Below are positions 1 through 64,000 of a stretch of DNA of 64,000 bases, one piece after another (position 1 is the first letter of the stretch; each line of letters begins with the position of its first letter). A program made the position numbers and the translations under genes. The DNA lies in contig JAKOVR010000211.1 of the NCBI GenBank assembly GCA_029782025.1, forward strand, positions 1 to 64,000. Reading direction: 5' to 3'. The notes under the pieces are model-generated. The model saw nothing but the letters and a program-made list of their open reading frames with translations, did no database searches and was not told where the DNA came from. The DNA is from Actinomycetes bacterium. Lineage in GTDB: Bacteria > Actinomycetota > Acidimicrobiia > Acidimicrobiales > Acidimicrobilacustridaceae.

Positions 1-22
1 CATCGAGCCGCAAGGAGTCGCC

Positions 23-1141
23 GTGACGCTGATCAACGAGGACACCATCCGTGAGCTGGCCGCCTTCCGAGGAGGGGACGCGCTGGTGACGAGTTGCTAC
101 CTCGACGTCGACGGTCGACGCCTCCTCCGGACCCACGACTACCAGGCCGAGCTCGACCGGCTCCTGCGGGCGGCCCGGGCCAAGGCCAACAACGACCGAT
201 CGGTCGCCCAGGACCTCGAGCGGATCCAGGACTACGTGCGGGCCGGCATCGACCGCTCCCACACGCGGGGCCTGGCCTTCTTCGCCTGCTCGGCCCACGA
301 CTTCTTCGAGGTGATCCCGCTCCCCGTGCCGGTGCACAGCCGGGTGGTGATCAACGACGCGCCGGCCGTCGGCCAGCTCGAGTCGCTGGTCAAGGACTAC
401 GCCCGGATCGGCGTCCTGCTGGCCGACCGGCAGCGGGCCCGGATGTTCGTGTTCGAGCTGGGCGAGCTCACCGACCACTCCGAGCTGTTCGAGGAGCTCC
501 CCCGGGAGTACGACCACCGGGGCCACAGCGACCAGGGCTACGAGCGGGAGCGCCACCACGTCGAGGAGCTGGCCCACCAGCACCTGCGCCACGCGGCCAA
601 GGTGGCCTTCGACGTGTTCCAGCGCCGGGGCTTCGAGCACCTCGTGGTCGGGGGCCAGGACTCCATCGTCCACGAGGTCGAGGAGCACCTCCACCCGTAC
701 CTGAAGGACCGGCTCGTCGGTCGCGTGCCCGTGCCGGTCATGGCCTCGGTCGACGAGATCCGCTCGGCAGCGCTCGACATCGAGGCCGAGGTCGACCGGC
801 GCATCCAGGCCGAGCTGGTGCAGCGTCTCCGCGATGCCGTCGGGGCGGGCACCAAGGGCGTGGCCGGTCTCGCGGCCGTGCTCACGGCCATGGCCGAGCG
901 CCGGGTCGACCACCTCCTGGTGTCGGCCGGGTTCGAGCACGGCGGCTGGCGCTGCTCGTCGTGCGACGCGCTGGCGACGGTCGGTCCGACCTGCCCGCAG
1001 TGCTCGGCGGCGCTCGTCCGGGTCGACGACGTCGTCGAGGAAGCCATCGAGTACGCGCTGGCCCAAGGGCTCACCGTCACGATCTGCCGCGACGCCGACC
1101 TCGACGTGCTCGGGCAGATCGGCGCCCTGCTGCGGTACTGA
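23..1141 (+). CDS. BaeRF-family (eRF1-like) protein with C-terminal zinc ribbon
   Basis: The protein looks like the bacterial archaeo-eukaryotic release-factor family (BaeRF/Vms1-like), whose members are thought to act on ribosome-bound peptidyl-tRNA or in translation stress. Visible features are a loop rich in His, Arg and Glu with a glutamine at residue 171 (GHSDQGYERERH), which sits where relatives carry the catalytic Gln loop, then an alpha/beta domain, and a C-terminal four-cysteine ribbon (C311, C314, C324, C327). The GTG start follows a good AAGGAG ribosome site about eight bases upstream. Its stop overlaps the next start by one base (TGATG), so it is probably co-translated with the downstream ROK kinase. 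Family assignment rests on pattern recognition; the catalytic role is inferred. Confidence 0.7.
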   Translation: MTLINEDTIRELAAFRGGDALVTSCYLDVDGRRLLRTHDYQAELDRLLRAARAKANNDRSVAQDLERIQDYVRAGIDRSHTRGLAFFACSAHDFFEVIPLPVPVHSRVVINDAPAVGQLESLVKDYARIGVLLADRQRARMFVFELGELTDHSELFEELPREYDHRGHSDQGYERERHHVEELAHQHLRHAAKVAFDVFQRRGFEHLVVGGQDSIVHEVEEHLHPYLKDRLVGRVPVPVMASVDEIRSAALDIEAEVDRRIQAELVQRLRDAVGAGTKGVAGLAAVLTAMAERRVDHLLVSAGFEHGGWRCSSCDALATVGPTCPQCSAALVRVDDVVEEAIEYALAQGLTVTICRDADLDVLGQIGALLRY

Positions 1142-2115
1142 TGGCTGCACCGGCCCGGCTCGCCGTCGGCGTCGACCTCGGCGGCACGAAGGTGCTGGGC
1201 CGGCTGCTCGACCCGGCGAGGCCCACCGAGGCCCTCGACGAGACCCGCGTCGATACGCCGCGGGGGAGCGACAAGATCGTCGACGCCCTCGAGCTCGTCG
1301 CCGTGACACTGGCCGACCGGGCCCGGGAGCGGGGGTGGGGCGAGGTGGCGGCGGTGGGGATCGGGGCCGCCGGTCTCGTCGACCTGGCCGGGGTGCTCCG
1401 GTTCGCCCCCAACCTGCCCACCGTGGTCGATCTCGACATCGCCGGGGCGTTGCGCCCCCGGCTCGGCGTGCCGGTGGCCGTCGACAACGACGCCAACTGC
1501 GCCACCTGGGCCGAGGTGGCGGCCGGCGCGGCGGCGGGTGCGTCCGAGGCGGTGCTGGTGACGCTCGGGACCGGGATCGGCGGCGGGGTGGTGGTCGGCG
1601 GCGAGCTCCGTCGGGGCGCCTTCGGGTTCGCCGGGGAGCCTGGCCACATGATCGTCGACCCCTCGGGCCCGCCCTGCCCGTGCGGGCGGCGGGGCTGCTG
1701 GGAGCGGTTCGCATCGGGGAGCGGGATCGGGCGGCTGGCCCGCGACGCCGCCCAGGCCGGTCGGGCCGACCGGGTGGTGGAGCTGGCCGGCGGCGATGCC
1801 GAAGCCGTGCGGGGTGAGCACGTCACGGCCGCGGCCGAGGAGGGCGACGCCGACGCGCTGGCCATCGTCGAGCAGTTCGCCTGGTGGGTGGCCGTCGGCG
1901 TGGCCAACCTGGTGAACCTCCTCGACCCGGAGGTGGTGGTGATCGGCGGGGGCCTGGCCGACGCCGGCGACCTCCTGCTCGACCCGGTCCAGCGGGCCTA
2001 CGCCGGGCTGGTGCTGGCCCACGAGCACCGTCCCGCGGTGCGCCTGGAGCTGGCCGCGCTCGGCAGCGACGCCGGCGCCATCGGGGCCGGGCTGCTGGGT
2101 CTCCGGCTGCTCTGA
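1141..2115 (+). CDS. ROK-family sugar kinase, probably glucokinase
   Basis: A 324-residue ROK-family kinase, likely phosphorylating glucose or a related hexose with ATP in the cytoplasm. The phosphate loop DLGGTK is at residues 12-17, followed by the conserved DNDAN and GTGIGGG segments, a sugar-binding ExGH motif, and the ROK zinc motif CPCGRRGCWE. The start was chosen because ATG overlaps the upstream stop by one base and gives the usual length of about 320 residues. ROK proteins without an N-terminal helix-turn-helix, as here, are normally enzymes rather than repressors. The exact sugar cannot be read from sequence. A second ROK gene lies at 27474. Confidence 0.85.
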   Translation: MAAPARLAVGVDLGGTKVLGRLLDPARPTEALDETRVDTPRGSDKIVDALELVAVTLADRARERGWGEVAAVGIGAAGLVDLAGVLRFAPNLPTVVDLDIAGALRPRLGVPVAVDNDANCATWAEVAAGAAAGASEAVLVTLGTGIGGGVVVGGELRRGAFGFAGEPGHMIVDPSGPPCPCGRRGCWERFASGSGIGRLARDAAQAGRADRVVELAGGDAEAVRGEHVTAAAEEGDADALAIVEQFAWWVAVGVANLVNLLDPEVVVIGGGLADAGDLLLDPVQRAYAGLVLAHEHRPAVRLELAALGSDAGAIGAGLLGLRLL

Positions 2116-2129
2116 CGCCTCGTCGCCGA

Positions 2130-2972
2130 TCAGGGCCGGGCGGTGGTGACCACGATCGCGGCGTCGAGCCGGACGTGCCCCCCGTCGTCGACGTGCCCCT
2201 CCAGCTCCGCCGCCAGCGTGGTGACCACCTCGGCCCGCTGGGCGTCGGTGAGCGACGCCGAGACCGTGCGGGCCGGGCCGTGCTCGAGCAGGAGGTCGGC
2301 CGCGGCCGGTGGATCCATGCCGCCGCCGACGGGGACGGCGACCCGGTGGGGCCGGGCGGTGACGTCCCGCCAGCCCGTGCGGTCGAGCAGGGCCTCGATG
2401 GCGGGGACGTCGAGGGAGAACGGGCCCCCGTCGGGCGGGGGGACTTCCGGCACGATCCCCCAGCGGTCGCAGTGGGCCAGCACCACGGTGAGGGGCAGGG
2501 TGAACAGCGCCGAACCGGTGCGGTCCTGCCACGTGGCCACGGCCAGCCGACCGGTGCGGGCGACGTGGCGGCGCAGGGCGGCGAAGGCGGTGTCGGGATC
2601 GTCGAAGAACATGACGCCGAACCGCGAGAGGACGAGGTCGAAGGGTTCGGCGTCGCCGGCCCAGGTGGTGGCGTCGGCCCGGACCCACTCGATCGGGGCC
2701 GCGTCCGGGGAGACCGGCACGGCGGCCGCGGCGGTGAGCATCTCGGCGGCCACGTCGAGCCCGACCACGCGACCGCCCGGCCCGGCGGCCGAGGCGGCGA
2801 GCCGCGTGGTGGGCCCGGTGCCGCAGCCGACGTCGAGGATCCGCTCCCCGGGCGTTGGGCCGGCCGCGGCGAGGAGCAGGTCGGTGACCGGGCGGAGCTG
2901 GCGGTCGAGGGCCTCCCAGTGGGTCACCCATCGGGCGGCGCGGTCACCGGCCCAGAGATCGTCGGCGGGCAC
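2130..2972 (-). CDS. class I SAM-dependent methyltransferase
   Basis: A 280-residue Rossmann-fold methyltransferase of the UbiE/Methyltransf_25 type. The SAM-binding motif I (ILDVGCGTG) is at residues 45-53, followed by the acidic motif II segment (VVGLDV) and a later motif (FDLVLSRFGVMFF) typical of small-molecule methyltransferases. Start is GTG. It lies nine bases downstream of the crotonase-like gene on the same strand, so the two probably form a two-gene operon. The substrate is unknown. It faces the ROK kinase tail to tail across a 14-base gap with no clear terminator. Confidence 0.85.
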   Translation of the reverse strand: MPADDLWAGDRAARWVTHWEALDRQLRPVTDLLLAAAGPTPGERILDVGCGTGPTTRLAASAAGPGGRVVGLDVAAEMLTAAAAVPVSPDAAPIEWVRADATTWAGDAEPFDLVLSRFGVMFFDDPDTAFAALRRHVARTGRLAVATWQDRTGSALFTLPLTVVLAHCDRWGIVPEVPPPDGGPFSLDVPAIEALLDRTGWRDVTARPHRVAVPVGGGMDPPAAADLLLEHGPARTVSASLTDAQRAEVVTTLAAELEGHVDDGGHVRLDAAIVVTTARP

Positions 2973-2981
2973 GACCGCCGC

Positions 2982-3644
2982 CTACGCCGGGGGCCAGCCG
3001 CACGTGGCGGCGGTGGAGGCGAACAGCAGGCGCTTGTGCTCGGCGATGACCCGCCGGTCCTTGCCGGCCATCGCCTCGGCGTGCGCCAGCGCGGTCGGGA
3101 GCACGTCGGCCTCGGGCGCGGTGTGGTCGACGATGCCGATGGCGCGGGCGTCGTCCGCGGCGTAGCGGCGGCCGGTGATGATGGCGTCGTGGGCGGCGGT
3201 GCGGGGCAGGCGGGCCGAGACCACCGCCTCCATGGGCACGGTGAGGGGGAGGCCGAGGTCGACCTCCGGCAGGCACCAGTAGCCCCGGTCGGAGCGCATG
3301 ACCCGGGTGTCGAAGGTGCAGCTCAGCATGGCGCCCGCGGCGAAGGCGTGCCCGTTGAGGGCCCCGACGATGTAGGCCGGGAACAGCAGCAGGCGGCCGA
3401 AGAGCCGGTGCACGCCGTCGACCACGGCCCCGGCCGCGGTCGGATCGGCCGCGAAGGCGTCGAGGTCGAGGCCGTTACTGAAGAACTTGCCCTCGCCGAC
3501 CACGACGAGGGCCAGCGGGCCCTCGACTGCTTCGAGCTCGTCGAGGACGGCGTGCCAGCGGGCGATGGAGGCCGTGTTGAAGCGGTTCTCGCCGTCGTGC
3601 CAGTGGAGGATGCGGACGTCGCCGTCCTGTCGGATGTCGATCAC
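2982..3644 (-). CDS. enoyl-CoA hydratase/isomerase family protein (short crotonase)
   Basis: A 220-residue crotonase-fold protein, shorter than the usual 255-265 residues, so the C-terminal helices that normally close the active site are reduced. The first oxyanion-hole segment ([12 protein letters not shown], about residues 50-61) and the second ([14 protein letters not shown], about 94-107) are intact, and Glu127 in the [10 protein letters not shown] stretch matches the single catalytic acid of enoyl-CoA isomerases. That favours a delta3-delta2 enoyl-CoA isomerase-like role in fatty acid oxidation, by inference. GTG start; a CAGGAT -10-like box lies six bases before it on this strand, suggesting leaderless expression. 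Probably co-transcribed with the downstream methyltransferase. Confidence 0.78.
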
Positions 3645-3699
3645 CCCGGCATCCTGCCACGGCCGGCGAAGTGGTTCGGGGGGACCCGGGTGCGGGCGG

Positions 3700-3705
3700 T
3701 ACGGT
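3700..3705 (+). promoter_or_regulatory. -10 box of a leaderless promoter (aminotransferase)
   Basis: TACGGT fits the actinobacterial TANNNT -10 consensus and lies seven bases before the ATG at 3713, so the transcript would begin at or next to the start codon. No good -35 is visible, which is usual for such promoters. Confidence 0.5.
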
Positions 3706-3712
3706 GGGCCCC

Positions 3713-4897
3713 ATGGAGTTCCGCCGCATCACGTCGCTTCCGCCCTACGTCTTCACCATCATCGACTCCCTGAAGGTCGAGGCCCGGCGGGCCGGCGTCG
3801 ACGTGATCGACCTCGGGTTCGGCAACCCGGACCTGCCCTCGCCCCAGATCGCCGTCGACAAGCTGTGCGAGGCGGCGCAGAACGCCCGCAACCACCGCTA
3901 CAGCGCCAGCAAGGGGATCCCCAAGCTCCGCCAGGCCGTGAGCGACATGTACCTGCGTCGCTTCGGCGTGGAGCTCGACCCCGACACCGAGGTGATCAAC
4001 ACCATCGGCGCCAAGGAGGGCTTCTCCCACCTGATGTGGACGCTGCTGGCCCCCGGCGACGCCGCCCTGGTGCCCTCGCCCAGCTACCCGATCCACATCT
4101 ACGGCCCGCTGTTCGCCGGCGCCGACATCCGGGAGGTCCGCCTCGGCACCGGCACCGACTTCTTCGACGGCCTGCTCGAGGCCTGGGAGTACTCCTGGCC
4201 CAAGCCGCGGGTGATCGTGATGTCGTTCCCCCACAACCCCACCACCACCTGCGTCGACGTCGACTTCATGCAGAAGGTCGTCGACTTCGCCCGCGAGCAC
4301 GAGCTCATCGTGGTCCACGACAACGCCTACGCCGACCTCGGCTTCGACGGGTACTCGCCGCCGTCGATCCTCCAGGCCAACGGGGCCAAGGACGTCGCCG
4401 TCGAGCTGTACTCGATGACCAAGTCGTTCTCGATGGCCGGCTGGCGCGTCGCCTTCATGGCCGGCAACCGCGAGGTGGTGGCTGCGCTCACCAAGCTCAA
4501 GAGCTACCTCGACTACGGCACCTTCCAGCCCATCCAGATCGCGGCCACGGTCACGCTCAACGAGGCGCCCGACTACCCGAAGGAAGCCAACGAGATCTAC
4601 CAGGCGCGGCGCGATGCCCTCTGCGGCGGCCTGCAGCGCATCGGCTGGGACCTCGAGCCCCCCAAGGGCACGATGTTCGTGTGGGCCCCGATCCCCGAGC
4701 AGTACCGGGAGATGGGGTCGGTCGAGTTCGCCAAGATGCTCGTCACCGAGGCCCACGTCGCCGTGTCGCCCGGTGTGGGCTTCGGCCCCGGGGGCGAGGG
4801 CCACGTGCGCTTCGCCCTCATCGAGAACGAGCAGCGCATCAACCAGGCCGTGCGCAACCTGCGCCGCACCCTCGTCAAGCTCGACGCGCCGGTCTGA
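3713..4897 (+). CDS. class I/II PLP-dependent aminotransferase, AlaC-like
   Basis: A 394-residue fold-type I aminotransferase. The N-terminus ([18 protein letters not shown]) and the [10 protein letters not shown] segment resemble the AlaC alanine/glutamate-pyruvate aminotransferase group, which is also close to LL-diaminopimelate aminotransferases. The PLP-binding lysine is K237 in SMTKSFSM, and the phosphate-contacting Arg follows in GWRVAF. The ATG at 3713 was preferred to an upstream GTG because it matches the family's N-terminus and sits seven bases after a TACGGT box. The 3' end overlaps the convergent lipoprotein gene by 23 bases. Likely role: alanine synthesis from pyruvate; substrate choice is inferred. 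Confidence 0.85.
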
Positions 4898-5894
4898 CCA
4901 CGGCCACCAGCCGGCGGAAGCCCGGCACGGCGGCCAACCCGGGCGGCAGGCCGAGGCGGCCGTCGCCTTCGCTGACCTCGGCGTGCTCGTGCCGCTGGGG
5001 GGCGTCGGTGAGCAGCCGCCGCGTATCGAAGGTGGCGCGATGACGGCGGCCCCCGCCGTCGTCGTGTTCGACCTCGATCGTGTCGCCGTCGGCGGCGATG
5101 GTGTCGGTCGCCGGTCCGCCGGTGCCGAACGGGGCCGGGAGGTCGATGCACACCGTCGTCGACGACTCGAGGTCCAGGAGGTGCACGAACGCGGTGTGGT
5201 CGGCGTGGCGGGGGTCGCGGTAGAGCGTGGCGAGCCGACGGCCGTCGGGCGTGAGCACGGCCTGGATGACGTTGCCGTACATGTCCTCCGGCGGGGCCAG
5301 CTTGTCGATCGAGGGCGACGGGTACTGCTGGCCACCGACGAGGTCGAGGACCACGATCCGGTAGTGGTCGCCGTAGGAGCGGGCGGCCACGAGGCGGTGC
5401 CCGTCGAGGGTGAAGGCCTCGGGGTCGAGGTCGCCCTCGAAGGTCGCGGTGCTCGACGACCCGTCCGCCCACACGGTCACGGTCGTCCCCCCGTGCCCGT
5501 CGCTCTCGGCCAGCGCGACGCGGTGGCCGCCGGGCGCGACGGCGGCGACGCGGGCGGTGCCGGGCAGGGCTGCGGCGCCGGCCCGCCCGCCCGTGCGGAG
5601 ATCGAGGTGGACCAGCTCGCCGGCGGTGTGCACCGCCGCGGCCGACCCGTCGGGGGCGGCGACGGCGCCCGCGACCGTCCAGACCGGTCGGGTCCCGCCG
5701 GCCGGGACGGCGGCCAGCCCGCCGTCGGTGATGACCAGGGCGAGGGCCCCGTCGGGGTCGACCGAGGTGCCGGTGGTGGCGGTCGACCCGTTCAGCCAGA
5801 GCGCCTCGGCGCCGCAGGCCGACGCGGCGGCGAGGAGGGCGGCGGCCAGCAGGAGGGAGGCGGAGCGGGACGGGGGAGTGGCGTGCCGGTGCAT
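4875..5894 (-). CDS. putative lipoprotein with repeated beta-strand (propeller-like) pattern
   Basis: A 339-residue secreted lipoprotein. A basic N-terminus and an Ala/Leu-rich stretch end in a lipobox-like AASAC with Cys27 as the lipid site. The rest is rich in short beta strands with Gly/Asp turns and recurring patterns such as [26 protein letters not shown] and [12 protein letters not shown], suggesting a beta-propeller-like extracytoplasmic domain, although no named family was recognised. It begins 38 bases downstream of the anti-sigma-like gene on the same strand, so it is the third gene of the ECF sigma operon and may be its sensor or target. Start chosen at the ATG that gives a clean signal peptide. 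Confidence 0.65.
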
Positions 5895-5932
5895 GCTGCT
5901 GGTACACCGCCGGCGCAGAGTCGGTTCCCGGA

Positions 5933-6646
5933 TCAGCGCAGCGACTCGGCCAGGGCGAGGGCGACGGCCCGACCGTCGGGGCCGTGGAGGCCTTCGATCC
6001 GAAAGGTGACGTTCCCGTCGACCCAGAGCAGCACGTCGCCCGCCTGCCGGAACGGCTCGGTGCGCAGGTTCCCGTCCGGATCGAGGTAGGACCACGCATG
6101 GGGTGCCCCGGAGAGCCACACCGCCTCCTGGCCCCGCACCGTGAGGTACTCGATGGCGGTGTCCGGGCCCACCAGCTTGGCGATCACCGGGCGTTGGCCG
6201 GCGCTCGCCGCGATCTCCGTGAGCGTGAAGCGCTCGTAGGTGATCGCCACCAGGCCACCGGGCACGGCCGGGTCGGTCGCCACGGCCCGGACGGGTCCGG
6301 CCAGCGCGGGATCGGCCAGCCGCACCGGGAAGGACACCGCCCCCCGGGCCGGGGCCACCGGGTCGATCGTCGTGCCGGTGCTCGGGAGCCGGTCCACCGG
6401 GTCGATGCGCACCGCCCCGATGCCGAGGCGGCTGGCCACGGCGCTGCGCACCGGTGGCGTGGCGGCCAGCCCGGCCGCGGCGGCGAGCACGGCGGCGAGC
6501 AGGAGGCGCCACCGGCGTCGCCGGGCCGGGGCCTGGTCGAGCCGCGCCCGCACGTCGGTGACGAGGGTGACGGCGGGCGGATGGTCGAGATGGGGGCCGA
6601 GGTCGGTCAGGCGGGCGGCGAGGTCGTCGGGGTCGGTGCTGGTCAC
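5933..6646 (-). CDS. probable membrane-anchored anti-sigma factor-like protein
   Basis: A 237-residue protein with a short cytoplasmic N-terminus, an Arg-rich stop-transfer (ARRRRW) and one membrane segment at about residues 46-63, then an extracytoplasmic domain rich in beta strands (ITYERFTLTEI, GQEAVWLSGAP, DVLLWVDGNVTFRIEG) resembling the DUF4367-type C-terminal domains of sigma regulators. No zinc anti-sigma HxxxCxxC motif is present. The GTG start overlaps the sigma-factor stop by four bases (GTGA), a strong sign of translational coupling. By position it is the likely membrane regulator of the ECF sigma factor; this is inferred from context rather than from a recognised anti-sigma domain. 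Confidence 0.65.
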   Translation of the reverse strand: MTSTDPDDLAARLTDLGPHLDHPPAVTLVTDVRARLDQAPARRRRWRLLLAAVLAAAAGLAATPPVRSAVASRLGIGAVRIDPVDRLPSTGTTIDPVAPARGAVSFPVRLADPALAGPVRAVATDPAVPGGLVAITYERFTLTEIAASAGQRPVIAKLVGPDTAIEYLTVRGQEAVWLSGAPHAWSYLDPDGNLRTEPFRQAGDVLLWVDGNVTFRIEGLHGPDGRAVALALAESLR

Positions 6647-7188
6647 GGCTCGGCCTCCTCTCCGAGTTCGGCCCGGAGACGGGCGAGGGCCCGGTGCAGC
6701 CTCGACTTGACCGTGCCGGGTGCGCACCCGAGCGCGGCGGCCGTCTCGGCCTCGCTCAGGTCGGCGAAGTAGCGCAGGGCGATGACCTGGCGGTCGCGCA
6801 GGGGAAGGGCGCCGACGGCCCGGGCCAGCCGGTCGCGGGCGTCGGTGAGCGCGGCGGTGGCGGCCGGATCGGTGTGGAGCCCCGGCACCTCACGCTGACC
6901 GGCGGCCCGCAGTGCCACGGCGGCGCGGCGCCCGGTGCCACGCCGGCGGTTGCGGGCTTCGTTGGCGACGATGGCGAGCATCCACGGGCGGAAGGCCGCG
7001 TCGTCGCGGAACTGGTGCAGTCGGGTGAAGGCTTTCACGAAGGCGTCCTGGGTCACGTCCTCGGCGTCGTCTCCGGCGATGGCGTAGGCCACCCGCAACG
7101 CCACGTCGCGGGTGCCGGCCACGAGGCGCGCGAAGGCGTCGGCGTCGCCCGCGCGAGCACGGGGTACGAGCTCGGCCTCGTCGTCCAT
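6643..7188 (-). CDS. ECF-subfamily RNA polymerase sigma-70 factor
   Basis: A 181-residue group IV sigma factor. Region 2 spans about residues 20-85, with DAEDVTQDAFVKAF and the FRPWMLAIVANEARN stretch that contacts core polymerase and the -10 element. Region 4 spans about 126-168, with the helix-turn-helix LSEAETAAALGCAPGTVKSR. No extra C-terminal domain is present. It heads an operon with the anti-sigma-like gene (four-base overlap) and a lipoprotein, an arrangement usual for cell-envelope stress responses. The signal and the regulon are unknown. Confidence 0.88.
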   Translation of the reverse strand: MDDEAELVPRARAGDADAFARLVAGTRDVALRVAYAIAGDDAEDVTQDAFVKAFTRLHQFRDDAAFRPWMLAIVANEARNRRRGTGRRAAVALRAAGQREVPGLHTDPAATAALTDARDRLARAVGALPLRDRQVIALRYFADLSEAETAAALGCAPGTVKSRLHRALARLRAELGEEAEP

Positions 7189-7233
7189 GTCGGGTCCGAT
7201 GGGTAGGACACCGCCGGTGCCGGCGGGGTTCCC

Positions 7234-7836
7234 TCAGGCCCGCGTGGGGGACGGGACGAGGAGCCCGTCGAGGAGCAGGCTGACCGCGGTGTCGGCCACG
7301 ACTTCGTGCGACACGTGGCGCTCGTGGAGGAACTCGCGGGCCAGTTGGGCGGTCATGCCGAGGATGGCGTGGGCCAGCATCTCGGGATCGAGGTCGCGGA
7401 TCTGCCCGGTGGCGATCCCGTCCCGCACGTGGCGCCCCGCATCGCGGACGGCGGTCTCCTGGCCCTTGCGCATGGCCGCGGCGAAGTGCTCCTGGGTACC
7501 GGCGAACTGCACCAGCCGGTGCAGCTCGGGGTGCGAGGCCGACCAGGCCATGGTGGCCCGCATGCCGAGGGCGATGCGTTCCACCGGGTCGGTCACGTCC
7601 TCGATGGCGGCGCGCTGGGCGCGGCGGAGGTCGAGCTGGGCCTCCTTCAGGATCTCGAGGAACAGCTCTTCCTTGCTCTCGAAGTACCAGTAGAAGACGC
7701 CCTTGCCCACGCCGAGGCCCTGCACGATCTCGGCCACCGACGTGGGGTGGTAGCCGTTCTCGGCGAAGCGGGCGATGGCGAAGTCGAGGATCTGGCGGCG
7801 CCGTTCCTGGCCTCGCTGGGTGAGCCGGCGGGTCAC
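7234..7836 (-). CDS. TetR/AcrR-family transcriptional repressor
   Basis: A 200-residue TetR repressor. The N-terminal DNA-binding domain has the helix-turn-helix at about residues 31-50 (TSVAEIVQGLGVGKG followed by VFYWYFESKEEL), and the C-terminal ligand domain is all helical. The GTG start is used because it places a TAGGTT -10 box eight bases upstream and gives a standard TetR N-terminus; longer starts would run into the operator palindrome. The perfect 30-bp inverted repeat just upstream overlaps its own promoter, so autorepression is very likely. The FYWYF and GKG residues are typical of lipid/acyl-CoA-type TetR proteins, but the ligand is unknown. Confidence 0.85.
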   Translation of the reverse strand: MTRRLTQRGQERRRQILDFAIARFAENGYHPTSVAEIVQGLGVGKGVFYWYFESKEELFLEILKEAQLDLRRAQRAAIEDVTDPVERIALGMRATMAWSASHPELHRLVQFAGTQEHFAAAMRKGQETAVRDAGRHVRDGIATGQIRDLDPEMLAHAILGMTAQLAREFLHERHVSHEVVADTAVSLLLDGLLVPSPTRA

Positions 7837-7844
7837 GGGGGTGC

Positions 7845-7850
7845 AACCTA
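7845..7850 (-). promoter_or_regulatory. -10 box of the TetR gene promoter
   Basis: On the minus strand TAGGTT lies eight bases before the GTG start, and TTGACC inside the adjacent palindrome serves as a possible -35 with a 19-base spacer. The operator therefore sits over the promoter. Confidence 0.5.
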
Positions 7851-7852
7851 CA

Positions 7853-7882
7853 GGATTTCTTGACCGGCCGGTCAAGAAATCC
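7853..7882. promoter_or_regulatory. perfect 30-bp palindromic operator, probably bound by the adjacent TetR
   Basis: The half-site GGATTTCTTGACCGG is followed without a spacer by its exact reverse complement. The AT-rich arms stand out in this GC-rich DNA. It lies 16 bases upstream of the TetR start and about 60 bases before the ACT gene's -10 box, so repression of the tetR gene itself is the safest inference; control of the divergent ACT gene is possible. Confidence 0.75.
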
Positions 7883-7945
7883 ACGGGTCGACCGCGTTTC
7901 GCCCGCCCGTCGCACCGCCGTAACAGCACGTTCACGCGGTCCCCG

Positions 7946-7951
7946 TACGGT
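7946..7951 (+). promoter_or_regulatory. -10 box of a leaderless promoter (ACT gene)
   Basis: TACGGT lies seven bases before the ATG at 7959, matching the TANNNT-N6-8-start pattern seen repeatedly in this window. Confidence 0.5.
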
Positions 7952-7958
7952 GAGCGCC

Positions 7959-8639
7959 ATGACGACCTTCGTGCTGCGAGTGTGGTTGCCCGACCGTCCC
8001 GGTGCGCTCGGTGCGGTGGCCAGCCGCGTCGGCGCCATCGGGGCCGACGTGGTGGGGATCGACATCCTGGAGCAGGGCGCCGGCCGCGCCATCGACGAGC
8101 TCATCGTGGACCTGCCCGATCCGGCCCTGGCCCCACTGCTGATCCAGGAGGTGCAGGAGGTCGACGGCGTCGACGTCGAGGACCTGCGGCCCGCCCCCGA
8201 CGGCGCCCTCGACCCCCGCCTCGACGCCCTGGAGACGGCGGCCACGCTCGTCGGCGCGTCCAGCTCGGCCGAGCTGTTGGCCTCGCTCAGCCACTACGCC
8301 GCCCGGTTCAGCTGTGCCGACTGGAGCGCCGTGGTGTCGCTCGACACCGAGGCCCGCGTCGCGTCCGACGGCGAGCCGCCGAAGCTCGAGTGGCTGCTGG
8401 CCTTCATCGAGGGGAGTCGCACCGCAGCCCGGTTGCGGGGTGTCCCGCCCGAGCCGGAGGACATCGTGTGGGTGCCGCTCGCCACCGCGGGGATGGCCCT
8501 CGTCCTCGGCCGGGACGGCCGGCCCTTCCGGGCGCGGGAGCGGCGGGAGGTGGCGGCGCTGGCGCGGATCGTCGACTCCCGGTTTCGCGAGCTCCGCCTG
8601 AACGAGGCCCGGCTGGCCCACCCTGCGGCCCGGGTCTAG
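7959..8639 (+). CDS. ACT-domain regulatory protein with GAF-like C-terminal region
   Basis: A 226-residue protein. Residues 1-75 form an ACT domain (FVLRVWLPDRPGALGAVASR, then GADVVGIDIL), the fold that senses amino acids or other small ligands. Residues about 85-220 look like a small GAF-type sensor (ETAATLVGASSSAELL, a central hydrophobic sheet with WVPLATAGMALVLGRDG, and a closing helix AALARIVDSRFREL). No catalytic or DNA-binding domain is visible, so it is probably a ligand-dependent partner of another protein. It is divergent from the TetR gene; the shared 30-bp palindrome makes co-regulation possible. ATG chosen for its -10 spacing. Confidence 0.65.
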   Translation: MTTFVLRVWLPDRPGALGAVASRVGAIGADVVGIDILEQGAGRAIDELIVDLPDPALAPLLIQEVQEVDGVDVEDLRPAPDGALDPRLDALETAATLVGASSSAELLASLSHYAARFSCADWSAVVSLDTEARVASDGEPPKLEWLLAFIEGSRTAARLRGVPPEPEDIVWVPLATAGMALVLGRDGRPFRARERREVAALARIVDSRFRELRLNEARLAHPAARV

Positions 8640-8655
8640 CGGTACCCGGCCGGGC

Positions 8656-10173
8656 TCAGGCGTCGGCCCAGCCGCGGGCCCGTTCGACCGCCCGGTGCCA
8701 GCGGTCGAAGGCGGCGTCGGCCGGGCCGCGGTCCTCGTCGTTGGCCGGCGCCACCTCGGTGTCGAGGACCCAGTTGGCCGTGATCTCGTCGAGACTGCTC
8801 CACACCCCTTCGGCCAGGCCGGCCAGGTAGGCGGCGCCGAGCGCCGTGGTCTCCTGCACCTGGGGACGGGCCACGGGCACGCCGAGCTGGTCGGCCTGGA
8901 GCTGGAGCAGCAGCGGCATCACCGACGCGCCGCCGTCGACCCGCAGCGCCGCCAGCCGCGTGCCCGACGCCGCCGCCATGGCCTCGACCACGTCGCGGGT
9001 CTGGAGGGCCATGGCCTCGACCGTGGCGCGGGCGAGGTGGGCCCTGGTGGTGCCGCGGGTGATGCCGAGGAGGGTGCCCCGGGCGTAGGGGTCCCACCAG
9101 GGGCTCCCGAGCCCGGCGAAGGCGGGGACGAGCACGACCCCGTCGCTGTCGGGGATGGAGGCGGCCAGCGGGCCGGTCTCGGCCGCGTCGGCGATGATGC
9201 CGAGCCCGTCGCGCAGCCACTGGATCGCCGCGCCGGTGACGAAGATGGCGCCCTCCAGGGCGTAGGTGGTGGTGGTGCCGCCGGCCCCGTCGGGCAGCGC
9301 CCAGGCCACGGTGGTCAGCAGGCCCTCGGTCGGTGGCGGGCAGGTGGCGCCGACGTTCATCAACACGAAGGAGCCCGTGCCGTAGGTGTTCTTGGTCATG
9401 CCGGGGGCGAAGCAGGCCTGCCCGAAGAGGGCCGCCTGCTGGTCGCCGGCGATCCCGCTCACCGGGACCCCGGCCCCGACCCCCGGCACCCCGGCGTGGG
9501 TCACGCCGAAGCGGCCGCTGGACGGGCGGACCTCGGGCAGCATCCCCATCGGCACATCGAGCAGGGCGCACAGGTCCGGGTCCCAGGCGCCGCGCCGGAT
9601 GTCGAACAGGAGCGTGCGGCTGGCGTTCGACGGGTCGGTGGCGTGGACGGCGCCGGCGTCGGCCGTGCCGCCCGTGAGCTTCCACACCAGCCACGAGTCG
9701 ACGGTGCCGAAGGCGAGGTGGTCGGCGGGGGTCACGCCGCCCTCGGTCAGGATCCAGCGCAGCTTGGTGCCGGAGAAGTAGGGGTCGAGCACCAGCCCCG
9801 TGCGCTCCCGGACCATCGGGAGGTGGCCGGCGGCCTGCAGCTGGTCGCAGAAGGCGGCGGTGCGCCGGTCCTGCCACACGATGGCCCGGTGGACCGGCTC
9901 GCCGGTGCGCCGGTCCCACACCACGGTGGTCTCCCGCTGGTCGGTGATGCCGATGGCCGCCACCTCCGCCCCAGCCGGGAGGGCGGTCACCACCTCGGCC
10001 AGCACCACCTCGATGGCGGCCCAGATCTCGTCGGCGTCGTGCTCCACCCACCCGGGACGGGGGAAGTGCTGGGTGAACTCGCGGTAGGACGAGGCGACGG
10101 CATGCCCGCCCCGGTCGAAGGCGATGGCCCGCACCCCGGTGGTGCCGGCATCGAGGGCGATGACGACGGACAT
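8656..10173 (-). CDS. glpK: glycerol kinase
   Basis: A 505-residue FGGY-family glycerol kinase that phosphorylates glycerol to sn-glycerol 3-phosphate using ATP. The N-terminal ATPase motif ([16 protein letters not shown]), the glycerol-binding region ([15 protein letters not shown]), the [13 protein letters not shown] segment and the second-domain signatures (GALEG-like segment, [25 protein letters not shown]) are present at normal spacing. The ATG was chosen over an upstream GTG because TATCGT on this strand lies six bases before it. No glpF or glpD is adjacent; it stands alone, divergent from the phosphofructokinase gene. Confidence 0.92.
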
Positions 10174-10179
10174 GCGCGC

Positions 10180-10185
10180 ACGATA
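10180..10185 (-). promoter_or_regulatory. -10 box of a leaderless promoter (glpK)
   Basis: TATCGT on the minus strand, six bases before the glpK ATG; it decides the choice of that ATG over the upstream GTG. Confidence 0.5.
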
Positions 10186-10192
10186 ACTCACC

Positions 10193-10198
10193 TAACCT
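10193..10198 (+). promoter_or_regulatory. -10 box for the phosphofructokinase operon
   Basis: TAACCT fits TANNNT and would start a leader of about 25-30 bases that contains an ideal AGGAGG ribosome site seven bases before the ATG, unlike the leaderless genes around it. Confidence 0.45.
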
Positions 10199-10232
10199 CA
10201 CGGACGATCCGGCTCACTTCAGGAGGAACACG

Positions 10233-11270
10233 ATGCGCGTAGCCATGCTGACCGGGGGCGGTGACTGCCCGGGCCTCAACGCGGTCATGCGGGCCGTCGT
10301 CCGGCGGGGGGAGCGCACCTACGGCGACGAGTTCCTCGGGTTCGTCGACGGCTGGCGCGGGGTGATCGACGGGGTCACCATGCCGCTGTCGGTCGAGACC
10401 CTCCGGGGCACGCTGCCCCGCGGCGGCACCGTCATCGGGTCGTCGCGCACCAACCCGTTCAAGATCGACGGCGGGGTCGACGCCTGCCAGGCCTCCCTCG
10501 AACGGTTCGAGGTCGACGCCCTCATCGCCATCGGTGGCGACGACACGCTCGGCGTGGCCGACAAGCTGGCCGGACGGGGGGTCCACGTCGTGGGCGTGCC
10601 CAAGACGATCGACAACGACCTGTCGGCCACCGAGCTCACCTTCGGCTTCGACACCGCGGTCCAGATCGCCACCGAGGCCATCGACCGGCTCCACACCACG
10701 GCCGAGTCCCACCACCGGGTGATGGTCGTCGAGGTGATGGGCCGCCACGCCGGCCACATCGCCGTGTGGTCGGGCATCGCCGGCGGGGCCACGATGATCC
10801 TCATCCCCGAGGAGCCCTTCGACATCGAGGCCGTGTGCTCGGCCCTCCGTGACCGCCACGAGAACCACGGCAAGTACGCCTCGATCGTGGTGGTCGCCGA
10901 GGGTGCGGTGCCGAGCGAGGGGTCGGCGTCGCTGGTGTCGGGGGAGGTCGACCAGTTCGGCCATGTCCGCCTCGGCGGCATCGGCATGGTGCTCGCCAAT
11001 GCCATCGAGGAGCGCACGGGCTACGAGACCCGCGCCACCATCCTCGGGCACGTGCAGCGGGGTGGGACGCCCACCGCCTTCGACCGGGTGCTGGCCACCC
11101 GGTTCGGCATCGCCGCCATCGAGGCCGTCCACGCCGGGGCGTGGGGGCAGATGGTGGCCCTCCAGGCCGGCGACATCGTCCGGGTGCCCCTGATCGAGGC
11201 GGTGGGCAAGCCCAAGCTGGTCGACCCCGCGCTCTACCACGGGGTGGCCGAGGTGTTCTTTGCCAGCTGA
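10233..11270 (+). CDS. pfp: 6-phosphofructokinase, probably pyrophosphate-dependent
   Basis: A 345-residue group III PfkA-family enzyme phosphorylating fructose 6-phosphate. The phosphate-binding GGGDCPGLN is at residues 8-16, the catalytic PKTIDND at 123-129, and the GGDDT motif at 101-105. Asp104 and Lys124 are the residue pair that characterises PPi-dependent enzymes; ATP enzymes have Gly at 104 (GGDGS or GGEGT). The length matches the PPi-PFK of Amycolatopsis methanolica, about 340 residues. A pyrophosphate enzyme would make this glycolytic step reversible. It has a strong AGGAGG ribosome site and overlaps the next gene by 11 bases. Confidence 0.88.
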   Translation: MRVAMLTGGGDCPGLNAVMRAVVRRGERTYGDEFLGFVDGWRGVIDGVTMPLSVETLRGTLPRGGTVIGSSRTNPFKIDGGVDACQASLERFEVDALIAIGGDDTLGVADKLAGRGVHVVGVPKTIDNDLSATELTFGFDTAVQIATEAIDRLHTTAESHHRVMVVEVMGRHAGHIAVWSGIAGGATMILIPEEPFDIEAVCSALRDRHENHGKYASIVVVAEGAVPSEGSASLVSGEVDQFGHVRLGGIGMVLANAIEERTGYETRATILGHVQRGGTPTAFDRVLATRFGIAAIEAVHAGAWGQMVALQAGDIVRVPLIEAVGKPKLVDPALYHGVAEVFFAS

Positions 11271-12009
11271 GCGGGTCGCGCTCGCGGTGGTGTTCGGGCT
11301 GGCCGCCCTGGCCGGTCTGGCCTTCGCCGTGATGCTGTCGATGCGCCGGCAGTCCGTCACGGAGCACGGCCTGGCCGCCGTGGCGGTCAACCCGCGGTGG
11401 TGGGTCGCCACCCTGACCGGACGGCCGGCGCCGCCCAGCCCCACCGGCCCGTTCGCGTTCCGGTGCGGCAGCTTCGTGTCCCGCCGGCCCTCCTACCTCG
11501 TGGCCTTCGACCAGCACGACCTCGTGCTGGTCCGCGGTGGGTCCGCTCCCGCCGTGGTGCACCACCAGCGGGCGGCCGCCCCCCGCACGGCGGTGCAGCC
11601 CGGGCCGTCCGGCGGGATGGTCACGATCGGTGTCGACACGATCGACGACGGCCCGGTCGGCGACATCGCCCGCTACCTCGCCTGGTGCGGCTGGCCGGTC
11701 GACCCGCCCCAACCCCCGGCCCTGGCGTCGAGCACGACCGCCAGCACCCACGGGTGGACCTGGCCCACCCCGCACCTGCTGCTCCGGCCCACCGTGGTCG
11801 CGCCGACGGTGCGGCCGCCGTCGCCCCCGCCGGTGCGGCTCCCGGCGCCCTCGCCGGTGCGGCCGCCCGGGTTCCGGCCGGTCGCACCGCAGGCCAACCC
11901 CACGGTGGCGCCGGCCCGCACCGTGGGCCCGGTCCACACCGACGACGCGCCGGGGGAGCGCTTCCACCCGACCCTGCCCGACGGCATCGGCCTCGACGAC
12001 CTGGATTGA
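11260..12009 (+). CDS. hypothetical membrane-anchored protein with Pro-rich C-terminus
   Basis: About 249 residues, not recognised. One membrane helix is predicted at residues 8-26, followed by a small globular region of about 120 residues (FRCGSFVSRRPSYLVAFD, MVTIGVDTIDDGPVGDI, RYLAWCGWPV) and a proline-rich tail of about 80 residues. Codon third positions are strongly G/C, so it is a real gene. The TTG start used here overlaps the phosphofructokinase stop; a GTG at 11288 is an alternative. It lies between that gene and an acyl-CoA synthetase on the same strand and is probably co-transcribed. Function unknown. Confidence 0.5.
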   Translation: MPAERVALAVVFGLAALAGLAFAVMLSMRRQSVTEHGLAAVAVNPRWWVATLTGRPAPPSPTGPFAFRCGSFVSRRPSYLVAFDQHDLVLVRGGSAPAVVHHQRAAAPRTAVQPGPSGGMVTIGVDTIDDGPVGDIARYLAWCGWPVDPPQPPALASSTTASTHGWTWPTPHLLLRPTVVAPTVRPPSPPPVRLPAPSPVRPPGFRPVAPQANPTVAPARTVGPVHTDDAPGERFHPTLPDGIGLDDLD

Positions 12010-12013
12010 CCCC

Positions 12014-13354
12014 GTGGAGATCCTGACCGCGGCCGAGAGCGAAGCACAGCAGCGGGCCGTCGCGGCCGGGCTGCGCCGGGCCGGGCTGGGCCCGGGGGAC
12101 CGCGTGGCCATGCTCACCTCGTCGCGCGCCGCGATGCTGTCGGCCATCCTCGGCGCGCTGCGGGTGGGGATCGTGCCGGTCCTGCTCAACGCCGGCCTGC
12201 TCGACCACGAGCGGGCGGCCCTCCTCGCCGACGCCGATCCCCAGCTGCTGCTCGACGACGCCGGGCTGGACCGGTTCCTCGCCGACGGCGGCACGGCCGA
12301 GCTCAGCCCCCACCCCCTCGCCCGGCCGATGCACTACACCAGCGGCACCACCGGCACGCCCAAGGGGGTGTGGAGCGGCCTCCTCGACGAGGCCGCCGCC
12401 GCCGCCCTCGTGCAGGAGGAGGCCGAGCTGTGGGGGTTCGACCCGGCCGACCGGCACCTCGTGTGCTCGCCGTTCCACCACTCGGTCAGCATCCGCTTCG
12501 GTGGCGGCACCCTGCTCGGCGGCGGCACGGTGGTGGTGCTCGGGCGGTTCTCGGCGCAGGGCGCGGCGGCGGCCATCGCGGCCCACCGGCCCACGACCAC
12601 CTTCATGGTGCCGGCCCACCTCCAGCGGCTCTTCGCCGACCTCGACCCCGACGACCGCCCGCCGCTCGGGGGCTTCCGGCTGGCCGTCCACGCCGGGGCG
12701 CCGTGCCCCCCACCCCTCAAGGAGCAGGCCATCGCCGCCTTCGGGCCGGAGGCCGTGTGGGAGTTCTACGGCTCCACGGAGGGCCAGTTCACCGCCGCCA
12801 GCGCGGCGGAGTGGCGGTCCCACCCGGGCACGGTGGGCCGGGCCCGGCCCCACCGGCGCCTCGCCGTCGACCCCGACGGCACGATCTGGTGCACGGTGCC
12901 GACCTACGCCCGCTTCGAGTACTGGCGCGACCCGGCCAAGACGGCGGCGGCCTGGCGCGACGACCCCGCCGGCGGGCGGGCGTTCACGGTGGGCGATCTC
13001 GGTCGCCTCGACGGCGACGGCTACCTGTACCTCGACGGTCGGCGCGACGACCTCATCATCACCGGGGGCGTCAACGTCTACCCGGCCGAGATCGAAGCGG
13101 CCCTGGTCCGCGCACCGGGGGTGCGGGAGGTGGCGGTGTTCGGCCTCGACGACGACCGTTGGGGCCAGCGGGTGTGCGCGGCGGTGGTGCCCGACGGCGA
13201 GTCGCCGTGCCGGTCCGACGACGTGCTGGCCTTCGCCCGTTCGGCCGTGGCGCCCTACAAGGTGCCCAAGGAGGTGTTCGTGGTCGACGCCCTCCCGCAC
13301 ACCACCACCGGCAAGCTCCTGCGTCGCCGGCTGCCCGAGCTCCTTGGGCCGTGA
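12014..13354 (+). CDS. short AMP-dependent acyl-CoA synthetase/ligase (FadD-like)
   Basis: A 446-residue ANL-superfamily enzyme that would activate a carboxylic acid as the acyl-adenylate and then the CoA thioester. Core motifs: A3 YTSGTTGTPKG at 108-118, A5 EFYGSTEG, A7/A8 VGDLGRLDGDGYLYLDGR, and the catalytic A10 lysine K434 in TTTGKLLRR. It is about 50-100 residues shorter than typical FadD proteins, with the shortening at the N-terminal domain. The GTG start follows the previous stop by four bases. The AMP-binding core is complete, so it is probably active; the substrate is unknown. Confidence 0.82.
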   Translation: MEILTAAESEAQQRAVAAGLRRAGLGPGDRVAMLTSSRAAMLSAILGALRVGIVPVLLNAGLLDHERAALLADADPQLLLDDAGLDRFLADGGTAELSPHPLARPMHYTSGTTGTPKGVWSGLLDEAAAAALVQEEAELWGFDPADRHLVCSPFHHSVSIRFGGGTLLGGGTVVVLGRFSAQGAAAAIAAHRPTTTFMVPAHLQRLFADLDPDDRPPLGGFRLAVHAGAPCPPPLKEQAIAAFGPEAVWEFYGSTEGQFTAASAAEWRSHPGTVGRARPHRRLAVDPDGTIWCTVPTYARFEYWRDPAKTAAAWRDDPAGGRAFTVGDLGRLDGDGYLYLDGRRDDLIITGGVNVYPAEIEAALVRAPGVREVAVFGLDDDRWGQRVCAAVVPDGESPCRSDDVLAFARSAVAPYKVPKEVFVVDALPHTTTGKLLRRRLPELLGP

Positions 13355-13373
13355 CCGGCGCCGCCGGTCACGG
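13349..13373. terminator. bidirectional hairpin terminator
   Basis: A perfect 10-bp stem (CCGTGACCGG paired with CCGGTCACGG) with a 5-base loop sits exactly between the convergent acyl-CoA synthetase and GerMN lipoprotein genes, overlapping both stop regions. There is no U tract, as is common in GC-rich actinobacteria. Confidence 0.7.
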
Positions 13374-14180
13374 GGTGGAGGCGGCCGGGCCGCCGGTGCT
13401 GACCGTGGAGCCGGGGGCGGTGGTCGAGGTGGTGGAGCTGGTGGCCGTGCTCGACGTGGAGCCGACGGGGCGGGAGGTCGTGGTGGTGCGCGGGAGCGTG
13501 GAGGACGTCGACGTCGAGGTGGAGCTCGACGTGGTGGAGGACGAGCGCGACGTCGACGTGTCGCTGTGGCCCTCGAGGGCCCGCTTGAGGCGGGGGAAGT
13601 CGTCTCGGCTGATGGCGTCGCCGGCGTCGGCGCTGCCCTGGTCGATCGGGATGGCGGTGGCCTGGCCGTCGACGAGGAAGCGCACCGCGGTGATGCCGTC
13701 GAGGGCGGTGGCGGTGAACACGATCTGGGCCACGGCGATGCGCTGCTTGGGCCCCTCCACCTTGCCGAGGTCGGTGAGGTTCACCTCGAGCACCTTGCCC
13801 TGGTCGGGCCGGCGGACGTCGAGCACCCGCACGGTGGGCGGGATGTCCGACCGCAGCCCCCGCTCGGCGATGTCGGCGGGCACGCCCTTGACCAGCTGGT
13901 CGAGCACGGCCCGGGGGAACGCACTGGGATCGCTCGGGAAGGGGACGGCGACGGTGAGCGCCTCGAGCACGTCGGGGTCGGAGGAGTCGGCCCGTTCCCG
14001 CACGAAGTAGAGGGTCGCCGGTCGGGTGGCCGCCGCCGGTCGGCTCGACGTGGTGCTGGCCGGGTCCACCACGGGGGCCGGGAGCGCCTGGTTGATGGGC
14101 TGGGGCGCGTCGTCCCGGGGGATCCCGCACGAGGCGGCCACCACCAGGCCGGCGAAAGCGATCAGGAGCCGGCGACTCAT
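13368..14180 (-). CDS. GerMN-domain lipoprotein, reduced LpqB-like partner of MtrAB
   Basis: A 270-residue lipoprotein: basic N-terminus, hydrophobic core and a lipobox ending VVAASC, then a short linker, a GerMN (sporulation/spore germination) domain at about residues 50-195 (ATLYFVRERAD, ALTVAVPFPSD, KVLEVNLTDLG, IVFTATALDGITAVRFLVDGQ), and a Ser/Thr-rich tail of about 70 residues, possibly spanning the wall or glycosylated. The start overlaps the histidine-kinase stop (ATGA). In other actinobacteria mtrA-mtrB is followed by lpqB, which has a GerMN domain plus a large propeller; here only GerMN remains. It probably modulates the kinase at the cell surface. Confidence 0.8.
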   Translation of the reverse strand: MSRRLLIAFAGLVVAASCGIPRDDAPQPINQALPAPVVDPASTTSSRPAAATRPATLYFVRERADSSDPDVLEALTVAVPFPSDPSAFPRAVLDQLVKGVPADIAERGLRSDIPPTVRVLDVRRPDQGKVLEVNLTDLGKVEGPKQRIAVAQIVFTATALDGITAVRFLVDGQATAIPIDQGSADAGDAISRDDFPRLKRALEGHSDTSTSRSSSTTSSSTSTSTSSTLPRTTTTSRPVGSTSSTATSSTTSTTAPGSTVSTGGPAASTP

Positions 14181-15712
14181 GCCACGTCCTCCAGCGCGTC
14201 GGCGCCGGCCTCCTCGCCGATCGGCACCACCGGCAGCTCCACGACGAACCGGGCCCCGGCCTCGCCGTCGGTGCGGTCCTCGACCCACACCCGGCCGCCG
14301 TGCAGGCGGATGTGCTCGTCGACCAACGCCAGGCCGAGCCCCACCCCCGTGTCGACGCCCCGGTTCCCGCCTTCGGTGCCCCGCGAGAAGCGGTCGAAGA
14401 TCCGCTCCCGCTCGGCCTCGGGCACCCCGGTGCCCTTGTCCTCGACCACCACCCACACGTGGTCGGGCTCGGGCGAGCCGTCGGCGCTCCCGGTCGCCAC
14501 CGGTGCGGCGTCGGCGCTGCTCTCGTCGTCGACCGTCTCGACGGGCGGGATCTCGATGCGCACGGCCGTGGCACCGCCGGCGTACTTCTGGGCGTTGTCG
14601 AGGAGGTTGGCGATGACCCGGGCGAAGCGGCGCTTGTCGACCCGCACCACCACCTCGCTCACGTCCTCGTCGTAGAGGACCGGCATCGAGGTTGACCCGG
14701 CGGCGTTGCTGGCCATGCTCACGGCGGCGAGCACCACGTCGGTGACGAAGACCTCCTCCAGGTGCAGCTTGATGGCGCCGACGTCGAAGCGGGAGATCTC
14801 GAGCAGGTCCTCGACGAGCTGCTGGAAGCGGTCGACGTCGGTCTTCATCAGGTCGAGGGCGGTCTGGGCCCGCTCGGGCAGCTCCTCGCGCATGTTGTTG
14901 ATGACCTCGAGCGAGGCCGCCAGCGTCATGAGCGGCGACCGCAGCTCGTGGCTCACCTCGGAGGCGAAGCGGGCGTCGCGCTCGATGCGGTCCTGGAGGA
15001 TCTGGGCCATCTCGTTGAACGACGTCGTGAGCACGTCGAGCTCGGGATCGCCGGTGACCACCAGCCGGGTGTCGAGGTTGCCGGCGGCGATGGCGGTGGC
15101 CGCCTCGCCCACGTCGGCCAGCGGGGTGAGGGCGCGACGGCTGATCCAGTAGCCGAACAGGCCCCCGGCCAGGGTGGACAGCGCCGATGCGCCGAGCAGC
15201 GAGATGGCCAACCCGTCGAGCGTGCGCTGGACCTCGTCGAGCGGGACCCCCTCGTAGTAGCTGGCGCCGGTGACCGGCAGGGGCACGCCGACGGTGAGCC
15301 AGAGCTTGCCGTCGCGCTCGTAGCGCATGCGGGCGGCCTGGCCGCCGTCGACGGTGCGCCGGAGGGATTCGGGGATCTCGTCGCGGCCGAACTCGAGCGG
15401 GCTCTTGGCGTACCACTGGCCCGACATGTAGATGACCGGCTGTGCGCCCTGGGGGGTCGGGAGGCTGGCGATGAGCTTCTCGAAGCCGGTGTCCTTCGAG
15501 TCGCTCCGGGGGCCGATCGACTGGGCCACCGTGCCGGCGTTGGAGAGCACGCGGGTGACCGCATTGTCGTCGCGCTGCTTGAGCAGGTTCTCCCGGGTGA
15601 GCCCCCACGCCGTGACCGACAGCACGGCGGACAGCGCGGCGGCACCGAAGGCGATGCTGAGCGTGAGGCGGGCCCGAAGCCCGAGGCGCCGGATGGGGTA
15701 GAAGGACTGCAT
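14177..15712 (-). CDS. mtrB: MtrB-like sensor histidine kinase
   Basis: A 511-residue membrane kinase: first membrane helix at about 16-38, an extracytoplasmic sensor of about 130 residues, second helix at about 170-190, a HAMP linker, HisKA with phospho-acceptor His255 (SEVSHELRSP), and a HATPase domain with the N box (NLLDNAQKY), G1 (DKGTGVPE) and G2 (GVGLGLALV). An acidic/Ala insertion is visible between the N box and G1. The order response regulator, kinase, GerMN lipoprotein matches MtrA-MtrB-LpqB, which controls cell-wall hydrolases and division in other actinobacteria. The orthology is inferred from that order and the domain layout. Confidence 0.82.
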   Translation of the reverse strand: MQSFYPIRRLGLRARLTLSIAFGAAALSAVLSVTAWGLTRENLLKQRDDNAVTRVLSNAGTVAQSIGPRSDSKDTGFEKLIASLPTPQGAQPVIYMSGQWYAKSPLEFGRDEIPESLRRTVDGGQAARMRYERDGKLWLTVGVPLPVTGASYYEGVPLDEVQRTLDGLAISLLGASALSTLAGGLFGYWISRRALTPLADVGEAATAIAAGNLDTRLVVTGDPELDVLTTSFNEMAQILQDRIERDARFASEVSHELRSPLMTLAASLEVINNMREELPERAQTALDLMKTDVDRFQQLVEDLLEISRFDVGAIKLHLEEVFVTDVVLAAVSMASNAAGSTSMPVLYDEDVSEVVVRVDKRRFARVIANLLDNAQKYAGGATAVRIEIPPVETVDDESSADAAPVATGSADGSPEPDHVWVVVEDKGTGVPEAERERIFDRFSRGTEGGNRGVDTGVGLGLALVDEHIRLHGGRVWVEDRTDGEAGARFVVELPVVPIGEEAGADALEDVA

Positions 15713-15728
15713 GGGCGCCGGGCGCGGC

Positions 15729-16409
<681 letters not shown>

Positions 16410-16484
16410 GGCCCCTATCGTGCCCGATGGACCACCGGTTTGGGACTGATACCGGGCAGATTTCTCCGGTGACGCCTGTCGGGC

Positions 16485-17303
16485 TCAGGCCTCGCCGGCG
16501 CCGGCGGCCCGGAGGAGGTCGGCCAGGGGCTCGAAGAGGCCCCGGTGGGTGGCCAACGTGAACGCCGCCGAAGTGGCACCGCCGTCGAGATCGCCGACCC
16601 GCGCCCCGGCTTCGGCGGCGATGAGCGCGCCGGCGGCGTAGTCCCACGGTTGCAGGCCCCGTTCGTAGAAGGCGTCGACGCGGCCGACGGCCACCGAGCA
16701 CAGGTCCACGGCGGCGGCTCCCATGCGCCGGATGTCGCGCACGCGGGGGAGGACCGACACCAGCACCCGGGCCTGGCGCTCGCGCCGGCTCGGCTCGTAG
16801 GAGAAGCCGGTGGCGACGAGGGCATGGGCCAGCTCGGGCGCCGGGCCGAGACGCACCTCCTTGCCGTTGCAGCGGGCCCCGAGCCCCAGGGCGGCGGAGT
16901 GCACTGTGCTGTGGGCCGGATCGGCGACGGCGCCGGCCACCACGCCGATCCCGTCGACCTCGGCTGCCACCGACACGCCGTAACCCGGGTGCCCGTAGAA
17001 GTAGTTGGTGGTGCCGTCGAGCGGGTCGACCACCCACCGGACGCCGCTGCGACTCGGCCGATCGGTGCCCTCTTCGCCCACCAGCCCGTCGTCGGGCCGG
17101 GCGCCGAGCAGGAGCTCGACGAGCAGGGCCTCGGAGGCCGTGTCGAACTCGGTGACGAGGTCGGTGGCGGTCGACTTGGTGGCCACGCCGATCCCGTCGG
17201 TGGCCCGCCGGGCCAGGCCGTCGGTGAGGAGGGTGCCGGCGCGGGTGGCGGCGTCGACGGCCAGGGCCTCGAGCTCGGCGAAGAGGGGATCGGGGCCGGT
17301 CAT
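16485..17303 (-). CDS. inositol monophosphatase-family phosphatase
   Basis: A 272-residue metal-dependent phosphatase of the IMPase/FBPase/HisN group. Metal-binding motifs are GEEGTD (76-81), DPLDGTTNY (93-101) and, C-terminally, QPWDYAAGALIAAEAGA. It may hydrolyse inositol 1-phosphate for phosphatidylinositol or mycothiol synthesis, or histidinol phosphate; the substrate is not fixed by these motifs. The start overlaps the stop of the upstream small membrane gene (ATGA), so the two are coupled. It lies next to mtrA on the same strand with a 75-base gap. Confidence 0.82.
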   Translation of the reverse strand: MTGPDPLFAELEALAVDAATRAGTLLTDGLARRATDGIGVATKSTATDLVTEFDTASEALLVELLLGARPDDGLVGEEGTDRPSRSGVRWVVDPLDGTTNYFYGHPGYGVSVAAEVDGIGVVAGAVADPAHSTVHSAALGLGARCNGKEVRLGPAPELAHALVATGFSYEPSRRERQARVLVSVLPRVRDIRRMGAAAVDLCSVAVGRVDAFYERGLQPWDYAAGALIAAEAGARVGDLDGGATSAAFTLATHRGLFEPLADLLRAAGAGEA

Positions 17304-17641
17304 TGCACGCGCAGGTCGCCGCGGCGCCCGCCGTCGGGCTGGCGCTTGGGGGCGGGCGCTTCGGCCGGCTGGCGGGCCTGGATGGTGCGCCACTCGGCCA
17401 TGGCCCGCAGGGCGAGCACCACGACGATGGCCACCCCCACGGCGCCGATGAGGGCGCCGGCGAGGCCCCCGAGGCCCTTGACCGTGCCGCAGTCGCCGGT
17501 GCACTGGAGGTCGGCGATGGCCCAGCCGATGAAGCCCCCGGCGGCGCCGGCGACCAGGATCGAGGCGAACGCCACCACCCGGGCGGGCACCGACGGCGCT
17601 CCGGTCTCGGCGAAGGGGCGGACGGCGTCGGGATCGGCCAC
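17300..17641 (-). CDS. small two-helix membrane protein
   Basis: A 113-residue protein with two predicted membrane helices (about 22-46 and 57-82, both rich in Gly/Ala/Val) joined by a short loop with two cysteines (LQCTGDCG), which could form an extracytoplasmic disulfide. The tail is basic and Pro-rich. GTG start with a TACGAT -10 six bases upstream. It is translationally coupled to the phosphatase gene. No family recognised; a role alongside the phosphatase is possible but unproven. Confidence 0.6.
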   Translation of the reverse strand: MADPDAVRPFAETGAPSVPARVVAFASILVAGAAGGFIGWAIADLQCTGDCGTVKGLGGLAGALIGAVGVAIVVVLALRAMAEWRTIQARQPAEAPAPKRQPDGGRRGDLRVQ

Positions 17642-17647
17642 GGGTCG

Positions 17648-17653
17648 ATCGTA
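17648..17653 (-). promoter_or_regulatory. -10 box of a leaderless promoter (small membrane gene)
   Basis: TACGAT on the minus strand, six bases before the GTG start at 17641; part of a divergent promoter pair with the box at 17697. Confidence 0.5.
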
Positions 17654-17696
17654 CGGGGAGGTCGGGGACGACTGCCACCGGGGGGCGCCGGCCTTC

Positions 17697-17702
17697 TACA
17701 GT
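17697..17702 (+). promoter_or_regulatory. -10 box of a leaderless promoter (mannosyl synthase)
   Basis: TACAGT lies seven bases before the GTG start at 17710; no Shine-Dalgarno sequence is present, supporting leaderless expression. Confidence 0.5.
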
Positions 17703-17709
17703 TGCGCCC

Positions 17710-18444
17710 GTGAGACCCCTGGTAGTCCTGCCCACCTACAACGAGGCCCTCAACATCGAGGAGGTGCTCGAGCGGGCCCGGGAGGCCGTCCCGGGGCTCG
17801 ATGTGCTGGTGGTCGACGACGGCAGCCCCGACGGCACCGCCGACATCGCCGAGGCATGGGGCGAGGCCCACGGTGGCGGGGTGCAGGTCATGCGCCGCGC
17901 CCAGAAGTCGGGGCTGGGCTCGGCCTACCGGGCCGGGTTCGCCGAGGGGCTGAAGCAGGGTTTCGACGTCCTGATCGAGATGGACTCCGACCTGAGCCAC
18001 GATCCGGCCGCCCTGCCGTCGCTGATCTCGGCCGTCGAGCACGGCGCGTCGCTGGCCATCGGCTCCCGCTACGTGCCCGGCGGCACCATCCCCAACTGGA
18101 AGTGGCACCGCAAGGCGTTGTCGCGTTGGGGCAACCGCTACGCCGGCGTGGTGCTCGGACTCGAGGTCCGCGACGCCACCGCCGGCTACCGCGCCTACTC
18201 GGCCGATGCGTTGAGCAAGATCGACCTCGCCACCATCAAGGCCGATGGCTACGGGTTCCAGATCGAGATGGCCTACGAGGTCAAGCGCAACGGCGGTCGC
18301 ATCGTCGAGGTGCCGATCTCCTTCACCGACCGGATTCGTGGGGAATCGAAGATGTCGGGCAAGATCGTGGTCGAGGCCCTGGCGCTCGTCACCTGGTGGG
18401 GCGTGCGCGACCGCGTGCTCCGGCGCCGGGGCTCCCATCGCTAA
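17710..18444 (+). CDS. polyprenol-phosphate mannose synthase (Ppm1/DPM1-like GT2)
   Basis: A 244-residue GT-A family 2 glycosyltransferase like the catalytic domain of Ppm1/dolichol-phosphate mannose synthase, which moves mannose from GDP-mannose to a polyprenyl phosphate for use outside the membrane. Motifs: VVLPTYNE at the N-terminus, VVDDGSPDGT (34-43), the metal-binding MDSDLSHDP, GSRYVPGG and the family-typical DATAGYRAY. No C-terminal membrane or acyltransferase domain is fused. The product would serve lipoglycan or protein O-mannosylation. Confidence 0.85.
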   Translation: MRPLVVLPTYNEALNIEEVLERAREAVPGLDVLVVDDGSPDGTADIAEAWGEAHGGGVQVMRRAQKSGLGSAYRAGFAEGLKQGFDVLIEMDSDLSHDPAALPSLISAVEHGASLAIGSRYVPGGTIPNWKWHRKALSRWGNRYAGVVLGLEVRDATAGYRAYSADALSKIDLATIKADGYGFQIEMAYEVKRNGGRIVEVPISFTDRIRGESKMSGKIVVEALALVTWWGVRDRVLRRRGSHR

Positions 18445-18453
18445 GGAGACCCC

Positions 18454-18957
18454 GTGCCGCACCGTCCCACCCCGCTGATCCTGGGCGCGCTCGCGCCGCT
18501 CGCGCTGCTGGCGGCGTGTGGCGCCGATCCGGGTGCCCCCACCCGTGTGGTGGCCGCCGACCCGACGACCCAGGCTCCGGCCGGCGCGGCCGGTGGCGAG
18601 ACGACCACCACCGCCGCGGAGTCCCTGCCGGTGGCCGACGCCGTCGACCTCCGGGGGCAGGCCGAGGTCACCGTCGACACCGGCGACAACGTCTTCACCG
18701 TGCCGGGCAAGGAGCAGGCCCGGGTGATCCGGGTCGATCCGGGCACCAAGGTCACGTGGAAGAACGTCGGGGCCAACCCCCACAACGTCACCCCGTCGGT
18801 CGAGGGCAGCTTCGCGGGCATCCCCACCGGCAAGCTCGACCCGTCGATGTCGGCCGCCGTCGTGTTCAGCAAGGCCGGCTCGTACCCGTACTACTGCGCC
18901 GTCCACGGCACCACGTCGAAGGGTCAGCGCGGCCTCGTCGTCGTCGGCGACGCCTGA
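18454..18957 (+). CDS. cupredoxin-like secreted lipoprotein
   Basis: A 167-residue lipoprotein with a signal peptide ending LLAAC (Cys22), a Thr/Ala-rich linker and a plastocyanin-type domain at about residues 70-167. Copper ligands are apparent: H110 (NPHNV), C148 and H151 (YYCAVHG). The axial methionine expected a few residues later is absent; Gln158 (SKGQRG) is the only nearby candidate, as in stellacyanin-type sites. The GTG start is preceded by an AAGGAG site. It may shuttle electrons or bind copper at the cell surface. It follows the mannosyl synthase by nine bases, so co-transcription is likely. Confidence 0.75.
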   Translation: MPHRPTPLILGALAPLALLAACGADPGAPTRVVAADPTTQAPAGAAGGETTTTAAESLPVADAVDLRGQAEVTVDTGDNVFTVPGKEQARVIRVDPGTKVTWKNVGANPHNVTPSVEGSFAGIPTGKLDPSMSAAVVFSKAGSYPYYCAVHGTTSKGQRGLVVVGDA

Positions 18958-19018
18958 TGCCCTGATCAGGCTTCCTGAGCCACCGCACCGATCCCACCCG
19001 CCCGAGTCGCCGGGCGGC

Positions 19019-19024
19019 TACGTT
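19019..19024 (+). promoter_or_regulatory. -10 box of a leaderless promoter (beta-helix lipoprotein)
   Basis: TACGTT lies eight bases before the ATG at 19033. A short palindrome CCTGATCAGG (18961-18970) lies upstream and could be an operator or part of a weak terminator. Confidence 0.45.
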
Positions 19025-19032
19025 CTCGGGCC

Positions 19033-20400
19033 ATGTCGACGCATCGCATCCGTGCCATCTCTCTGCGCGCCCTGGCTGTCGCCTCGGTCCTCGTTGCCGC
19101 CGCCTGCGGCTCGTCCGGCACCGACCAGGCCAAGCCGGGGACCTCGGGCGGCGGCACCACCAAGCCTGCGGTCAAGGCGCTCGAGGTCGGTGAGGGCAAG
19201 ACCTACCCCACCATCCAGAAGGCGGTCGACGCCGCCAAGTCCGGCGACCTCATCCTCATCCACCCCGGCGTCTACAAGGAAGCGGTGGTGGTGGAGAAGC
19301 CCGACAACATCGTGCTGCGGGGGACCGACCGCAACAAGGTGATCATCGACGGCGAGTTCACCCGGGACAACGGGATCAAGGTGCTGGCCAACGGGGTGGC
19401 CGTCGAGAACATGACCGTGCGGAACCACAAGGGCAACGGCGTCTTCTTCACCGGCGACTACGACTCGAAGTTCATCCTCAACGGGTACCGGGCCTCCTAC
19501 GTCACCGTCTACAACAACGGCGACTACGGCATCTACGCCTTCAACGCCACCCGGGGCCAGTTCGACCACGTCTACGGCTCGGGCCACCCCGATTCGGCCT
19601 ACTACATCGGCCAGTGCAACCCCTGCGACGCCGTGGTGACCGACGCCCTGGCCGAGAACAACTTCCTCGGCTACTCCGGCACCAACTCCACCGGCGTCTC
19701 GATCATCAACTCCGAGTGGCGGTTCAACCGCATCGGCATCTCGCCCCAGAGCCAGAAGGGCGAGAAGCTCGCCCCCAACGACGGCGGGCTCATCGCCGGC
19801 AACTACGTCCACGACAACCAGAACCCCGACACGCCGCAGAAGGACAAGAACCTCGACCTGGCCTACGGCACCGGGATCGTGGCCGCGGGGGTCAACAATT
19901 ACCTCGTCACCAAGAACCTCGTGGTCGACAACCAGCGGGCCGGCATCGTGATCATCCTCTGGCCGTTCGGACAGATCTTCGATCCGCACAAGAACACGGT
20001 GAAGGACAACGTCGCCAGCGGGGCCAGCGAGTACGCCGACATCGTGCTGGCCCTGGCCGACACGTCCGGCGGCACGCTCGGCAACTGCTTCGAGAACAAC
20101 CAGGCCACCACGTTCCGGCCCATCGACGTCGAGACCGTGGCCGGGTGCGGCAAGCCCGAGGGCAAGGGGTTCGAGGGGGTCGACGCCCAGCTCCTCGTGG
20201 CGGCCAAGGCGCCGCCCTACGGCGACTACAAGACCATCAAGGCCCCCGGCGACCAGCCCACCATGCCCGACGCCCTCACGGCCCCGCCCGTGCCGGCCGA
20301 TCCGTCGTGGAAGCACGTCGACGCCGACCCGGCCAAGATCAGCACCCCCAAGGCGCCGGCCGGCACCACCCCGGGCACCACCCGCGGAACGGTGAAATAG
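19033..20400 (+). CDS. right-handed parallel beta-helix lipoprotein
   Basis: A 455-residue secreted lipoprotein: lipobox LVAAAC with Cys25, a short linker, then repeated beta-helix coils from about residue 50 to 370. The opening KTYPTIQKAVDAAKSGDLILIHPGVY is the classic start of pectate-lyase/NosD-type helices, and later coils show the N-x-G-V/I-x-F/I pattern (NGVAVENMTVRNHKG, GDYGIYAFNATRG, QRAGIVIILW). No clear catalytic Asp cluster was identified, so it may bind or cleave a surface polysaccharide. The C-terminus is Pro/Thr-rich. The TAG stop doubles as the first bases of the next gene's -10 box. Confidence 0.8.
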   Translation: MSTHRIRAISLRALAVASVLVAAACGSSGTDQAKPGTSGGGTTKPAVKALEVGEGKTYPTIQKAVDAAKSGDLILIHPGVYKEAVVVEKPDNIVLRGTDRNKVIIDGEFTRDNGIKVLANGVAVENMTVRNHKGNGVFFTGDYDSKFILNGYRASYVTVYNNGDYGIYAFNATRGQFDHVYGSGHPDSAYYIGQCNPCDAVVTDALAENNFLGYSGTNSTGVSIINSEWRFNRIGISPQSQKGEKLAPNDGGLIAGNYVHDNQNPDTPQKDKNLDLAYGTGIVAAGVNNYLVTKNLVVDNQRAGIVIILWPFGQIFDPHKNTVKDNVASGASEYADIVLALADTSGGTLGNCFENNQATTFRPIDVETVAGCGKPEGKGFEGVDAQLLVAAKAPPYGDYKTIKAPGDQPTMPDALTAPPVPADPSWKHVDADPAKISTPKAPAGTTPGTTRGTVK

Positions 20401-20403
20401 CCT
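20398..20403 (+). promoter_or_regulatory. -10 box of a leaderless promoter (NUDIX gene), overlapping a stop codon
   Basis: TAGCCT lies six bases before the GTG at 20410. Its first three bases are the stop codon of the beta-helix gene. Confidence 0.45.
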
Positions 20404-20409
20404 GGGGGC

Positions 20410-20904
20410 GTGCACGAATGGACGGTGGCCGGCGCGCTGGTGGAGCAGGACGGTTCCCTCCTGCTCGTGCAGAACCGCCGCCGTGACGGCAGCCTCGACT
20501 GGACCACACCCGGCGGGGTGATCGAGCCGGGGGAGCCGGTGATCGAGGGCCTCGCCCGCGAGGTGCTCGAGGAGTCCGGGATCCGGGTGCTGCGGTGGGC
20601 TCCGTCGCCCTGCTACGAGATCGACGTGATCGCGCCCGGCCTCGGGTGGCACCTCCGGGTCGAGGTCTGGCAGGCCCTCGACTTCGAGGGCGACCTCGCC
20701 ATCACGGATCCCGACGGCATCGTCGAGGCCGTCCGGTTCGTGCCTGCGGCCGAGGTGCACGGGCTGATCGAGGGCAACCACCCGTGGGTGGCCGAGCCCA
20801 TGGCCGAGTACCTCGCCGACCGGTGGGAGCACCCCGAATCACGGGCCTTCGGCTTCCACGTCGAAGGGGAGCGGCTCCGCGACATCACCGTGACACGGCT
20901 GTGA
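20410..20904 (+). CDS. NUDIX hydrolase
   Basis: A 164-residue NUDIX hydrolase cleaving a nucleoside diphosphate linked to another group. The NUDIX box runs from G36 to I58 and fits GX5EX7REUXEEXGU exactly (E42, R50, E51, E54, E55). The flanking beta strands are normal and there is a short C-terminal extension. The substrate cannot be predicted, but its place directly before DNA polymerase IV (nine-base gap) suggests a possible nucleotide-pool cleaning role. GTG start. Confidence 0.85.
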   Translation: MHEWTVAGALVEQDGSLLLVQNRRRDGSLDWTTPGGVIEPGEPVIEGLAREVLEESGIRVLRWAPSPCYEIDVIAPGLGWHLRVEVWQALDFEGDLAITDPDGIVEAVRFVPAAEVHGLIEGNHPWVAEPMAEYLADRWEHPESRAFGFHVEGERLRDITVTRL

Positions 20905-20913
20905 GGCGGGGCG

Positions 20914-22143
20914 GTGGCTGACCGCACGATCCTCCACGTCGACATGGACGCCTTCTTCGTGTCGGTCGAGCTCCTCGACCGGCCCGACCTGCGGGGCCAG
21001 CCGGTGGTCGTCGGTGGCACCGGCGACCGGGGCGTGGTGGCCGCCGCCTCCTACGAGGCCCGCGCCTTCGGCGTGCACTCGGCCATGCCGTCGGTGCGAG
21101 CCCGGCGCCTCTGCCCCCACGCCGTGTTCCTGCCGGGGCGACACGACCGCTACAGCGAGGTGAGCCGGCGGGTGATGGCCGTCTTCGAGTCCTTCACCCC
21201 GATCGTCGAACCCCTGAGCCTGGACGAGGCCTTCCTCGACGTCACCGGCTCGGCCCGGCTGCACGGCGACGGCCCGGGGATCGCGTCGGCGATCCGGCGC
21301 CGGGTGCTCGAGCAGGAAGGGTTGACCTGCTCGGTGGGCGTGGCCCCGTCGAAGTTCGTGGCCAAGCTGGCCTCGGAGGCGGCCAAGCCCCGGGCCACGC
21401 CCGAGGGGCCCGTGTTCGGGACCGGCGTGCACGTGGTGCCGCCCGACGGCGTGCTGGCCTTCCTCCACCCCCTCCCGGTCCAGGCGCTCTGGGGCGTCGG
21501 CCCGGCCACCCTCCAGAAGCTGGCGCGCCTCGGCGTGCGCACCGTCGCCGACCTGGCCACGCTCCCCGTCGACACCCTGACCGGCGCCGTCGGCTCGGCC
21601 GCCGGCCACCACCTCCACGACCTGGCCAACGGCCGCGACGACCGCGACGTGGAGCCCGACCGCGAGGCCAAGTCCATCGGGCACGAGGAGACCTTCAGCG
21701 ACGACCTCTTCGACCCCCCGGCCATCGACCGCCAGCTCGTCCGCATGGCCGATGCCGTGGCGGGCCGGCTGCGGGCCCACGGGGTCGGCGCCCGCACCGT
21801 CACGGTGAAGGTGCGGTTCCCTGACTTCCGCACGCTGACGCGGTCGGTCACGCTGCCCCAGGCCGTCGACACGGGCGGGGAGCTGACGGCCCACGGCCGG
21901 CGCCTGCTGGGCTCGGTCGACCTGTCGCCCGGGGTCCGCCTCCTCGGCATCCACGCCGGATCGCTGGTCAGCGGCGGTCCCCGGCAGCTCGAGCTCTTCC
22001 TGGAAGACCGGCCGGATGCCACGAGGGCCATCGACGACATCCGGGAGCGCTTCGGCGACGACGCCATCGGCCCCGCCGTCCTCCTCGGCGAGTCCGGGCT
22101 GCGGCGCAAGCGCCGGGGCGAGCAGCAGTGGGGCCCGTCCTGA
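20914..22143 (+). CDS. dinB: DNA polymerase IV (Y-family)
   Basis: A 409-residue Y-family translesion polymerase. The catalytic N-terminal motif [12 protein letters not shown], the [19 protein letters not shown] palm/finger segment, the [10 protein letters not shown] active-site acid motif and the helix-hairpin-helix thumb region ([24 protein letters not shown]) are all present, followed by the little-finger domain. A possible clamp-binding peptide near the C-terminus is [11 protein letters not shown] start. It copies damaged DNA with low fidelity. No LexA box was recognised; it probably shares the NUDIX gene's transcript. Confidence 0.92.
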
Positions 22144-22271
22144 GCTGCGGGCGCGCTGGCCGCCCCGAGGCGGTACGATGCGGGGGCGCACGCGTTGTTG
22201 GCCTGCCGATCGTGTGCGAAGATGATTCGAACCCGGTCCGGCCCCCGCCGGCCCGGAAGAAGGGGACGACC

Positions 22272-22667
22272 GTGCCGCTGTCCGAGGACGAGCAACGCAT
22301 CCTCAGCGAGATCGAGGCGCAGCTCTACGAGTCCGATCCGGCGCTGGCGCGCGACATCGCCGACACGACGCTGTACTCGGTGGCCAAGCGGCGCCTGGTG
22401 TGGGGCGTGTTCGGGGTCCTCGCCGGCATCGCCCTCGTCTGGGTCACCCTGCCCACGAGCTTCGTGCTGGCCCTCGGCGGCTTCGGGGTGATGGTGGTCA
22501 GCGCCAACAGCGTGGCGGTCAACGCCCGGGCCATGGGGCGCATGTCGCTCGACAGCCTCTCGCAGTCGATGCGGGGCAACGGGCTGCGCGACGTCTTCGG
22601 TCCGGACCGCCCCTCGCGGTTCCGGCTCCGCCGTGAGGCCGACGGCGCCCAGCGCGACGACGACTGA
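22272..22667 (+). CDS. DUF3040 two-helix membrane protein
   Basis: A 131-residue protein of the actinobacterial DUF3040 family. The conserved N-terminus VPLSEDEQRILSEIEAQL begins at the chosen GTG, which follows a GAAGAAGGGG ribosome site; the longer open frame upstream lacks codon bias. Two membrane helices (about 47-63 and 65-82) follow, then a cytoplasmic tail that is basic and Arg/Asp-rich. Function unknown. A TACGAT at 22173-22178 could be its promoter, leaving a leader of about 85 bases. Confidence 0.78.
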   Translation: MPLSEDEQRILSEIEAQLYESDPALARDIADTTLYSVAKRRLVWGVFGVLAGIALVWVTLPTSFVLALGGFGVMVVSANSVAVNARAMGRMSLDSLSQSMRGNGLRDVFGPDRPSRFRLRREADGAQRDDD

Positions 22668-22676
22668 CCGCGCCGA

Positions 22677-25103
22677 TCAGCCGGCCGGCGCCGGTCCGAT
22701 GTGGGTCGAGGTGGCCCGGTGGGTGTGGGGCAGGCGCGCCCGGCGCAGCACCCAGCTGGGGTTGAGCCGCACGAGCCACTGCTGCAGGGGCGGCACCTTG
22801 GCGTCGATGGCGGCGCCCACGGCGTGGGCCGACGCCTCGGCATGGGCCGCCACCCGCTCGTCGAGGAGGTGCTCGGCGTAGGTGGCGGCGTCGGTGTCGA
22901 GGGCCAGCTCGTGGATCGGGCCGTCGGCGTCGGGGAGCAGGCGGCTGGCCCGGGCGGCGAACTCGCCGTGGGTCTCGGCCCGGTCGGGCACGGCGCCCAC
23001 CATGGCCAGGTGGTCGACGGCGTCGGCCCAGGCCACCCGCACCAGGTCGGCCGGGGTCCGGGCCAGGGCCCGGCGGCGGCGCCGGTCGCGGTCGAGCCAG
23101 GTCATCACCGCGGCGGCATAGAGGCCGAGCAGGACCGCCAACACCACCAGCACGGCGCCGAGGCGGAGCAGGAACCCGGCGATGGCGGCGGTGACGCCGT
23201 CGAGGCCTCGACCCGTGCTGTCGACCTGGTCGAAGGGGATGGTGGTGGTCGGGGCGTCCTCGACCTGCACGTTGCCCTCACCGCCGACGGTGGTCGACGA
23301 GCCCGGGACGACCGAGGTCCCCGCGGCGCCCGGCTTCTTCGACGTGGTCGTGCTGCCGCCGGGGTCGTTCTGGGGTTCCTCGAACTGCTGGGGTTGGCGG
23401 CCGGTCCAGGCTGTGGCCGTGGGCTCGCCGCGGTCCTTGGTGGGCTCGAAGCTGACCCAGCCGTACTCGCCCAGGTAGACCTCGGGCCAGGCGTGGGCGT
23501 GCTCGCCCTTGACGTGGTACAGGCTCGGGTCGGTGCCGTCGCGCTGGCCCCAGGTGAACCCCACGGCGACGCGGGCCGGGATGCCGAGGCTGCGGGCCAT
23601 GGCGGCGAACGAGGCGCTGAACTGCTCGCAGTAGCCCCGCTTGGCCTTCAGGAACTCGTCGATGGCGCTGCCACTCTGCCCGGGCTGGATCGAGGTGTCG
23701 TAGGTGAAGTCGGGGCCCTGGAAGAAGTCCTGCAGGGCGCGGGCCTTGTCGTAGTCGTTCTTGGCGCCGGCCCGCTCCACGATGTCGCGGGCGAGGGCGG
23801 GGGCGGTGACCGCCCACCCCTGCGGCAGCTCGGTGTAGTGGGCCCGGAGGGCGGAGTCGACGACCTTGGGGTCGGCCTTGCGGAGCTGCACCGGGTCGAG
23901 GTCGGGGAGGGCCGACTCCACCGTGTAGGTGAACCCGTCGGACGTCTCGTAGTCGGTGTCGACGATCAGGGTGCCCGACTCGTCGTGGTAGCGAGCATGG
24001 GCACTGGCGCTCACCTGTCGGGGCTGGTAGGCGGCGGGCAGCCACAGGCGGGCCAGGCCGGTGACGGTGTACTCCTGGTTCAGGGACTCGTGCCGGCCGG
24101 CGCCGAGCGGGGGCTTGAGGTCGCCTTCGGCCTCGACGAACTTGCCGCGGGAGCGCCAGGTGTTGCCGTCGAACTGGTCGAGGGCGGTCAGGCGCCAGTA
24201 GGCCTCCCGGCCGGCCCGCACCGTGAACATCTCGACGTTCTGCTGGTCGGTGAGCCGGGACCGCACCTCCACCAGCGGGCTCACCGTGAACCGGTCGCCG
24301 CGCCCCTGCTTCCCCTCACGGCCGAAGATGGCGCCGCGATCGGCGCCCGGCAGCCGCGGGGCGAGCAGCGCGCCGGCCAGCACGCCGATGACCCCGATCG
24401 TGCCGCCGACCCGCAGCCAGGCGTTGGTGCCCCGGCGGGCGTCGGCGGCCAGCCAGCCCGCCCCGGTCTCGCGCCGGGCGATGCGGTGCAGCAGGAGGAA
24501 GAGCACGGCGGCGGAGGTGAACACCACGACGCTCGGCACTCGATTCTGGGTGCCGCCGAGGACCGAGCAGAACACGAAGACGGTGGTGGAGGGGACCAGC
24601 GCCTCCCAGCTCGACCACAGGCGGAAGGCGGCCCAGTCGGCGAGGAAGATGGCGAAGAACAGCGCGACGGCGGCGGCGATGAGGAACCCGTCCTCCACCG
24701 GCGCCGGGGGCTGGGCCGTCTGGAAGGTCTGCCAGGCATGGGCCAGGGCGTCGCGGGCGCCCCCGACGGATGCGCCGGAGGGCAGGCCGTAGCGGAGGGT
24801 GCCGGGGAGAATGCCGTAGACGATGGCGAGGGCGAGACCGGCGGTGCCGAGGCCGGCGGCGGGGAGCACCCCGACGCCCTTGCGACGGAGGGCGATCAGG
24901 CTGGCGTGGGCGTAGGCCACCACGATGACCATCGGGCCCCAGTACCCCCCGGACTCGAACACGCGGGAGAAGCCGTAGACGGTGGCCAGGGTGAGCGTGG
25001 CCAGCGCCACCTCGGCCGGGATGTGGAAGCGCGGCGTGGCCCGGCCCGGGGCCACGGGCGCGACCGCGGCCCGCGGGGCCGACGGGGTGGCGGTGGCGGT
25101 CAT
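22677..25103 (-). CDS. transglutaminase-like membrane protein (DUF3488/TgpA type)
   Basis: An 808-residue protein with several N-terminal membrane helices (about 30-270), a large extracytoplasmic domain holding a transglutaminase core, a Thr-rich linker and a last helix before a cytoplasmic DUF4129-like tail. The catalytic Cys492 is in GYCEQFSASFAAMARSLGIP and His537 in HAHAWPEVY; the third residue is probably the Glu of VSFEPT. Family members act as proteases or cross-linkers of unknown target. The start overlaps the DUF58 stop (ATGA). The gene order MoxR, DUF58, transglutaminase is a widely conserved module. Confidence 0.87.
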   Translation of the reverse strand: MTATATPSAPRAAVAPVAPGRATPRFHIPAEVALATLTLATVYGFSRVFESGGYWGPMVIVVAYAHASLIALRRKGVGVLPAAGLGTAGLALAIVYGILPGTLRYGLPSGASVGGARDALAHAWQTFQTAQPPAPVEDGFLIAAAVALFFAIFLADWAAFRLWSSWEALVPSTTVFVFCSVLGGTQNRVPSVVVFTSAAVLFLLLHRIARRETGAGWLAADARRGTNAWLRVGGTIGVIGVLAGALLAPRLPGADRGAIFGREGKQGRGDRFTVSPLVEVRSRLTDQQNVEMFTVRAGREAYWRLTALDQFDGNTWRSRGKFVEAEGDLKPPLGAGRHESLNQEYTVTGLARLWLPAAYQPRQVSASAHARYHDESGTLIVDTDYETSDGFTYTVESALPDLDPVQLRKADPKVVDSALRAHYTELPQGWAVTAPALARDIVERAGAKNDYDKARALQDFFQGPDFTYDTSIQPGQSGSAIDEFLKAKRGYCEQFSASFAAMARSLGIPARVAVGFTWGQRDGTDPSLYHVKGEHAHAWPEVYLGEYGWVSFEPTKDRGEPTATAWTGRQPQQFEEPQNDPGGSTTTSKKPGAAGTSVVPGSSTTVGGEGNVQVEDAPTTTIPFDQVDSTGRGLDGVTAAIAGFLLRLGAVLVVLAVLLGLYAAAVMTWLDRDRRRRRALARTPADLVRVAWADAVDHLAMVGAVPDRAETHGEFAARASRLLPDADGPIHELALDTDAATYAEHLLDERVAAHAEASAHAVGAAIDAKVPPLQQWLVRLNPSWVLRRARLPHTHRATSTHIGPAPAG

Positions 25104-26413
25104 CGCCCGCCCCCCATCTGCCGGGCGGTCCGCTCGAAGGCGGCCAGGCTGGCATCGGGGGCGCCGGGGTCGATCCCGTGGCCGGCCGAGGCCAGCCCGC
25201 CGACGGCGCTGCGGCCGGCGGCCCGGGCCAGGTCGCGCCGCACGCCTCGGCGCATCGCCTTGGACCAGGTCTCGGCGAAGCCGTTGGCCCGGGTGATCCG
25301 CAGCACCCCGCCGCCGCGGGCGAGGGGCGGCTCGGGGACGAGGGGATCCCAGCAGGATCGGTCGAAGAGGACGACGGTCACCGAGCCGTAGCGGTTGCGC
25401 AGCCGGGCGATCCGATCGGTCTCCTCCTGGCGCATCATGGCGCCGACCACGATGAGGGCGCCGCCGGTGGCGGAGCGGGCCATCTGGTCGACGACGCGGA
25501 GGAAGGCGGCGTCGTGGCTGACCTGCACGGCAGCGAGGTGCTCCATGATCGCCTCGACGTGGGCGTGCCCGGCGGCGAAGCCGGTGTCGTGGCCGTCGGA
25601 CGTGATCAGGCGCACGAGGTCCTGGCGGCGGGCGCTGGCGTTGACGATGCTGGCGGCGGCGGAGACGGCCAGCTCCAGGCTGTCGGGCGAGGTGGTCGCC
25701 GCCCGCACGTCGAGGAAGACGGTGGCCCGGCCCTGCCACGGCAGCTCGTCCTGGCGGACCATGAGGTCGTCGTGGCGGGCGGTGGAGGGCCAGTGCACCC
25801 GGCGCAGGTCGTCGCCGAGCACGTAGGGGCGCAGCGCGTAGAAGTCGTCGCCGGACCGGCCCAGCGCGTTGGGGTGCTCGGCGCCGGCCATGGGATCGTT
25901 GCCGGTGGTGAGCGGGACGGGTGGGATGTCGTCGATGTGGGGGTACACCGTGAGCTCGGACACGCCCGAGGCCTGCATCCACACCCGGGCCATCCCGAAG
26001 GGATCCTCCATGGAGGCCTTCAGCGGGCCGATCTCGAGGATGCCGCGCCGGTCGGTGGGGAGGCGGTACGCGGCCCGGACCACCCCGCCCGGTTGGAGCG
26101 GGGCGACGAGCAGGCTGGCCCCCCGCGTGCCCGACACCGCGTCGCGCAGCCCGAGCACCGGGGTGGCCGACCGGCTGCGGTTCTCGACCCGCAGGTCGAC
26201 GCGGCTGGGGGTGCCGGCGAACACCCGCGGCGGGTGCAGCTCCCGGATGATGTCGATGCGGATCCGGCGGAGCCACACGTAGCCGAGGGAGGCGAGGACG
26301 ACGAGGCCGACCGTGGCCCCGAGCACGTAGAGCTCGATCGATCCGAAGAGGCGGCCGGCCACCCCGAAGGCGACCGCGACGGCGAGGCTGGCCCAGCCTT
26401 GCCGGGTGAGCAT
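25100..26413 (-). CDS. DUF58 domain protein
   Basis: A 437-residue protein with two N-terminal membrane helices (about 8-50), a beta-rich segment (ELHPPRVFAGTPSRVDLRVENRS), and the DUF58 signature GDDFYALRPYVLGDDLRRVHWPSTAR, followed by a von Willebrand A-like region (ATVFLDVRAAT). DUF58 proteins pair with MoxR ATPases and may assemble or chaperone envelope complexes. It is coupled to both neighbours: one-base overlap with the moxR stop and a four-base overlap with the transglutaminase gene. Confidence 0.85.
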   Translation of the reverse strand: MLTRQGWASLAVAVAFGVAGRLFGSIELYVLGATVGLVVLASLGYVWLRRIRIDIIRELHPPRVFAGTPSRVDLRVENRSRSATPVLGLRDAVSGTRGASLLVAPLQPGGVVRAAYRLPTDRRGILEIGPLKASMEDPFGMARVWMQASGVSELTVYPHIDDIPPVPLTTGNDPMAGAEHPNALGRSGDDFYALRPYVLGDDLRRVHWPSTARHDDLMVRQDELPWQGRATVFLDVRAATTSPDSLELAVSAAASIVNASARRQDLVRLITSDGHDTGFAAGHAHVEAIMEHLAAVQVSHDAAFLRVVDQMARSATGGALIVVGAMMRQEETDRIARLRNRYGSVTVVLFDRSCWDPLVPEPPLARGGGVLRITRANGFAETWSKAMRRGVRRDLARAAGRSAVGGLASAGHGIDPGAPDASLAAFERTARQMGGGR

Positions 26414-27384
26414 CAGGGCATCGCCCCCGTCGGCACCGGTACCTGGTTGACGACGTCGGCGACGGCGTCGGCCGACGTGATGCCCTGGAGCTGGGCTTCG
26501 GGGGTGACGAGGAGACGGTGGGCCAGCACCGGTTGGGCCAGCGCCTTGATGTCGTCGGGGATCACGTAGTTACGTCCGAGCGCGGCGGCGCGGGCCCGCG
26601 TCACCCGTTGCAGGCTGAGCGTGGCCCGGGTCGACATGCCGAGGGCCAGGTAGGGATGGCGGCGGGTGGCGTCGGCCAGGTCGACCATGTAGCTCTTCAG
26701 GCTGGGGGCCACGTGCACGGTGCGCACGGCGTTGATCAGCCCGAGCACGTCGGCGGTGGAGGCCACGGGCGAGATGTCCTCGAGGGTGCTGCCCTCGCCG
26801 TGGGTGTCGAGCACGTCGATCTCGGCGTTGCGGTCGGGGTAACCGACCGACACCCGCATGAGGAAGCGGTCGAGCTGGCTCTCGGGCAGGGGGTAGGTGC
26901 CTTCGTGCTCGATGGGGTTCTGGGTGGCGATGACCATGAACGGGGGCCCGAGCGGGTAGCTGCGGTTGTCGACGGTCACCTGCCCCTCGGCCATGGCCTC
27001 GAGCAGGGCCGACTGGGTCTTCGGGGAGGCCCGGTTGATCTCGTCGCCGAGGAGGATGTTGCAGAACACGGCGCCGGGGCGGAACTCGAACTGACCGCTC
27101 TGGCGGTTCCACACCGTGATGCCCACGACATCGGACGGGAGGAGGTCGGGGGTGAACTGCACGCGTCCGAAGTTGCAGTCGATCGAGCGGGCCAGCGCCT
27201 TGGCCAAGCTGGTCTTGCCCACGCCGGGCACGTCCTCCACGAGCAGGTGGCCCTCCGACACGAGGCAGAGGACGACGAGGTCGATGACCGAGCGCTTCCC
27301 CCGGATCACCCGCTGGATGTTGTCGGAGATGGAGCCGAAGAGGTCCGCGAAGGTCCGCGGTTGCGCGGTCTCCTGGGTGGTCAA
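26413..27384 (-). CDS. MoxR-family AAA+ ATPase
   Basis: A 323-residue MoxR ATPase. Walker A (VPGVGKT, about 52-58), Walker B (LLGDEINRASPKTQSALLEAM), sensor 1 (VIATQNPIEHEGTYPLPESQLDRF) and the C-terminal lid are complete. These proteins remodel or insert cofactors into partner proteins, usually the neighbouring vWA/DUF58 protein. The TTG start, with GCGAGG upstream, gives the standard N-terminus. It heads the MoxR-DUF58-transglutaminase operon and is divergent from the ROK gene. Confidence 0.9.
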   Translation of the reverse strand: MTTQETAQPRTFADLFGSISDNIQRVIRGKRSVIDLVVLCLVSEGHLLVEDVPGVGKTSLAKALARSIDCNFGRVQFTPDLLPSDVVGITVWNRQSGQFEFRPGAVFCNILLGDEINRASPKTQSALLEAMAEGQVTVDNRSYPLGPPFMVIATQNPIEHEGTYPLPESQLDRFLMRVSVGYPDRNAEIDVLDTHGEGSTLEDISPVASTADVLGLINAVRTVHVAPSLKSYMVDLADATRRHPYLALGMSTRATLSLQRVTRARAAALGRNYVIPDDIKALAQPVLAHRLLVTPEAQLQGITSADAVADVVNQVPVPTGAMP

Positions 27385-27460
27385 CTCGGCCTCGCTTTCG
27401 GGGGACGCGGCGGGGGAGGGGGACGGCGAGTCGGATCAGGTTAGGCGCGTTCGACCGGAA

Positions 27461-27466
27461 TAGGGT
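27461..27466 (+). promoter_or_regulatory. -10 box of a leaderless promoter (ROK gene)
   Basis: TAGGGT lies seven bases before the GTG start at 27474 with no ribosome site between them. Confidence 0.5.
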
Positions 27467-27473
27467 CATCGCC

Positions 27474-28412
27474 GTGGCGACAGCGACACCAGCACCGGGG
27501 GACGCCCGACCGCTCGTGCTGGCCGTCGACGTGGGTGGCACCAAGATGGCGGCCGGTCTCGTCGACGGCGCCGGCGGCCTCGTCGCCCGGCACCAGGTCC
27601 CGACCGCGGCCGGGGCCGACGCCGAGACCCTCTTCGGCGCCCTCGCCGCCATCGTGGGCGCGGCGCTGGCGGACCGCCCGGCGGGTGCCGACGTGGTGGC
27701 CTGCGGCGTGGGCTGCGGCGGGCCGATGACCCGCGGCGGCATGGCCGTGTCGCCCACCAACATCGGGGGCTGGCGGGGGTTCCCGCTCCACGACCGCCTC
27801 GCCGAGCTGACGGGCCGGCCGACCTTCGTCGACAACGACGCCAAGGCCCTGGCCCTCGGCGAGGGGTGGGTCGGCGCGGCCCGGGGCGTGCGCGACTTCA
27901 TCGGCATGGTGGTGTCGACCGGCGTGGGCGGGGGCATCGTGCTCGACGGCCGCCTCCTCGACGGGGCCGACAGCAACGCCGGGCACATCGGCCACGTCAT
28001 CGTCGAGCCGGACGGCCACGAGTGCGGCTGTGGCGCCATCGGCTGCCTCGAGGCCGAGGCGTCGGGCACCGGCCTCACCCGCATCCTCGGCCGCAGCCCC
28101 GTGGGCGCGCCGCCCGAGGTCGTCGCCCGGGCCGGACGGATGGTCGGTCGGGCCGTGGCCAGCGTGGCCAATCTGCTCGACCTGCGCCTCGCCGTGATCG
28201 CCGGATCGGTGGCCCTCGGGTTCGGCGAGCCGTTCTTCGCTGCGGCCCAGGCCGAGCTCGACGAGCGGGCCCGCCTCGACTTCGCCCGCGGCGCCGTGGT
28301 GCGACCAGCCGGCCTCGGGGCCGACGGGCCGCTGGTCGGCGCCGGCGCCGTCGGGTGGCGGGGGTTGGGGGTCGACGTCCTCGGCCACGACACGCAGAGG
28401 CAGGGCCGGTGA
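27474..28412 (+). CDS. ROK-family protein, probable sugar kinase
   Basis: A 312-residue ROK protein without an N-terminal DNA-binding domain. The phosphate loop AVDVGGTKMAAG, the FVDNDAKALALGE segment with its catalytic Asp, STGVGGGIV, and the zinc motif CGCGAIGCLEAE are all present. It probably phosphorylates a hexose or an amino sugar; the substrate is unresolved. It is distinct in sequence from the ROK protein at 1141 and is followed by a small gene overlapping by four bases (GTGA). Confidence 0.82.
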   Translation: MATATPAPGDARPLVLAVDVGGTKMAAGLVDGAGGLVARHQVPTAAGADAETLFGALAAIVGAALADRPAGADVVACGVGCGGPMTRGGMAVSPTNIGGWRGFPLHDRLAELTGRPTFVDNDAKALALGEGWVGAARGVRDFIGMVVSTGVGGGIVLDGRLLDGADSNAGHIGHVIVEPDGHECGCGAIGCLEAEASGTGLTRILGRSPVGAPPEVVARAGRMVGRAVASVANLLDLRLAVIAGSVALGFGEPFFAAAQAELDERARLDFARGAVVRPAGLGADGPLVGAGAVGWRGLGVDVLGHDTQRQGR

Positions 28413-28834
28413 CGGGGGGAGCGCGGGCGCTGGTGCGGGCGGTGCTCGTGGTCGCCGCCCGACCCCGGCTGTGGGCGGTGGCCCTGCGCCAGCTGTTCGT
28501 CCTCGCCCGCCCGGGCTGGTGGCGGCGCCCGCCGTTCCTCCCGGTCCCCGACGAGGGGTACCTCCGCTTCCGCCTCCAGACGATGTACGGGGGAGACGGG
28601 TCCGGCGGCGGTGGCGGGTTCGCGCCCGAGGACCTGGTGCACTACCTCGAGTGGTGCCGGGCCTGGCCGGCGATTATCGCCGCCCGAGCGCCGGAGGGGA
28701 GGGCTACCCTGCCCGGACATGAGCAGGGCTCTCGTACTCAACGCGACGTACGAGCCGCTCGGCGTGGTGTCGGGACGGCGGGCGCTGGTGCTCGTCCTGG
28801 CCCAGAAGGCCGAGGTCGTCCACGGCACCGGTGA
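28409..28834 (+). CDS. small conserved hypothetical protein with an out-of-bias C-terminal tail
   Basis: The first 85-90 codons show strong third-position G/C bias and a distinctive pattern (PRLWAVALRQLFVLARPGWW, then RRPPFLPVPDEGYLRFRLQ, then EDLVHYLEWCRAW) that I recall from about 90-residue actinobacterial proteins of unknown function. After about position 28675 the bias is lost and the frame runs on for about 50 more codons, over the HNH gene's promoter and first 116 bases, before a stop. The true or ancestral C-terminus is probably near the YLEWCR segment. GTG start overlaps the ROK stop, so it is translationally coupled. Function unknown. Confidence 0.5.
   Translation: MTGGARALVRAVLVVAARPRLWAVALRQLFVLARPGWWRRPPFLPVPDEGYLRFRLQTMYGGDGSGGGGGFAPEDLVHYLEWCRAWPAIIAARAPEGRATLPGHEQGSRTQRDVRAARRGVGTAGAGARPGPEGRGRPRHR
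28705..28710 (+). promoter_or_regulatory. -10 box of a leaderless promoter (HNH gene)
   Basis: TACCCT lies eight bases before the ATG at 28719, inside the tail of the upstream small gene. Confidence 0.45.
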
Positions 28835-29231
28835 GCGCCTCCGCTCCGAGCGCCTCGTCGTCGAGGTCCCGTCGGTCATCCGGTTGCGCCAGTTCGTCCG
28901 CGTGCCCTACCAGCGCCGCGCCGCCCTCAGCCGCCGGGGGGTGTTCCTCCGCGACAAGGGCGTGTGCCAGTACTGCGGTCGGCGGGCCGAGAGCATCGAC
29001 CACGTCGTCCCCCGGTCGCGCGGCGGCCCCCACGCGTGGGAGAACGTCGTCGCCGCCTGCCGGCCCTGCAACGCAAAGAAGCGGGACCGGTTCCTCGAGG
29101 ACACCGGGATGCGCCTGCGCGCCCGGCCGGAGCCCCCTCGTCACCTCAGCTGGGTGCTGGTCGCCTTCGGGGAGGTGCCCGAGGTGTGGCGCCAGTACCT
29201 CGGCCCCGCCACCGAAGCCATCTCCGCTTGA
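28719..29231 (+). CDS. HNH endonuclease-family protein
   Basis: A 170-residue protein of the stand-alone HNH family common in actinobacteria and cyanobacteria. The N-terminus (SRALVLNATYEPLGVVSGRR) is typical. The HNH core has CQYCGRRAESIDHVVPRSRGG followed by NVVAACRPCNAKK, with two Cys pairs for structural zinc and the HN/His catalytic residues. It is chromosomal and widely conserved, so a housekeeping nucleic-acid role is more likely than a homing role. The stop lies about 12 bases before the MenC-type gene's ATG, suggesting read-through transcription. Confidence 0.83.
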   Translation: MSRALVLNATYEPLGVVSGRRALVLVLAQKAEVVHGTGERLRSERLVVEVPSVIRLRQFVRVPYQRRAALSRRGVFLRDKGVCQYCGRRAESIDHVVPRSRGGPHAWENVVAACRPCNAKKRDRFLEDTGMRLRARPEPPRHLSWVLVAFGEVPEVWRQYLGPATEAISA

Positions 29232-29242
29232 CCGGCGTCGGC

Positions 29243-30286
29243 ATGGCCCGCATGGAGGCGCTCCGGGTGCGGTTCCCCCTGCTCGTCCCCTTCCGGGCGG
29301 CCCACGGCACCACCGTCGAGCGCGACGTCATCCTGGTGGCCGCCCACGGTGACGGCGCGGTGGGGTGGGGGGAGTGCCCGACGCTGACGACGGCCGGCTA
29401 CGTGGGGGAGACCACCGACGACGCCTGGCGGTGGTTCGTCTCCGGCGGCCCGGCGCCGCTGATGGCCCGGGGGGCCGTGCTCGACGCCCGGCGCGACCTG
29501 CGCCTGCGTCTGGCCGGCACCCCCGCCGTCCCCGCCACGGCGCCGCCCGCCCTGCCCCTGCGGGCCGTGGTCGGCCGCCCGCCCGACCTCGACGCCCTCC
29601 TCGCCGCCGTCGAGCGCGAGGTCGTCGCCGGCGTCACCCACGTGAAGCTGAAGATCGAGCCCGGGTGGGACGTCGGCCCGGTGGCGGCGGTCCGTGGCGC
29701 CTGGCCGACCCTCGACGTCGCCGTCGACGCCAACGGCGCCTACGGGGTCGACGACCTCGCTCCGTTCCTCGCCCTCGGCGACGCCGGGGTGACCTACATC
29801 GAGCAGCCGGCCCCGCCCGGGTCGTGGCCGGCCCTGGCCGCCCGCTGGCCCGCGGCCGCGCCACCGGTGGCCCTCGACGAGTCGATCCGTGGCTCGGCCG
29901 ACCTCGACCGGGCCGGGGTGCTCGGCGGGGTCCGGTACCTCAACCTCAAGCCGGCCAGGGTGGGCGGCGTGGAGCAGGCGCAGGTGGTGGCCGCGGCGGC
30001 GGTGGAGCGGGGGCTCGAGGTCTTCGTGGGCGGCATGCTCGAGTCCGGCGTCGGTCGGGCCACCGCCCTCGGCCTCGCCGCCGTCGTGGCCGCCGACCGT
30101 CCCACCGACCTCGGCCCGAGCGAGCGGTACGTCGTCGACGACATCACGCCCGCCATCCGGTGGGCCGGCCTCGGTCGCGTCGAGGTGCCGCGCGGGCCCG
30201 GCATCGGGGTGGCGCCGCGACCCGACCGCCTCGCCGCCACCGTGGTCGACCGGGTGGAGGTCGACCGGGTGGAGGTCGAACGATGA
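29243..30286 (+). CDS. menC: o-succinylbenzoate synthase-like enolase-superfamily enzyme
   Basis: A 347-residue enolase-superfamily enzyme whose catalytic set fits o-succinylbenzoate synthase of menaquinone synthesis: Lys pair K135 and K137 (HVKLKIEPG), metal ligands D162 (DANGAYG), E187 (IEQPAP) and D212 (LDES), and the second-side K236 (LNLKPARVGG). N-acylamino-acid racemase or dipeptide epimerase activity cannot be excluded because they share these residues. The C-terminus ends in a tandem 15-bp repeat encoding VDRVEVDRVEVER. ATG chosen; a TTG at 29228 overlapping the HNH stop is an alternative. No other men genes are in the window. Confidence 0.75.
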   Translation: MARMEALRVRFPLLVPFRAAHGTTVERDVILVAAHGDGAVGWGECPTLTTAGYVGETTDDAWRWFVSGGPAPLMARGAVLDARRDLRLRLAGTPAVPATAPPALPLRAVVGRPPDLDALLAAVEREVVAGVTHVKLKIEPGWDVGPVAAVRGAWPTLDVAVDANGAYGVDDLAPFLALGDAGVTYIEQPAPPGSWPALAARWPAAAPPVALDESIRGSADLDRAGVLGGVRYLNLKPARVGGVEQAQVVAAAAVERGLEVFVGGMLESGVGRATALGLAAVVAADRPTDLGPSERYVVDDITPAIRWAGLGRVEVPRGPGIGVAPRPDRLAATVVDRVEVDRVEVER

Positions 30287-30963
30287 GGGTGGCCGACCAC
30301 GCCGGCTCGGCGCGGGCGCTGCACGACCGGCCACCGCCGTCGGGCGCCGCGCCCGAGGCCTGGTTCCTGCATCCCGCGGCGCCGGCTCTGGTGCTCGGCA
30401 GCACCCAGCGCGACGCGGCCGTCGACGAGACGGTGGCGGCATCCGCCGGTATCGAGGTGGTGCGGCGGGGGAGCGGCGGCGGGGCGGTCCTCCTCTGGCC
30501 TCGGGGCGTGGTGTGGGTCGACGTGTGGGTGCCGGCCGGCGACCGACGGTGGGACGAGCGCGTCGACGTGGCCAGTCACTGGGTGGGAGCGCTGTGGGCC
30601 GGCGTGCTCGAGACGCTCGGGTGCGAGGCGGTCGAGGTGCACCACGGCGGGCTGGCGACCGGGCCGCTCGGCCCGGCCGTGTGCTTCGACGGGGTGGGCC
30701 CGGGCGAGGTGCTCGTCGGTGGGGGCAAGGCGGTGGGCGTCAGCCAACGCCGGACCCGCGAGTGGGCCCGCTTCCAGACGACGGCCTACACCGCCGACGG
30801 GCGGCCCCCCGACCTCGACGTGGTGGCGGCGCTGGTGGCGCCGCTCGCCGCCTCGGCCGGGCTGGCGCCCGAGGCGATGGCCCGGGCCCTCGTGCCGGTG
30901 CCCCTGCCCGTGCGGCCGGACGATCTCGCCGGCACCCTGCGCCGCGCCCTGCGCGCCGCCTGA
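30283..30963 (+). CDS. lipoate-protein ligase A-like protein
   Basis: A 226-residue BPL/LplA-family protein. The acyl-adenylate-binding motif RRGSGGGAVLL and the catalytic-lysine motif GGGKAVGVSQRR (K149) followed by WARFQTTAY are present, as in lipoate or octanoyl ligases and transferases. It lacks the separate C-terminal accessory domain of E. coli LplA. The start overlaps the menC stop (ATGA). Its function is probably to attach lipoate or octanoate to acyl-carrier domains such as GcvH or E2 subunits. It could instead be an octanoyltransferase of the LipM type. Confidence 0.75.
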   Translation: MRVADHAGSARALHDRPPPSGAAPEAWFLHPAAPALVLGSTQRDAAVDETVAASAGIEVVRRGSGGGAVLLWPRGVVWVDVWVPAGDRRWDERVDVASHWVGALWAGVLETLGCEAVEVHHGGLATGPLGPAVCFDGVGPGEVLVGGGKAVGVSQRRTREWARFQTTAYTADGRPPDLDVVAALVAPLAASAGLAPEAMARALVPVPLPVRPDDLAGTLRRALRAA

Positions 30964-30980
30964 TCGCCGCCGGGAGCGCG

Positions 30981-31059
30981 GTGGGGCGTGGTGGCGCGCC
31001 CTGGGGCGAAGTGGGTTGACGGGGTGGGGCGTAGTGGCTTAAGGTGGGGCGCAGTGGGG
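30981..31059 (+). promoter_or_regulatory. MraZ operator: eight TGGNN boxes at 10-bp spacing in two blocks of four
   Basis: TGG boxes begin at 30982, 30992, 31002, 31012 and again at 31025, 31035, 31045, 31055: exact 10-base steps within each block and a 13-base step between them. Every second box has the fuller form NTGGGGCGNNGTGG (at 30981, 31001, 31024, 31044). MraZ in other bacteria binds TGGGN repeats separated by five bases in front of its own gene. The array covers the -35 and -10 regions of the cluster promoter, so binding should block transcription. Confidence 0.8.
31016..31045 (+). promoter_or_regulatory. promoter of the mra/dcw cluster
   Basis: TTGACG (31016-31021) and TAAGGT (31040-31045, fitting TANNNT) are separated by 18 bases. 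The start site should be near 31052, giving a leader of about 90 bases before mraZ. The -35 and -10 lie between or inside the MraZ boxes. Confidence 0.65.
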
Positions 31060-31142
31060 GAGAAAGGGGGTCGGTGGTTTCACGCCACCGGCCGGTCCCA
31101 CCTCCTCCCGGGGCGGACAGCGCCGTTCGCCCGTGGCAGGGA

Positions 31143-31613
31143 ATGACAACCGAAGACGTGACCACCCACCCACGGAGATCCCGGAGCTCGCGCGTGTTCG
31201 TCGGTACCTTCGAGCACTCGCTCGACGACAAGGGCAGGATCGTGCTGCCCTCGACGTTCCGCTCCTCCCTCGGGGAGAAGGGCTTCCTCTCCCAGTACGA
31301 GCGCTGTCTCGGACTGTGGACGGAGGAAGGCTTCACCGACGTGGCCCGACGCCTCACCGAGAAGGTGCGCGACGGCCTGACGACGCACAACGCGGTGCGG
31401 GCGTTCGCCGCCAACGCCGTCGAGGTGAAGCTCGACAGCCAGGGACGCATCACCATCCCGCAACGGCTGCGCGACTACGCCGGGCTGGCGACCGACGCCG
31501 TGATCATCGGAGCGTTCGATCGCATCGAGATCTGGGACGCCGTGGGGTGGCGGGAGATCAGCACGGCCGCCGACGACAGCCTCGTCTCCGCGGTGACCGG
31601 TCTGGGGGTCTGA
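31143..31613 (+). CDS. mraZ: MraZ transcriptional repressor
   Basis: A 156-residue protein with two SpoVT-AbrB-like half-domains, each with the DxxGR motif: DDKGRIVLPSTFR near residue 27 and DSQGRITIPQRLRDYAGL near residue 101. MraZ forms rings that bind repeated TGGGN boxes upstream of its own gene and represses the division/cell-wall cluster. The start is either the ATG used here or a GTG at 31158; the N-terminal Thr/Arg-rich dozen residues precede the conserved FVGTFEHSLDDKG. First gene of the cluster. Confidence 0.92.
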   Translation: MTTEDVTTHPRRSRSSRVFVGTFEHSLDDKGRIVLPSTFRSSLGEKGFLSQYERCLGLWTEEGFTDVARRLTEKVRDGLTTHNAVRAFAANAVEVKLDSQGRITIPQRLRDYAGLATDAVIIGAFDRIEIWDAVGWREISTAADDSLVSAVTGLGV

Positions 31614-31684
31614 CCCCGCCCGCCCCAGGGAATCGCGACCAAGGCAGCACAGCGGCCCGCTCACGTGCAGCCCCTCGGTCGGCA

Positions 31685-31719
31685 AGATGGAAGGCCCCTA
31701 CTCCGCCCGCTTCCCATCT
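31685..31719 (+). promoter_or_regulatory. RNA hairpin A in the rsmH leader
   Basis: AGATGG-AAG pairs with CTT-C-CCATCT: nine base pairs with one bulged C and a 16-base loop. It is followed by an unpaired region and hairpin B. Confidence 0.45.
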
Positions 31720-31756
31720 CGCTCGCTCGGGAGAGACAACCCGACATGCACTCGCC

Positions 31757-31795
31757 GACCGGGGGACTGCAGGGGAGCGGGCCCCTGCGTTGGTC
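31757..31795 (+). promoter_or_regulatory. RNA hairpin B in the rsmH leader
   Basis: An inner stem GCAGGGG/CCCCTGC (7 bp, 6-base loop) is capped on the outside by GACC/GGTC across an asymmetric internal loop (8 and 3 bases). The two-tier shape is more elaborate than a chance hairpin. There is no U tract after it, so it may be a processing, attenuation or protein-binding element. Confidence 0.5.
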
Positions 31796-31991
31796 AGCCC
31801 CACCAACCGCAGCACGCGCAGCACACCCACGAGGTACAGGAGTCACGGGGACCACGATGTCGCACTCGAGCAACATCGGCAACACCTGCCCCGCGGCGCC
31901 GCCACTTCGGGTGTCTGTTCGGTCACGCATTCGGCCCAACCGACGAGCCAAAGGCATGAGGACCATGCCAGACGGCACGAGAGAAGCACAC

Positions 31992-32942
31992 ATGGCAGGG
32001 GGATCCACCAACTTCGTCCACGAACCCGTTATGGTGCCGGAAATCGAGGAAGTCTTCCGGTCCTTGCCACCGGGAGTCGTGGTCGATGCCACCGTCGGGG
32101 GCGGAGGGCATGCCCGAGCCCTGCTCGAGCTGCTCCCCGGCCGCGGGCTCATCGGCCTCGATCAAGACCCTGCGGCCATCGCGGCCGCCGCAACGACGCT
32201 GGCGCCCTTCGGGGAGCGGGTCCGTCTCCGGCAGGGCCGGTTCGACCGTCTCATCGCCACCCTTCGGGAACTCGACACACACGAGGTGGCCGGCATCTTG
32301 TTCGACCTGGGCGTCAGCTCACCGCAGTTCGATCGCGCCGAGCGTGGGTTCAGCTACCGCCACGCCGGCCCGCTCGACATGCGCATGGATCCGGGCCGCA
32401 CCGCGAGCGCGGCCACGCTGGTCAACACCCTCGACGAGGTCGCCCTCGCCCGCCTGCTGCGCCGGGGCGCCGACGAGCGCTTCGCCGATCGCATCGCCCG
32501 TGCCATCGTCGCCGCCCGCCCCATCGCCACCACCACCGAGCTGGCCGATGTGGTGCGCGACGCCATCCCCGCCGCGGCGCGGCGCTCCGGCGGTCACCCG
32601 GCCAAGCGCACCTTCCAGGCCCTGCGCATCGCCGTCAACGAGGAGCTCGACATCCTCGGGCCCACGATCGACGACGCCATCGCCGTCCTGGGGCCCGGCG
32701 GCCGGCTCGCGGTGCTGGCCTACCACTCCGGTGAGGACCGGATCGTGAAGGAACGGCTCCGGCACGCCGCCACCGGCGGGTGCACCTGCCCGCCCGGGCT
32801 GCCCTGCGGGTGCGGGGCGGTGCCCACCGTGCGCCTGCTCGGTCGGGGCGCCCGCAAGCCGTCGGCGGCCGAGGTGGCCCGCAACCCCCGGGCCGGGAGT
32901 GCCCGCCTGCGGGCGGCCGAGAAGCTGGCGGTGGCGGCATGA
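31992..32942 (+). CDS. rsmH: 16S rRNA (cytosine-1402-N4) methyltransferase
   Basis: A 316-residue RsmH/MraW enzyme that methylates N4 of C1402 in the ribosomal P site using SAM. Visible landmarks: FVHEPVMVPEIEEV at the start, the SAM loop VVDATVGGGGHARALLE, FDLGVSSPQFDRAERGFSYR, LDMRMDPG, and the C-terminal SGEDRIVKERLR followed by a Cys-rich turn (CTCPPGLPCGC). Start chosen at the ATG just before the conserved HEPVM segment, with a weak GAGAAG site; ATGs at 31956 and 31965 are alternatives. Its stop overlaps the ftsL start. Confidence 0.92.
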   Translation: MAGGSTNFVHEPVMVPEIEEVFRSLPPGVVVDATVGGGGHARALLELLPGRGLIGLDQDPAAIAAAATTLAPFGERVRLRQGRFDRLIATLRELDTHEVAGILFDLGVSSPQFDRAERGFSYRHAGPLDMRMDPGRTASAATLVNTLDEVALARLLRRGADERFADRIARAIVAARPIATTTELADVVRDAIPAAARRSGGHPAKRTFQALRIAVNEELDILGPTIDDAIAVLGPGGRLAVLAYHSGEDRIVKERLRHAATGGCTCPPGLPCGCGAVPTVRLLGRGARKPSAAEVARNPRAGSARLRAAEKLAVAA

Positions 32943-33454
32943 ACGGCGCCGCCCCCCTCCGTCGCTCCGCCGCCCCCGCCCCCGCGCCCGCGCCCCGGCG
33001 GGCCCTGCGACCCGACCTCCGGGTGGTCGAGACGGCGGCGGCCGAGGCGCCCGACCCGTCGATCATCGGGCGGGTCGGCGTCACCATGCTCGTCCTGCTC
33101 TTCGCCGCCGTCTTCGGGCTGGTGGTCTTCCAGGCCGTGCTGGCCCAGTCGCAACGCCAGCTCGACGACCTCCGCCGGGAGCTCAGCAGCCAGGAGGCCG
33201 AGGCCAAGACCCTCCGCCTCCAGCTCGCCGATGCCGCCGCCCCCGATCGGGTCGCGGCGGCCGCCCGCAGCCGCCTGGGCCTGATCCCCCCCGACGCCGT
33301 GGTCTACCTGGAGCCGGCACCGGGCGACGACGCCAAGGCCACCTACGACCCGGCCAAGGAACCGACCACCACCACGACCGCCGTCCCGGCCTGGACCCCG
33401 CCCACCACGGTGAAGCGCTGGACCCCGCCCACCACCGCGGCGGCCAAGCGGTGA
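32939..33454 (+). CDS. ftsL: FtsL-like division protein
   Basis: A 171-residue bitopic membrane protein: a Pro/Ala/Arg-rich cytoplasmic N-terminus, one membrane helix at about 42-66, and a periplasmic-side heptad region (SQRQLDDLRRELSSQEAEAKTLRLQLA) typical of FtsL/DivIC coiled coils. A Thr/Pro-rich tail follows with two copies of a WTPPTT motif. FtsL bridges FtsQ and the FtsW-FtsI synthase. The assignment rests on topology and position between rsmH and ftsI; both junctions are four-base overlaps. Confidence 0.85.
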   Translation: MNGAAPLRRSAAPAPAPAPRRALRPDLRVVETAAAEAPDPSIIGRVGVTMLVLLFAAVFGLVVFQAVLAQSQRQLDDLRRELSSQEAEAKTLRLQLADAAAPDRVAAAARSRLGLIPPDAVVYLEPAPGDDAKATYDPAKEPTTTTTAVPAWTPPTTVKRWTPPTTAAAKR

Positions 33455-35535
33455 ACCGCACGCTCGAGCGTCCGGGGGCCTGGGCCGACGGCGCGGCCGA
33501 ACGGCTGGGTCTGCGCCAGTCCGAACGGCCGGCCCCCCGCCGCCCGGCCGTCCCGCCGTCCCGGTCCGTCCCGGCCGCTCGCCCCGTCCCGTCTCCTCGC
33601 CGGTCCACCGGGTCGGCGGCCCGGGAGTCGGTGGGCCGCTTCCTCCATCACACCAGCGCGGCCAACGGGGCCCGGGGTGCGGCGGTCGAGTCGCTGTCCC
33701 CCCGGCAGACCCGGCGTCGCCTCGCCCTCGTCTGTGTGGCCATCCTCGCCCTCTTCGCCGTGGTCGTCTCCCGCCTCGTCGCCCTGCAGATGCTCGACTC
33801 GCAGAAGCTCAGCTCCCTCAACGTGGCCCAGCGGATGCGCTCCCAGACCCTCCCCGCCGACCGCGGCGCCATCCTCGACCGCAACGGGGTGGAGCTGGCC
33901 CTCTCGCTCCCGCAGGAGTCGGTGTTCGTGGATCCGACGTTGGTCGAGGATCCGCGGGTCGCGGCCGAGGCGCTGGCCCCGGTCCTCGGCCTGCCCGTCG
34001 ACGAGCTGCTCTCGAAGGTGACCCGCGACGGCGAACGGCGGTTCGTGTACCTCGCCCGCCACGTCGAGCCCGGCGTGGCCGAGAAGGTGGCGGCGCTGCA
34101 GCTCAAGGGGATCGCCCTGGTGGAGGAGCCCAAGCGGTACACCCCCTCGGGGGACGTGGCCTCGGCGCTGGTCGGTCTCACCGACATCGACAGCAAGCCG
34201 ATGTCGGGGCTGGAGAAGCGCTACGACGACCTCCTCACCGGGACGCCGGGCAAGCTCGCCTTCGAGCAGGCCCCCGACGGGCGCACCATCCCCGTGGGCG
34301 AGAACGTGGTGCTGCCGGCCAAGAAGGGCACCGACCTGGTACTGACCGTCGACCGCACGATGCAGTACGAGGTGCAGCGGATCCTCGCCGACCAGGTGCG
34401 CTCGGCCCAGGCCAAGGGCGGCATCGCCGTGGTCACCCGGCCCGGCACGGGCGAGATCCTGGCCGCGGCCAACGTCGTCGCCGACCCGACCACAGGTGAG
34501 GTCAAACCGTCGGCCGACAACGCCGCGCTCACCAACGTCTACGAGCCGGGCTCGGTCATGAAGATCGTGGCCACCACCGGCGCCATCGAGGACGGGCTCG
34601 TCACCCCCGAGACCGTCCTGCAGCTCCCGGTCAGCTACCAGATCGCCGATGCCAGCTTCTCCGACGCCGAGCCGCGCGGTCCGGTGGCCTGGTCGGTGAA
34701 GGACATCATCACCAACTCGTCGAACGTCGGCACCATCATGGTGGCCCAGAAGCTCGGCAAGCAGCGCCTGTACGGCTACCAGCGGGCCTTCGGGTTCGGC
34801 GAGAAGACGCCGATCGACTTCCCCAACGAGCAGGCCGGCGTCATCCCCAGGCCTGAGAAGTGGTGGGCGACGTCGATGGGCACCGAGCCCATCGGGCAGG
34901 GCTTGTCGGTCACGCCGGTGCAGATGCTGATGGCCTACAACGTCATCGCCAACCGGGGCACCTACGTGGCACCGCGCCTCGTCAGCGACCTCATCGACGC
35001 CGACGGCGTGCGCCGACCCTTCCCCCAGCCCGAGCCCCGCCAGGTCGTGTCGCCGGCCACGGCCGACAAGTTGAACCTCATCCTCCGCAACGTGGTGAGC
35101 CAGGGCACGGGCACCCACGCCGCCGTCGACGGCTACACCGTCGCCGGCAAGACCGGGACCTCCCGCAAGCCCCAGTCCAACGGCACCTACGTCGGCCCCG
35201 ACGGCATCACCCACTACATGTCGACCTTCGTCGGCTTCGCCCCGGCGGAGGCGCCGGAGGTGTCGGTGATCGTCATCATCGACGACCCGGGCAACGGGCA
35301 GATCTTCGGCGGTCTCGTGGCCGCCCCGGCCTTCTCGAAGATCACCGAGTTCGCGCTGCGGGTGCTCGGTGTCGCCCCGCCGGCCACCGACGGGCCCAAC
35401 GGCAACGCCCCGGCCGATCCCAAGGTGCAGGCCGCGCTGGTGTCGAAGGGGACGGCGTACGAGGCCCCGTCCTTCACCACGCTCCCGGACGGCCGCAAGC
35501 GGGCTCTGCCCTCGGGCCAGACCACCGAGCGATGA
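33451..35535 (+). CDS. ftsI: class B penicillin-binding protein FtsI (PBP3), septal transpeptidase
   Basis: A 694-residue septal transpeptidase. A basic, Pro-rich cytoplasmic tail of about 90 residues precedes the membrane anchor (about 91-112). The PBP dimerisation domain follows (QTLPADRGAILDRNGVELALS), then the catalytic domain with SxxK (S368-K371 in PGSVMKI), SxN (S423-N425) and KTG (567-569). It cross-links septal peptidoglycan with FtsW. The GTG start overlaps the ftsL stop. The long N-terminal tail could recruit partners, as in mycobacterial PBP3, by inference. Confidence 0.93.
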   Translation: MNRTLERPGAWADGAAERLGLRQSERPAPRRPAVPPSRSVPAARPVPSPRRSTGSAARESVGRFLHHTSAANGARGAAVESLSPRQTRRRLALVCVAILALFAVVVSRLVALQMLDSQKLSSLNVAQRMRSQTLPADRGAILDRNGVELALSLPQESVFVDPTLVEDPRVAAEALAPVLGLPVDELLSKVTRDGERRFVYLARHVEPGVAEKVAALQLKGIALVEEPKRYTPSGDVASALVGLTDIDSKPMSGLEKRYDDLLTGTPGKLAFEQAPDGRTIPVGENVVLPAKKGTDLVLTVDRTMQYEVQRILADQVRSAQAKGGIAVVTRPGTGEILAAANVVADPTTGEVKPSADNAALTNVYEPGSVMKIVATTGAIEDGLVTPETVLQLPVSYQIADASFSDAEPRGPVAWSVKDIITNSSNVGTIMVAQKLGKQRLYGYQRAFGFGEKTPIDFPNEQAGVIPRPEKWWATSMGTEPIGQGLSVTPVQMLMAYNVIANRGTYVAPRLVSDLIDADGVRRPFPQPEPRQVVSPATADKLNLILRNVVSQGTGTHAAVDGYTVAGKTGTSRKPQSNGTYVGPDGITHYMSTFVGFAPAEAPEVSVIVIIDDPGNGQIFGGLVAAPAFSKITEFALRVLGVAPPATDGPNGNAPADPKVQAALVSKGTAYEAPSFTTLPDGRKRALPSGQTTER

Positions 35536-36977
35536 GCGTCGCGCTGGCCGAAGCCCTGCGCGGCGCCCCGGTCCACCGCACGGTGGGCGACGGCTCGGTG
35601 CGCATCGCCGACGTGACCCACGACTCGCGGGCCGTCCCCGCGGCCTCGCTCTTCTGCTGCCTCCGGGGGGCCACGGCCGATGGCCACGCCCACGCCCAGG
35701 CCGCGGTCGATGCCGGGGCGGTGGCCCTCCTCGTCGACCACGAGGTCGAGGTCGACCCCCCGGTGCCCCAGGCCGTGGCCGCCGACACCCGGGTCGCCAT
35801 GGCCCCGATCGCCGCCGCCGTGCACGGGCACCCGTCCGCCGCCCTCGGCGTGGTCGGGGTCACCGGCACCAACGGCAAGACCACCACCACAGCGCTGCTC
35901 GGTGCGGCGTTGACCCGCCTCGGGGTGCAGAGCGCCGTCCTCGGCACCCTGAGCGGCGCCCGCACCACCCCCGAGGCCCCCGACCTCCAGCGCTGGCTCG
36001 CCGGCCAGCGCGACGCGGGCGTGGCGGCGGTGGCCATGGAGGTGTCGAGCCACGCCCTCGTCCAGCACCGGGTCGACGCCACCCGCTTCGCCGTGGCCGT
36101 GTTCACCAACCTGACCCCCGACCACCTCGACTACCACGGCACGATGGAGGCCTACTTCGAAGCCAAGGCCCTCCTGTTCACCCCGGCGTTCACCGGGCAC
36201 GCCGTGGTCAACGTCGACGATCCGTGGGGCCGGCGGCTGGCCGACCGCCTCGCCGGCGGTCCCGTCGCCGTGCACCCCTACGGGGCGGGTTCGGTGGCCC
36301 ACGTCGTCGTGGGCGGCGCCCGGTGCTCCTTCGAGTGGCGCGGCGCGCCGGTGGAGCTCCCGATCGGCGGCCGCTTCAACGTGGCCAACGCCGTCGCCGC
36401 GGCCGAGGCGCTGGTGGTGCTCGGGCACGAGCCCGGAGCGGTCGCCGCCGCCCTCAGCGGGCCGGTCACCGTGCCGGGCCGGTTCGAACCGGTCGACGCC
36501 GGGCAGCCCTTCGCCGTCGTCGTCGACTACGCCCACACCCCCGACGGGCTCGAGCAGGTGCTCCGGTCCGCCGGCGAGGTCACGGGGGAGGGGGGCCTCG
36601 TGCGGGTGGTGTTCGGCTGTGGCGGCGACCGCGACCGGGCCAAGCGTCCCCTGATGGGCGCGGCGGCGGCGCGGCTGGCCGATCACGTGGTACTCACGGC
36701 CGACAACTCGCGGTCGGAGCCCACGGCCGAGATCATCGCCGCCATCGAGGCCGGCGTGGCCGCCGTCGACCACCCGCGGGCGGCGCGGATCGACGTCGAG
36801 CCCGACCGCGCCGCCGCCATCGCCGTCGCGGTGCGGGCGGCCCGACCGGGCGACGTGGTCGTCCTGGCCGGCAAGGGCCACGAGACGACCCAGACCATCG
36901 GCGCCGTCGTCACCGAGTTCGACGACCGCGAGGTGGCGCGTTCAGCCCTGGCCGACCTGGGAGGCTGGGGCCCGTGA
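35532..36977 (+). CDS. murE: UDP-MurNAc-tripeptide synthetase (Mur ligase E)
   Basis: A 481-residue Mur ligase adding the third residue, probably meso-diaminopimelate, to UDP-MurNAc-L-Ala-D-Glu. The ATP loop GVTGTNGKTTT, the MurE-typical EVSSHALVQHRVD (including the carbamylated-Lys region further on) and the ligand-selecting motif at 391-396 are visible. That motif reads DNSRSE rather than the usual DNPRxE, with Arg394 kept, so DAP is still the best guess. The next gene is mraY: murF, normally between the two, is absent. Confidence 0.92.
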   Translation: MSVALAEALRGAPVHRTVGDGSVRIADVTHDSRAVPAASLFCCLRGATADGHAHAQAAVDAGAVALLVDHEVEVDPPVPQAVAADTRVAMAPIAAAVHGHPSAALGVVGVTGTNGKTTTTALLGAALTRLGVQSAVLGTLSGARTTPEAPDLQRWLAGQRDAGVAAVAMEVSSHALVQHRVDATRFAVAVFTNLTPDHLDYHGTMEAYFEAKALLFTPAFTGHAVVNVDDPWGRRLADRLAGGPVAVHPYGAGSVAHVVVGGARCSFEWRGAPVELPIGGRFNVANAVAAAEALVVLGHEPGAVAAALSGPVTVPGRFEPVDAGQPFAVVVDYAHTPDGLEQVLRSAGEVTGEGGLVRVVFGCGGDRDRAKRPLMGAAAARLADHVVLTADNSRSEPTAEIIAAIEAGVAAVDHPRAARIDVEPDRAAAIAVAVRAARPGDVVVLAGKGHETTQTIGAVVTEFDDREVARSALADLGGWGP

Positions 36978-38023
36978 TCCGCCTGCTCATCGCCGCCGCC
37001 GTGTCGCTGGCCCTCTCCCTCGTGGGGACCCGGTCGCTCATCCGGCTCCTCGTCACGCGCCGCATCGGGCAGCCGATCCACGAGGACCTCAACGAGGTCC
37101 AGCAGGAGAAGGCGGGCACCCCCACGATGGGCGGGGTGGCCATCGTCGTGTCCGCCCTCGTGGCCTACGTGGCCAGCGATCTGCTGCTCAAGCCGAGCGA
37201 CGGCAGCGTGTTCACCCGCAGCGGCATCTTCACGATCCTCGCGGTGCTCGGTGCCGGGATCGTCGGGCTGGTCGACGACTGGATCAAGGTCACCCAGGAG
37301 CGCAACCTCGGGCTCACCAAGCGCACGAAGACCCTGGGGCTGCTCGTCGTCGCCGTGGGCTGGTCCGTCGCCATGGTGCTCGGCACGCTGCAGCACACCA
37401 CGCTGTCGTTCACCCGCTGGGACCTGCCGGGCTGGGACCTGGGGAAGGTGGGCTGGGCGGTGTTCGCCGTGCTGCTCATCTACGCCACCACCAACGCCGT
37501 CAACCTGGCCGACGGGATGGACGGCCTCGCCGCCGGCACCGCCATCCTCGCCTTCGCCGCCTTTGCCCTGATCGGGTTCTGGGCCTTCCGCCATCCCGAC
37601 GTGTACGGCACCCCCCACGCCCTCGACCTGTCGATCGTGGCCGTCGCCATGCTCGGCGGGTGCACCGGCTTCCTGTGGTGGAACGCCGCGCCGGCGCGGA
37701 TCTTCATGGGCGACACCGGGGCGCTGGCCATCGGCGCCGGCCTCGCCTGTCTCGCCCTCTCGCTCAACGCCCAGTGGCTGCTCGTGATCGTCGGCGGCGT
37801 GTTCGTGATGGAGACGGCCTCGGTGATGATCCAGGTCACCAGCTTCCGGCTCTTCGGGGGGCGCCGGGTGTTCCGCATGGCGCCGATCCACCACCACTTC
37901 GAGCTGGCGGGTTGGCCCGAGACCACCGTGGTGATCCGCATGTGGATCATGGCCGGGCTCCTCAGCGTGTTCGGGGTCGGCATCTTCTACTCGGACTTCC
38001 TCGCCACGGGCGGCGCCCTCTGA
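36974..38023 (+). CDS. mraY: phospho-N-acetylmuramoyl-pentapeptide transferase
   Basis: A 349-residue polytopic enzyme making lipid I from UDP-MurNAc-pentapeptide and undecaprenyl phosphate. Signature segments: EKAGTPTMGG, the catalytic LVDDWIKV, NAVNLADGMDGLA, FMGDTGALAIG and the MraY-specific APIHHHFE near the C-terminus. About ten membrane helices are apparent. The GTG start overlaps the murE stop (GTGA). Its substrate needs MurF activity, which is not encoded nearby. Confidence 0.95.
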   Translation: MIRLLIAAAVSLALSLVGTRSLIRLLVTRRIGQPIHEDLNEVQQEKAGTPTMGGVAIVVSALVAYVASDLLLKPSDGSVFTRSGIFTILAVLGAGIVGLVDDWIKVTQERNLGLTKRTKTLGLLVVAVGWSVAMVLGTLQHTTLSFTRWDLPGWDLGKVGWAVFAVLLIYATTNAVNLADGMDGLAAGTAILAFAAFALIGFWAFRHPDVYGTPHALDLSIVAVAMLGGCTGFLWWNAAPARIFMGDTGALAIGAGLACLALSLNAQWLLVIVGGVFVMETASVMIQVTSFRLFGGRRVFRMAPIHHHFELAGWPETTVVIRMWIMAGLLSVFGVGIFYSDFLATGGAL

Positions 38024-38024
38024 C

Positions 38025-39386
38025 ATGCCGCGTTCGCTGCCCCTCGAACGCCCGCTGGTGATCGGGTTCGGCTTGGCCGGCCGGGCCGTCGTCCGGGCCC
38101 TGATCGCCCGTGGCGGGGTCGATCCGGCGTCGCTGACCGTGATCGACGACAAGGGCGGCGACGCCATGGCGTCGGCCGTCCGCGACCTCGGGGCCCGGTT
38201 CCTCGGTCCGGCCGATGCGCACGGCATCGACGCCGTGGTCGCCGCCGCCAGCGCGGTGTTCCCCAGCCCGGGCATCCCCGACGACCACCCCGTCATGGTG
38301 GCGGCCGAGCGGACGGGCGTCCCGGTCTTCGGCGAGTTCGACCTCGTCGACGCGTGGGACGACCGCCCGCTGGTGGTCATCACCGGCACCGACGGCAAGA
38401 CCACGGTCACGACGATGGTCACCGAGATGCTCCGGGCCTCGGGGCGCGCCGTCGTGGCCGCCGGCAACAACGAGCTGCCGTTGGTCGACGCCATCGCCGA
38501 TCCGACCGTCGAGGTGTTCGTGGTGGAGGCGTCGTCGTTCCGCCTCGGGCACACGGCGACGTTCCGCCCCACGGTCGGGACCTGGCTCAACTTCGCCCCC
38601 GACCACATCGACAACCACCTCACCCTCGACCGCTACGAGGCGGCCAAGGCCAAGTTGTTCGGCTTCGTGCCGCCCGAGGGCACGGCGGTGGTCAACGCCG
38701 ACGACCCGGTGGTGGCGCGCCACACCCCGGCCCACTGCCGCGTGCTCCGGTTCTCCACCGCCCCGGGCACCGACGCCGCGTACCGGGTCGAGGACGGCAC
38801 CCTCGTCGGCGGGGCCGACGTCCTCGTCGGGGTCGACGAGCTGGCCCGGTCCCTGCCCCACGACATCGCCAACGCTCTCGCCGCCGCGGCCACGGCGCGG
38901 GCGGGCGGCGCCGGTCTCGACGCGGTGCGGGCCGTCCTGGCCTCGTTCCGCGGCCTGCCCCATCGCGTCCAGCAGGTCGCCGCCGCCGGGGGCGTGACGT
39001 GGTTCGACGACTCGAAGGCCACCACCCCCCACGCCGCGCTCACCGCCATCCGCGGGTTCGACTCGGTCGTGCTCATCGCCGGCGGCTCGGACAAGGGCGC
39101 CGACCTGTCGGTCCTGACCGAGGCCGCCGACCACCTCCGCGCCGTGATCACGATCGGTGTCACCGGTCCGGCCATCGCCGCCGCGTTCGACGGGGTGCGA
39201 CCGACCCATCCCGCAACCGACATGGTGCACGCGGTCAGAATTGCCCGAACGATCGCGGGCCCCGGCGACACCGTGCTCCTGTCGCCGGCGTGTGCATCGT
39301 TCGACATGTTCGACAACTACGCCCACCGCGGTGACACGTTCGCCGCCGCCGTACGAGAGGCCCTGGCCGAGGAGGGACCGAGGTGA
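38025..39386 (+). CDS. murD: UDP-MurNAc-L-alanine:D-glutamate ligase
   Basis: A 453-residue Mur ligase adding D-Glu. The N-terminal Rossmann motif GFGLAGRAV, the SPGIPDDHP segment of MurD, the central ATP domain, NFAPDHIDNH and the C-terminal FDDSKATTPHA and LSPACASFDMF signatures are all present. The ATP loop reads GTDGKTT rather than the usual GTNGKS/T, an Asn-to-Asp change next to the phosphate site. One base separates it from the mraY stop. Confidence 0.93.
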   Translation: MPRSLPLERPLVIGFGLAGRAVVRALIARGGVDPASLTVIDDKGGDAMASAVRDLGARFLGPADAHGIDAVVAAASAVFPSPGIPDDHPVMVAAERTGVPVFGEFDLVDAWDDRPLVVITGTDGKTTVTTMVTEMLRASGRAVVAAGNNELPLVDAIADPTVEVFVVEASSFRLGHTATFRPTVGTWLNFAPDHIDNHLTLDRYEAAKAKLFGFVPPEGTAVVNADDPVVARHTPAHCRVLRFSTAPGTDAAYRVEDGTLVGGADVLVGVDELARSLPHDIANALAAAATARAGGAGLDAVRAVLASFRGLPHRVQQVAAAGGVTWFDDSKATTPHAALTAIRGFDSVVLIAGGSDKGADLSVLTEAADHLRAVITIGVTGPAIAAAFDGVRPTHPATDMVHAVRIARTIAGPGDTVLLSPACASFDMFDNYAHRGDTFAAAVREALAEEGPR

Positions 39387-40549
39387 GAACGACCGCCGCG
39401 CCGACCGCGCCGCTCCGCACCATCGCGAGCCGCCGCGCCGAGATCCGCCAGCCCCCGGGCCGGCGGTCGCGCAGCTTCGTCGCCCTCCTGGCCCTGATCG
39501 GCGTGCTCAACGCCGTGGGCCTCACCATGATCCTGTCGGCCTCGTCGGTCACGGCCATGGCCGAGACCGGCTCGCCGTGGTACCAGGTGGTGCGGCAGGC
39601 GCTGTGGCTGGTGGCCGGCATGATCGGTCTCGTGGTGGCCCTGCGCATCGACTACCGGTCGTGGCGGCGCTGGTCCGGCCACTTCTACGTGGTGGCGGTC
39701 CTGCTGCTCCTCGCCCTCTTCATCCCCGGCGTGGGCCGGCGGGTCAACGGCGCCCGCCGCTGGATCGGTGCCGGCCCCGTCCAGATCCAGCCCTCGGAGA
39801 TCGCCAAGCTGGCGCTGCTCCTGGCCGTGGCCGACCTCCTCGCCCGCCGGTCCCACAAGATGGGCGACACCCGGATCACCTTCCGGCCGGTGCTCGTGCT
39901 CTTCGCCGTCGTCGCCGCCCTCGTCATGCTCCAGCCCAACCTGGGCACCACGATCCTCATCTTCGCCATCGTGGTGGTCATGCTCTTCGTGGCCGGCACG
40001 CCCGGCATCTACCTCTGGCTGCTGGCCGGGGCCGGCGTCGCCGCCGCGCTCGTCCTCACCGTGCTGGCCCCGTACCGCGTCGCCCGCATGACCTGCTTCG
40101 CCGACCCGTGGGCCGACCCCCTCGATTGCGGCTACCAGCCCATCCAGAGCCAGGTGGCGCTCAACAACGGGGGGCCGACCGGCACCGGCTTCGGGCAGGG
40201 TCGGGCCAAGTACGGCTTCCTCCCCGAGGCCGACACCGACTTCATCTTCTCCGTGATCGGGGAGGAGACGGGCTTCATCGGGGGGGTCACGGTGATCGCG
40301 CTGTTCATCGGGATCGGCGCCATCGCCGTGAAGGTGGCGTTGCACGCGCCCGACCGCTTCGGGTTGCTCGTGGCCATCGGCATCGCGACGTGGATCCTCT
40401 TCCAGGCCTTCGTGAACATCGGCGTCGCCGTGGGCATCCTGCCCAACACCGGCGTCCCGTTGCCCTTCGTGTCGGCCGGAGGGTCGTCGCTGCTCATCAC
40501 CATGGTGGCGTCGGGCATCTTGTTGAACATCGCCCGGCACACCCCGTGA
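39383..40549 (+). CDS. ftsW: septal peptidoglycan polymerase FtsW (SEDS family)
   Basis: A 388-residue SEDS glycosyltransferase with about ten membrane helices. Hallmarks: NGARRWIGAGPVQIQPSEIAKLALLL, LQPNLGTTILIF, the extracytoplasmic loop with SQVALNNGGPTGTGFGQG (catalytic Asp/Lys region nearby), FLPEADTDFIFSVIGEETGFIG, and GVPLPFVSAGGSSL. It polymerises lipid II at the septum with FtsI. GTG start overlapping the murD stop. The N-terminal 30 residues are basic and cytoplasmic. Confidence 0.93.
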   Translation: MRTTAAPTAPLRTIASRRAEIRQPPGRRSRSFVALLALIGVLNAVGLTMILSASSVTAMAETGSPWYQVVRQALWLVAGMIGLVVALRIDYRSWRRWSGHFYVVAVLLLLALFIPGVGRRVNGARRWIGAGPVQIQPSEIAKLALLLAVADLLARRSHKMGDTRITFRPVLVLFAVVAALVMLQPNLGTTILIFAIVVVMLFVAGTPGIYLWLLAGAGVAAALVLTVLAPYRVARMTCFADPWADPLDCGYQPIQSQVALNNGGPTGTGFGQGRAKYGFLPEADTDFIFSVIGEETGFIGGVTVIALFIGIGAIAVKVALHAPDRFGLLVAIGIATWILFQAFVNIGVAVGILPNTGVPLPFVSAGGSSLLITMVASGILLNIARHTP

Positions 40550-41694
40550 CCGGCGCGGCCTCCGTCCCCTGCTTCGCGCTGATCGCCGGGGGCGGGACGG
40601 CAGGGCACGTGTCGCCGGGGCTGGCCATCGCCCGGGCCCTCGTGGCCCGGGGGCACGATCCGGCCGAGATCCGCTGGGTGGGCAGCGCCCGGGGGCTCGA
40701 GGCGCGGCTGGTGCCCGACGCCGGCTTCCACCTCGACGGGCTCGGGGGGCGGGGCGTGCAGCGGTCGCTGGCGCCCAAGGCGGTGGTGGCCAACGTCGCC
40801 GCCCTGGTCGGGCTGGCCGGTGCGCTGCTCCGGGCCGTGGGCCTGGTGCGCCGGTACCGGCCGGCGGTCGTGCTCGTGCTCGGCGGCTACGCCAGCGCGC
40901 CCTGCGTCGCCGCCGCCGTCCTCCTCCGGGTGCCGATGGTCGTCACCGAACAGAACGCCCGGGCCGGGCTGGCCAACCGCATCGCCGCCCGCTTCGCCCG
41001 GGCGGCGGCGGTGCCCTTCGAGGGCACGGACCTCCCCCGGGCGGTGGTCACCGGCAACCCGGTGCGGCCCGAGATCCTGGCCGTGGACCGGGCCTCGGAG
41101 CACGACGACGCCCGGGCCGCCCTCGGGGTGCCCGAGGACGCGGTGCTCGTCGGGGTGTTCTCCGGGTCGCTCGGCAGCCAGCGCATCAACGACGCGGTGT
41201 TCGAGCTCCACCGCCGCTGGCGTGACCGCCGTGACGTGGCCATCCGGCACGTCACCGGTCGGCGCGACTTCCCGGCCCTGGCGGCGGCGCAGGCCGAGGA
41301 GCCCGCGGCCGGCGCCGAGCTCCGCTACGACCTCGTCGAGTACGAGGAGCGGATGGACCGGCTGCTCGCCGCCGCCGACGTCGTGGTCAGCCGGGCCGGC
41401 GGCAACGCCGTGTCCGAGATCGCCCAGGTCGGCGTCGGCTCGATCCTCGTCCCCCTGCCCATCGCCACCCGCGACCACCAGACCGCCAACGCCGAGGCCC
41501 TCGTCCGGGCCGGCGCCGCCATCCGGATCCCCGACGCCGAGCTCGACGCCGACCGCCTTGAGGCCGAGTTGGCGCCGCTCGTGGCCGATCGTGCCAGGCT
41601 GACCGCCATGGCCGACGCCGCCCGCACCCTTGCCCGCCCCGATGCCGCCGACCGGGTGGCCGGCCTGCTGGAGGAGCACGCCCGTGCCCGGTGA
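40546..41694 (+). CDS. murG: UDP-GlcNAc transferase producing lipid II
   Basis: A 382-residue GT-B enzyme that adds GlcNAc to lipid I. G-loop 1 LIAGGGTAGHVSPGLAIA, the VLGGYASAP loop, TEQNARAGLANR, the G-loop 3 region VFSGSLGSQRIND and the donor-site SRAGGNAVSEIAQVGVGSILVPLPIATRDHQTANA are present. The GTG start overlaps the ftsW stop; its own 3' end overlaps murC by 11 bases. It is peripheral on the inner face of the membrane. Confidence 0.94.
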   Translation: MTGAASVPCFALIAGGGTAGHVSPGLAIARALVARGHDPAEIRWVGSARGLEARLVPDAGFHLDGLGGRGVQRSLAPKAVVANVAALVGLAGALLRAVGLVRRYRPAVVLVLGGYASAPCVAAAVLLRVPMVVTEQNARAGLANRIAARFARAAAVPFEGTDLPRAVVTGNPVRPEILAVDRASEHDDARAALGVPEDAVLVGVFSGSLGSQRINDAVFELHRRWRDRRDVAIRHVTGRRDFPALAAAQAEEPAAGAELRYDLVEYEERMDRLLAAADVVVSRAGGNAVSEIAQVGVGSILVPLPIATRDHQTANAEALVRAGAAIRIPDAELDADRLEAELAPLVADRARLTAMADAARTLARPDAADRVAGLLEEHARAR

Positions 41695-43084
41695 TCCCTG
41701 GCCGGCACCGGCCTTCGATCTCGGCCGGCCCCGGTCGGTCCACGTGGTGGGAGTCGGCGGCGCCGGGATGAGCGCCATCGCCACCGTGCTGGCGGCCATG
41801 GGCCACCGGGTCAGCGGGAGCGACCTCAAGGAGTCCCGGCCGCTGGCCCGGCTGCGGGCCGCCGGCATCGAGGTGCGCATCGGGCACGCGGCCGAGAACC
41901 TGCCCGAGGGCGTCGAGGCCGTGGCCATCTCCACCGCCGTCCCCGCCTCCAACCCGGAGGTGCGCGAGGCCGAGGCGCGCGGCGTCCCCGTCCTCCGCCG
42001 GGCCGAGATCCTCGCCGCCATCGCCGCCGAGCGCCGCACGGTGGCGGTCGCCGGCACCCACGGCAAGACCACCACCTCCTCGATGCTGGCGGTGGCGCTG
42101 CTGGAGGCCGGCACCCACCCCAGCTTCATCATCGGCGGCGACGTCAACGAGATCGGCACCGGGGCGGCGTGGGGGAGCGGCGAGCTCTTCGTGGTCGAGG
42201 CCGACGAGAGCGACGGCACCTTCCTCGAACTGCCCCGCCACGCCGCCGTCGTCACCAACGTCGAGCCCGACCACATCGAGCACTACGGCGGGGTCGAGCC
42301 CCTCTTCGCCGCCTTCCGCCGGTTCCTGGCCGACACGCCGGGCCCCACCGTCGCCTGCGCCGACGACGAGCTGGCGGCCCGGTTCGCGGCCGAGGTCGGC
42401 GCCGTCACCTACGGCACGGCCGAGGGGGCGACCTACCGCATGGTCGATCTCAGCACCGCCGGCGACCGGGTCGGCTTCACCGTGGTCCGCGGCGGCGCCG
42501 AGCTGGTCCGGGTGGAGGTGCCGATGCCCGGCGCCCACAACGCCCGCAACGCCTGCGCGGCGCTGGCCATGGCCGTGGAGCTCGGCGCCGATCCTGCGGC
42601 GGCGGCGCGGGCCCTCGGCCGCTTCGCCGGGGTCGCCCGCCGGTTCGAGCACCGCGGCGAGGCCGGGGGCGTCACCTTCGTCGACGACTACGCCCACCTG
42701 CCGAGCGAGGTCCGGGCGGCGCTGGCGGCGGCGAGCGACGGCGGCTGGGGTCGGGTGGTCTGTGTGTTCCAGCCCCACCGCTACAGCCGCACCGCCGCGC
42801 TGTGGGCCGACTTCGCCGATGCCTTCGACGCCGCCGACCTGCTCGTCGTCACCGACATCTACGCCTCGGGCGAGGCGCCCCGGCCCGGGGTGTCGGGCAT
42901 GCTCGTCGCCAACGCCGTGCTCGACGCCCACCCGTGGCGCCGCCTCGCCTACCTGCCCCACCGGGCCGACCAGGTGGCGTACCTGGCGTCGGAGCTGCGT
43001 CCCGGCGATCTCTGCCTGACGCTGGGGGCCGGTGACCTGACCACGCTGCCCGACGAGCTCATCGAGGCGCTGGCCCGACGGTGA
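41684..43084 (+). CDS. murC: UDP-MurNAc:L-alanine ligase
   Basis: A 466-residue Mur ligase, first in the stem-peptide pathway. N-terminal VHVVGVGGAGMSAIA, the ATP loop VAGTHGKTTTSSML, VVEADESDGTFL, NVEPDHIEHYG and the C-terminal DDYAHLPSEV and FQPHRYSRTAAL signatures are typical of MurC. The GTG start lies inside the murG 3' end, the closest spacing that keeps the conserved N-terminus. It overlaps the murB start by one base. Confidence 0.94.
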   Translation: MPGDPWPAPAFDLGRPRSVHVVGVGGAGMSAIATVLAAMGHRVSGSDLKESRPLARLRAAGIEVRIGHAAENLPEGVEAVAISTAVPASNPEVREAEARGVPVLRRAEILAAIAAERRTVAVAGTHGKTTTSSMLAVALLEAGTHPSFIIGGDVNEIGTGAAWGSGELFVVEADESDGTFLELPRHAAVVTNVEPDHIEHYGGVEPLFAAFRRFLADTPGPTVACADDELAARFAAEVGAVTYGTAEGATYRMVDLSTAGDRVGFTVVRGGAELVRVEVPMPGAHNARNACAALAMAVELGADPAAAARALGRFAGVARRFEHRGEAGGVTFVDDYAHLPSEVRAALAAASDGGWGRVVCVFQPHRYSRTAALWADFADAFDAADLLVVTDIYASGEAPRPGVSGMLVANAVLDAHPWRRLAYLPHRADQVAYLASELRPGDLCLTLGAGDLTTLPDELIEALARR

Positions 43085-44025
43085 TGGCGAGCGACGCCGT
43101 CGCCGAGGCCGCGGCGATCCTCGGGCCGCTCGCCCAGCGGGACGTGCCCATCGGGCCGCTGACCACGTACCGGGTCGGGGGCGCGGCCGCCCTGTTCGCC
43201 CGGCTCGAGACCGACGCCGATCTCGGCGCCGTCGCCGCCGCCGTCGGCGCCACCGGCATCGCCGTGGTGGTGGTCGGCAAGGGCTCGAACCTGCTCGTGG
43301 CCGACGCCGGCTTCCCCGGGCTGGCCGTCCAGCTCGGCGACGGCTTCGCCGGCGTGCGGATCGACGGCACCACGGTCGTGGCCGGTGGGGCGGCCCCGCT
43401 CCCGGTCGTGGCCCGGCGCACGGCCGCGGCCGGGCTCACGGGGTTCGAATGGGCCGTCGGCGTCCCGGGATCGATCGGCGGTGCGGTGCGGATGAACGCC
43501 GGCGGCCACGGCTCGGACATGGCGGCCGCGCTGGTGAGGGTCCGCGTGCTCGATCTGCGCAGCGGCGAGGATGGTGCCGTGCCCGCCCAGGCTCTCGACC
43601 TGTCGTACCGCCATTCGAACCTTGCCGCCCACCACCTGGTCGTGGAGGCCGTGCTCGGGCTCCGGGCGGGCGACCGGGCCCGGGCCGAGGCCGAGATCGC
43701 CGAGATCGTGCGGTGGCGGCGGGAGCACCAGCCCGGCGGGCCCAACGCCGGCTCGGTCTTCACCAACCCCCCGGGCGATTCGGCCGGCCGGCTCATCGAC
43801 GCCGCCGGGGCCAAGGGGTTGCGCATCGGCACCGCCGAGGTGTCGCCCAAGCACGCCAACTTCATCCAGGCCGACGAGGGAGGCCGGGCCGACGACGTGC
43901 TGGCCCTGATGGCCGAGGTGCAACGCCGCGTCCGGCGCCACGCCGGCGTCCACCTGCACCCCGAGACCCGTCTCGTGGGCTACCCCGCCGACGTGCTCGA
44001 CGCCGGGCCGGGCGCGGGGGGTTGA
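43084..44025 (+). CDS. murB: UDP-N-acetylenolpyruvoylglucosamine reductase
   Basis: A 313-residue FAD enzyme that reduces UDP-GlcNAc-enolpyruvate to UDP-MurNAc with NADPH. FAD-domain motifs TTYRVGGAAALF, GKGSNLLVAD and GVPGSIGGAVRMNAGG are present; the catalytic Ser is in NAGSVFTNP and the C-terminal Glu in HPETRLVG. The usual extra Tyr loop is small, as in the shorter type. ATG (TGATG overlap with murC) is used; a GTG three bases earlier is possible. No murA is in the window. Confidence 0.92.
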   Translation: MASDAVAEAAAILGPLAQRDVPIGPLTTYRVGGAAALFARLETDADLGAVAAAVGATGIAVVVVGKGSNLLVADAGFPGLAVQLGDGFAGVRIDGTTVVAGGAAPLPVVARRTAAAGLTGFEWAVGVPGSIGGAVRMNAGGHGSDMAAALVRVRVLDLRSGEDGAVPAQALDLSYRHSNLAAHHLVVEAVLGLRAGDRARAEAEIAEIVRWRREHQPGGPNAGSVFTNPPGDSAGRLIDAAGAKGLRIGTAEVSPKHANFIQADEGGRADDVLALMAEVQRRVRRHAGVHLHPETRLVGYPADVLDAGPGAGG

Positions 44026-44026
44026 C

Positions 44027-44824
44027 GTGCCCACCCTGACCAGAGCTCCGGAGCGATCGGCCCACGACGGGCCCGATGCCACCGACCCCCGGTTCCGGGC
44101 CCGCCGCGCCTCGGTGGCGGCGGAGCGGTACCTGCGCCGGCGCCGGATCCTGCGGTCGACGCTGGCCCTGCTCACGGTGGCGGCCGTGGCGATGGCGGCC
44201 CTCCGGTCACCCCTGCTCGACATCGACGACATCACGGTCCACGGGGCCGAGCACACGTCGGCCGACGCCGTCACCCGGGCCTCCCGGCTGGTGGTCGGGC
44301 TGCCCCTGCTCGACGTCGACGAGGCCGGCGCGGCGGCGCGGCTGGCGGCGCTGCCCTGGGTGCAGGCCGCCACCGTGGAGCGCAGCTGGTGGGGTTCGGT
44401 CGACGTCCGCCTCACCGAACGCACGGCGCTCGCCCAGATCGTCGACGGCGACCGCTACCTGGTGGCCGACCGCAGCGGCCGGGTGCTGGCCGTGGCCCCG
44501 ACGGCCGACCGAGCGCTGATCACGGTGGAGGGCACCGAGGCGGCCGAGCCCGGCGGGCAGCTCGGGGTCCGCTACGCCGAGGTGGCCTCGATCGCCGCCG
44601 CCCTCGGCCCCGGCGTGCGCACCCGCGTGGTGGCCCTGCGCACCACGCCGGCCGGTCAGATCACCCTCGCGCTGCGCAGCCGGGGCACGGTCCTGTGGGG
44701 GTCGGTCGACCAGACCGACGCCAAGGTCCGGGCCCTCACCACCGTGCTCGGCCAGGTCGACCTGGCCGGGCTCTGCACGATCGACGTGCGCGTCCCGACG
44801 ACGCCGGTGGTGACCCGGTGCTGA
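44027..44824 (+). CDS. ftsQ: FtsQ/DivIB division protein
   Basis: A 265-residue bitopic protein: a basic cytoplasmic tail, one membrane helix at about 41-59, a POTRA domain (LLDIDDITVHGAEHTSADAV, GLPLLDVDEAGAAARLAALPW), and the FtsQ beta domain (VERSWWGSVDVRLTERTALA, YLVADRSGRVL). It organises FtsL, FtsI and FtsW at the septum. GTG start one base after the murB stop. It is the last gene before the ftsZ promoter and leader. Confidence 0.9.
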   Translation: MPTLTRAPERSAHDGPDATDPRFRARRASVAAERYLRRRRILRSTLALLTVAAVAMAALRSPLLDIDDITVHGAEHTSADAVTRASRLVVGLPLLDVDEAGAAARLAALPWVQAATVERSWWGSVDVRLTERTALAQIVDGDRYLVADRSGRVLAVAPTADRALITVEGTEAAEPGGQLGVRYAEVASIAAALGPGVRTRVVALRTTPAGQITLALRSRGTVLWGSVDQTDAKVRALTTVLGQVDLAGLCTIDVRVPTTPVVTRC

Positions 44825-44839
44825 CGCGTCGGAGGGTCG

Positions 44840-44869
44840 TTGCTTCCTCTGGGCCCAGCGGCCTAGCAT
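44840..44869 (+). promoter_or_regulatory. internal promoter for ftsZ
   Basis: TTGCTT (44840-44845) and TAGCAT (44864-44869, fitting TANNNT) are 18 bases apart, directly after the ftsQ stop. The start site would be near 44876, leaving a leader of about 180 bases. A separate ftsZ promoter is usual in actinobacteria. Confidence 0.5.
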
Positions 44870-44943
44870 TCGTGCGGTTCATCGCCGGTGTTGGGCCGCG
44901 AAACCATGACGCCTGACCGACTCTTCGAGCTCGACAGCAGCGG

Positions 44944-44964
44944 GCAGCCCGTTCCGCGGGCTGC
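44944..44964 (+). promoter_or_regulatory. hairpin in the ftsZ leader
   Basis: GCAGCCCG and CGGGCTGC form a perfect 8-bp stem with a TTCCG loop. Downstream, CCTCC (45002-45006) could pair with GGAGG (45040-45044) in the ftsZ ribosome site, so the leader may control translation. Confidence 0.45.
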
Positions 44965-45055
44965 GCCCCGAGCCTCCACCCCATCCGACCCCAGCACCCC
45001 ACCTCCAACGAGCGCACAGGGCTCTTCACCATCCCCACGGGAGGGAACCACCACC

Positions 45056-46183
45056 ATGGCCGGCAATCCGCAGAACTACTTGGCCGTGATCAAGGTCGTC
45101 GGCGTCGGCGGCGGTGGCTGCAACGCCGTCAACCGCATGATCGACGCCGGCCTCAAGGGCGTCGAGTTCATCGCCGTGAACACCGACGCCCAGGCCCTGC
45201 TCATGAGCGACGCCGACGTGAAGCTCGACATCGGTCGCGAGTCCACCCGCGGCCTCGGCGCCGGGTCCGACCCCGAGGTCGGCCGGGCCGCGGCCGAAGC
45301 GCACCGCGAGGAGATCGAGGACGTCCTCAAGGGTGCCGACATGGTCTTCATCACCGCCGGCAAGGGCGGCGGTACCGGCACCGGCGCCGCGCCGGTGATC
45401 GCCGAGATCTCCAAGAGCATCGGCGCCCTCACCATCGGCGTCGTCACCCGGCCCTTCGGCTTCGAGGGCCGCCGCCGCGCCGTGCAGGCCGAGCAGGGCA
45501 TCCAGAAGCTCAAGGAGAAGGTCGACACCCTGATCGTCATCCCCAACGATCGCCTCCTCACCGTCAGCAACGACAAGACGTCGGTGCTCAACGCCTTCAA
45601 GATGGCCGACGAGGTGCTCCTCCAGGGCGTCCAGGGCATCACCGACCTCATCACCACGCCGGGCCTCATCAACACCGACTTCGCCGACGTGAAGATGATC
45701 ATGCAGGACGCCGGCTCGGCCCTCATGGGCATCGGCTACGGCTCGGGCGAGGGCCGGGCCCTCACCGCCGCCCGCTCGGCCATCTCCTCGCCGCTGCTGG
45801 AGGCCTCGATCGAGGGCGCTCGCGGCATCCTGCTCACCATCGCCGGCGGGTCCGACCTCGGGCTGTTCGAGGTCAACGAGGCGGCCGAGGTCATCCACGC
45901 CGTGGCCCACCCCGACGCCAACATCATCTTCGGCACGGTCATCGACGACGGCATGGGCGACGAGGTGCGGGTCACCGTCATCGCCGCCGGCTTCGACCGC
46001 TGGGACGAGCCCCGCGGCCAGCGAGAGCCGGCCGCCGCCGGTGCGGCCCCCGGTCCCGGCCCGAGCGCGCCCCGGCCGGCCGCACCCGAGCCGGTGCGTG
46101 ACGTGTTCGCCGAGCCGGCGGGCGAGCCCGGCGGCTTCGACGACGGCGACGACGAGTTCGACGTGCCGTCGTTCCTGAAGTAG
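45056..46183 (+). CDS. ftsZ: cell division GTPase FtsZ
   Basis: A 375-residue tubulin-like GTPase. The GTP loop is GGGTGTG at 104-110; the T7 synergy loop is [11 protein letters not shown], and the C-terminal conserved peptide ends [11 protein letters not shown], the likely docking site for SepF. The ATG with the GGGAGGGAACC ribosome site gives the standard N-terminus [15 protein letters not shown]. An in-frame ATG at 44906 could add 50 residues, but that stretch lacks codon bias and contains the leader hairpin, so it is treated as leader. Confidence 0.96.
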
Positions 46184-46209
46184 CCGACCCCCGAACCCCC
46201 GGGCCTCCC

Positions 46210-46902
46210 GTGGCCGGCGCCGAGACCCACTGGCTGTTCACGACCAAGCGTGACGGCGACTTCGCCATCGGCGGCGACCCGGCGCGCCTGGCCGAGGTCC
46301 GCCACGCCGCCGCCCCCCATCCGTGGGTGTGGCTGCGCCAGGTCCACGGCAACGTGGTCCACGTCGTCGACCACGGCAACGCCGATGCCGTGCGCGGCCG
46401 CGACGGCGACGCTCTCGTCACCGACGCCGTCGGGCTGGCCATCGCCGTGCAGACCGCCGACTGCACCCCCGTGCTGTTCACCTCCGATCCCGACCCCGAC
46501 GGCCGGCGGGTGATCGGGGCGGCCCACGCCGGCTGGCGGGGGCTGGTGGCCGGCGTGATCCAGGCCACCGTGCGGGCCATGGAGGAGCTCGGCTCCGCCG
46601 GGATCCGGGCCGAGATCGGGCCCTGCATCGGGGTCGATCGGTACGAGTTCGGCGGGCCCGAGCTGGCCGAGGTCACCGATGTCTTCGGTCGGGTCGTCGT
46701 GGGCCGCACCGAGGCCGGCACCCCGGCGCTCGACACCCTCCGCGCCGCCGAGATCGCCTGCCTCGACGCCGGGCTGCTCCCGGCGTCCATCGGGGTGGGG
46801 AGCTGGGCCTGCACCGCCCGCGACGCCGAGGCCTACTTCTCCCATCGGGCCCGGGCCGAGACCGGCCGCATGGCCGCCGTGATCTGGAACCATCCCCGGT
46901 GA
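46210..46902 (+). CDS. pgeF: purine nucleoside phosphorylase LACC1/YfiH (PgeF) family
   Basis: A 230-residue multicopper-oxidase-fold protein formerly annotated as laccase. WLRQVHGNVVHVV, VQTADCTPVLF and AAHAGWRGLVAGV carry the conserved His-Cys-His metal set, and IGPCIGVDRYE follows. E. coli YfiH removes wrongly incorporated L-Ser from UDP-MurNAc; other members are purine nucleoside phosphorylases. Its position between ftsZ and yggS is conserved in actinobacteria. GTG start, 26 bases after ftsZ. Confidence 0.88.
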   Translation: MAGAETHWLFTTKRDGDFAIGGDPARLAEVRHAAAPHPWVWLRQVHGNVVHVVDHGNADAVRGRDGDALVTDAVGLAIAVQTADCTPVLFTSDPDPDGRRVIGAAHAGWRGLVAGVIQATVRAMEELGSAGIRAEIGPCIGVDRYEFGGPELAEVTDVFGRVVVGRTEAGTPALDTLRAAEIACLDAGLLPASIGVGSWACTARDAEAYFSHRARAETGRMAAVIWNHPR

Positions 46903-47558
46903 TCGACGCCGCCGACGTGGCCGCCAACGCCGAGGCGGTGCGGGGCCGCGTCCGCGCCGCCGGTGGGGATCCCGCCGCCGTCCGGCTGATCGCCGTCACC
47001 AAGGCCTTCCCGGTGGGGGTGGTCCGGGCCGCGCTGGCCGCCGGCCTCGTCGACCTCGGGGAGAACTACGCCCAGGAGCTACTGGAGAAGGCGGCGGCGC
47101 TGGCCGCGCCGGCCCCGGCGGTCGCGCCGGCCTGGCACTTCATCGGCCGGCTCCAGTCCAACAAGGTCAAGGCCCTCGCCCCTCACGTCGCCCTCTGGCA
47201 CACCGTCGACCGACCGTCGGTGGTCGACGCCATCGCCCGCCACGCCCCCGGGGCCGCCGTCCTCGTGCAGGTCAACGCCAGCGGTGAGGACCAGAAGGGC
47301 GGGGTGGCACCGGCGGGGTGCCCGGAGCTGGTCGAGCGGGCCGGGCAGGCCGGCCTGGCCGTGCGCGGCCTCATGACCGTCGGGGTGGCGGGCGATGCCG
47401 ACGGCACCCGCGCCGCCTTCCGTGCCGTCCGGGCCCTGGCCGACCGGCTCGGTCTCCCGGAGTGCTCGATGGGGATGAGCGGCGACCTCGAGCTCGCCGT
47501 CGCCGAGGGATCCACCATGGTGCGCATCGGCCGCGACCTGTTCGGGGCGCGGGGCTGA
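46899..47558 (+). CDS. YggS/PLPBP-family pyridoxal-phosphate homeostasis protein
   Basis: A 219-residue TIM-barrel PLP carrier like the N-terminal domain of alanine racemase. The PLP lysine is in LIAVTKAFP; GENYAQE, WHFIGRLQSNKVK, VNASGEDQKGG, and the C-terminal SMGMSGDLELAVAEGSTMVRIG are family signatures. It has no catalytic partner residue, so it is a homeostasis rather than a racemase protein. GTG start overlapping the pgeF stop. Confidence 0.9.
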   Translation: MIDAADVAANAEAVRGRVRAAGGDPAAVRLIAVTKAFPVGVVRAALAAGLVDLGENYAQELLEKAAALAAPAPAVAPAWHFIGRLQSNKVKALAPHVALWHTVDRPSVVDAIARHAPGAAVLVQVNASGEDQKGGVAPAGCPELVERAGQAGLAVRGLMTVGVAGDADGTRAAFRAVRALADRLGLPECSMGMSGDLELAVAEGSTMVRIGRDLFGARG

Positions 47559-47560
47559 TC

Positions 47561-47592
47561 GCGGCACCCGGGGATTCGTGTCGTCGTGCCGC
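47561..47592 (+). terminator. possible hairpin between the yggS-type gene and sepF
   Basis: GCGGCAC and GTGCCGC form a 7-bp stem with an 18-base loop just after the stop. The long loop makes this weak; it could reduce read-through into sepF. Confidence 0.25.
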
Positions 47593-47630
47593 CGTCGTGC
47601 GAGACTAGGGGCGAGTAGCCAGGAGGACCG

Positions 47631-48344
47631 ATGGCTGGGTTCGTGCGCAACGCCATGCTCTATCTGGGGCTGGGGCCAGACGACGAGTACGAGGACGATC
47701 AGGAGGCCGCCGACGCGCCCGCGTCGCCGCGGCCCGTGAAGGCCCGCCCGGCCAAGGCGGCTGCGCCCCGACCGAAACCGGTCCCGCTGTCGGAGGCCGT
47801 GGCCAGCGGGGCCCTCCCGCCGCCACCCGGGACCCGTCCCGCACCGCCACCCGCGACCCGTCCCGCGCCCCCGCCGCCGGCCGCCGCCCGGCCCAAGGCC
47901 GCGCCCCCGCCCCCGGCCGCCGCCGGCGCCCGTCCGAAGCCCCCGCCGGCCGCTGCCGCCCGGGGTCCGGTGGTGCGCCCGGTGCAGCCGGTCGGAGCCG
48001 AGGAGCACGGCATCCGGGTCACCGCCGACGTGCCCGCGGCCAAGCCCCGCGTGGCCGTGCGGCCCGTGCCGGCCAACAGCAAGCCCCACATCGTGACCCC
48101 CACCCACTTCAACCACAGCCAAGAGGTTGCCGACCGGTTCAAGAACGACCAGCCGGTCATCGTCAACCTCCAGGGCGCGTCCCGTGAGCTGGCCCGCCGC
48201 ATCATCGACTTCTCGAGCGGCATCTGCTACGCCCTCAGCGGCCGGATGGAGAAGGTCGGCAACCAGGTCTACCTGCTGATCCCCGCCAACGTGGAGGTGT
48301 CGGCCGAGGAGCGACGCCGCCTCGCCGAGCGGGGGCTGGGCTGA
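47631..48344 (+). CDS. sepF: SepF, membrane anchor for FtsZ
   Basis: A 237-residue protein. An N-terminal amphipathic helix (MAGFVRNAMLYLGLG) targets the membrane, followed by an acidic patch, a proline/alanine-rich linker of about 100 residues and the SepF domain at about 150-235 (HFNHSQEVADRFKNDQPVIVNLQGAS, RRIIDFSSGICYALSGRMEKVG). It replaces FtsA/ZipA in tethering FtsZ. The linker is longer than in most SepF proteins. A good AGGAGG site lies before the ATG. Confidence 0.92.
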   Translation: MAGFVRNAMLYLGLGPDDEYEDDQEAADAPASPRPVKARPAKAAAPRPKPVPLSEAVASGALPPPPGTRPAPPPATRPAPPPPAAARPKAAPPPPAAAGARPKPPPAAAARGPVVRPVQPVGAEEHGIRVTADVPAAKPRVAVRPVPANSKPHIVTPTHFNHSQEVADRFKNDQPVIVNLQGASRELARRIIDFSSGICYALSGRMEKVGNQVYLLIPANVEVSAEERRRLAERGLG

Positions 48345-48353
48345 CCCACGGCC

Positions 48354-48605
48354 ATGGGTCTCATCGTCCTGCTGCTCAACCTCTACGGGCTGGTCCTCCT
48401 CGTCCGCGTGGTCCTCAGCTTCTTCCCGGTCACGGAGGGCACGGCCACGGCGTCGATCTACGACGTCTGCTACACCCTCACCGAGCCCGTCCTGGCCCCG
48501 ATCCGCAGCGTGATCGGCCCGGTCGACGTCGGGGCGTCGGCCTTCGACCTGTCGCCCATCGTGGTGTTCGTGGCCATCGCGATCCTCAGCCGCATCCTCG
48601 GCTGA
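48354..48605 (+). CDS. YggT-family membrane protein
   Basis: An 83-residue protein with two membrane helices (about 2-22 and 64-82) and the central YggT motif (YDVCYTLTEPVLAPIRSVI). Its place between sepF and divIVA is conserved in actinobacteria and suggests a division or membrane role. Function not established. Confidence 0.85.
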   Translation: MGLIVLLLNLYGLVLLVRVVLSFFPVTEGTATASIYDVCYTLTEPVLAPIRSVIGPVDVGASAFDLSPIVVFVAIAILSRILG

Positions 48606-48643
48606 GGTCCCGGCCCATCACCGTCGCGCCCATGGCCGACCAC

Positions 48644-48649
48644 TAGCAT
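48644..48649 (+). promoter_or_regulatory. -10 box of a leaderless promoter (divIVA)
   Basis: TAGCAT lies seven bases before the divIVA ATG with no ribosome site between. Confidence 0.5.
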
Positions 48650-48656
48650 CGCCGCC

Positions 48657-49913
48657 ATGGAGGATTCCCCCGTTCTGGTGAGCAGCGTCGAGTTCGACGA
48701 GGTCAAGCGCGGCTACGACCCGGAGCAGGTCGACAACTACCTGCGCGAGGTCGGTGGCGCCGTCACCAAGCTCAAGTCGATGTTGCGTGAGGCGGTCGAG
48801 CGGGCCGAGGCGGCCGACGCCCGGGTCGCCGAGACCCTGCGGACGAAGGCCGCGGCCGAGTCGCAGCTGGCCGAGGCGGCCGAGCGCCAGGCCGCGCTGA
48901 TGTCGGCCCTCGCCGCCGCCGAGGAGCGCCTGGCCAACCCGCCCGAGGACGAAGAGGCCGAGGCGCTGCGCAAGATGCTGATGCTGGCCCAGCGCACGGC
49001 CGACAACGCGGTGGAGGAGGCGCAGGCCTCGGCCAAGAACATCGTGGCCGACGCCCGCACCAAGGCGGCCGAGGTCGTGGCCGACGCCGAGACGAGGGCC
49101 GAGCGGCTGCTCATCGAGGCCCAGAAGGTGGCCGACGAGCTCATCAAGGAGAAGACCGGCGCCCTGGTGCTCCAGGTGCGCGAGCTCGAGCGCCGCCGGG
49201 ACGATCTCTTCGGCGACGTCCAGAGCCTGGTCGATCACCTGAACGACCACCGCCAGCGCCTCCACGACGCCGTGGCCCACATGCACAGCCTCCTCGACAG
49301 CCCGGTCGGGCTGCGGGCCGACGGGCTGCCCGACCTTCGGACCCTGGCCGGCGAGTCGACCGTGGCCGACCGCATCGCCGAGATGGAAGCCGCCGAGGCC
49401 GCGCCCGCGGCGCCGGCCCCCGCGCCCGCCACGCCCGCTCCTGCACCGGCACCGGCACCTCCGGCCCCGGTGGCGCGCGCCGCCGAGCCGGCCCCCGCGC
49501 CCGTCGCCGCGCCGGCCCCGGCCGTCGTCGTGCACCCGTCGCCGGCGCCCAGCGGCGGATCGGTGGAGGGCGGGTCGGCCAGCATGTCGGCCGGGCCGTC
49601 CACCGGTTCCACCACCGCCGTCGCCGAGCGGCCCGAAGCGGCCAAGGTGAACGCCCTGCTCGAGGCGCCCCGCGCCCCCCGCATCGAGATCGAGGTCGTC
49701 CGGCCCGAGCCCGCGATCGTCGCCGAGGTCGAGCCCGTGGCCGAACCCGTGGCTGAGGCCGAGGCCGACGCCGTGCCGCTGTTCGATCAGGCCGAGGTGG
49801 AGATGGTCGAGGCCCTCACCCCCGAGCCAGAGGCCGACGAGGCCATGCGCCGGTTCTTCGAGGAGGACTTCGACGCCGGCGCCCAGGCCAAGGGCATCTT
49901 CCGCCGCAAGTAG
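48657..49913 (+). CDS. divIVA: DivIVA/Wag31-like polar scaffold
   Basis: A 418-residue coiled-coil protein. The N-terminal lipid-binding DivIVA domain has SSVEFDEVKRGYDPEQVDNYLREV, and coiled coil runs from about residue 30 to 230, then an Ala/Pro-rich low-complexity region (about 240-310), and an acidic C-terminus ending in a basic FRRK. It marks curved membrane and poles and recruits growth machinery. The Ala/Pro block is much longer than in Bacillus DivIVA. The last gene of the cluster, with its own leaderless promoter. Confidence 0.88.
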   Translation: MEDSPVLVSSVEFDEVKRGYDPEQVDNYLREVGGAVTKLKSMLREAVERAEAADARVAETLRTKAAAESQLAEAAERQAALMSALAAAEERLANPPEDEEAEALRKMLMLAQRTADNAVEEAQASAKNIVADARTKAAEVVADAETRAERLLIEAQKVADELIKEKTGALVLQVRELERRRDDLFGDVQSLVDHLNDHRQRLHDAVAHMHSLLDSPVGLRADGLPDLRTLAGESTVADRIAEMEAAEAAPAAPAPAPATPAPAPAPAPPAPVARAAEPAPAPVAAPAPAVVVHPSPAPSGGSVEGGSASMSAGPSTGSTTAVAERPEAAKVNALLEAPRAPRIEIEVVRPEPAIVAEVEPVAEPVAEAEADAVPLFDQAEVEMVEALTPEPEADEAMRRFFEEDFDAGAQAKGIFRRK

Positions 49914-49919
49914 CGGCCC

Positions 49920-52900
49920 TCAGGGCTTGGTGAGCAGCACGCTCACCGGCTCGCCCTCGATCTCGATCTGGCTCGGTTCGCCGTGGAGCACGGCGCCGAC
50001 GTGGAACGACTGCGCCAGCACCTCCGAGGCGATCGTGGCGGCGTGGGTCTCGACGGCGAGGAGGAGCGCGTCGGCGGGGTCGATGACCACGTCGACCCGG
50101 TCGTCGATCTCGAAGCGCAGCTCCTTGCGCAGGTCGTTGATGGCCCGGATCACCTCGCGGGCCTGACCCTCGAGCCGGAGGTCCTCGGAGACCTCGAGGT
50201 CGAGGGCGGCGGCCCACCCGTTGTCCTCGATCAGGGCGAAGGCCTCGTGGCGCTGGGCCCGGACCTCGACCTCGCCGGCCTCGATGCGCTCGCCGGCCAC
50301 CTCGATGGCGCCGACCTCGTCGAGCTGGCGCTTGAGGTCGTTGCCGTCGGCCGCGGCCAGGGCCGCTTTGACCTCGTTGACCTTGGGGCCGAGCCGCGGT
50401 CCGAGGGCCCGGAAGTTGGGGATGATCGTCCAGTCGATGAGCCCGGAGAGGGTGTCGACCTGCTCGAGCGTCTTGACGTTGAGCTCGACCTTGATCTCCT
50501 CCTCGATCTCCGGTGCGAGGGTGACGCCGGGGTGCAGGAGCAGAGCGCGGGGGAGGGGTTGGCGCACCTTGACCTTGGCCTCCGTGCGGGCGCTGCGGCC
50601 CAGGCCGACGAGGCGCCGGGCCGCCGCCATCTGGGCGGCCAGCTCCTCGTCGCCCCGCCCGCGGTCGGTGGGCCAGTCGGCGAGGTGGACCGATGCCGCG
50701 CCGGTGAGGTTGGCGTAGAGCTCGTCGGCGATGAAGGGGCAGAACGGGGCCAACAGCTCGGCCACCGTGACGAGGCACTCCCACAGCGTGGCGTGGGCGG
50801 CGGCGTCGGAGCTCTTCCAGAACCGGGGCCGGGAGCGCCGGACGTACCAGTTCGAGAGGTCGTCGACGAAGCCGGCGATGGCGGCCGAGGCGGCCAGGGC
50901 GTCGAAGCCCTCCAGCTCGGCCGTGACCGCGGCCACCGTGCGATCGAGCTCGGAGAGGATCCACCGGTCGAGCACGTGGGTGGGAGCGGGCAGGTCGCTC
51001 GGGGCGGCCGGTGGCTCCCACCCGTCGTAGGTGGCGTAGGTGACGAAGAAGGAGTAGCAGTTCCAGAGCGTGAGCAGCGTCTGGCGGGTGGCTTCGCGGA
51101 TGCCGGTCTCGGACACCCGGCGCGGGGTCCAGGGCTGGCCGGCGGAGAAGAAGTACCAGCGCAGGGCGTCGGCCCCTTGCGTCTCGAAGATGTCCCACGG
51201 GTCGATGACGTTGCCGCGGCTCTTGCTCATCTTGTTGCCGTTCTCGTCGACGACGAGCCCGAGGCACACCACGTTGCGGTAGGGCGTGGCGTCGAACACG
51301 AGGGAGTTCACGGCGAGCAGCGAGTAGAACCAGCCGCGGGTCTGGTCGATCGCCTCGCAGATGAAGTCGCCGGGGAACGACCGGCGGAACAGGTCCTCGT
51401 GCTCGAACGGGTAGTGGAACTGGGCCGAGGGCATCGACCCCGAGTCGAACCAGGCGTCGAGCACCGGTTCGAGGCGCCGAGCGGTGCCGTCGCACCCGGC
51501 GGCGGCGCAGGGGAAGGTGACGTCGTCCACGTAGGGCCGGTGCAGGTCGAGGTCGGTGAGGTCACGGCCGACCAGCGCGGCCAGCTCGGCCACGCCGCCG
51601 ATGCAGGTGTCGGCGCCGCAGTCGTCGCAGCGCCAGATCGGCAGCGGTGTGCCCCAGTAGCGGTCGCGGGAGAGGGCCCAGTCGATGTTGCCCTCCAGCC
51701 AGTTCCCGAAGCGGCCGTGCTTGATGTTCGGCGGCTGCCAGTTGATGGCCTCGTTCTCCCGCAGGAGCAGGTCGCGCTGCTCGGACGTGCGGATGAACCA
51801 GCTCGTCTTGGCCCAGTAGATGAGCGGCGTCGAGCACCGCCAGCAGTGCGGGTAGCTGTGCTCGTAGGCCTGCTCGCGCACGAGGACGCCCCGGGCGGCG
51901 AGATCGTCGATGATGCCGCGGTCGGCGTCCTTCACGAAGAAGCCGCGCCACACCGGGACGCGGTCGTCGAACCCGCCGTCGGCGTTGACGGGGTTGAGCA
52001 CGGGCAGGCCGTGCTCGCGGCAGGCCCGGGCGTCGTCCTCGCCGAAGGCCGGGGCCAGGTGGACGATGCCCGACCCGTCGTCGGTGCTCACGAAGTCGGC
52101 GGTGATCACCCGCCACGCCCGCTCGGCCTGGGCCGGGTCATCGACCTCGAGGAAGGCGAAGGGGCGCTCGTAGCGCCGCCCGGCCAGCTCCGCCCCCGTG
52201 AACGTGGCCCCGGCCGCCACCTCGGTGCTCTCGGGGAGCCGTGACACGGCGGCGATGAGGTCGCGCCCCTCCACGCCGAAGGTGGCGGCGGGGACGCGGG
52301 CGTAGGTGATGTCGGCCCCGACGGCGGCGGCCACGTTGGAGATCAGGGTCCAGGGCGTGGTGGTCCACACCAAGAGGTCGGCGCCGTCGAAGCGGGCGTC
52401 GCCGGTGTCGTCGAGCGGGAACCGCACGTAGATGGACGGGTCGACGACGTCGCGGTAGGCGCCGGGCTGGCCCAGCTCGTGGCTCGACAGCGCGGTGCCG
52501 CAGCGCGAGCAGTAGGGCACGACGCGGTGGCCCTCGTAGAGCAGGCCCTTGTCCCACATCTGGCGCAGCAGCCACCAGACCGACTCCACGTAGCCGTTGT
52601 CGAGGGTCCAGTAGGCGTTGTCGGTGTCGATCCAGACCCCGGCCCGTTCGGTGAGGGCGGTCCAGTCGGACACGTACCGGTGGACCGACTCGCGGCACTT
52701 GGCGTTGAACGCCTCCACCCCGTAGGCCTCGATCTCGTGCTTGGTGGAGAGGCCCAGCTCCTTCTCGATCTCGAGCTCGACCGGGAGACCGTGGCAGTCC
52801 CACCCGCCCTTGCGGGGGACGGCCTTGCCCCGCATGGTCTGAAAGCGCGGGTAGAGGTCCTTGAACACGCGGGCCCACACGTGGTGGAGGCCGGGGCGGC

Positions 52901-53057
52901 CGTTGGCGGTGGGCGGGCCCTCGTAGAAGATCCAGGGCTCCCCGTCCTTCCGGTGGGCGGCCACCCGGGCGATGATGTCGTCGTCCTTCCAGCGGGCGAG
53001 CACGCGGGTTTCGACGTCGGCGAGGTTCACATCGGGGGAGACGGGACCGAAGGGCAT
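49920..53057 (-). CDS. ileS: isoleucyl-tRNA synthetase, type-2-like, with GLHH in place of HIGH
   Basis: A 1045-residue class Ia synthetase charging tRNA-Ile. The length and lack of a C-terminal zinc extension fit the IleS2/eukaryote-like group. The KMSKS motif is intact at 609-613 and GWDCHGLPVELEIEKELG is conserved. The HIGH signature region reads GPPTANGRPGLHH, so the tetrapeptide at 56-59 is GLHH: first and third positions are swapped. Such GxHH IleS2 proteins have been reported as hyper-resistant to mupirocin. The editing domain is present. ATG start; a TAACCT box lies nine bases upstream. It faces divIVA tail to tail. Confidence 0.94.
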   Translation of the reverse strand: MPFGPVSPDVNLADVETRVLARWKDDDIIARVAAHRKDGEPWIFYEGPPTANGRPGLHHVWARVFKDLYPRFQTMRGKAVPRKGGWDCHGLPVELEIEKELGLSTKHEIEAYGVEAFNAKCRESVHRYVSDWTALTERAGVWIDTDNAYWTLDNGYVESVWWLLRQMWDKGLLYEGHRVVPYCSRCGTALSSHELGQPGAYRDVVDPSIYVRFPLDDTGDARFDGADLLVWTTTPWTLISNVAAAVGADITYARVPAATFGVEGRDLIAAVSRLPESTEVAAGATFTGAELAGRRYERPFAFLEVDDPAQAERAWRVITADFVSTDDGSGIVHLAPAFGEDDARACREHGLPVLNPVNADGGFDDRVPVWRGFFVKDADRGIIDDLAARGVLVREQAYEHSYPHCWRCSTPLIYWAKTSWFIRTSEQRDLLLRENEAINWQPPNIKHGRFGNWLEGNIDWALSRDRYWGTPLPIWRCDDCGADTCIGGVAELAALVGRDLTDLDLHRPYVDDVTFPCAAAGCDGTARRLEPVLDAWFDSGSMPSAQFHYPFEHEDLFRRSFPGDFICEAIDQTRGWFYSLLAVNSLVFDATPYRNVVCLGLVVDENGNKMSKSRGNVIDPWDIFETQGADALRWYFFSAGQPWTPRRVSETGIREATRQTLLTLWNCYSFFVTYATYDGWEPPAAPSDLPAPTHVLDRWILSELDRTVAAVTAELEGFDALAASAAIAGFVDDLSNWYVRRSRPRFWKSSDAAAHATLWECLVTVAELLAPFCPFIADELYANLTGAASVHLADWPTDRGRGDEELAAQMAAARRLVGLGRSARTEAKVKVRQPLPRALLLHPGVTLAPEIEEEIKVELNVKTLEQVDTLSGLIDWTIIPNFRALGPRLGPKVNEVKAALAAADGNDLKRQLDEVGAIEVAGERIEAGEVEVRAQRHEAFALIEDNGWAAALDLEVSEDLRLEGQAREVIRAINDLRKELRFEIDDRVDVVIDPADALLLAVETHAATIASEVLAQSFHVGAVLHGEPSQIEIEGEPVSVLLTKP

Positions 53058-53066
53058 AGGCCGACA

Positions 53067-53072
53067 AGGTTA
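53067..53072 (-). promoter_or_regulatory. -10 box for ileS
   Basis: TAACCT on the minus strand, nine bases before the ileS ATG; back to back with the DUF167 promoter at 53102. No T-box riboswitch fits in such a short leader. Confidence 0.4.
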
Positions 53073-53101
53073 CGCCCTGGCCCGACCGGGTCCGACAGCC
53101 G

Positions 53102-53107
53102 TACCGT
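53102..53107 (+). promoter_or_regulatory. -10 box of a leaderless promoter (DUF167 gene)
   Basis: TACCGT lies six bases before the GTG start at 53114. Confidence 0.5.
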
Positions 53108-53113
53108 GGGCCC

Positions 53114-53428
53114 GTGCCCGCCGTCGACGTCACCGTCACCGAGGGCGGCGATGCCGTCTTCTGGGTGTTCGTGCAGCCCGGCGCCGTGCGGGCCCAGGTG
53201 ACGGGTCCGTACATCGACTGCCTGCGGTTGCGGGTGACCGCGGCCCCCGAGCGGGGGCGGGCCAACGACGAGGTCGAGGCGTTGCTCGCCCGCACCCTGG
53301 AGGTGGCCCGGCGGGACGTGCGGATCGAGCTGGGGGCGGCCAGCCGGCGCAAGCGGGTGCGCATCGTGGGCGGGGCATCGCCGGCGGTGATGGGGCGTCT
53401 GGTCGCCCTGCTCGGCGGTGCTGGTTGA
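53114..53428 (+). CDS. DUF167 (YggU-like) protein
   Basis: A 104-residue protein of the DUF167/YggU family. The conserved VQPGAVRAQVTGPY, LRLRVTAAPERGRANDEV and VRIELGAASRRKRVRI segments are present. Function unknown; YggU-family genes often accompany yggT/yggS in division clusters, and this copy lies just past ileS from that cluster. GTG start. Confidence 0.82.
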   Translation: MPAVDVTVTEGGDAVFWVFVQPGAVRAQVTGPYIDCLRLRVTAAPERGRANDEVEALLARTLEVARRDVRIELGAASRRKRVRIVGGASPAVMGRLVALLGGAG

Positions 53429-53486
53429 CCGCACCGCGCTGACGGCCTACATTCCGGCACCCTTTGCGCAGGGAAGGAGCGCCGCC

Positions 53487-54122
53487 ATGGCACCAGCGAA
53501 GAAGGCCGCACCACCGAAGAAGGTGGCTGCGGCCCAGAAGCCCGCAGCAGCGAAGAAGGCGCCCCCGGCCAAGAAGGCGTCCCCCGCCAAGAAGGCTTCC
53601 CCGGCCAAGAAGGCTGCGGCGACCGCGAAGGTCGCTCCGGCCAAGAAGGCCGCTCCAACCAAGAAAGCAGCAACCGTGACCAAGGCGCCAGCCGCATCGT
53701 CATCCGCCAAGACCCCACCCGCGAAGAAGGCGGCACCCAAGAAGCCGGCCTTCGACGCCCGATGGGTGGAGAAGCAGCGACTCGCGCTGCTCGACGAGCG
53801 GGCCACCTACGAGCGCCAGGCCCGCAACTTCCAGGCCGAGGCCGACGAGCTGGCCGCCATGCGGGAGCCCGGCGACGTGCAGTTCGACGAGGAGAGCGGC
53901 GAGGGCGACACCCTGGCCGTCGAGCGCGAGCGCGATCTCGCCCTGAGCGCGCAGGCGCTGGCCGCCATCGCCGACATCGACCACGCCCTCGGCAAGATCG
54001 ACAAGGGCACGTACGGCTACTGCGAGGTTTCCGGCGAACCGATCCCCAAGGAGCGCCTCGAGGCCATACCGTGGGCCCGTGAGCGCGTCGAGTACAAGGT
54101 CGGCGGCTTCGGCCGCCGCTGA
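53487..54122 (+). CDS. DksA/TraR-like protein with histone-like tail and lost zinc ligands
   Basis: A 211-residue protein. Residues 1-100 are a Lys/Ala/Pro low-complexity tail of PAKKA-type repeats resembling histone H1-like bacterial tails. Residues 105-211 form a DksA-type domain: coiled coil (RLALLDERATYERQARNFQ), then the DHALGKIDKGTYGYC segment. In normal members this is a four-Cys zinc finger; here only C179 remains (CEVSGEPIPKERLEAIPWA), with Ser182 and no second Cys pair. It may bind DNA and RNA polymerase without zinc. ATG with a GGGAAGGAG site. Confidence 0.8.
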   Translation: MAPAKKAAPPKKVAAAQKPAAAKKAPPAKKASPAKKASPAKKAAATAKVAPAKKAAPTKKAATVTKAPAASSSAKTPPAKKAAPKKPAFDARWVEKQRLALLDERATYERQARNFQAEADELAAMREPGDVQFDEESGEGDTLAVERERDLALSAQALAAIADIDHALGKIDKGTYGYCEVSGEPIPKERLEAIPWARERVEYKVGGFGRR

Positions 54123-54129
54123 GCGCGCG

Positions 54130-54642
54130 GTGCCCGAAGCCGGCGGGGAACGCCAGCCCCGCACCCGCCGGGGCCTCATGGCCGCGGTCCTCGTCGCCGT
54201 CGTCGCCGTCGACCAGCTCACCAAGCAGTGGGTGGTCAACGAGCTGACGGGGCGGCGCATCGAGGTGTTCTGGACCCTCGTGCTCCACCGCGTCGAGAAC
54301 AAGGGCGCGGCCTTCAGCCTGTTCGGGGGCGGCGGGTTCGGCCCCGTCATCGCCGTCGTGGCCGTGGCCATCGTTGGCCTCCTGCTCTGGCAGGGCCGTA
54401 CGGTGGAGCGCCGCCTCGGGGCCGTGGCCCTCGGGCTCATCGGCGGCGGCGCCATCGGGAACCTCGTCGACCGGCTCTTCCGGGCCAGCGACGGCTTCCT
54501 GAGCGGCGGCGTGGTCGACTTCATCGACTTCCAGTGGTGGCCCGTGTTCAACGTGGCCGACATGGGGGTCGTGGTCGGGGGCATCACCCTCATTGCGCTC
54601 TACGCCTTCCTGCCCGAGTCGCCGGGCGCGGGCGATGACTGA
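54130..54642 (+). CDS. lspA: lipoprotein signal peptidase
   Basis: A 170-residue prolipoprotein signal peptidase with four membrane helices. The first helix carries VDQLTKQWVV; the catalytic aspartates are in GNLVDRLFR and FNVADMGV, and VENKGAAFSLF is the conserved loop. It cleaves the many lipoproteins seen in this window. The GTG start was chosen seven bases after the DksA-like stop; an in-frame GTG at 54079 would overlap that gene by 44 bases. Confidence 0.9.
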   Translation: MPEAGGERQPRTRRGLMAAVLVAVVAVDQLTKQWVVNELTGRRIEVFWTLVLHRVENKGAAFSLFGGGGFGPVIAVVAVAIVGLLLWQGRTVERRLGAVALGLIGGGAIGNLVDRLFRASDGFLSGGVVDFIDFQWWPVFNVADMGVVVGGITLIALYAFLPESPGAGDD

Positions 54643-55594
54643 CCCCGCCGGCGGGTTCGACGACGAGGACGAGGCCGTGGCCGAGGTGGTGCCGCCGCTG
54701 CTGGCCGGCGAGCGGCTCGACCGGGTCGTTTCGATGGTCACCGACGCCAGCCGGGCCGTGGTGGCGGCGTGGCTGGCCGACGGGCGGGTCACGGTCGACG
54801 GCGCCACCGTCACCAAGGCCTCGCTGCGCCTCCGCGAGGGGCAGCTGGTCGTGGCCCCGCCCCGGCCGCCCGACGCCCCGGCGAGGCCGGTCGTGGCCGA
54901 CGCCACCGTCGCCGTGACCGTGGTCCACGCCGACGACGAGGTCATCGTCGTAGAGAAGCAGCCCGGCCTCGTCGTGCATCCCGCCCCGGGGAACTGGGAG
55001 GGCACCCTCGTGCACGGGCTCCTGGCCCGCTTCCCCGAGATCGCGTCGGTCGGGGTCGACCCCACCCGGCCGGGCATCGTCCACCGGATCGACAAGGACA
55101 CGAGCGGCCTGCTCGTGGTCGCCCGCACCCAGGACGCCTACCACGACCTCGTGGGCCAGCTGCAGGCCCACACGGTGGAGCGGGCCTACCTCGCCCTCCT
55201 CTGGGGTCACCTCCAGACCCGGGCCGGGCAGGTCGACGGGCCGATCGGGCGCTCGCGGCGCGACCCCACCCGGCGGGCCGTCTCGGCCACGGGCAAGGAG
55301 GCCCGCACCGACTTCGAGGTCATCACGGCCTTCGACGCCCCCGTCGCCGTCTCGTTGGTCCGCTGCCGGCTCCACACGGGGCGCACCCACCAGATCCGGG
55401 TCCACATGCAGTCGATCGGCCACCCGGTGGTGGGCGACACCGTGTACGGCGGGGCCCGCCAGTCGCTCGTGGTGCCCCGGCTGTTCCTCCACGCCGCCAC
55501 CCTCGGCTTCACCCACCCCGGCACCGGCGAGCTCCTGCGCTTCGAGAGCGAGCTGCCGGACGATCTCGGCCCCGTGCTGGCCCGGTTGTCCTGA
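54635..55594 (+). CDS. rluD: RluA/RluD-family 23S rRNA pseudouridine synthase
   Basis: A 319-residue pseudouridine synthase. An N-terminal S4 domain (PPLLAGERLDRVVSMV through VTVDGATVTKASLRLREG) precedes the catalytic domain with Asp153 in HRIDKDTSGLLVVA; RLHTGRTHQIRVHMQSIGHPVVGD follows. Target site by analogy is helix 69 of 23S rRNA, not provable here. The start overlaps the lspA 3' end by eight bases, an arrangement (lspA-rluD) common in many bacteria. Confidence 0.9.
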   Translation: MTDPAGGFDDEDEAVAEVVPPLLAGERLDRVVSMVTDASRAVVAAWLADGRVTVDGATVTKASLRLREGQLVVAPPRPPDAPARPVVADATVAVTVVHADDEVIVVEKQPGLVVHPAPGNWEGTLVHGLLARFPEIASVGVDPTRPGIVHRIDKDTSGLLVVARTQDAYHDLVGQLQAHTVERAYLALLWGHLQTRAGQVDGPIGRSRRDPTRRAVSATGKEARTDFEVITAFDAPVAVSLVRCRLHTGRTHQIRVHMQSIGHPVVGDTVYGGARQSLVVPRLFLHAATLGFTHPGTGELLRFESELPDDLGPVLARLS

Positions 55595-55615
55595 CCGGTC
55601 GGTCCGGCCGGTCAG
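55591..55615. terminator. bidirectional hairpin terminator
   Basis: CTGACCGG and CCGGTCAG make a perfect 8-bp stem with a 9-base loop exactly between the convergent rluD and Rrf2 genes. Confidence 0.6.
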
Positions 55616-56049
55616 TCGGGCCAGGCGGCCTGGCCGCGGGCCATGGCCACGATGTCGGCGAGGGTGAGGGCGCTGAGCTCTCGACGCATGCGCTCGCCGA
55701 TCACCGACCAGATGGCCAGCAGCACGCACTGGCCCTCGTGGTCGCAGGCGCCGTTCTGGTGGGGCTGGCCGAAGTCCCCGAGCATGATCGGACCGTCGAC
55801 GGCCGACAGGATGTCGGCCAGCGTGATCTGCCCCGGTTCGCGGGCCAGCACGTAGCCGCCGCCGACGCCGCGCTTGGAGCGCACGATGCCGGCGCCCTTG
55901 AGGGCGAGCAGGATCTGCTCGAGGTAGGGCTGGGGGAGCCCGGTGCGGTCGGCGATGTCGCGCACCGAGGTGGGGCCCTCGCCGTCGGCGTGGAGGGCCA
56001 GCGACACGAGGGCCCGGCTGGCGTAATCCCCCCGCGTCGAGACCTTCAT
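55612..56049 (-). CDS. Rrf2-family transcriptional regulator
   Basis: A 145-residue winged-helix Rrf2 protein: KVSTRGDYASRALVSLALH, the recognition region SVRDIADRTGLPQPYLEQILLALKGAGIVRSKRGVGGGY, and a C-terminal cysteine segment GACDHEGQC. IscR/NsrR-type members use three cysteines for an iron-sulfur cluster; only two are seen here, so cluster binding is uncertain. No isc or suf genes are adjacent. ATG start with a TACGAT -10 box six bases upstream; target unknown. Confidence 0.83.
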   Translation of the reverse strand: MKVSTRGDYASRALVSLALHADGEGPTSVRDIADRTGLPQPYLEQILLALKGAGIVRSKRGVGGGYVLAREPGQITLADILSAVDGPIMLGDFGQPHQNGACDHEGQCVLLAIWSVIGERMRRELSALTLADIVAMARGQAAWPD

Positions 56050-56055
56050 GGGGTC

Positions 56056-56061
56056 ATCGTA
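56056..56061 (-). promoter_or_regulatory. -10 box of a leaderless promoter (Rrf2 gene)
   Basis: TACGAT on the minus strand, six bases before the ATG; the divergent strand has TAGCGT at 56105-56110 for the phosphodiesterase gene. Confidence 0.45.
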
Positions 56062-56131
56062 GGCAACGGGTCACCGTAGGTGGTCACGCACACCGATCCG
56101 GGGGTAGCGTCACGACAGGGAAAGGAGCCCG

Positions 56132-57250
56132 GTGGACATCCCCCAACCCAACGGCGCAGGCGAACCGCTCCTCCCTCGTTTCGACGGCCCCTGCATCGCC
56201 AACGTCGTGCCGGCGTTGATCGGCGCCACCGATGCGCCCCCGTGGCTCCCGGCCGCAGCCCTCGAGGCCGACCGGGTGGTGCTCCTGGTCATCGACGGTC
56301 TCGGGTGGGAGCAGCTCCAGGCCCGCCCCACGCTGGCCCCGACCCTCCGCTCGTTCGCCGGTGGGGCCATCACCACGATCGCCCCGTCGACGACCGCCAC
56401 CGCGCTGACCACCATCACCACCGGCCTGCCGCCCGGCCAGCACGGGGTGGTCGGGTACCGCGTCGCCGTCGAGGGACGGGTGCTCAACACGTTGCGCTGG
56501 ACCGTCGACGGACGCGACGCCCGCACGTCGATCCCGCCGGCGACCTTCCAGCCCCACGCCTGCTTCGGGGCGCAGAAGCCCGCCATCGTCACCCGCGCCG
56601 AGTTCCGCACCAGCGGGTTCACCGGGGCCCACCTCGACGGCACGCGGTTCTCCGGGTACCGGGTGCTCTCGACGCTCGTCACCGAGGTCGGCCGGCTCCT
56701 CGGCGCCCACGAGCCCTTCGTGTACGCCTACTACGACGGGCTCGACAAGGTGGGCCACGAGTACGGCCTCGGCCCCCACTACGACGCCGAGCTCGTCGCC
56801 ATCGACCGCATGGTGGCCGACCTGCTGGCCGTGGCCCCGCCGGGCACGGCGCTGGTGGTGATCAGCGACCACGGGCAGGTCCACGTCGACGACAACGTCG
56901 TGACGCTCCACCCCGACGTGGCGGCGCTGGTGGCCCTGCAGTCGGGCGAGGGACGCTTCCGGTGGCTGCACCCCCGGGCCGGCCGCGGCGCCGACCTGCT
57001 CGCCGCCTGCCAGGACCACCACGCCGACACGGCGTGGGTCCGCTCCGTCGAACAGACCCTCGACGAGGGCTGGTGGGGCCCCGACCCCACCGACGCCGCC
57101 CGGCGCCGACTTGGCGCGGTGGCCCTTGTGGCGCGCGAGGATGTGGCCTACCACGACCCCGACGACACCGGCCCGTACGTGCTGGTCGGCCGGCACGGCT
57201 CGCTCACATCGGCCGAGATGCTGGTGCCGCTGCTCGTGGCGTCGGTGTGA
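56132..57250 (+). CDS. alkaline-phosphatase-superfamily phosphodiesterase/pyrophosphatase
   Basis: A 372-residue member of the type I phosphodiesterase/nucleotide pyrophosphatase family. Metal ligand D55 (LLVIDGLGWE), the nucleophile Thr in APSTTATALTT (about 87-88), the second site in YDGLDKVGHEYG and the DHGQVHVDD motif are present, a complete two-metal active site. No signal peptide is visible, so it is probably cytoplasmic. Substrate unknown. GTG start with an AAAGGAG site; TAGCGT at 56105-56110 is a candidate -10. It is followed 27 bases later by bpa. Confidence 0.83.
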   Translation: MDIPQPNGAGEPLLPRFDGPCIANVVPALIGATDAPPWLPAAALEADRVVLLVIDGLGWEQLQARPTLAPTLRSFAGGAITTIAPSTTATALTTITTGLPPGQHGVVGYRVAVEGRVLNTLRWTVDGRDARTSIPPATFQPHACFGAQKPAIVTRAEFRTSGFTGAHLDGTRFSGYRVLSTLVTEVGRLLGAHEPFVYAYYDGLDKVGHEYGLGPHYDAELVAIDRMVADLLAVAPPGTALVVISDHGQVHVDDNVVTLHPDVAALVALQSGEGRFRWLHPRAGRGADLLAACQDHHADTAWVRSVEQTLDEGWWGPDPTDAARRRLGAVALVAREDVAYHDPDDTGPYVLVGRHGSLTSAEMLVPLLVASV

Positions 57251-57277
57251 CCGCCCGCTCCCGCGGAAAGGATCGCT

Positions 57278-57766
57278 GTGCCTGAGGAACCCATCATCGA
57301 ACGAGGCGAGCTGCTGACCTCGCCGCCGGCCACGCCCTCGAGCATCGACGTCGAGGCCGAGGACGCCGACCGTCCCGAGACGGTCTCGGAGCCGGGCAAG
57401 GTGATGCGCGTCGGCTCCATGATCAAGCAGCTGCTCGACGAGGTCCGCACCACCCAGCTCGACGAGCCGAGCCGGATGCGGCTGCGGGAGATCTACGACA
57501 CGTCGGTGGCCGAGCTCGGCTCCGCCCTCTCGCCCGACCTCCGGGAGGAGCTGGCCCGGCTGGCCTTCCCCTTCGCCCGCGACACCGTCCCCACCGAGAT
57601 CGAGCTCCGGGTGGCCCAGGCCCAGCTCGTGGGCTGGCTCGAGGGCCTGTTCCACGGCATCCAGGCCACGCTCTTCGCCCAGCAGGTGGCGGCCCGCCAG
57701 CAGCTCGAGAAGATGCGGGGGGAGCTGGCCGCCCCCGGTGAGCCCCGCCCCGGCACCTACCTGTGA
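57278..57766 (+). CDS. bpa: bacterial proteasome activator Bpa (DUF2587)
   Basis: A 162-residue protein of the Bpa/PafE family. The helical core (about 40-140: VGSMIKQLLDEVRTTQLDE, LREIYDTSVAELGSALSPDL, ELRVAQAQLVGWLEGLFHGIQAT) fits the ring-forming four-helix bundle, and the C-terminal GTYL matches the GQYL motif that docks into 20S proteasome pockets. It would open the proteasome without ATP. No prcBA or pup genes are in the window, but the gene implies their presence elsewhere. GTG start with a GGAAAGGA site. Confidence 0.9.
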   Translation: MPEEPIIERGELLTSPPATPSSIDVEAEDADRPETVSEPGKVMRVGSMIKQLLDEVRTTQLDEPSRMRLREIYDTSVAELGSALSPDLREELARLAFPFARDTVPTEIELRVAQAQLVGWLEGLFHGIQATLFAQQVAARQQLEKMRGELAAPGEPRPGTYL

Positions 57767-57981
57767 ACCGGCGGGCCCTGCTCGCCACCGCCGCCGGCAT
57801 CTGCGGCTTCCTCCTGGGGGCCATGGCCGCCTACGTGGCCCTGTCGGTGCAGCTCGGCGCCGCCATCAACAGCGTGACCAACCGCCCCACCCGCGACCGG
57901 TGGGGCTTCATCGGCGCCCTGGTGGGCCTCGCCGTCGGCGCCGTGCTGGGGTGGTGGCGGGCCGACGAGATCGACGGCTAG
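57763..57981 (+). CDS. small two-helix membrane protein
   Basis: A 72-residue protein with two membrane helices (about 5-30 and 46-64) and a charged loop (SVTNRPTRDRWG). GTG start overlaps the bpa stop by four bases, so translation is coupled. No family recognised; a link to proteasome or envelope function is unproven. Confidence 0.6.
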   Translation: MNRRALLATAAGICGFLLGAMAAYVALSVQLGAAINSVTNRPTRDRWGFIGALVGLAVGAVLGWWRADEIDG

Positions 57982-57983
57982 AG

Positions 57984-57998
57984 TCCCCGGACCGGGGA
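57984..57998. terminator. short GC hairpin after the bpa operon
   Basis: TCCCCGG-A-CCGGGGA is an inverted repeat that can form a 5-bp stem with a GGACC loop right after the stop codon. It could terminate the bpa transcript or act as an operator. Confidence 0.35.
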
Positions 57999-58014
57999 AT
58001 CACATCGCTGTCAT

Positions 58015-58059
58015 TTGTCCCCAGGTGGGGAAAAGCCCTGGGGACAGGGCTGTGGACAA
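58015..58059. promoter_or_regulatory. DnaA-box-like cluster and inverted repeat upstream of dnaE
   Basis: TGTGGACAA (58051-58059) is the exact reverse complement of the actinobacterial DnaA box TTGTCCACA. TTGTCCCCA (58015-58023) differs at one base, and the minus strand of 58039-58047 (CTGTCCCCA) at two. TGTCCCCAGG (58016-58025) and CCTGGGGACA (58037-58046) also form a perfect inverted repeat. The cluster lies 15-60 bases before the dnaE start. Confidence 0.55.
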
Positions 58060-58074
58060 GGAAGTTCTGTCGCG

Positions 58075-61000
58075 TTGGGCGAGTCGTTCACCCACCTCCA
58101 CGTGCACACCGAGTACTCGATGCTCGACGGGGCGGCGCGGGTCGGTGACCTGGTGGCCAAGGCGGCGGCCGACGGCCAGCCGGCGGTCGGGATCACCGAC
58201 CACGGCAACATGTACGGGATCCTCGACTTCTACCAGGCCTGCCAGAAGCACGAGGTCACGCCGATCCTCGGCTGCGAGCTCTACCAGGCCTACGAGGAGC
58301 GCACCGAGCGCCCCCAGCGGCGGGGCCGGGTCGACGACTCGGGCGGCGAGATCGAGGGCGGGAAGAAGGCCTACTACCACCTCACGGCCCTGGCCGAGAG
58401 CAACGTCGGGTACAAGAACCTGATCCAGCTGGCCTCCCGCGCCTACCTCGAGGGCTACTACATGAAGCCCAAGGTCGACTGGGACCTCCTCGAGCAGCAC
58501 CACGAGGGCGTGATCGTCACCACCGGCTGCCTGGGCGGCCACGTGCTGCAGTCGATGATGAACGTCGGGTTCGACGCCGCGGTGGAGAAGGCGGCCCGCC
58601 TGCAGGACATCTTCGGGCGCGACAACCTCTTCGTGGAGCTGCAGGACCACGGCATCCCCGAGCAGCAGTGGACCAACCCGGAGCTGGTCCGGTTGGCCCG
58701 GAAGATCAAGGCGCCGCTCCTCGCCACCAACGACTCGCACTACACCCACCAGCACGACCACGAGGCCCACGACGCCCTGCTGTGCGTCCAGACCGGCTCG
58801 CTGATGGCCGACCAGGACCGCTTCAAGTTCCACGGCGACCAGCACTACTTCAAGTCGGCGGCCGAGATGCGCCACACCTTCGTGGAGCTCCCGGAGGCGT
58901 GCGACAACACGCTCTGGATCGCCGAGCGCTGCAACGTCGAGATCGAGTTCGGCAAGCCCCAGCTCCCGAACTTCCCGCTGCCGGCCGGGTTCGCCACCGA
59001 TGCCGACTACCTCGAGCACCTCACCTTCGAGGGGGCCCGGCAGCGATGGGGCGATCCGATCCCCGACGCGGTGGTGGAACGCCTGGCCTACGAGCTGAAG
59101 GTCATCGGCGACATGGGGTTCTCGTCCTACTTCCTCATCGTGTGGGACCTCATCAAGCACGCCCGCGACGCCGGGATCCGGGTCGGCCCCGGCCGCGGGT
59201 CGGCGGCCGGGTGCGCCGTGGCCTTCTGCCTGCGCATCACCGACCTCGATCCGATCAAGTACGACCTGCTGTTCGAGCGCTTCCTCAACCCCTCGCGCAT
59301 CTCGATGCCCGACATCGACATGGACTTCGACTCCCGCTACCGGGACGAGATGATCCGCTACGCGGCGGAGCGCTACGGCCGCGACCACGTCGCCCAGATC
59401 GTCACGTTCGGCACGATCAAGGCCCGGCAGGCCGTGCGCGACGCCGCCCGGGTGCTCGGCTACGAGTACGCCGTCGGCGACCGGGTGGCCAAGGCCATGC
59501 CGCCGCTGGTGATGGGTCGCGACACCCCGCTGTACGCCTGCCTCGAACCGCACGAGAAGTACGAGGACGGCTACAAGATGGCCGCCGACCTGCGCACCAT
59601 GTACGAGACCGACCCGTCGGCCAAGCGGGTCATCGACGTGGCCCGTGGCCTCGAGGGCCTGCGCCGCCAGGACGGCATCCACGCCGCCGCCGTGGTGATC
59701 ACCAAGGAGCCCCTCACCGAGTACCTGCCCATCCAGCGCAAGCCCGAAGCGGGCGCCGATCCCGAGGCCGCACCGGTCGTCACCCAGTACGAGATGGGCG
59801 GCGTCGAGAGCCTCGGGCTGCTGAAGATGGACTTCCTCGGCCTCCGGAACCTCGACGTCATCACCGACACGCTGGCGATGATCGAGCGCACGAGGGGCGT
59901 CACCGTCGACATCGACAACGTCCCGCTCGACGACGAGCCCACCTACGAGCTGCTCCGCCGCGGCGACTCCATCGGGGTGTTCCAGCTGGAGGGCGGCAAC
60001 ATGCGCGCCCTCATGCGCTCGCTCGCCCCCGACTCCTTCGAGGACATCGCCGCCCTCGTCGCGCTGTACCGCCCCGGTCCGATGGGCGTGAACATGCACA
60101 ACGACTACGCCGACCGCAAGAACGGCCGGAAGCCCATCGCCTACTTCCACGCCGACGCCGAGGACCTCCTGGCCGACACCTACGGGCTGATGATCTACCA
60201 GGAGTCGGTGATGCGGGTGTCGCAGAAGTTCGCCGGGTACTCCCTGGCCGAAGCCGACAACCTCCGGAAGGCCTGCGGGAAGAAGAAGCGCGAGCTGATG
60301 GAGAAGGAGCGCAAGTCGTTCGTGGCCGGGTGCGAGCGCACCGGGTACGGCGAGGCGCTCGGGGTGGAGCTCTTCGACGTCATCGAGAACTTCGCCGACT
60401 ACGCCTTCAACAAGAGCCACTCCTACGGCTACGGCTACATCAGCTACCAGACCGCCTACCTCAAGGCCAACTACCCGGTCGAGTACCTGGCCTGCCTGCT
60501 CACGTCGGTCAAGACCAACCTCGAGAAGGCCGCCGTCTACCTCGCCGAGTGCAAGGTCATGGGCATCCCGGTGCTCGTGCCCAACATCAACGTCTCGGAG
60601 ATGGACTTCGCCGCCGTCACCGATCCCGAGACCGGCAAGGAAGCCATCACCTTCGGGCTCTCGGCCGTCCGCAACGTCGGCGAAGGCCTCGTGGCGTCGA
60701 TCCTGGCCGAGCGCGACGCTCGTGGGCCCTTCACCGACTTCTACGACTTCGTCGAGCGGGTCGAGGAGAAGGTGTGCAACAAGCGCACGGTGGAATCGCT
60801 CATCAAGGCCGGGGCCTTCGACGGGGTCGGCCATCCCCGCAAGGGGCTGCTGCTGGTCTACGAGCAGATCATCGACCGCATCATCGCCAAGAAGCGCAAG
60901 GAGGCCGAGGGCCAGTTCGACCTCTTCTCGATGATGGACGACCCGGCCAGCGCCGCCGCCGCCGGCTTCGACGACGCCCGCCTGCCCATCCCCGACACCG

Positions 61001-61626
61001 ACTTCGACAAGAAGGTCAAGCTGGCCTTCGAGAAGGAGATGCTCGGGCTCTACGTGTCCGACCACCCCCTCCAGGGCGCCGAGGGCGTGCTCCGGCGCCG
61101 GAGCGACTGCACCGTCCTCGAGCTCGAAGGGGTCGACGACGGCGCCATGCGGTCCATCGGCGGGCTCATCACCAACCTGCAACGCAAGTGGACGCGCAAG
61201 GGCGACCTGATGGCCGTGTTCGAGCTCGAAGACCTGCAGTCCAGCGTGGAGGTGATGGTCTTCCCCAAGACGATGGCCAAGATCGGTCACCTGCTCGAGG
61301 ACGACACGATCGTGATCGTCAAGGGCCGGGTCGACCGCCGCGACGACCAGGCCAAGCTCATGGCCCAGGAGGTCGAGGTCGTCACCGACCTCATCACCGA
61401 CGGCGCCCCGCCGGTGCGCATCAACCTCAACCCCAACCGGGCCAACGAGGCCCTCCTCGGCGACCTCAAGGCCCTGCTGTCCGAGCACCCGGGCGAGTCG
61501 CAGGTGTTCCTCCACCTCGGCGACCGCCAGGTGCTGCGGTTGCCCGACCAGTTCTGCGTCGAGGCCACCACCGGGCTGGTGGCCGAGCTGCGGGTCCTGC
61601 TCGGCGCCAACGCCGTGCTCGTCTAG
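58075..61626 (+). CDS. dnaE: DNA polymerase III alpha subunit
   Basis: An 1183-residue replicative polymerase, DnaE1 type. The N-terminal PHP domain keeps its metal motifs (FTHLHVHTEYSMLDG, VGITDHGN), suggesting proofreading. The palm has the catalytic PDIDMDFD (D413, D415), and AALVALYRPGPMG and KSHSYGYGYISYQTAYLK are conserved. The clamp-binding peptide is QFDLF at 947-951, followed by an OB fold. The TTG start gives the standard N-terminus, with AAGGAAG upstream; no ATG or GTG is available nearby. No dnaE2 features. Confidence 0.95.
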   Translation: MGESFTHLHVHTEYSMLDGAARVGDLVAKAAADGQPAVGITDHGNMYGILDFYQACQKHEVTPILGCELYQAYEERTERPQRRGRVDDSGGEIEGGKKAYYHLTALAESNVGYKNLIQLASRAYLEGYYMKPKVDWDLLEQHHEGVIVTTGCLGGHVLQSMMNVGFDAAVEKAARLQDIFGRDNLFVELQDHGIPEQQWTNPELVRLARKIKAPLLATNDSHYTHQHDHEAHDALLCVQTGSLMADQDRFKFHGDQHYFKSAAEMRHTFVELPEACDNTLWIAERCNVEIEFGKPQLPNFPLPAGFATDADYLEHLTFEGARQRWGDPIPDAVVERLAYELKVIGDMGFSSYFLIVWDLIKHARDAGIRVGPGRGSAAGCAVAFCLRITDLDPIKYDLLFERFLNPSRISMPDIDMDFDSRYRDEMIRYAAERYGRDHVAQIVTFGTIKARQAVRDAARVLGYEYAVGDRVAKAMPPLVMGRDTPLYACLEPHEKYEDGYKMAADLRTMYETDPSAKRVIDVARGLEGLRRQDGIHAAAVVITKEPLTEYLPIQRKPEAGADPEAAPVVTQYEMGGVESLGLLKMDFLGLRNLDVITDTLAMIERTRGVTVDIDNVPLDDEPTYELLRRGDSIGVFQLEGGNMRALMRSLAPDSFEDIAALVALYRPGPMGVNMHNDYADRKNGRKPIAYFHADAEDLLADTYGLMIYQESVMRVSQKFAGYSLAEADNLRKACGKKKRELMEKERKSFVAGCERTGYGEALGVELFDVIENFADYAFNKSHSYGYGYISYQTAYLKANYPVEYLACLLTSVKTNLEKAAVYLAECKVMGIPVLVPNINVSEMDFAAVTDPETGKEAITFGLSAVRNVGEGLVASILAERDARGPFTDFYDFVERVEEKVCNKRTVESLIKAGAFDGVGHPRKGLLLVYEQIIDRIIAKKRKEAEGQFDLFSMMDDPASAAAAGFDDARLPIPDTDFDKKVKLAFEKEMLGLYVSDHPLQGAEGVLRRRSDCTVLELEGVDDGAMRSIGGLITNLQRKWTRKGDLMAVFELEDLQSSVEVMVFPKTMAKIGHLLEDDTIVIVKGRVDRRDDQAKLMAQEVEVVTDLITDGAPPVRINLNPNRANEALLGDLKALLSEHPGESQVFLHLGDRQVLRLPDQFCVEATTGLVAELRVLLGANAVLV

Positions 61627-61629
61627 CCT
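61624..61629 (+). promoter_or_regulatory. -10 box of a leaderless promoter overlapping the dnaE stop
   Basis: TAGCCT lies six bases before the GTG at 61636; its TAG is the dnaE stop codon. Confidence 0.4.
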
Positions 61630-61635
61630 CGCCGG

Positions 61636-62277
61636 GTGCGTCGCTGGCCCCCGGTCGCCCTGCTGGCCCTCCTCGTCCCCCTCACCGCCTGCCTCCCGCC
61701 CTTCGTGGGTGCGCCCGACGCGCCCAAGGCGGTGGTGGTCGGCGACTCGCTGGTGTTCCAGGCCGGCTACTCCGGTGACATCGACCGGACCTTCACCAGC
61801 CGGGCCTGGCAGGTGTCGGTGGCCGCCACCATCGGCGGCAACATCGCGATCGTGGCGCCGAGCGTCATCGACGCCGCGCTGGCCCTGCCCCAGGTGGTGG
61901 TGGTCGACACCGCCACCAGCGACGTCAACGCCGCCCGCATCGCGTCCGACGCCAACCGCCCCCGGGCGCGGGCCGAGATCCGCGACGCCATGGTGCAGGC
62001 CCTCGACCGGCTCCGGAGCGTGCCCTGCGTCGTGGTGGTCACGGCCAACGAGCGCGGGATCACCCCCGGCTTCGCCCCTGAGGCAGAGGCCTACGACGCC
62101 TGGCTCGTCCCCACCGTCCAGGGCTACCCGAACGCCACCTGGATCGACTGGACGGCGTGGTCGACCGGGCATCCGGAGTGGTTCGATCCCGAGGACGGCG
62201 TGCACCTGACCGACGCCGGCAAGGCCGCGCTGGCCGACGTCATGGAGCGCACCGGACGCACCTGCGGCGCGTGGTGA
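61636..62277 (+). CDS. SGNH/GDSL-hydrolase-like lipoprotein
   Basis: A 213-residue secreted lipoprotein with lipobox LTAC (Cys19). The SGNH block I GDSL is at 36-39 with nucleophile Ser38, and block V carries D187 and H190 (EDGVHLTDAG). The block III Asn may be within VVVTANERG. It is probably an esterase or acyl/acetyl hydrolase acting on surface polysaccharide or peptidoglycan. GTG start with a -10 box on the dnaE stop codon. Confidence 0.78.
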   Translation: MRRWPPVALLALLVPLTACLPPFVGAPDAPKAVVVGDSLVFQAGYSGDIDRTFTSRAWQVSVAATIGGNIAIVAPSVIDAALALPQVVVVDTATSDVNAARIASDANRPRARAEIRDAMVQALDRLRSVPCVVVVTANERGITPGFAPEAEAYDAWLVPTVQGYPNATWIDWTAWSTGHPEWFDPEDGVHLTDAGKAALADVMERTGRTCGAW

Positions 62278-62290
62278 GCCACCCTCCGAG

Positions 62291-62321
62291 TTGCACTTTC
62301 GGCCCCGGCGGGCTGGACTAT
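62291..62321 (+). promoter_or_regulatory. possible promoter of the 223-residue unknown gene
   Basis: TTGCAC (62291-62296) and GACTAT (62316-62321) with a 19-base spacer; leader of about 30 bases with an AGGGAG ribosome site before the ATG. Confidence 0.35.
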
Positions 62322-62361
62322 GGCGGTACGTCCGCTACCGAGGGGGGCCCAGGGAGCACAC

Positions 62362-63033
62362 ATGGCGATCATCGTGGAGACCAAGGACTGCACCCAGCTG
62401 GGTGACGCCGAACTGGCCGAGATGGCCGACCTCGCCGCGGAGGGACCAGCCGGCTACGAGATCGGTGTGCTCTCCAAGCAGGCCGAGGCCTGGGTGCTGA
62501 TCACCTCGGCCCGGGAGGGGAGCAAGCTGCGGGGGTTCTCGTTCTGCACCCTGGAGCGGATCGGTGGCACGCCGTGCATCCTCATCGGCTGCGCCTCGAT
62601 CCAGCGCAACGCCAAGCGGGACACCACCCTCCGGGCGGTGATGACCGACCAGTTCCGCCGGGCCGTGCTGGCCTTCCCCGACGAGGACGTCGTGGTCGGC
62701 ACCCGGTTCGTCAGCCCGGCCGGGTTCGACGCCTTCAAGACGCTGCAGGACATCGTGCCCCGCCCCGGCCACCGTGACACCGGGGAGGAGCGGGCCTGGG
62801 GCCGGCGCCTGGCCAAGCGGTTCGGGATCGACGCCGGCGCCTACGACGACCGCACCTTCCACGCCACCGGCGACAACAGCTACCCGCTGGTGCTCGACCA
62901 CGAGGCGTTGAAGCCCGAGAAGATCGACGCCGCGGTGGCCGCCCAGTTCTCCCTGGTCGACCGCAAGCGGGGCGACTCGCTCATCGCCTTCGGCTGGGCC
63001 ATGGCCGAAGACCTCGCCAAGCTCGGCGACTGA
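62362..63033 (+). CDS. conserved-looking protein of unknown function
   Basis: A 223-residue soluble protein, no recognised domain. It has an alpha-beta start (MAIIVETKDCTQLGDAELAEMADLA), a central sheet (GYEIGVLSKQAEAWVLITSA, GFSFCTLERIGGTPCILIGCASI) with three Cys, and a charged helix set. The pattern loosely resembles a GNAT acetyltransferase core, but the acetyl-CoA loop is not clear. Codon bias and a ribosome site show it is a real gene. Neighbours are an SGNH lipoprotein and a nitroreductase; no functional link is evident. Confidence 0.6.
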   Translation: MAIIVETKDCTQLGDAELAEMADLAAEGPAGYEIGVLSKQAEAWVLITSAREGSKLRGFSFCTLERIGGTPCILIGCASIQRNAKRDTTLRAVMTDQFRRAVLAFPDEDVVVGTRFVSPAGFDAFKTLQDIVPRPGHRDTGEERAWGRRLAKRFGIDAGAYDDRTFHATGDNSYPLVLDHEALKPEKIDAAVAAQFSLVDRKRGDSLIAFGWAMAEDLAKLGD

Positions 63034-63050
63034 CGCTCCCCGGCCCACCC

Positions 63051-63653
63051 GTGCACCTCGACGACGCCATCCGGCGCCGCCGCATGGTGCGCGCCTTCAC
63101 TGCTGCGCCGGTCGACGAGCCCACCCTGCTCGGACTGCTCGACCTGGCCCGGAGGGCGCCCGCGGCCGGCAACACCGACGCCGTCGACTTCGTGGTGCTC
63201 GTCGGGCCGACCGAGACGGCCCGCTACTGGGACGTGACCCTCCCGGCCGACCGACGGGCCGGCTTCCGGTGGCCGGGCCTGCTGGCCGCCCCGGCGCTGG
63301 TGCTGGTCGTGGTGCGCCCGGCGGCCTACCCGGAGCGCTACGCCGAGGCCGACAAGGCCGGCACCGGGCTCGGCGCCGGCCTGCCGGCGTGGCCGGTGCC
63401 GTACTGGTGGGTCGACGCGGGGGCGGTCGTGCAGAACCTGCTGCTCCTGCTCACCGCCCACGACCTCGGCGGCTGCTTCTTCGGCGTGTTCGAGCACGAG
63501 CCGGCGGTGCGCGCCGCGCTCGGTGTGCCCGACGACCGCCGCCTGGTCGGGGCCGTCGCCCTCGGCCACCCGGCCGGCGACGACGCCCCCGGCCGGTCGG
63601 CGGGGCGGGGGCGGCCCGAGCTCGGCTCGGTGGTCCACCGCGGCCGCTGGTGA
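63051..63653 (+). CDS. nitroreductase-family FMN oxidoreductase
   Basis: A 200-residue nitroreductase-fold protein. The N-terminal FMN-phosphate motif AIRRRRMVRAF, RRAPAAGNTDAVDFVVL, and the C-terminal FMN-contacting helix VVQNLLLLLTAHDLGGCFFGVFEHE followed by a VGAVALGHPAGD strand are present. It is small, with few inserts around the active site. Substrate unknown; relatives reduce quinones, nitro compounds or act in cofactor synthesis. GTG start 17 bases after the previous stop. Confidence 0.82.
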   Translation: MHLDDAIRRRRMVRAFTAAPVDEPTLLGLLDLARRAPAAGNTDAVDFVVLVGPTETARYWDVTLPADRRAGFRWPGLLAAPALVLVVVRPAAYPERYAEADKAGTGLGAGLPAWPVPYWWVDAGAVVQNLLLLLTAHDLGGCFFGVFEHEPAVRAALGVPDDRRLVGAVALGHPAGDDAPGRSAGRGRPELGSVVHRGRW

Positions 63654-63660
63654 TCCGGCG

Positions 63661-64000
63661 TCAGGCGCGGGCCAGCTGGGCGGTCAGGTCGTCGACGGTG
63701 CCGACGGGCAGGTCGCAGGCCCCGCCCCGGCACACGTAGGCCCGGCCCGCCGCCCCTTCCTCGTCGCGGCCCTCCCAGAGGGGCGAGTCGGAGCGCTCGC
63801 CCCAGGCCAGCACCACCTCGGGGCGGAACGGGCCCTGCTGCACCGCCGCCACCAGGTCGGGCCGGTCACCGGTGATCACCACCTCCGTGGTGCCCCGCAG
63901 CGACAGGTCGGCGGCGACGAGCAGGTGGCCGAAGCCGAGGGCATGGCGGCCGGCTACCGGCGCGAGCAGGCGCAGGACGGCCTCCGCCCGCTCGATCAGG
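63661..64000 (-). CDS. C-terminal part of a YyaL-type thioredoxin-domain protein (DUF255), truncated by window edge
   Basis: Only the last 113 residues are visible; the 5' end lies beyond the right edge. The segments ERAEAVLRLLAPVAGRHALG, FGHLLVAADLSLRG and EVVITGD, and the end RAYVCRGGACDLPVGTVDDL match the C-terminus of YyaL/SPATA20-like proteins, which have an N-terminal thioredoxin-like DUF255 domain and a six-hairpin glycosidase fold. Function is poorly known. It ends seven bases after the convergent nitroreductase gene. Confidence 0.72.
   Translation of the reverse strand, partial: LIERAEAVLRLLAPVAGRHALGFGHLLVAADLSLRGTTEVVITGDRPDLVAAVQQGPFRPEVVLAWGERSDSPLWEGRDEEGAAGRAYVCRGGACDLPVGTVDDLTAQLARA

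Follow-up and report, generated by a model that had tools for sequence, protein, structure and literature searches.

The window, a 64,000-nucleotide contig stretch, encodes an isoleucyl-tRNA synthetase (IleRS) whose class I signature reads GLHH, with the first and third positions of HxGH exchanged. The protein is almost certainly the ordinary housekeeping type-2 IleRS (IleRS2) of an Acidimicrobiales-like actinobacterium, in which the HIGH motif has an inherited, already described non-canonical form, GxHH. The swap is real but already explained. The G/AxHH motif of IleRS2 was described by Brkic et al. 2023 (PMC10485003), with 86 G/AxHH versus 77 HxGH IleRS2 in representative proteomes, and as a rule either IleRS type occurs without the other, IleRS2 commonly being the sole enzyme (PMC10485003); the window's case is therefore an instance of a known, common variant. 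The first-pass annotation had correctly linked this swap to extreme mupirocin tolerance in a subset of type-2 IleS proteins (PMC10485003), but the rarity it implied was overstated, as G/AxHH is the majority form of the sampled IleRS2 and a sole IleRS2 is usual.

Type and signature of the IleRS

The ileS gene (49920..53057, minus strand) is a full-length frame of 1045 aa without internal stops, matching PF00133, PF08264, PF19302 and the ileS equivalog TIGR00392, the latter at 882.1 bits against a cut-off of 621.4, and scoring under the cut-offs of the ValRS models. PF19302 (DUF5915), a C-terminal domain typical of type-2 IleRS, covers residues 853-1044 (49926..50501, minus strand), and the domain search found no PF06827 (the IleRS1 zinc finger) in the protein. 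By phmmer, the protein scores 928 bits against Priestia megaterium IleRS2 (PmIleRS2) versus 321 bits against PmIleRS1. Foldseek, queried with an AlphaFold model of moderate quality (pLDDT 81, pTM 0.75; KMSKS loop partly below 50), places solved IleRS2 structures at ranks 1-4 and IleRS1 at ranks 13-14, and the GVHH mutant of PmIleRS2 (8c8w) is the top PDB match by both sequence and fold. The protein is thus a type-2 IleRS, as annotated, with its nearest named relatives on contigs labelled Acidimicrobiales (68-77% identity).

Direct reading of the minus strand gives the codons GGC CTC CAC CAC (52892-52881), encoding G56-L57-H58-H59 where class I synthetases carry HxGH. The residues and the exchange of positions 1 and 3 had been annotated correctly, while the interval assigned to them, 52879-52892, is two bases too long, the four codons occupying 52881..52892. 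A pattern scan of the entire 1045-aa protein found no H.GH tetrapeptide and a single [GA].HH, namely GLHH, which has the Gly (or Ala) at position 1 and the His at position 3 that define the G/AxHH form. Alignment with PmIleRS2 likewise puts GLHH on the signature, exactly over its wild-type HVGH (PDB 8c8u/8c8v) and mutant GVHH (8c8w). In the AlphaFold model, active-site geometry being outside what it tests, GLHH sits at the tip of helix 57-75, the position expected of class I enzymes.

The second class I motif, KMSKS, is read directly at residues 609-613 (51219..51233, minus strand), which together with the uninterrupted frame bears out the annotation of an intact gene. Its first four residues are invariant in 49/49 GxHH enzymes. 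The signature context, GPPTANGxPGxHHxxxR, is (near-)invariant among relatives down to ~40% identity, and KMSK, this context and many further columns are invariant over 13 enzymes, with 39-77% identity for the relatives among them.

Copy number and chromosomal neighbourhood

The 4.63 Mb genome, in 219 contigs and 95.7% complete, was searched for a second ileS as the first-pass annotation had advised, and none scored over the TIGR00392 cut-off elsewhere in it. Other PF00133 matches include one that reads as ValS (PPPTVSGSLHVGH) and one as LeuS (PYPSGSAHMGH), with two weaker frames taken, by score and length, as MetS and CysS-like. DUF5915 occurs once genome-wide, in the window IleRS. A hidden IleRS1 fragment was considered and rejected, the sole PF06827 (IleRS/Fpg zinc finger) match of the genome, on contig C114, being MutM. 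Within this 95.7% complete assembly, the window ileS is probably the only IleRS gene.

Its neighbours are divIVA (48657..49913, plus strand; PF05103), which is convergent with ileS, and a divergent group on the plus strand (53114..55594) comprising DUF167 (yggU), a DksA/TraR zinc-finger protein, lspA and rluD-like genes. Synteny with divIVA is kept in L010, L017 and L021, and the dksA-lspA-rluD order in these and L009; the longer run sepF-divIVA-ileS-dksA-lspA-rluD-rrf2 is seen in L010, L017 and L021 and, up to the end of its contig, in L009. No Rfam match to an RNA leader (T-box) of ileS was found across 47000-56500. The conservation of gene order around ileS in relatives supports its assignment as the housekeeping enzyme, so that both annotated features, a normal chromosomal place beside divIVA and a probable role as sole housekeeping ileS, hold.

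These data bear on whether the gene could instead be recently mutated, or acquired for resistance in the manner of plasmid-borne mupA, with a normal ileS elsewhere in the genome. The window protein shares the type-2 family with the acquired MupA/MupB enzymes and does score ~800 bits with their NCBIfam models (798.7 and 795.4), though far under the curated cut-off of 1900; unlike them, it is chromosomal and single. The lack of a second ileS or an IleRS1 zinc finger in the 95.7% complete genome, the conserved sepF-divIVA-ileS-dksA-lspA-rluD neighbourhood and the fixation of GxHH throughout the clade, described below, all argue against this explanation and leave it very improbable.

Distribution and inheritance of the swapped form

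Among 22 genomes sampled from the same family and order, the GxHH IleS pattern is present in nine (window included) and HxGH in 12; the remaining genome shows neither, its ileS lying at a contig end with the N-terminus missing. A local motif swap within the window's family was rejected, since the further genomes sampled from that family have GxHH in 3/3 cases. In a phylum sample of 296 genomes, GxHH patterns match 112 and HxGH patterns 40, a handful of the HxGH cases looking like chance matches judged by context; the patterns are strict, and the true counts of both forms may therefore be higher.

A tree of 86 IleRS, built with the motif region left out and rooted by E. coli IleS alone, separates 49/49 GxHH rows from the HxG[H/N/T] rows. 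Support for the HxG[H/N/T] split is 0.98. The root edge is immediately next to the GxHH side, which takes in Actinomycetota, Anaerolineae, Ignavibacteria and Bacteroidales, so that this side receives no separate support value. As the GxHH rows stand apart even in a motif-free tree, the state is an inherited one that goes far back in the family; the tree, with the Bacillaceae HxGH IleRS2 left out, cannot count motif origins. Columns such as R63, A582 and P642 distinguish the two clades. They were considered as a residue set co-varying with the swap and not retained as such: R63 has an R counterpart in the HVGH enzyme PmIleRS2 as well, so these columns are clade markers rather than demonstrated compensators.

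That the enzyme is degenerate or inactive, or that a sequencing artefact resembles the swap, has a negligible probability: the first signature His is normally essential, several class I enzymes losing 10^3-fold when it is mutated (PMC10485003), but the frame is full length and free of stops, invariance over 13 enzymes extends to KMSK, the signature context and many other columns, the gene is the sole copy of an essential enzyme, and all 49 enzymes of the clade share the motif state.

Within the window's own order, GxHH and HxGH IleRS2 lineages are divided along family lines, a by-family split that suggests whole-gene replacement in the past. It is conceivable, although we hold it somewhat short of an even chance, that Acidimicrobiia ileS genes comprise two anciently split IleRS2 lineages (GxHH; HxGH/HxGN) that were exchanged between families, so that swap and tolerance would have spread by whole-gene replacement and not by motif mutation.

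Signature variants in other Acidimicrobiia

Another IleRS2 branch of Acidimicrobiia has the fourth signature His replaced (HYGN, HFGN or HYGT; L077, L078, L081, L082, L084, L093, L094, L095, L134, L136 and L137), in the context PF[PA]TGSPHYGN. The HxGN pattern is found in 36/119 Acidimicrobiia genomes and 10/70 genera, and a slightly narrower version in 0/296 genomes of the phylum sample, which holds few Acidimicrobiia. Rows with this replacement do not group together as a single clade among the 86 IleRS of the tree, which, at low support, hints at repeated change of the fourth His. HIGN is on record for human MetRS (PMC8216282), and our literature search found no paper on an IleRS with an HYGN/HIGN-type signature.

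Two genomes of one genus, G162 (L099 and L100) and G258 (L101 and L102), each encode a GVHH and an HYGH IleRS2, both copies being full length and over the ileS cut-off; a third member, G247, has the HYGH copy only. In the two-copy genomes, the additional gene could be a resistant one, or could have arrived by transfer.

Relation to characterised enzymes and mupirocin

The G/AxHH IleRS2 of Streptomyces griseus and Deinococcus radiodurans resemble the window IleRS in type, swap, intact KMSKS and housekeeping role, with no difference of substance; its second residue, Leu, is among those listed for that position (PMC10485003). PmIleRS2 (8c8u, 8c8v; mutant 8c8w) is homologous over the whole length at ~42% identity, but its natural motif is HVGH, and it has His582 where the window IleRS has Leu601 (codon 51255-51257, minus strand). 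The IleRS1 counterpart of His582 is Phe586, which stacks on adenine or mupirocin; among GxHH relatives, the position is Leu or His in about equal numbers. IleRS1 (E. coli IleS; S. aureus IleRS1) shares the class I fold and reaction with the window IleRS, but differs in its HIGH motif, zinc-finger C-terminus and mupirocin sensitivity.

In studied enzymes, the G/AxHH swap raises the mupirocin Ki up to ~1000-fold (PMC10485003). The natural ALHH enzyme DrIleRS2 has a Ki of 6.6 mM, which drops to 8.1 μM once the motif is changed to HVGH; the GVHH change in PmIleRS2 or TtIleRS2 raises the Ki ~200 to 430 fold, from 1.08 to 460 μM in PmIleRS2 (PMC10485003). IleRS1 cannot take the swap, GxHH abolishing its activity (PMC10485003). 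Mechanistically, the third-position His puts its side-chain nitrogen where the first His would have its own, and the bulk of this third-position His clashes with mupirocin (PMC10485003). By analogy with these homologues, the window IleRS would catalyse through the third-position His of its signature and may be hyper-resistant to mupirocin.

A textbook-invariant catalytic motif can thus be swapped in an essential enzyme, a lesson published in 2023; the only novelty here is a further lineage on record with the swapped form fixed and serving as sole enzyme.
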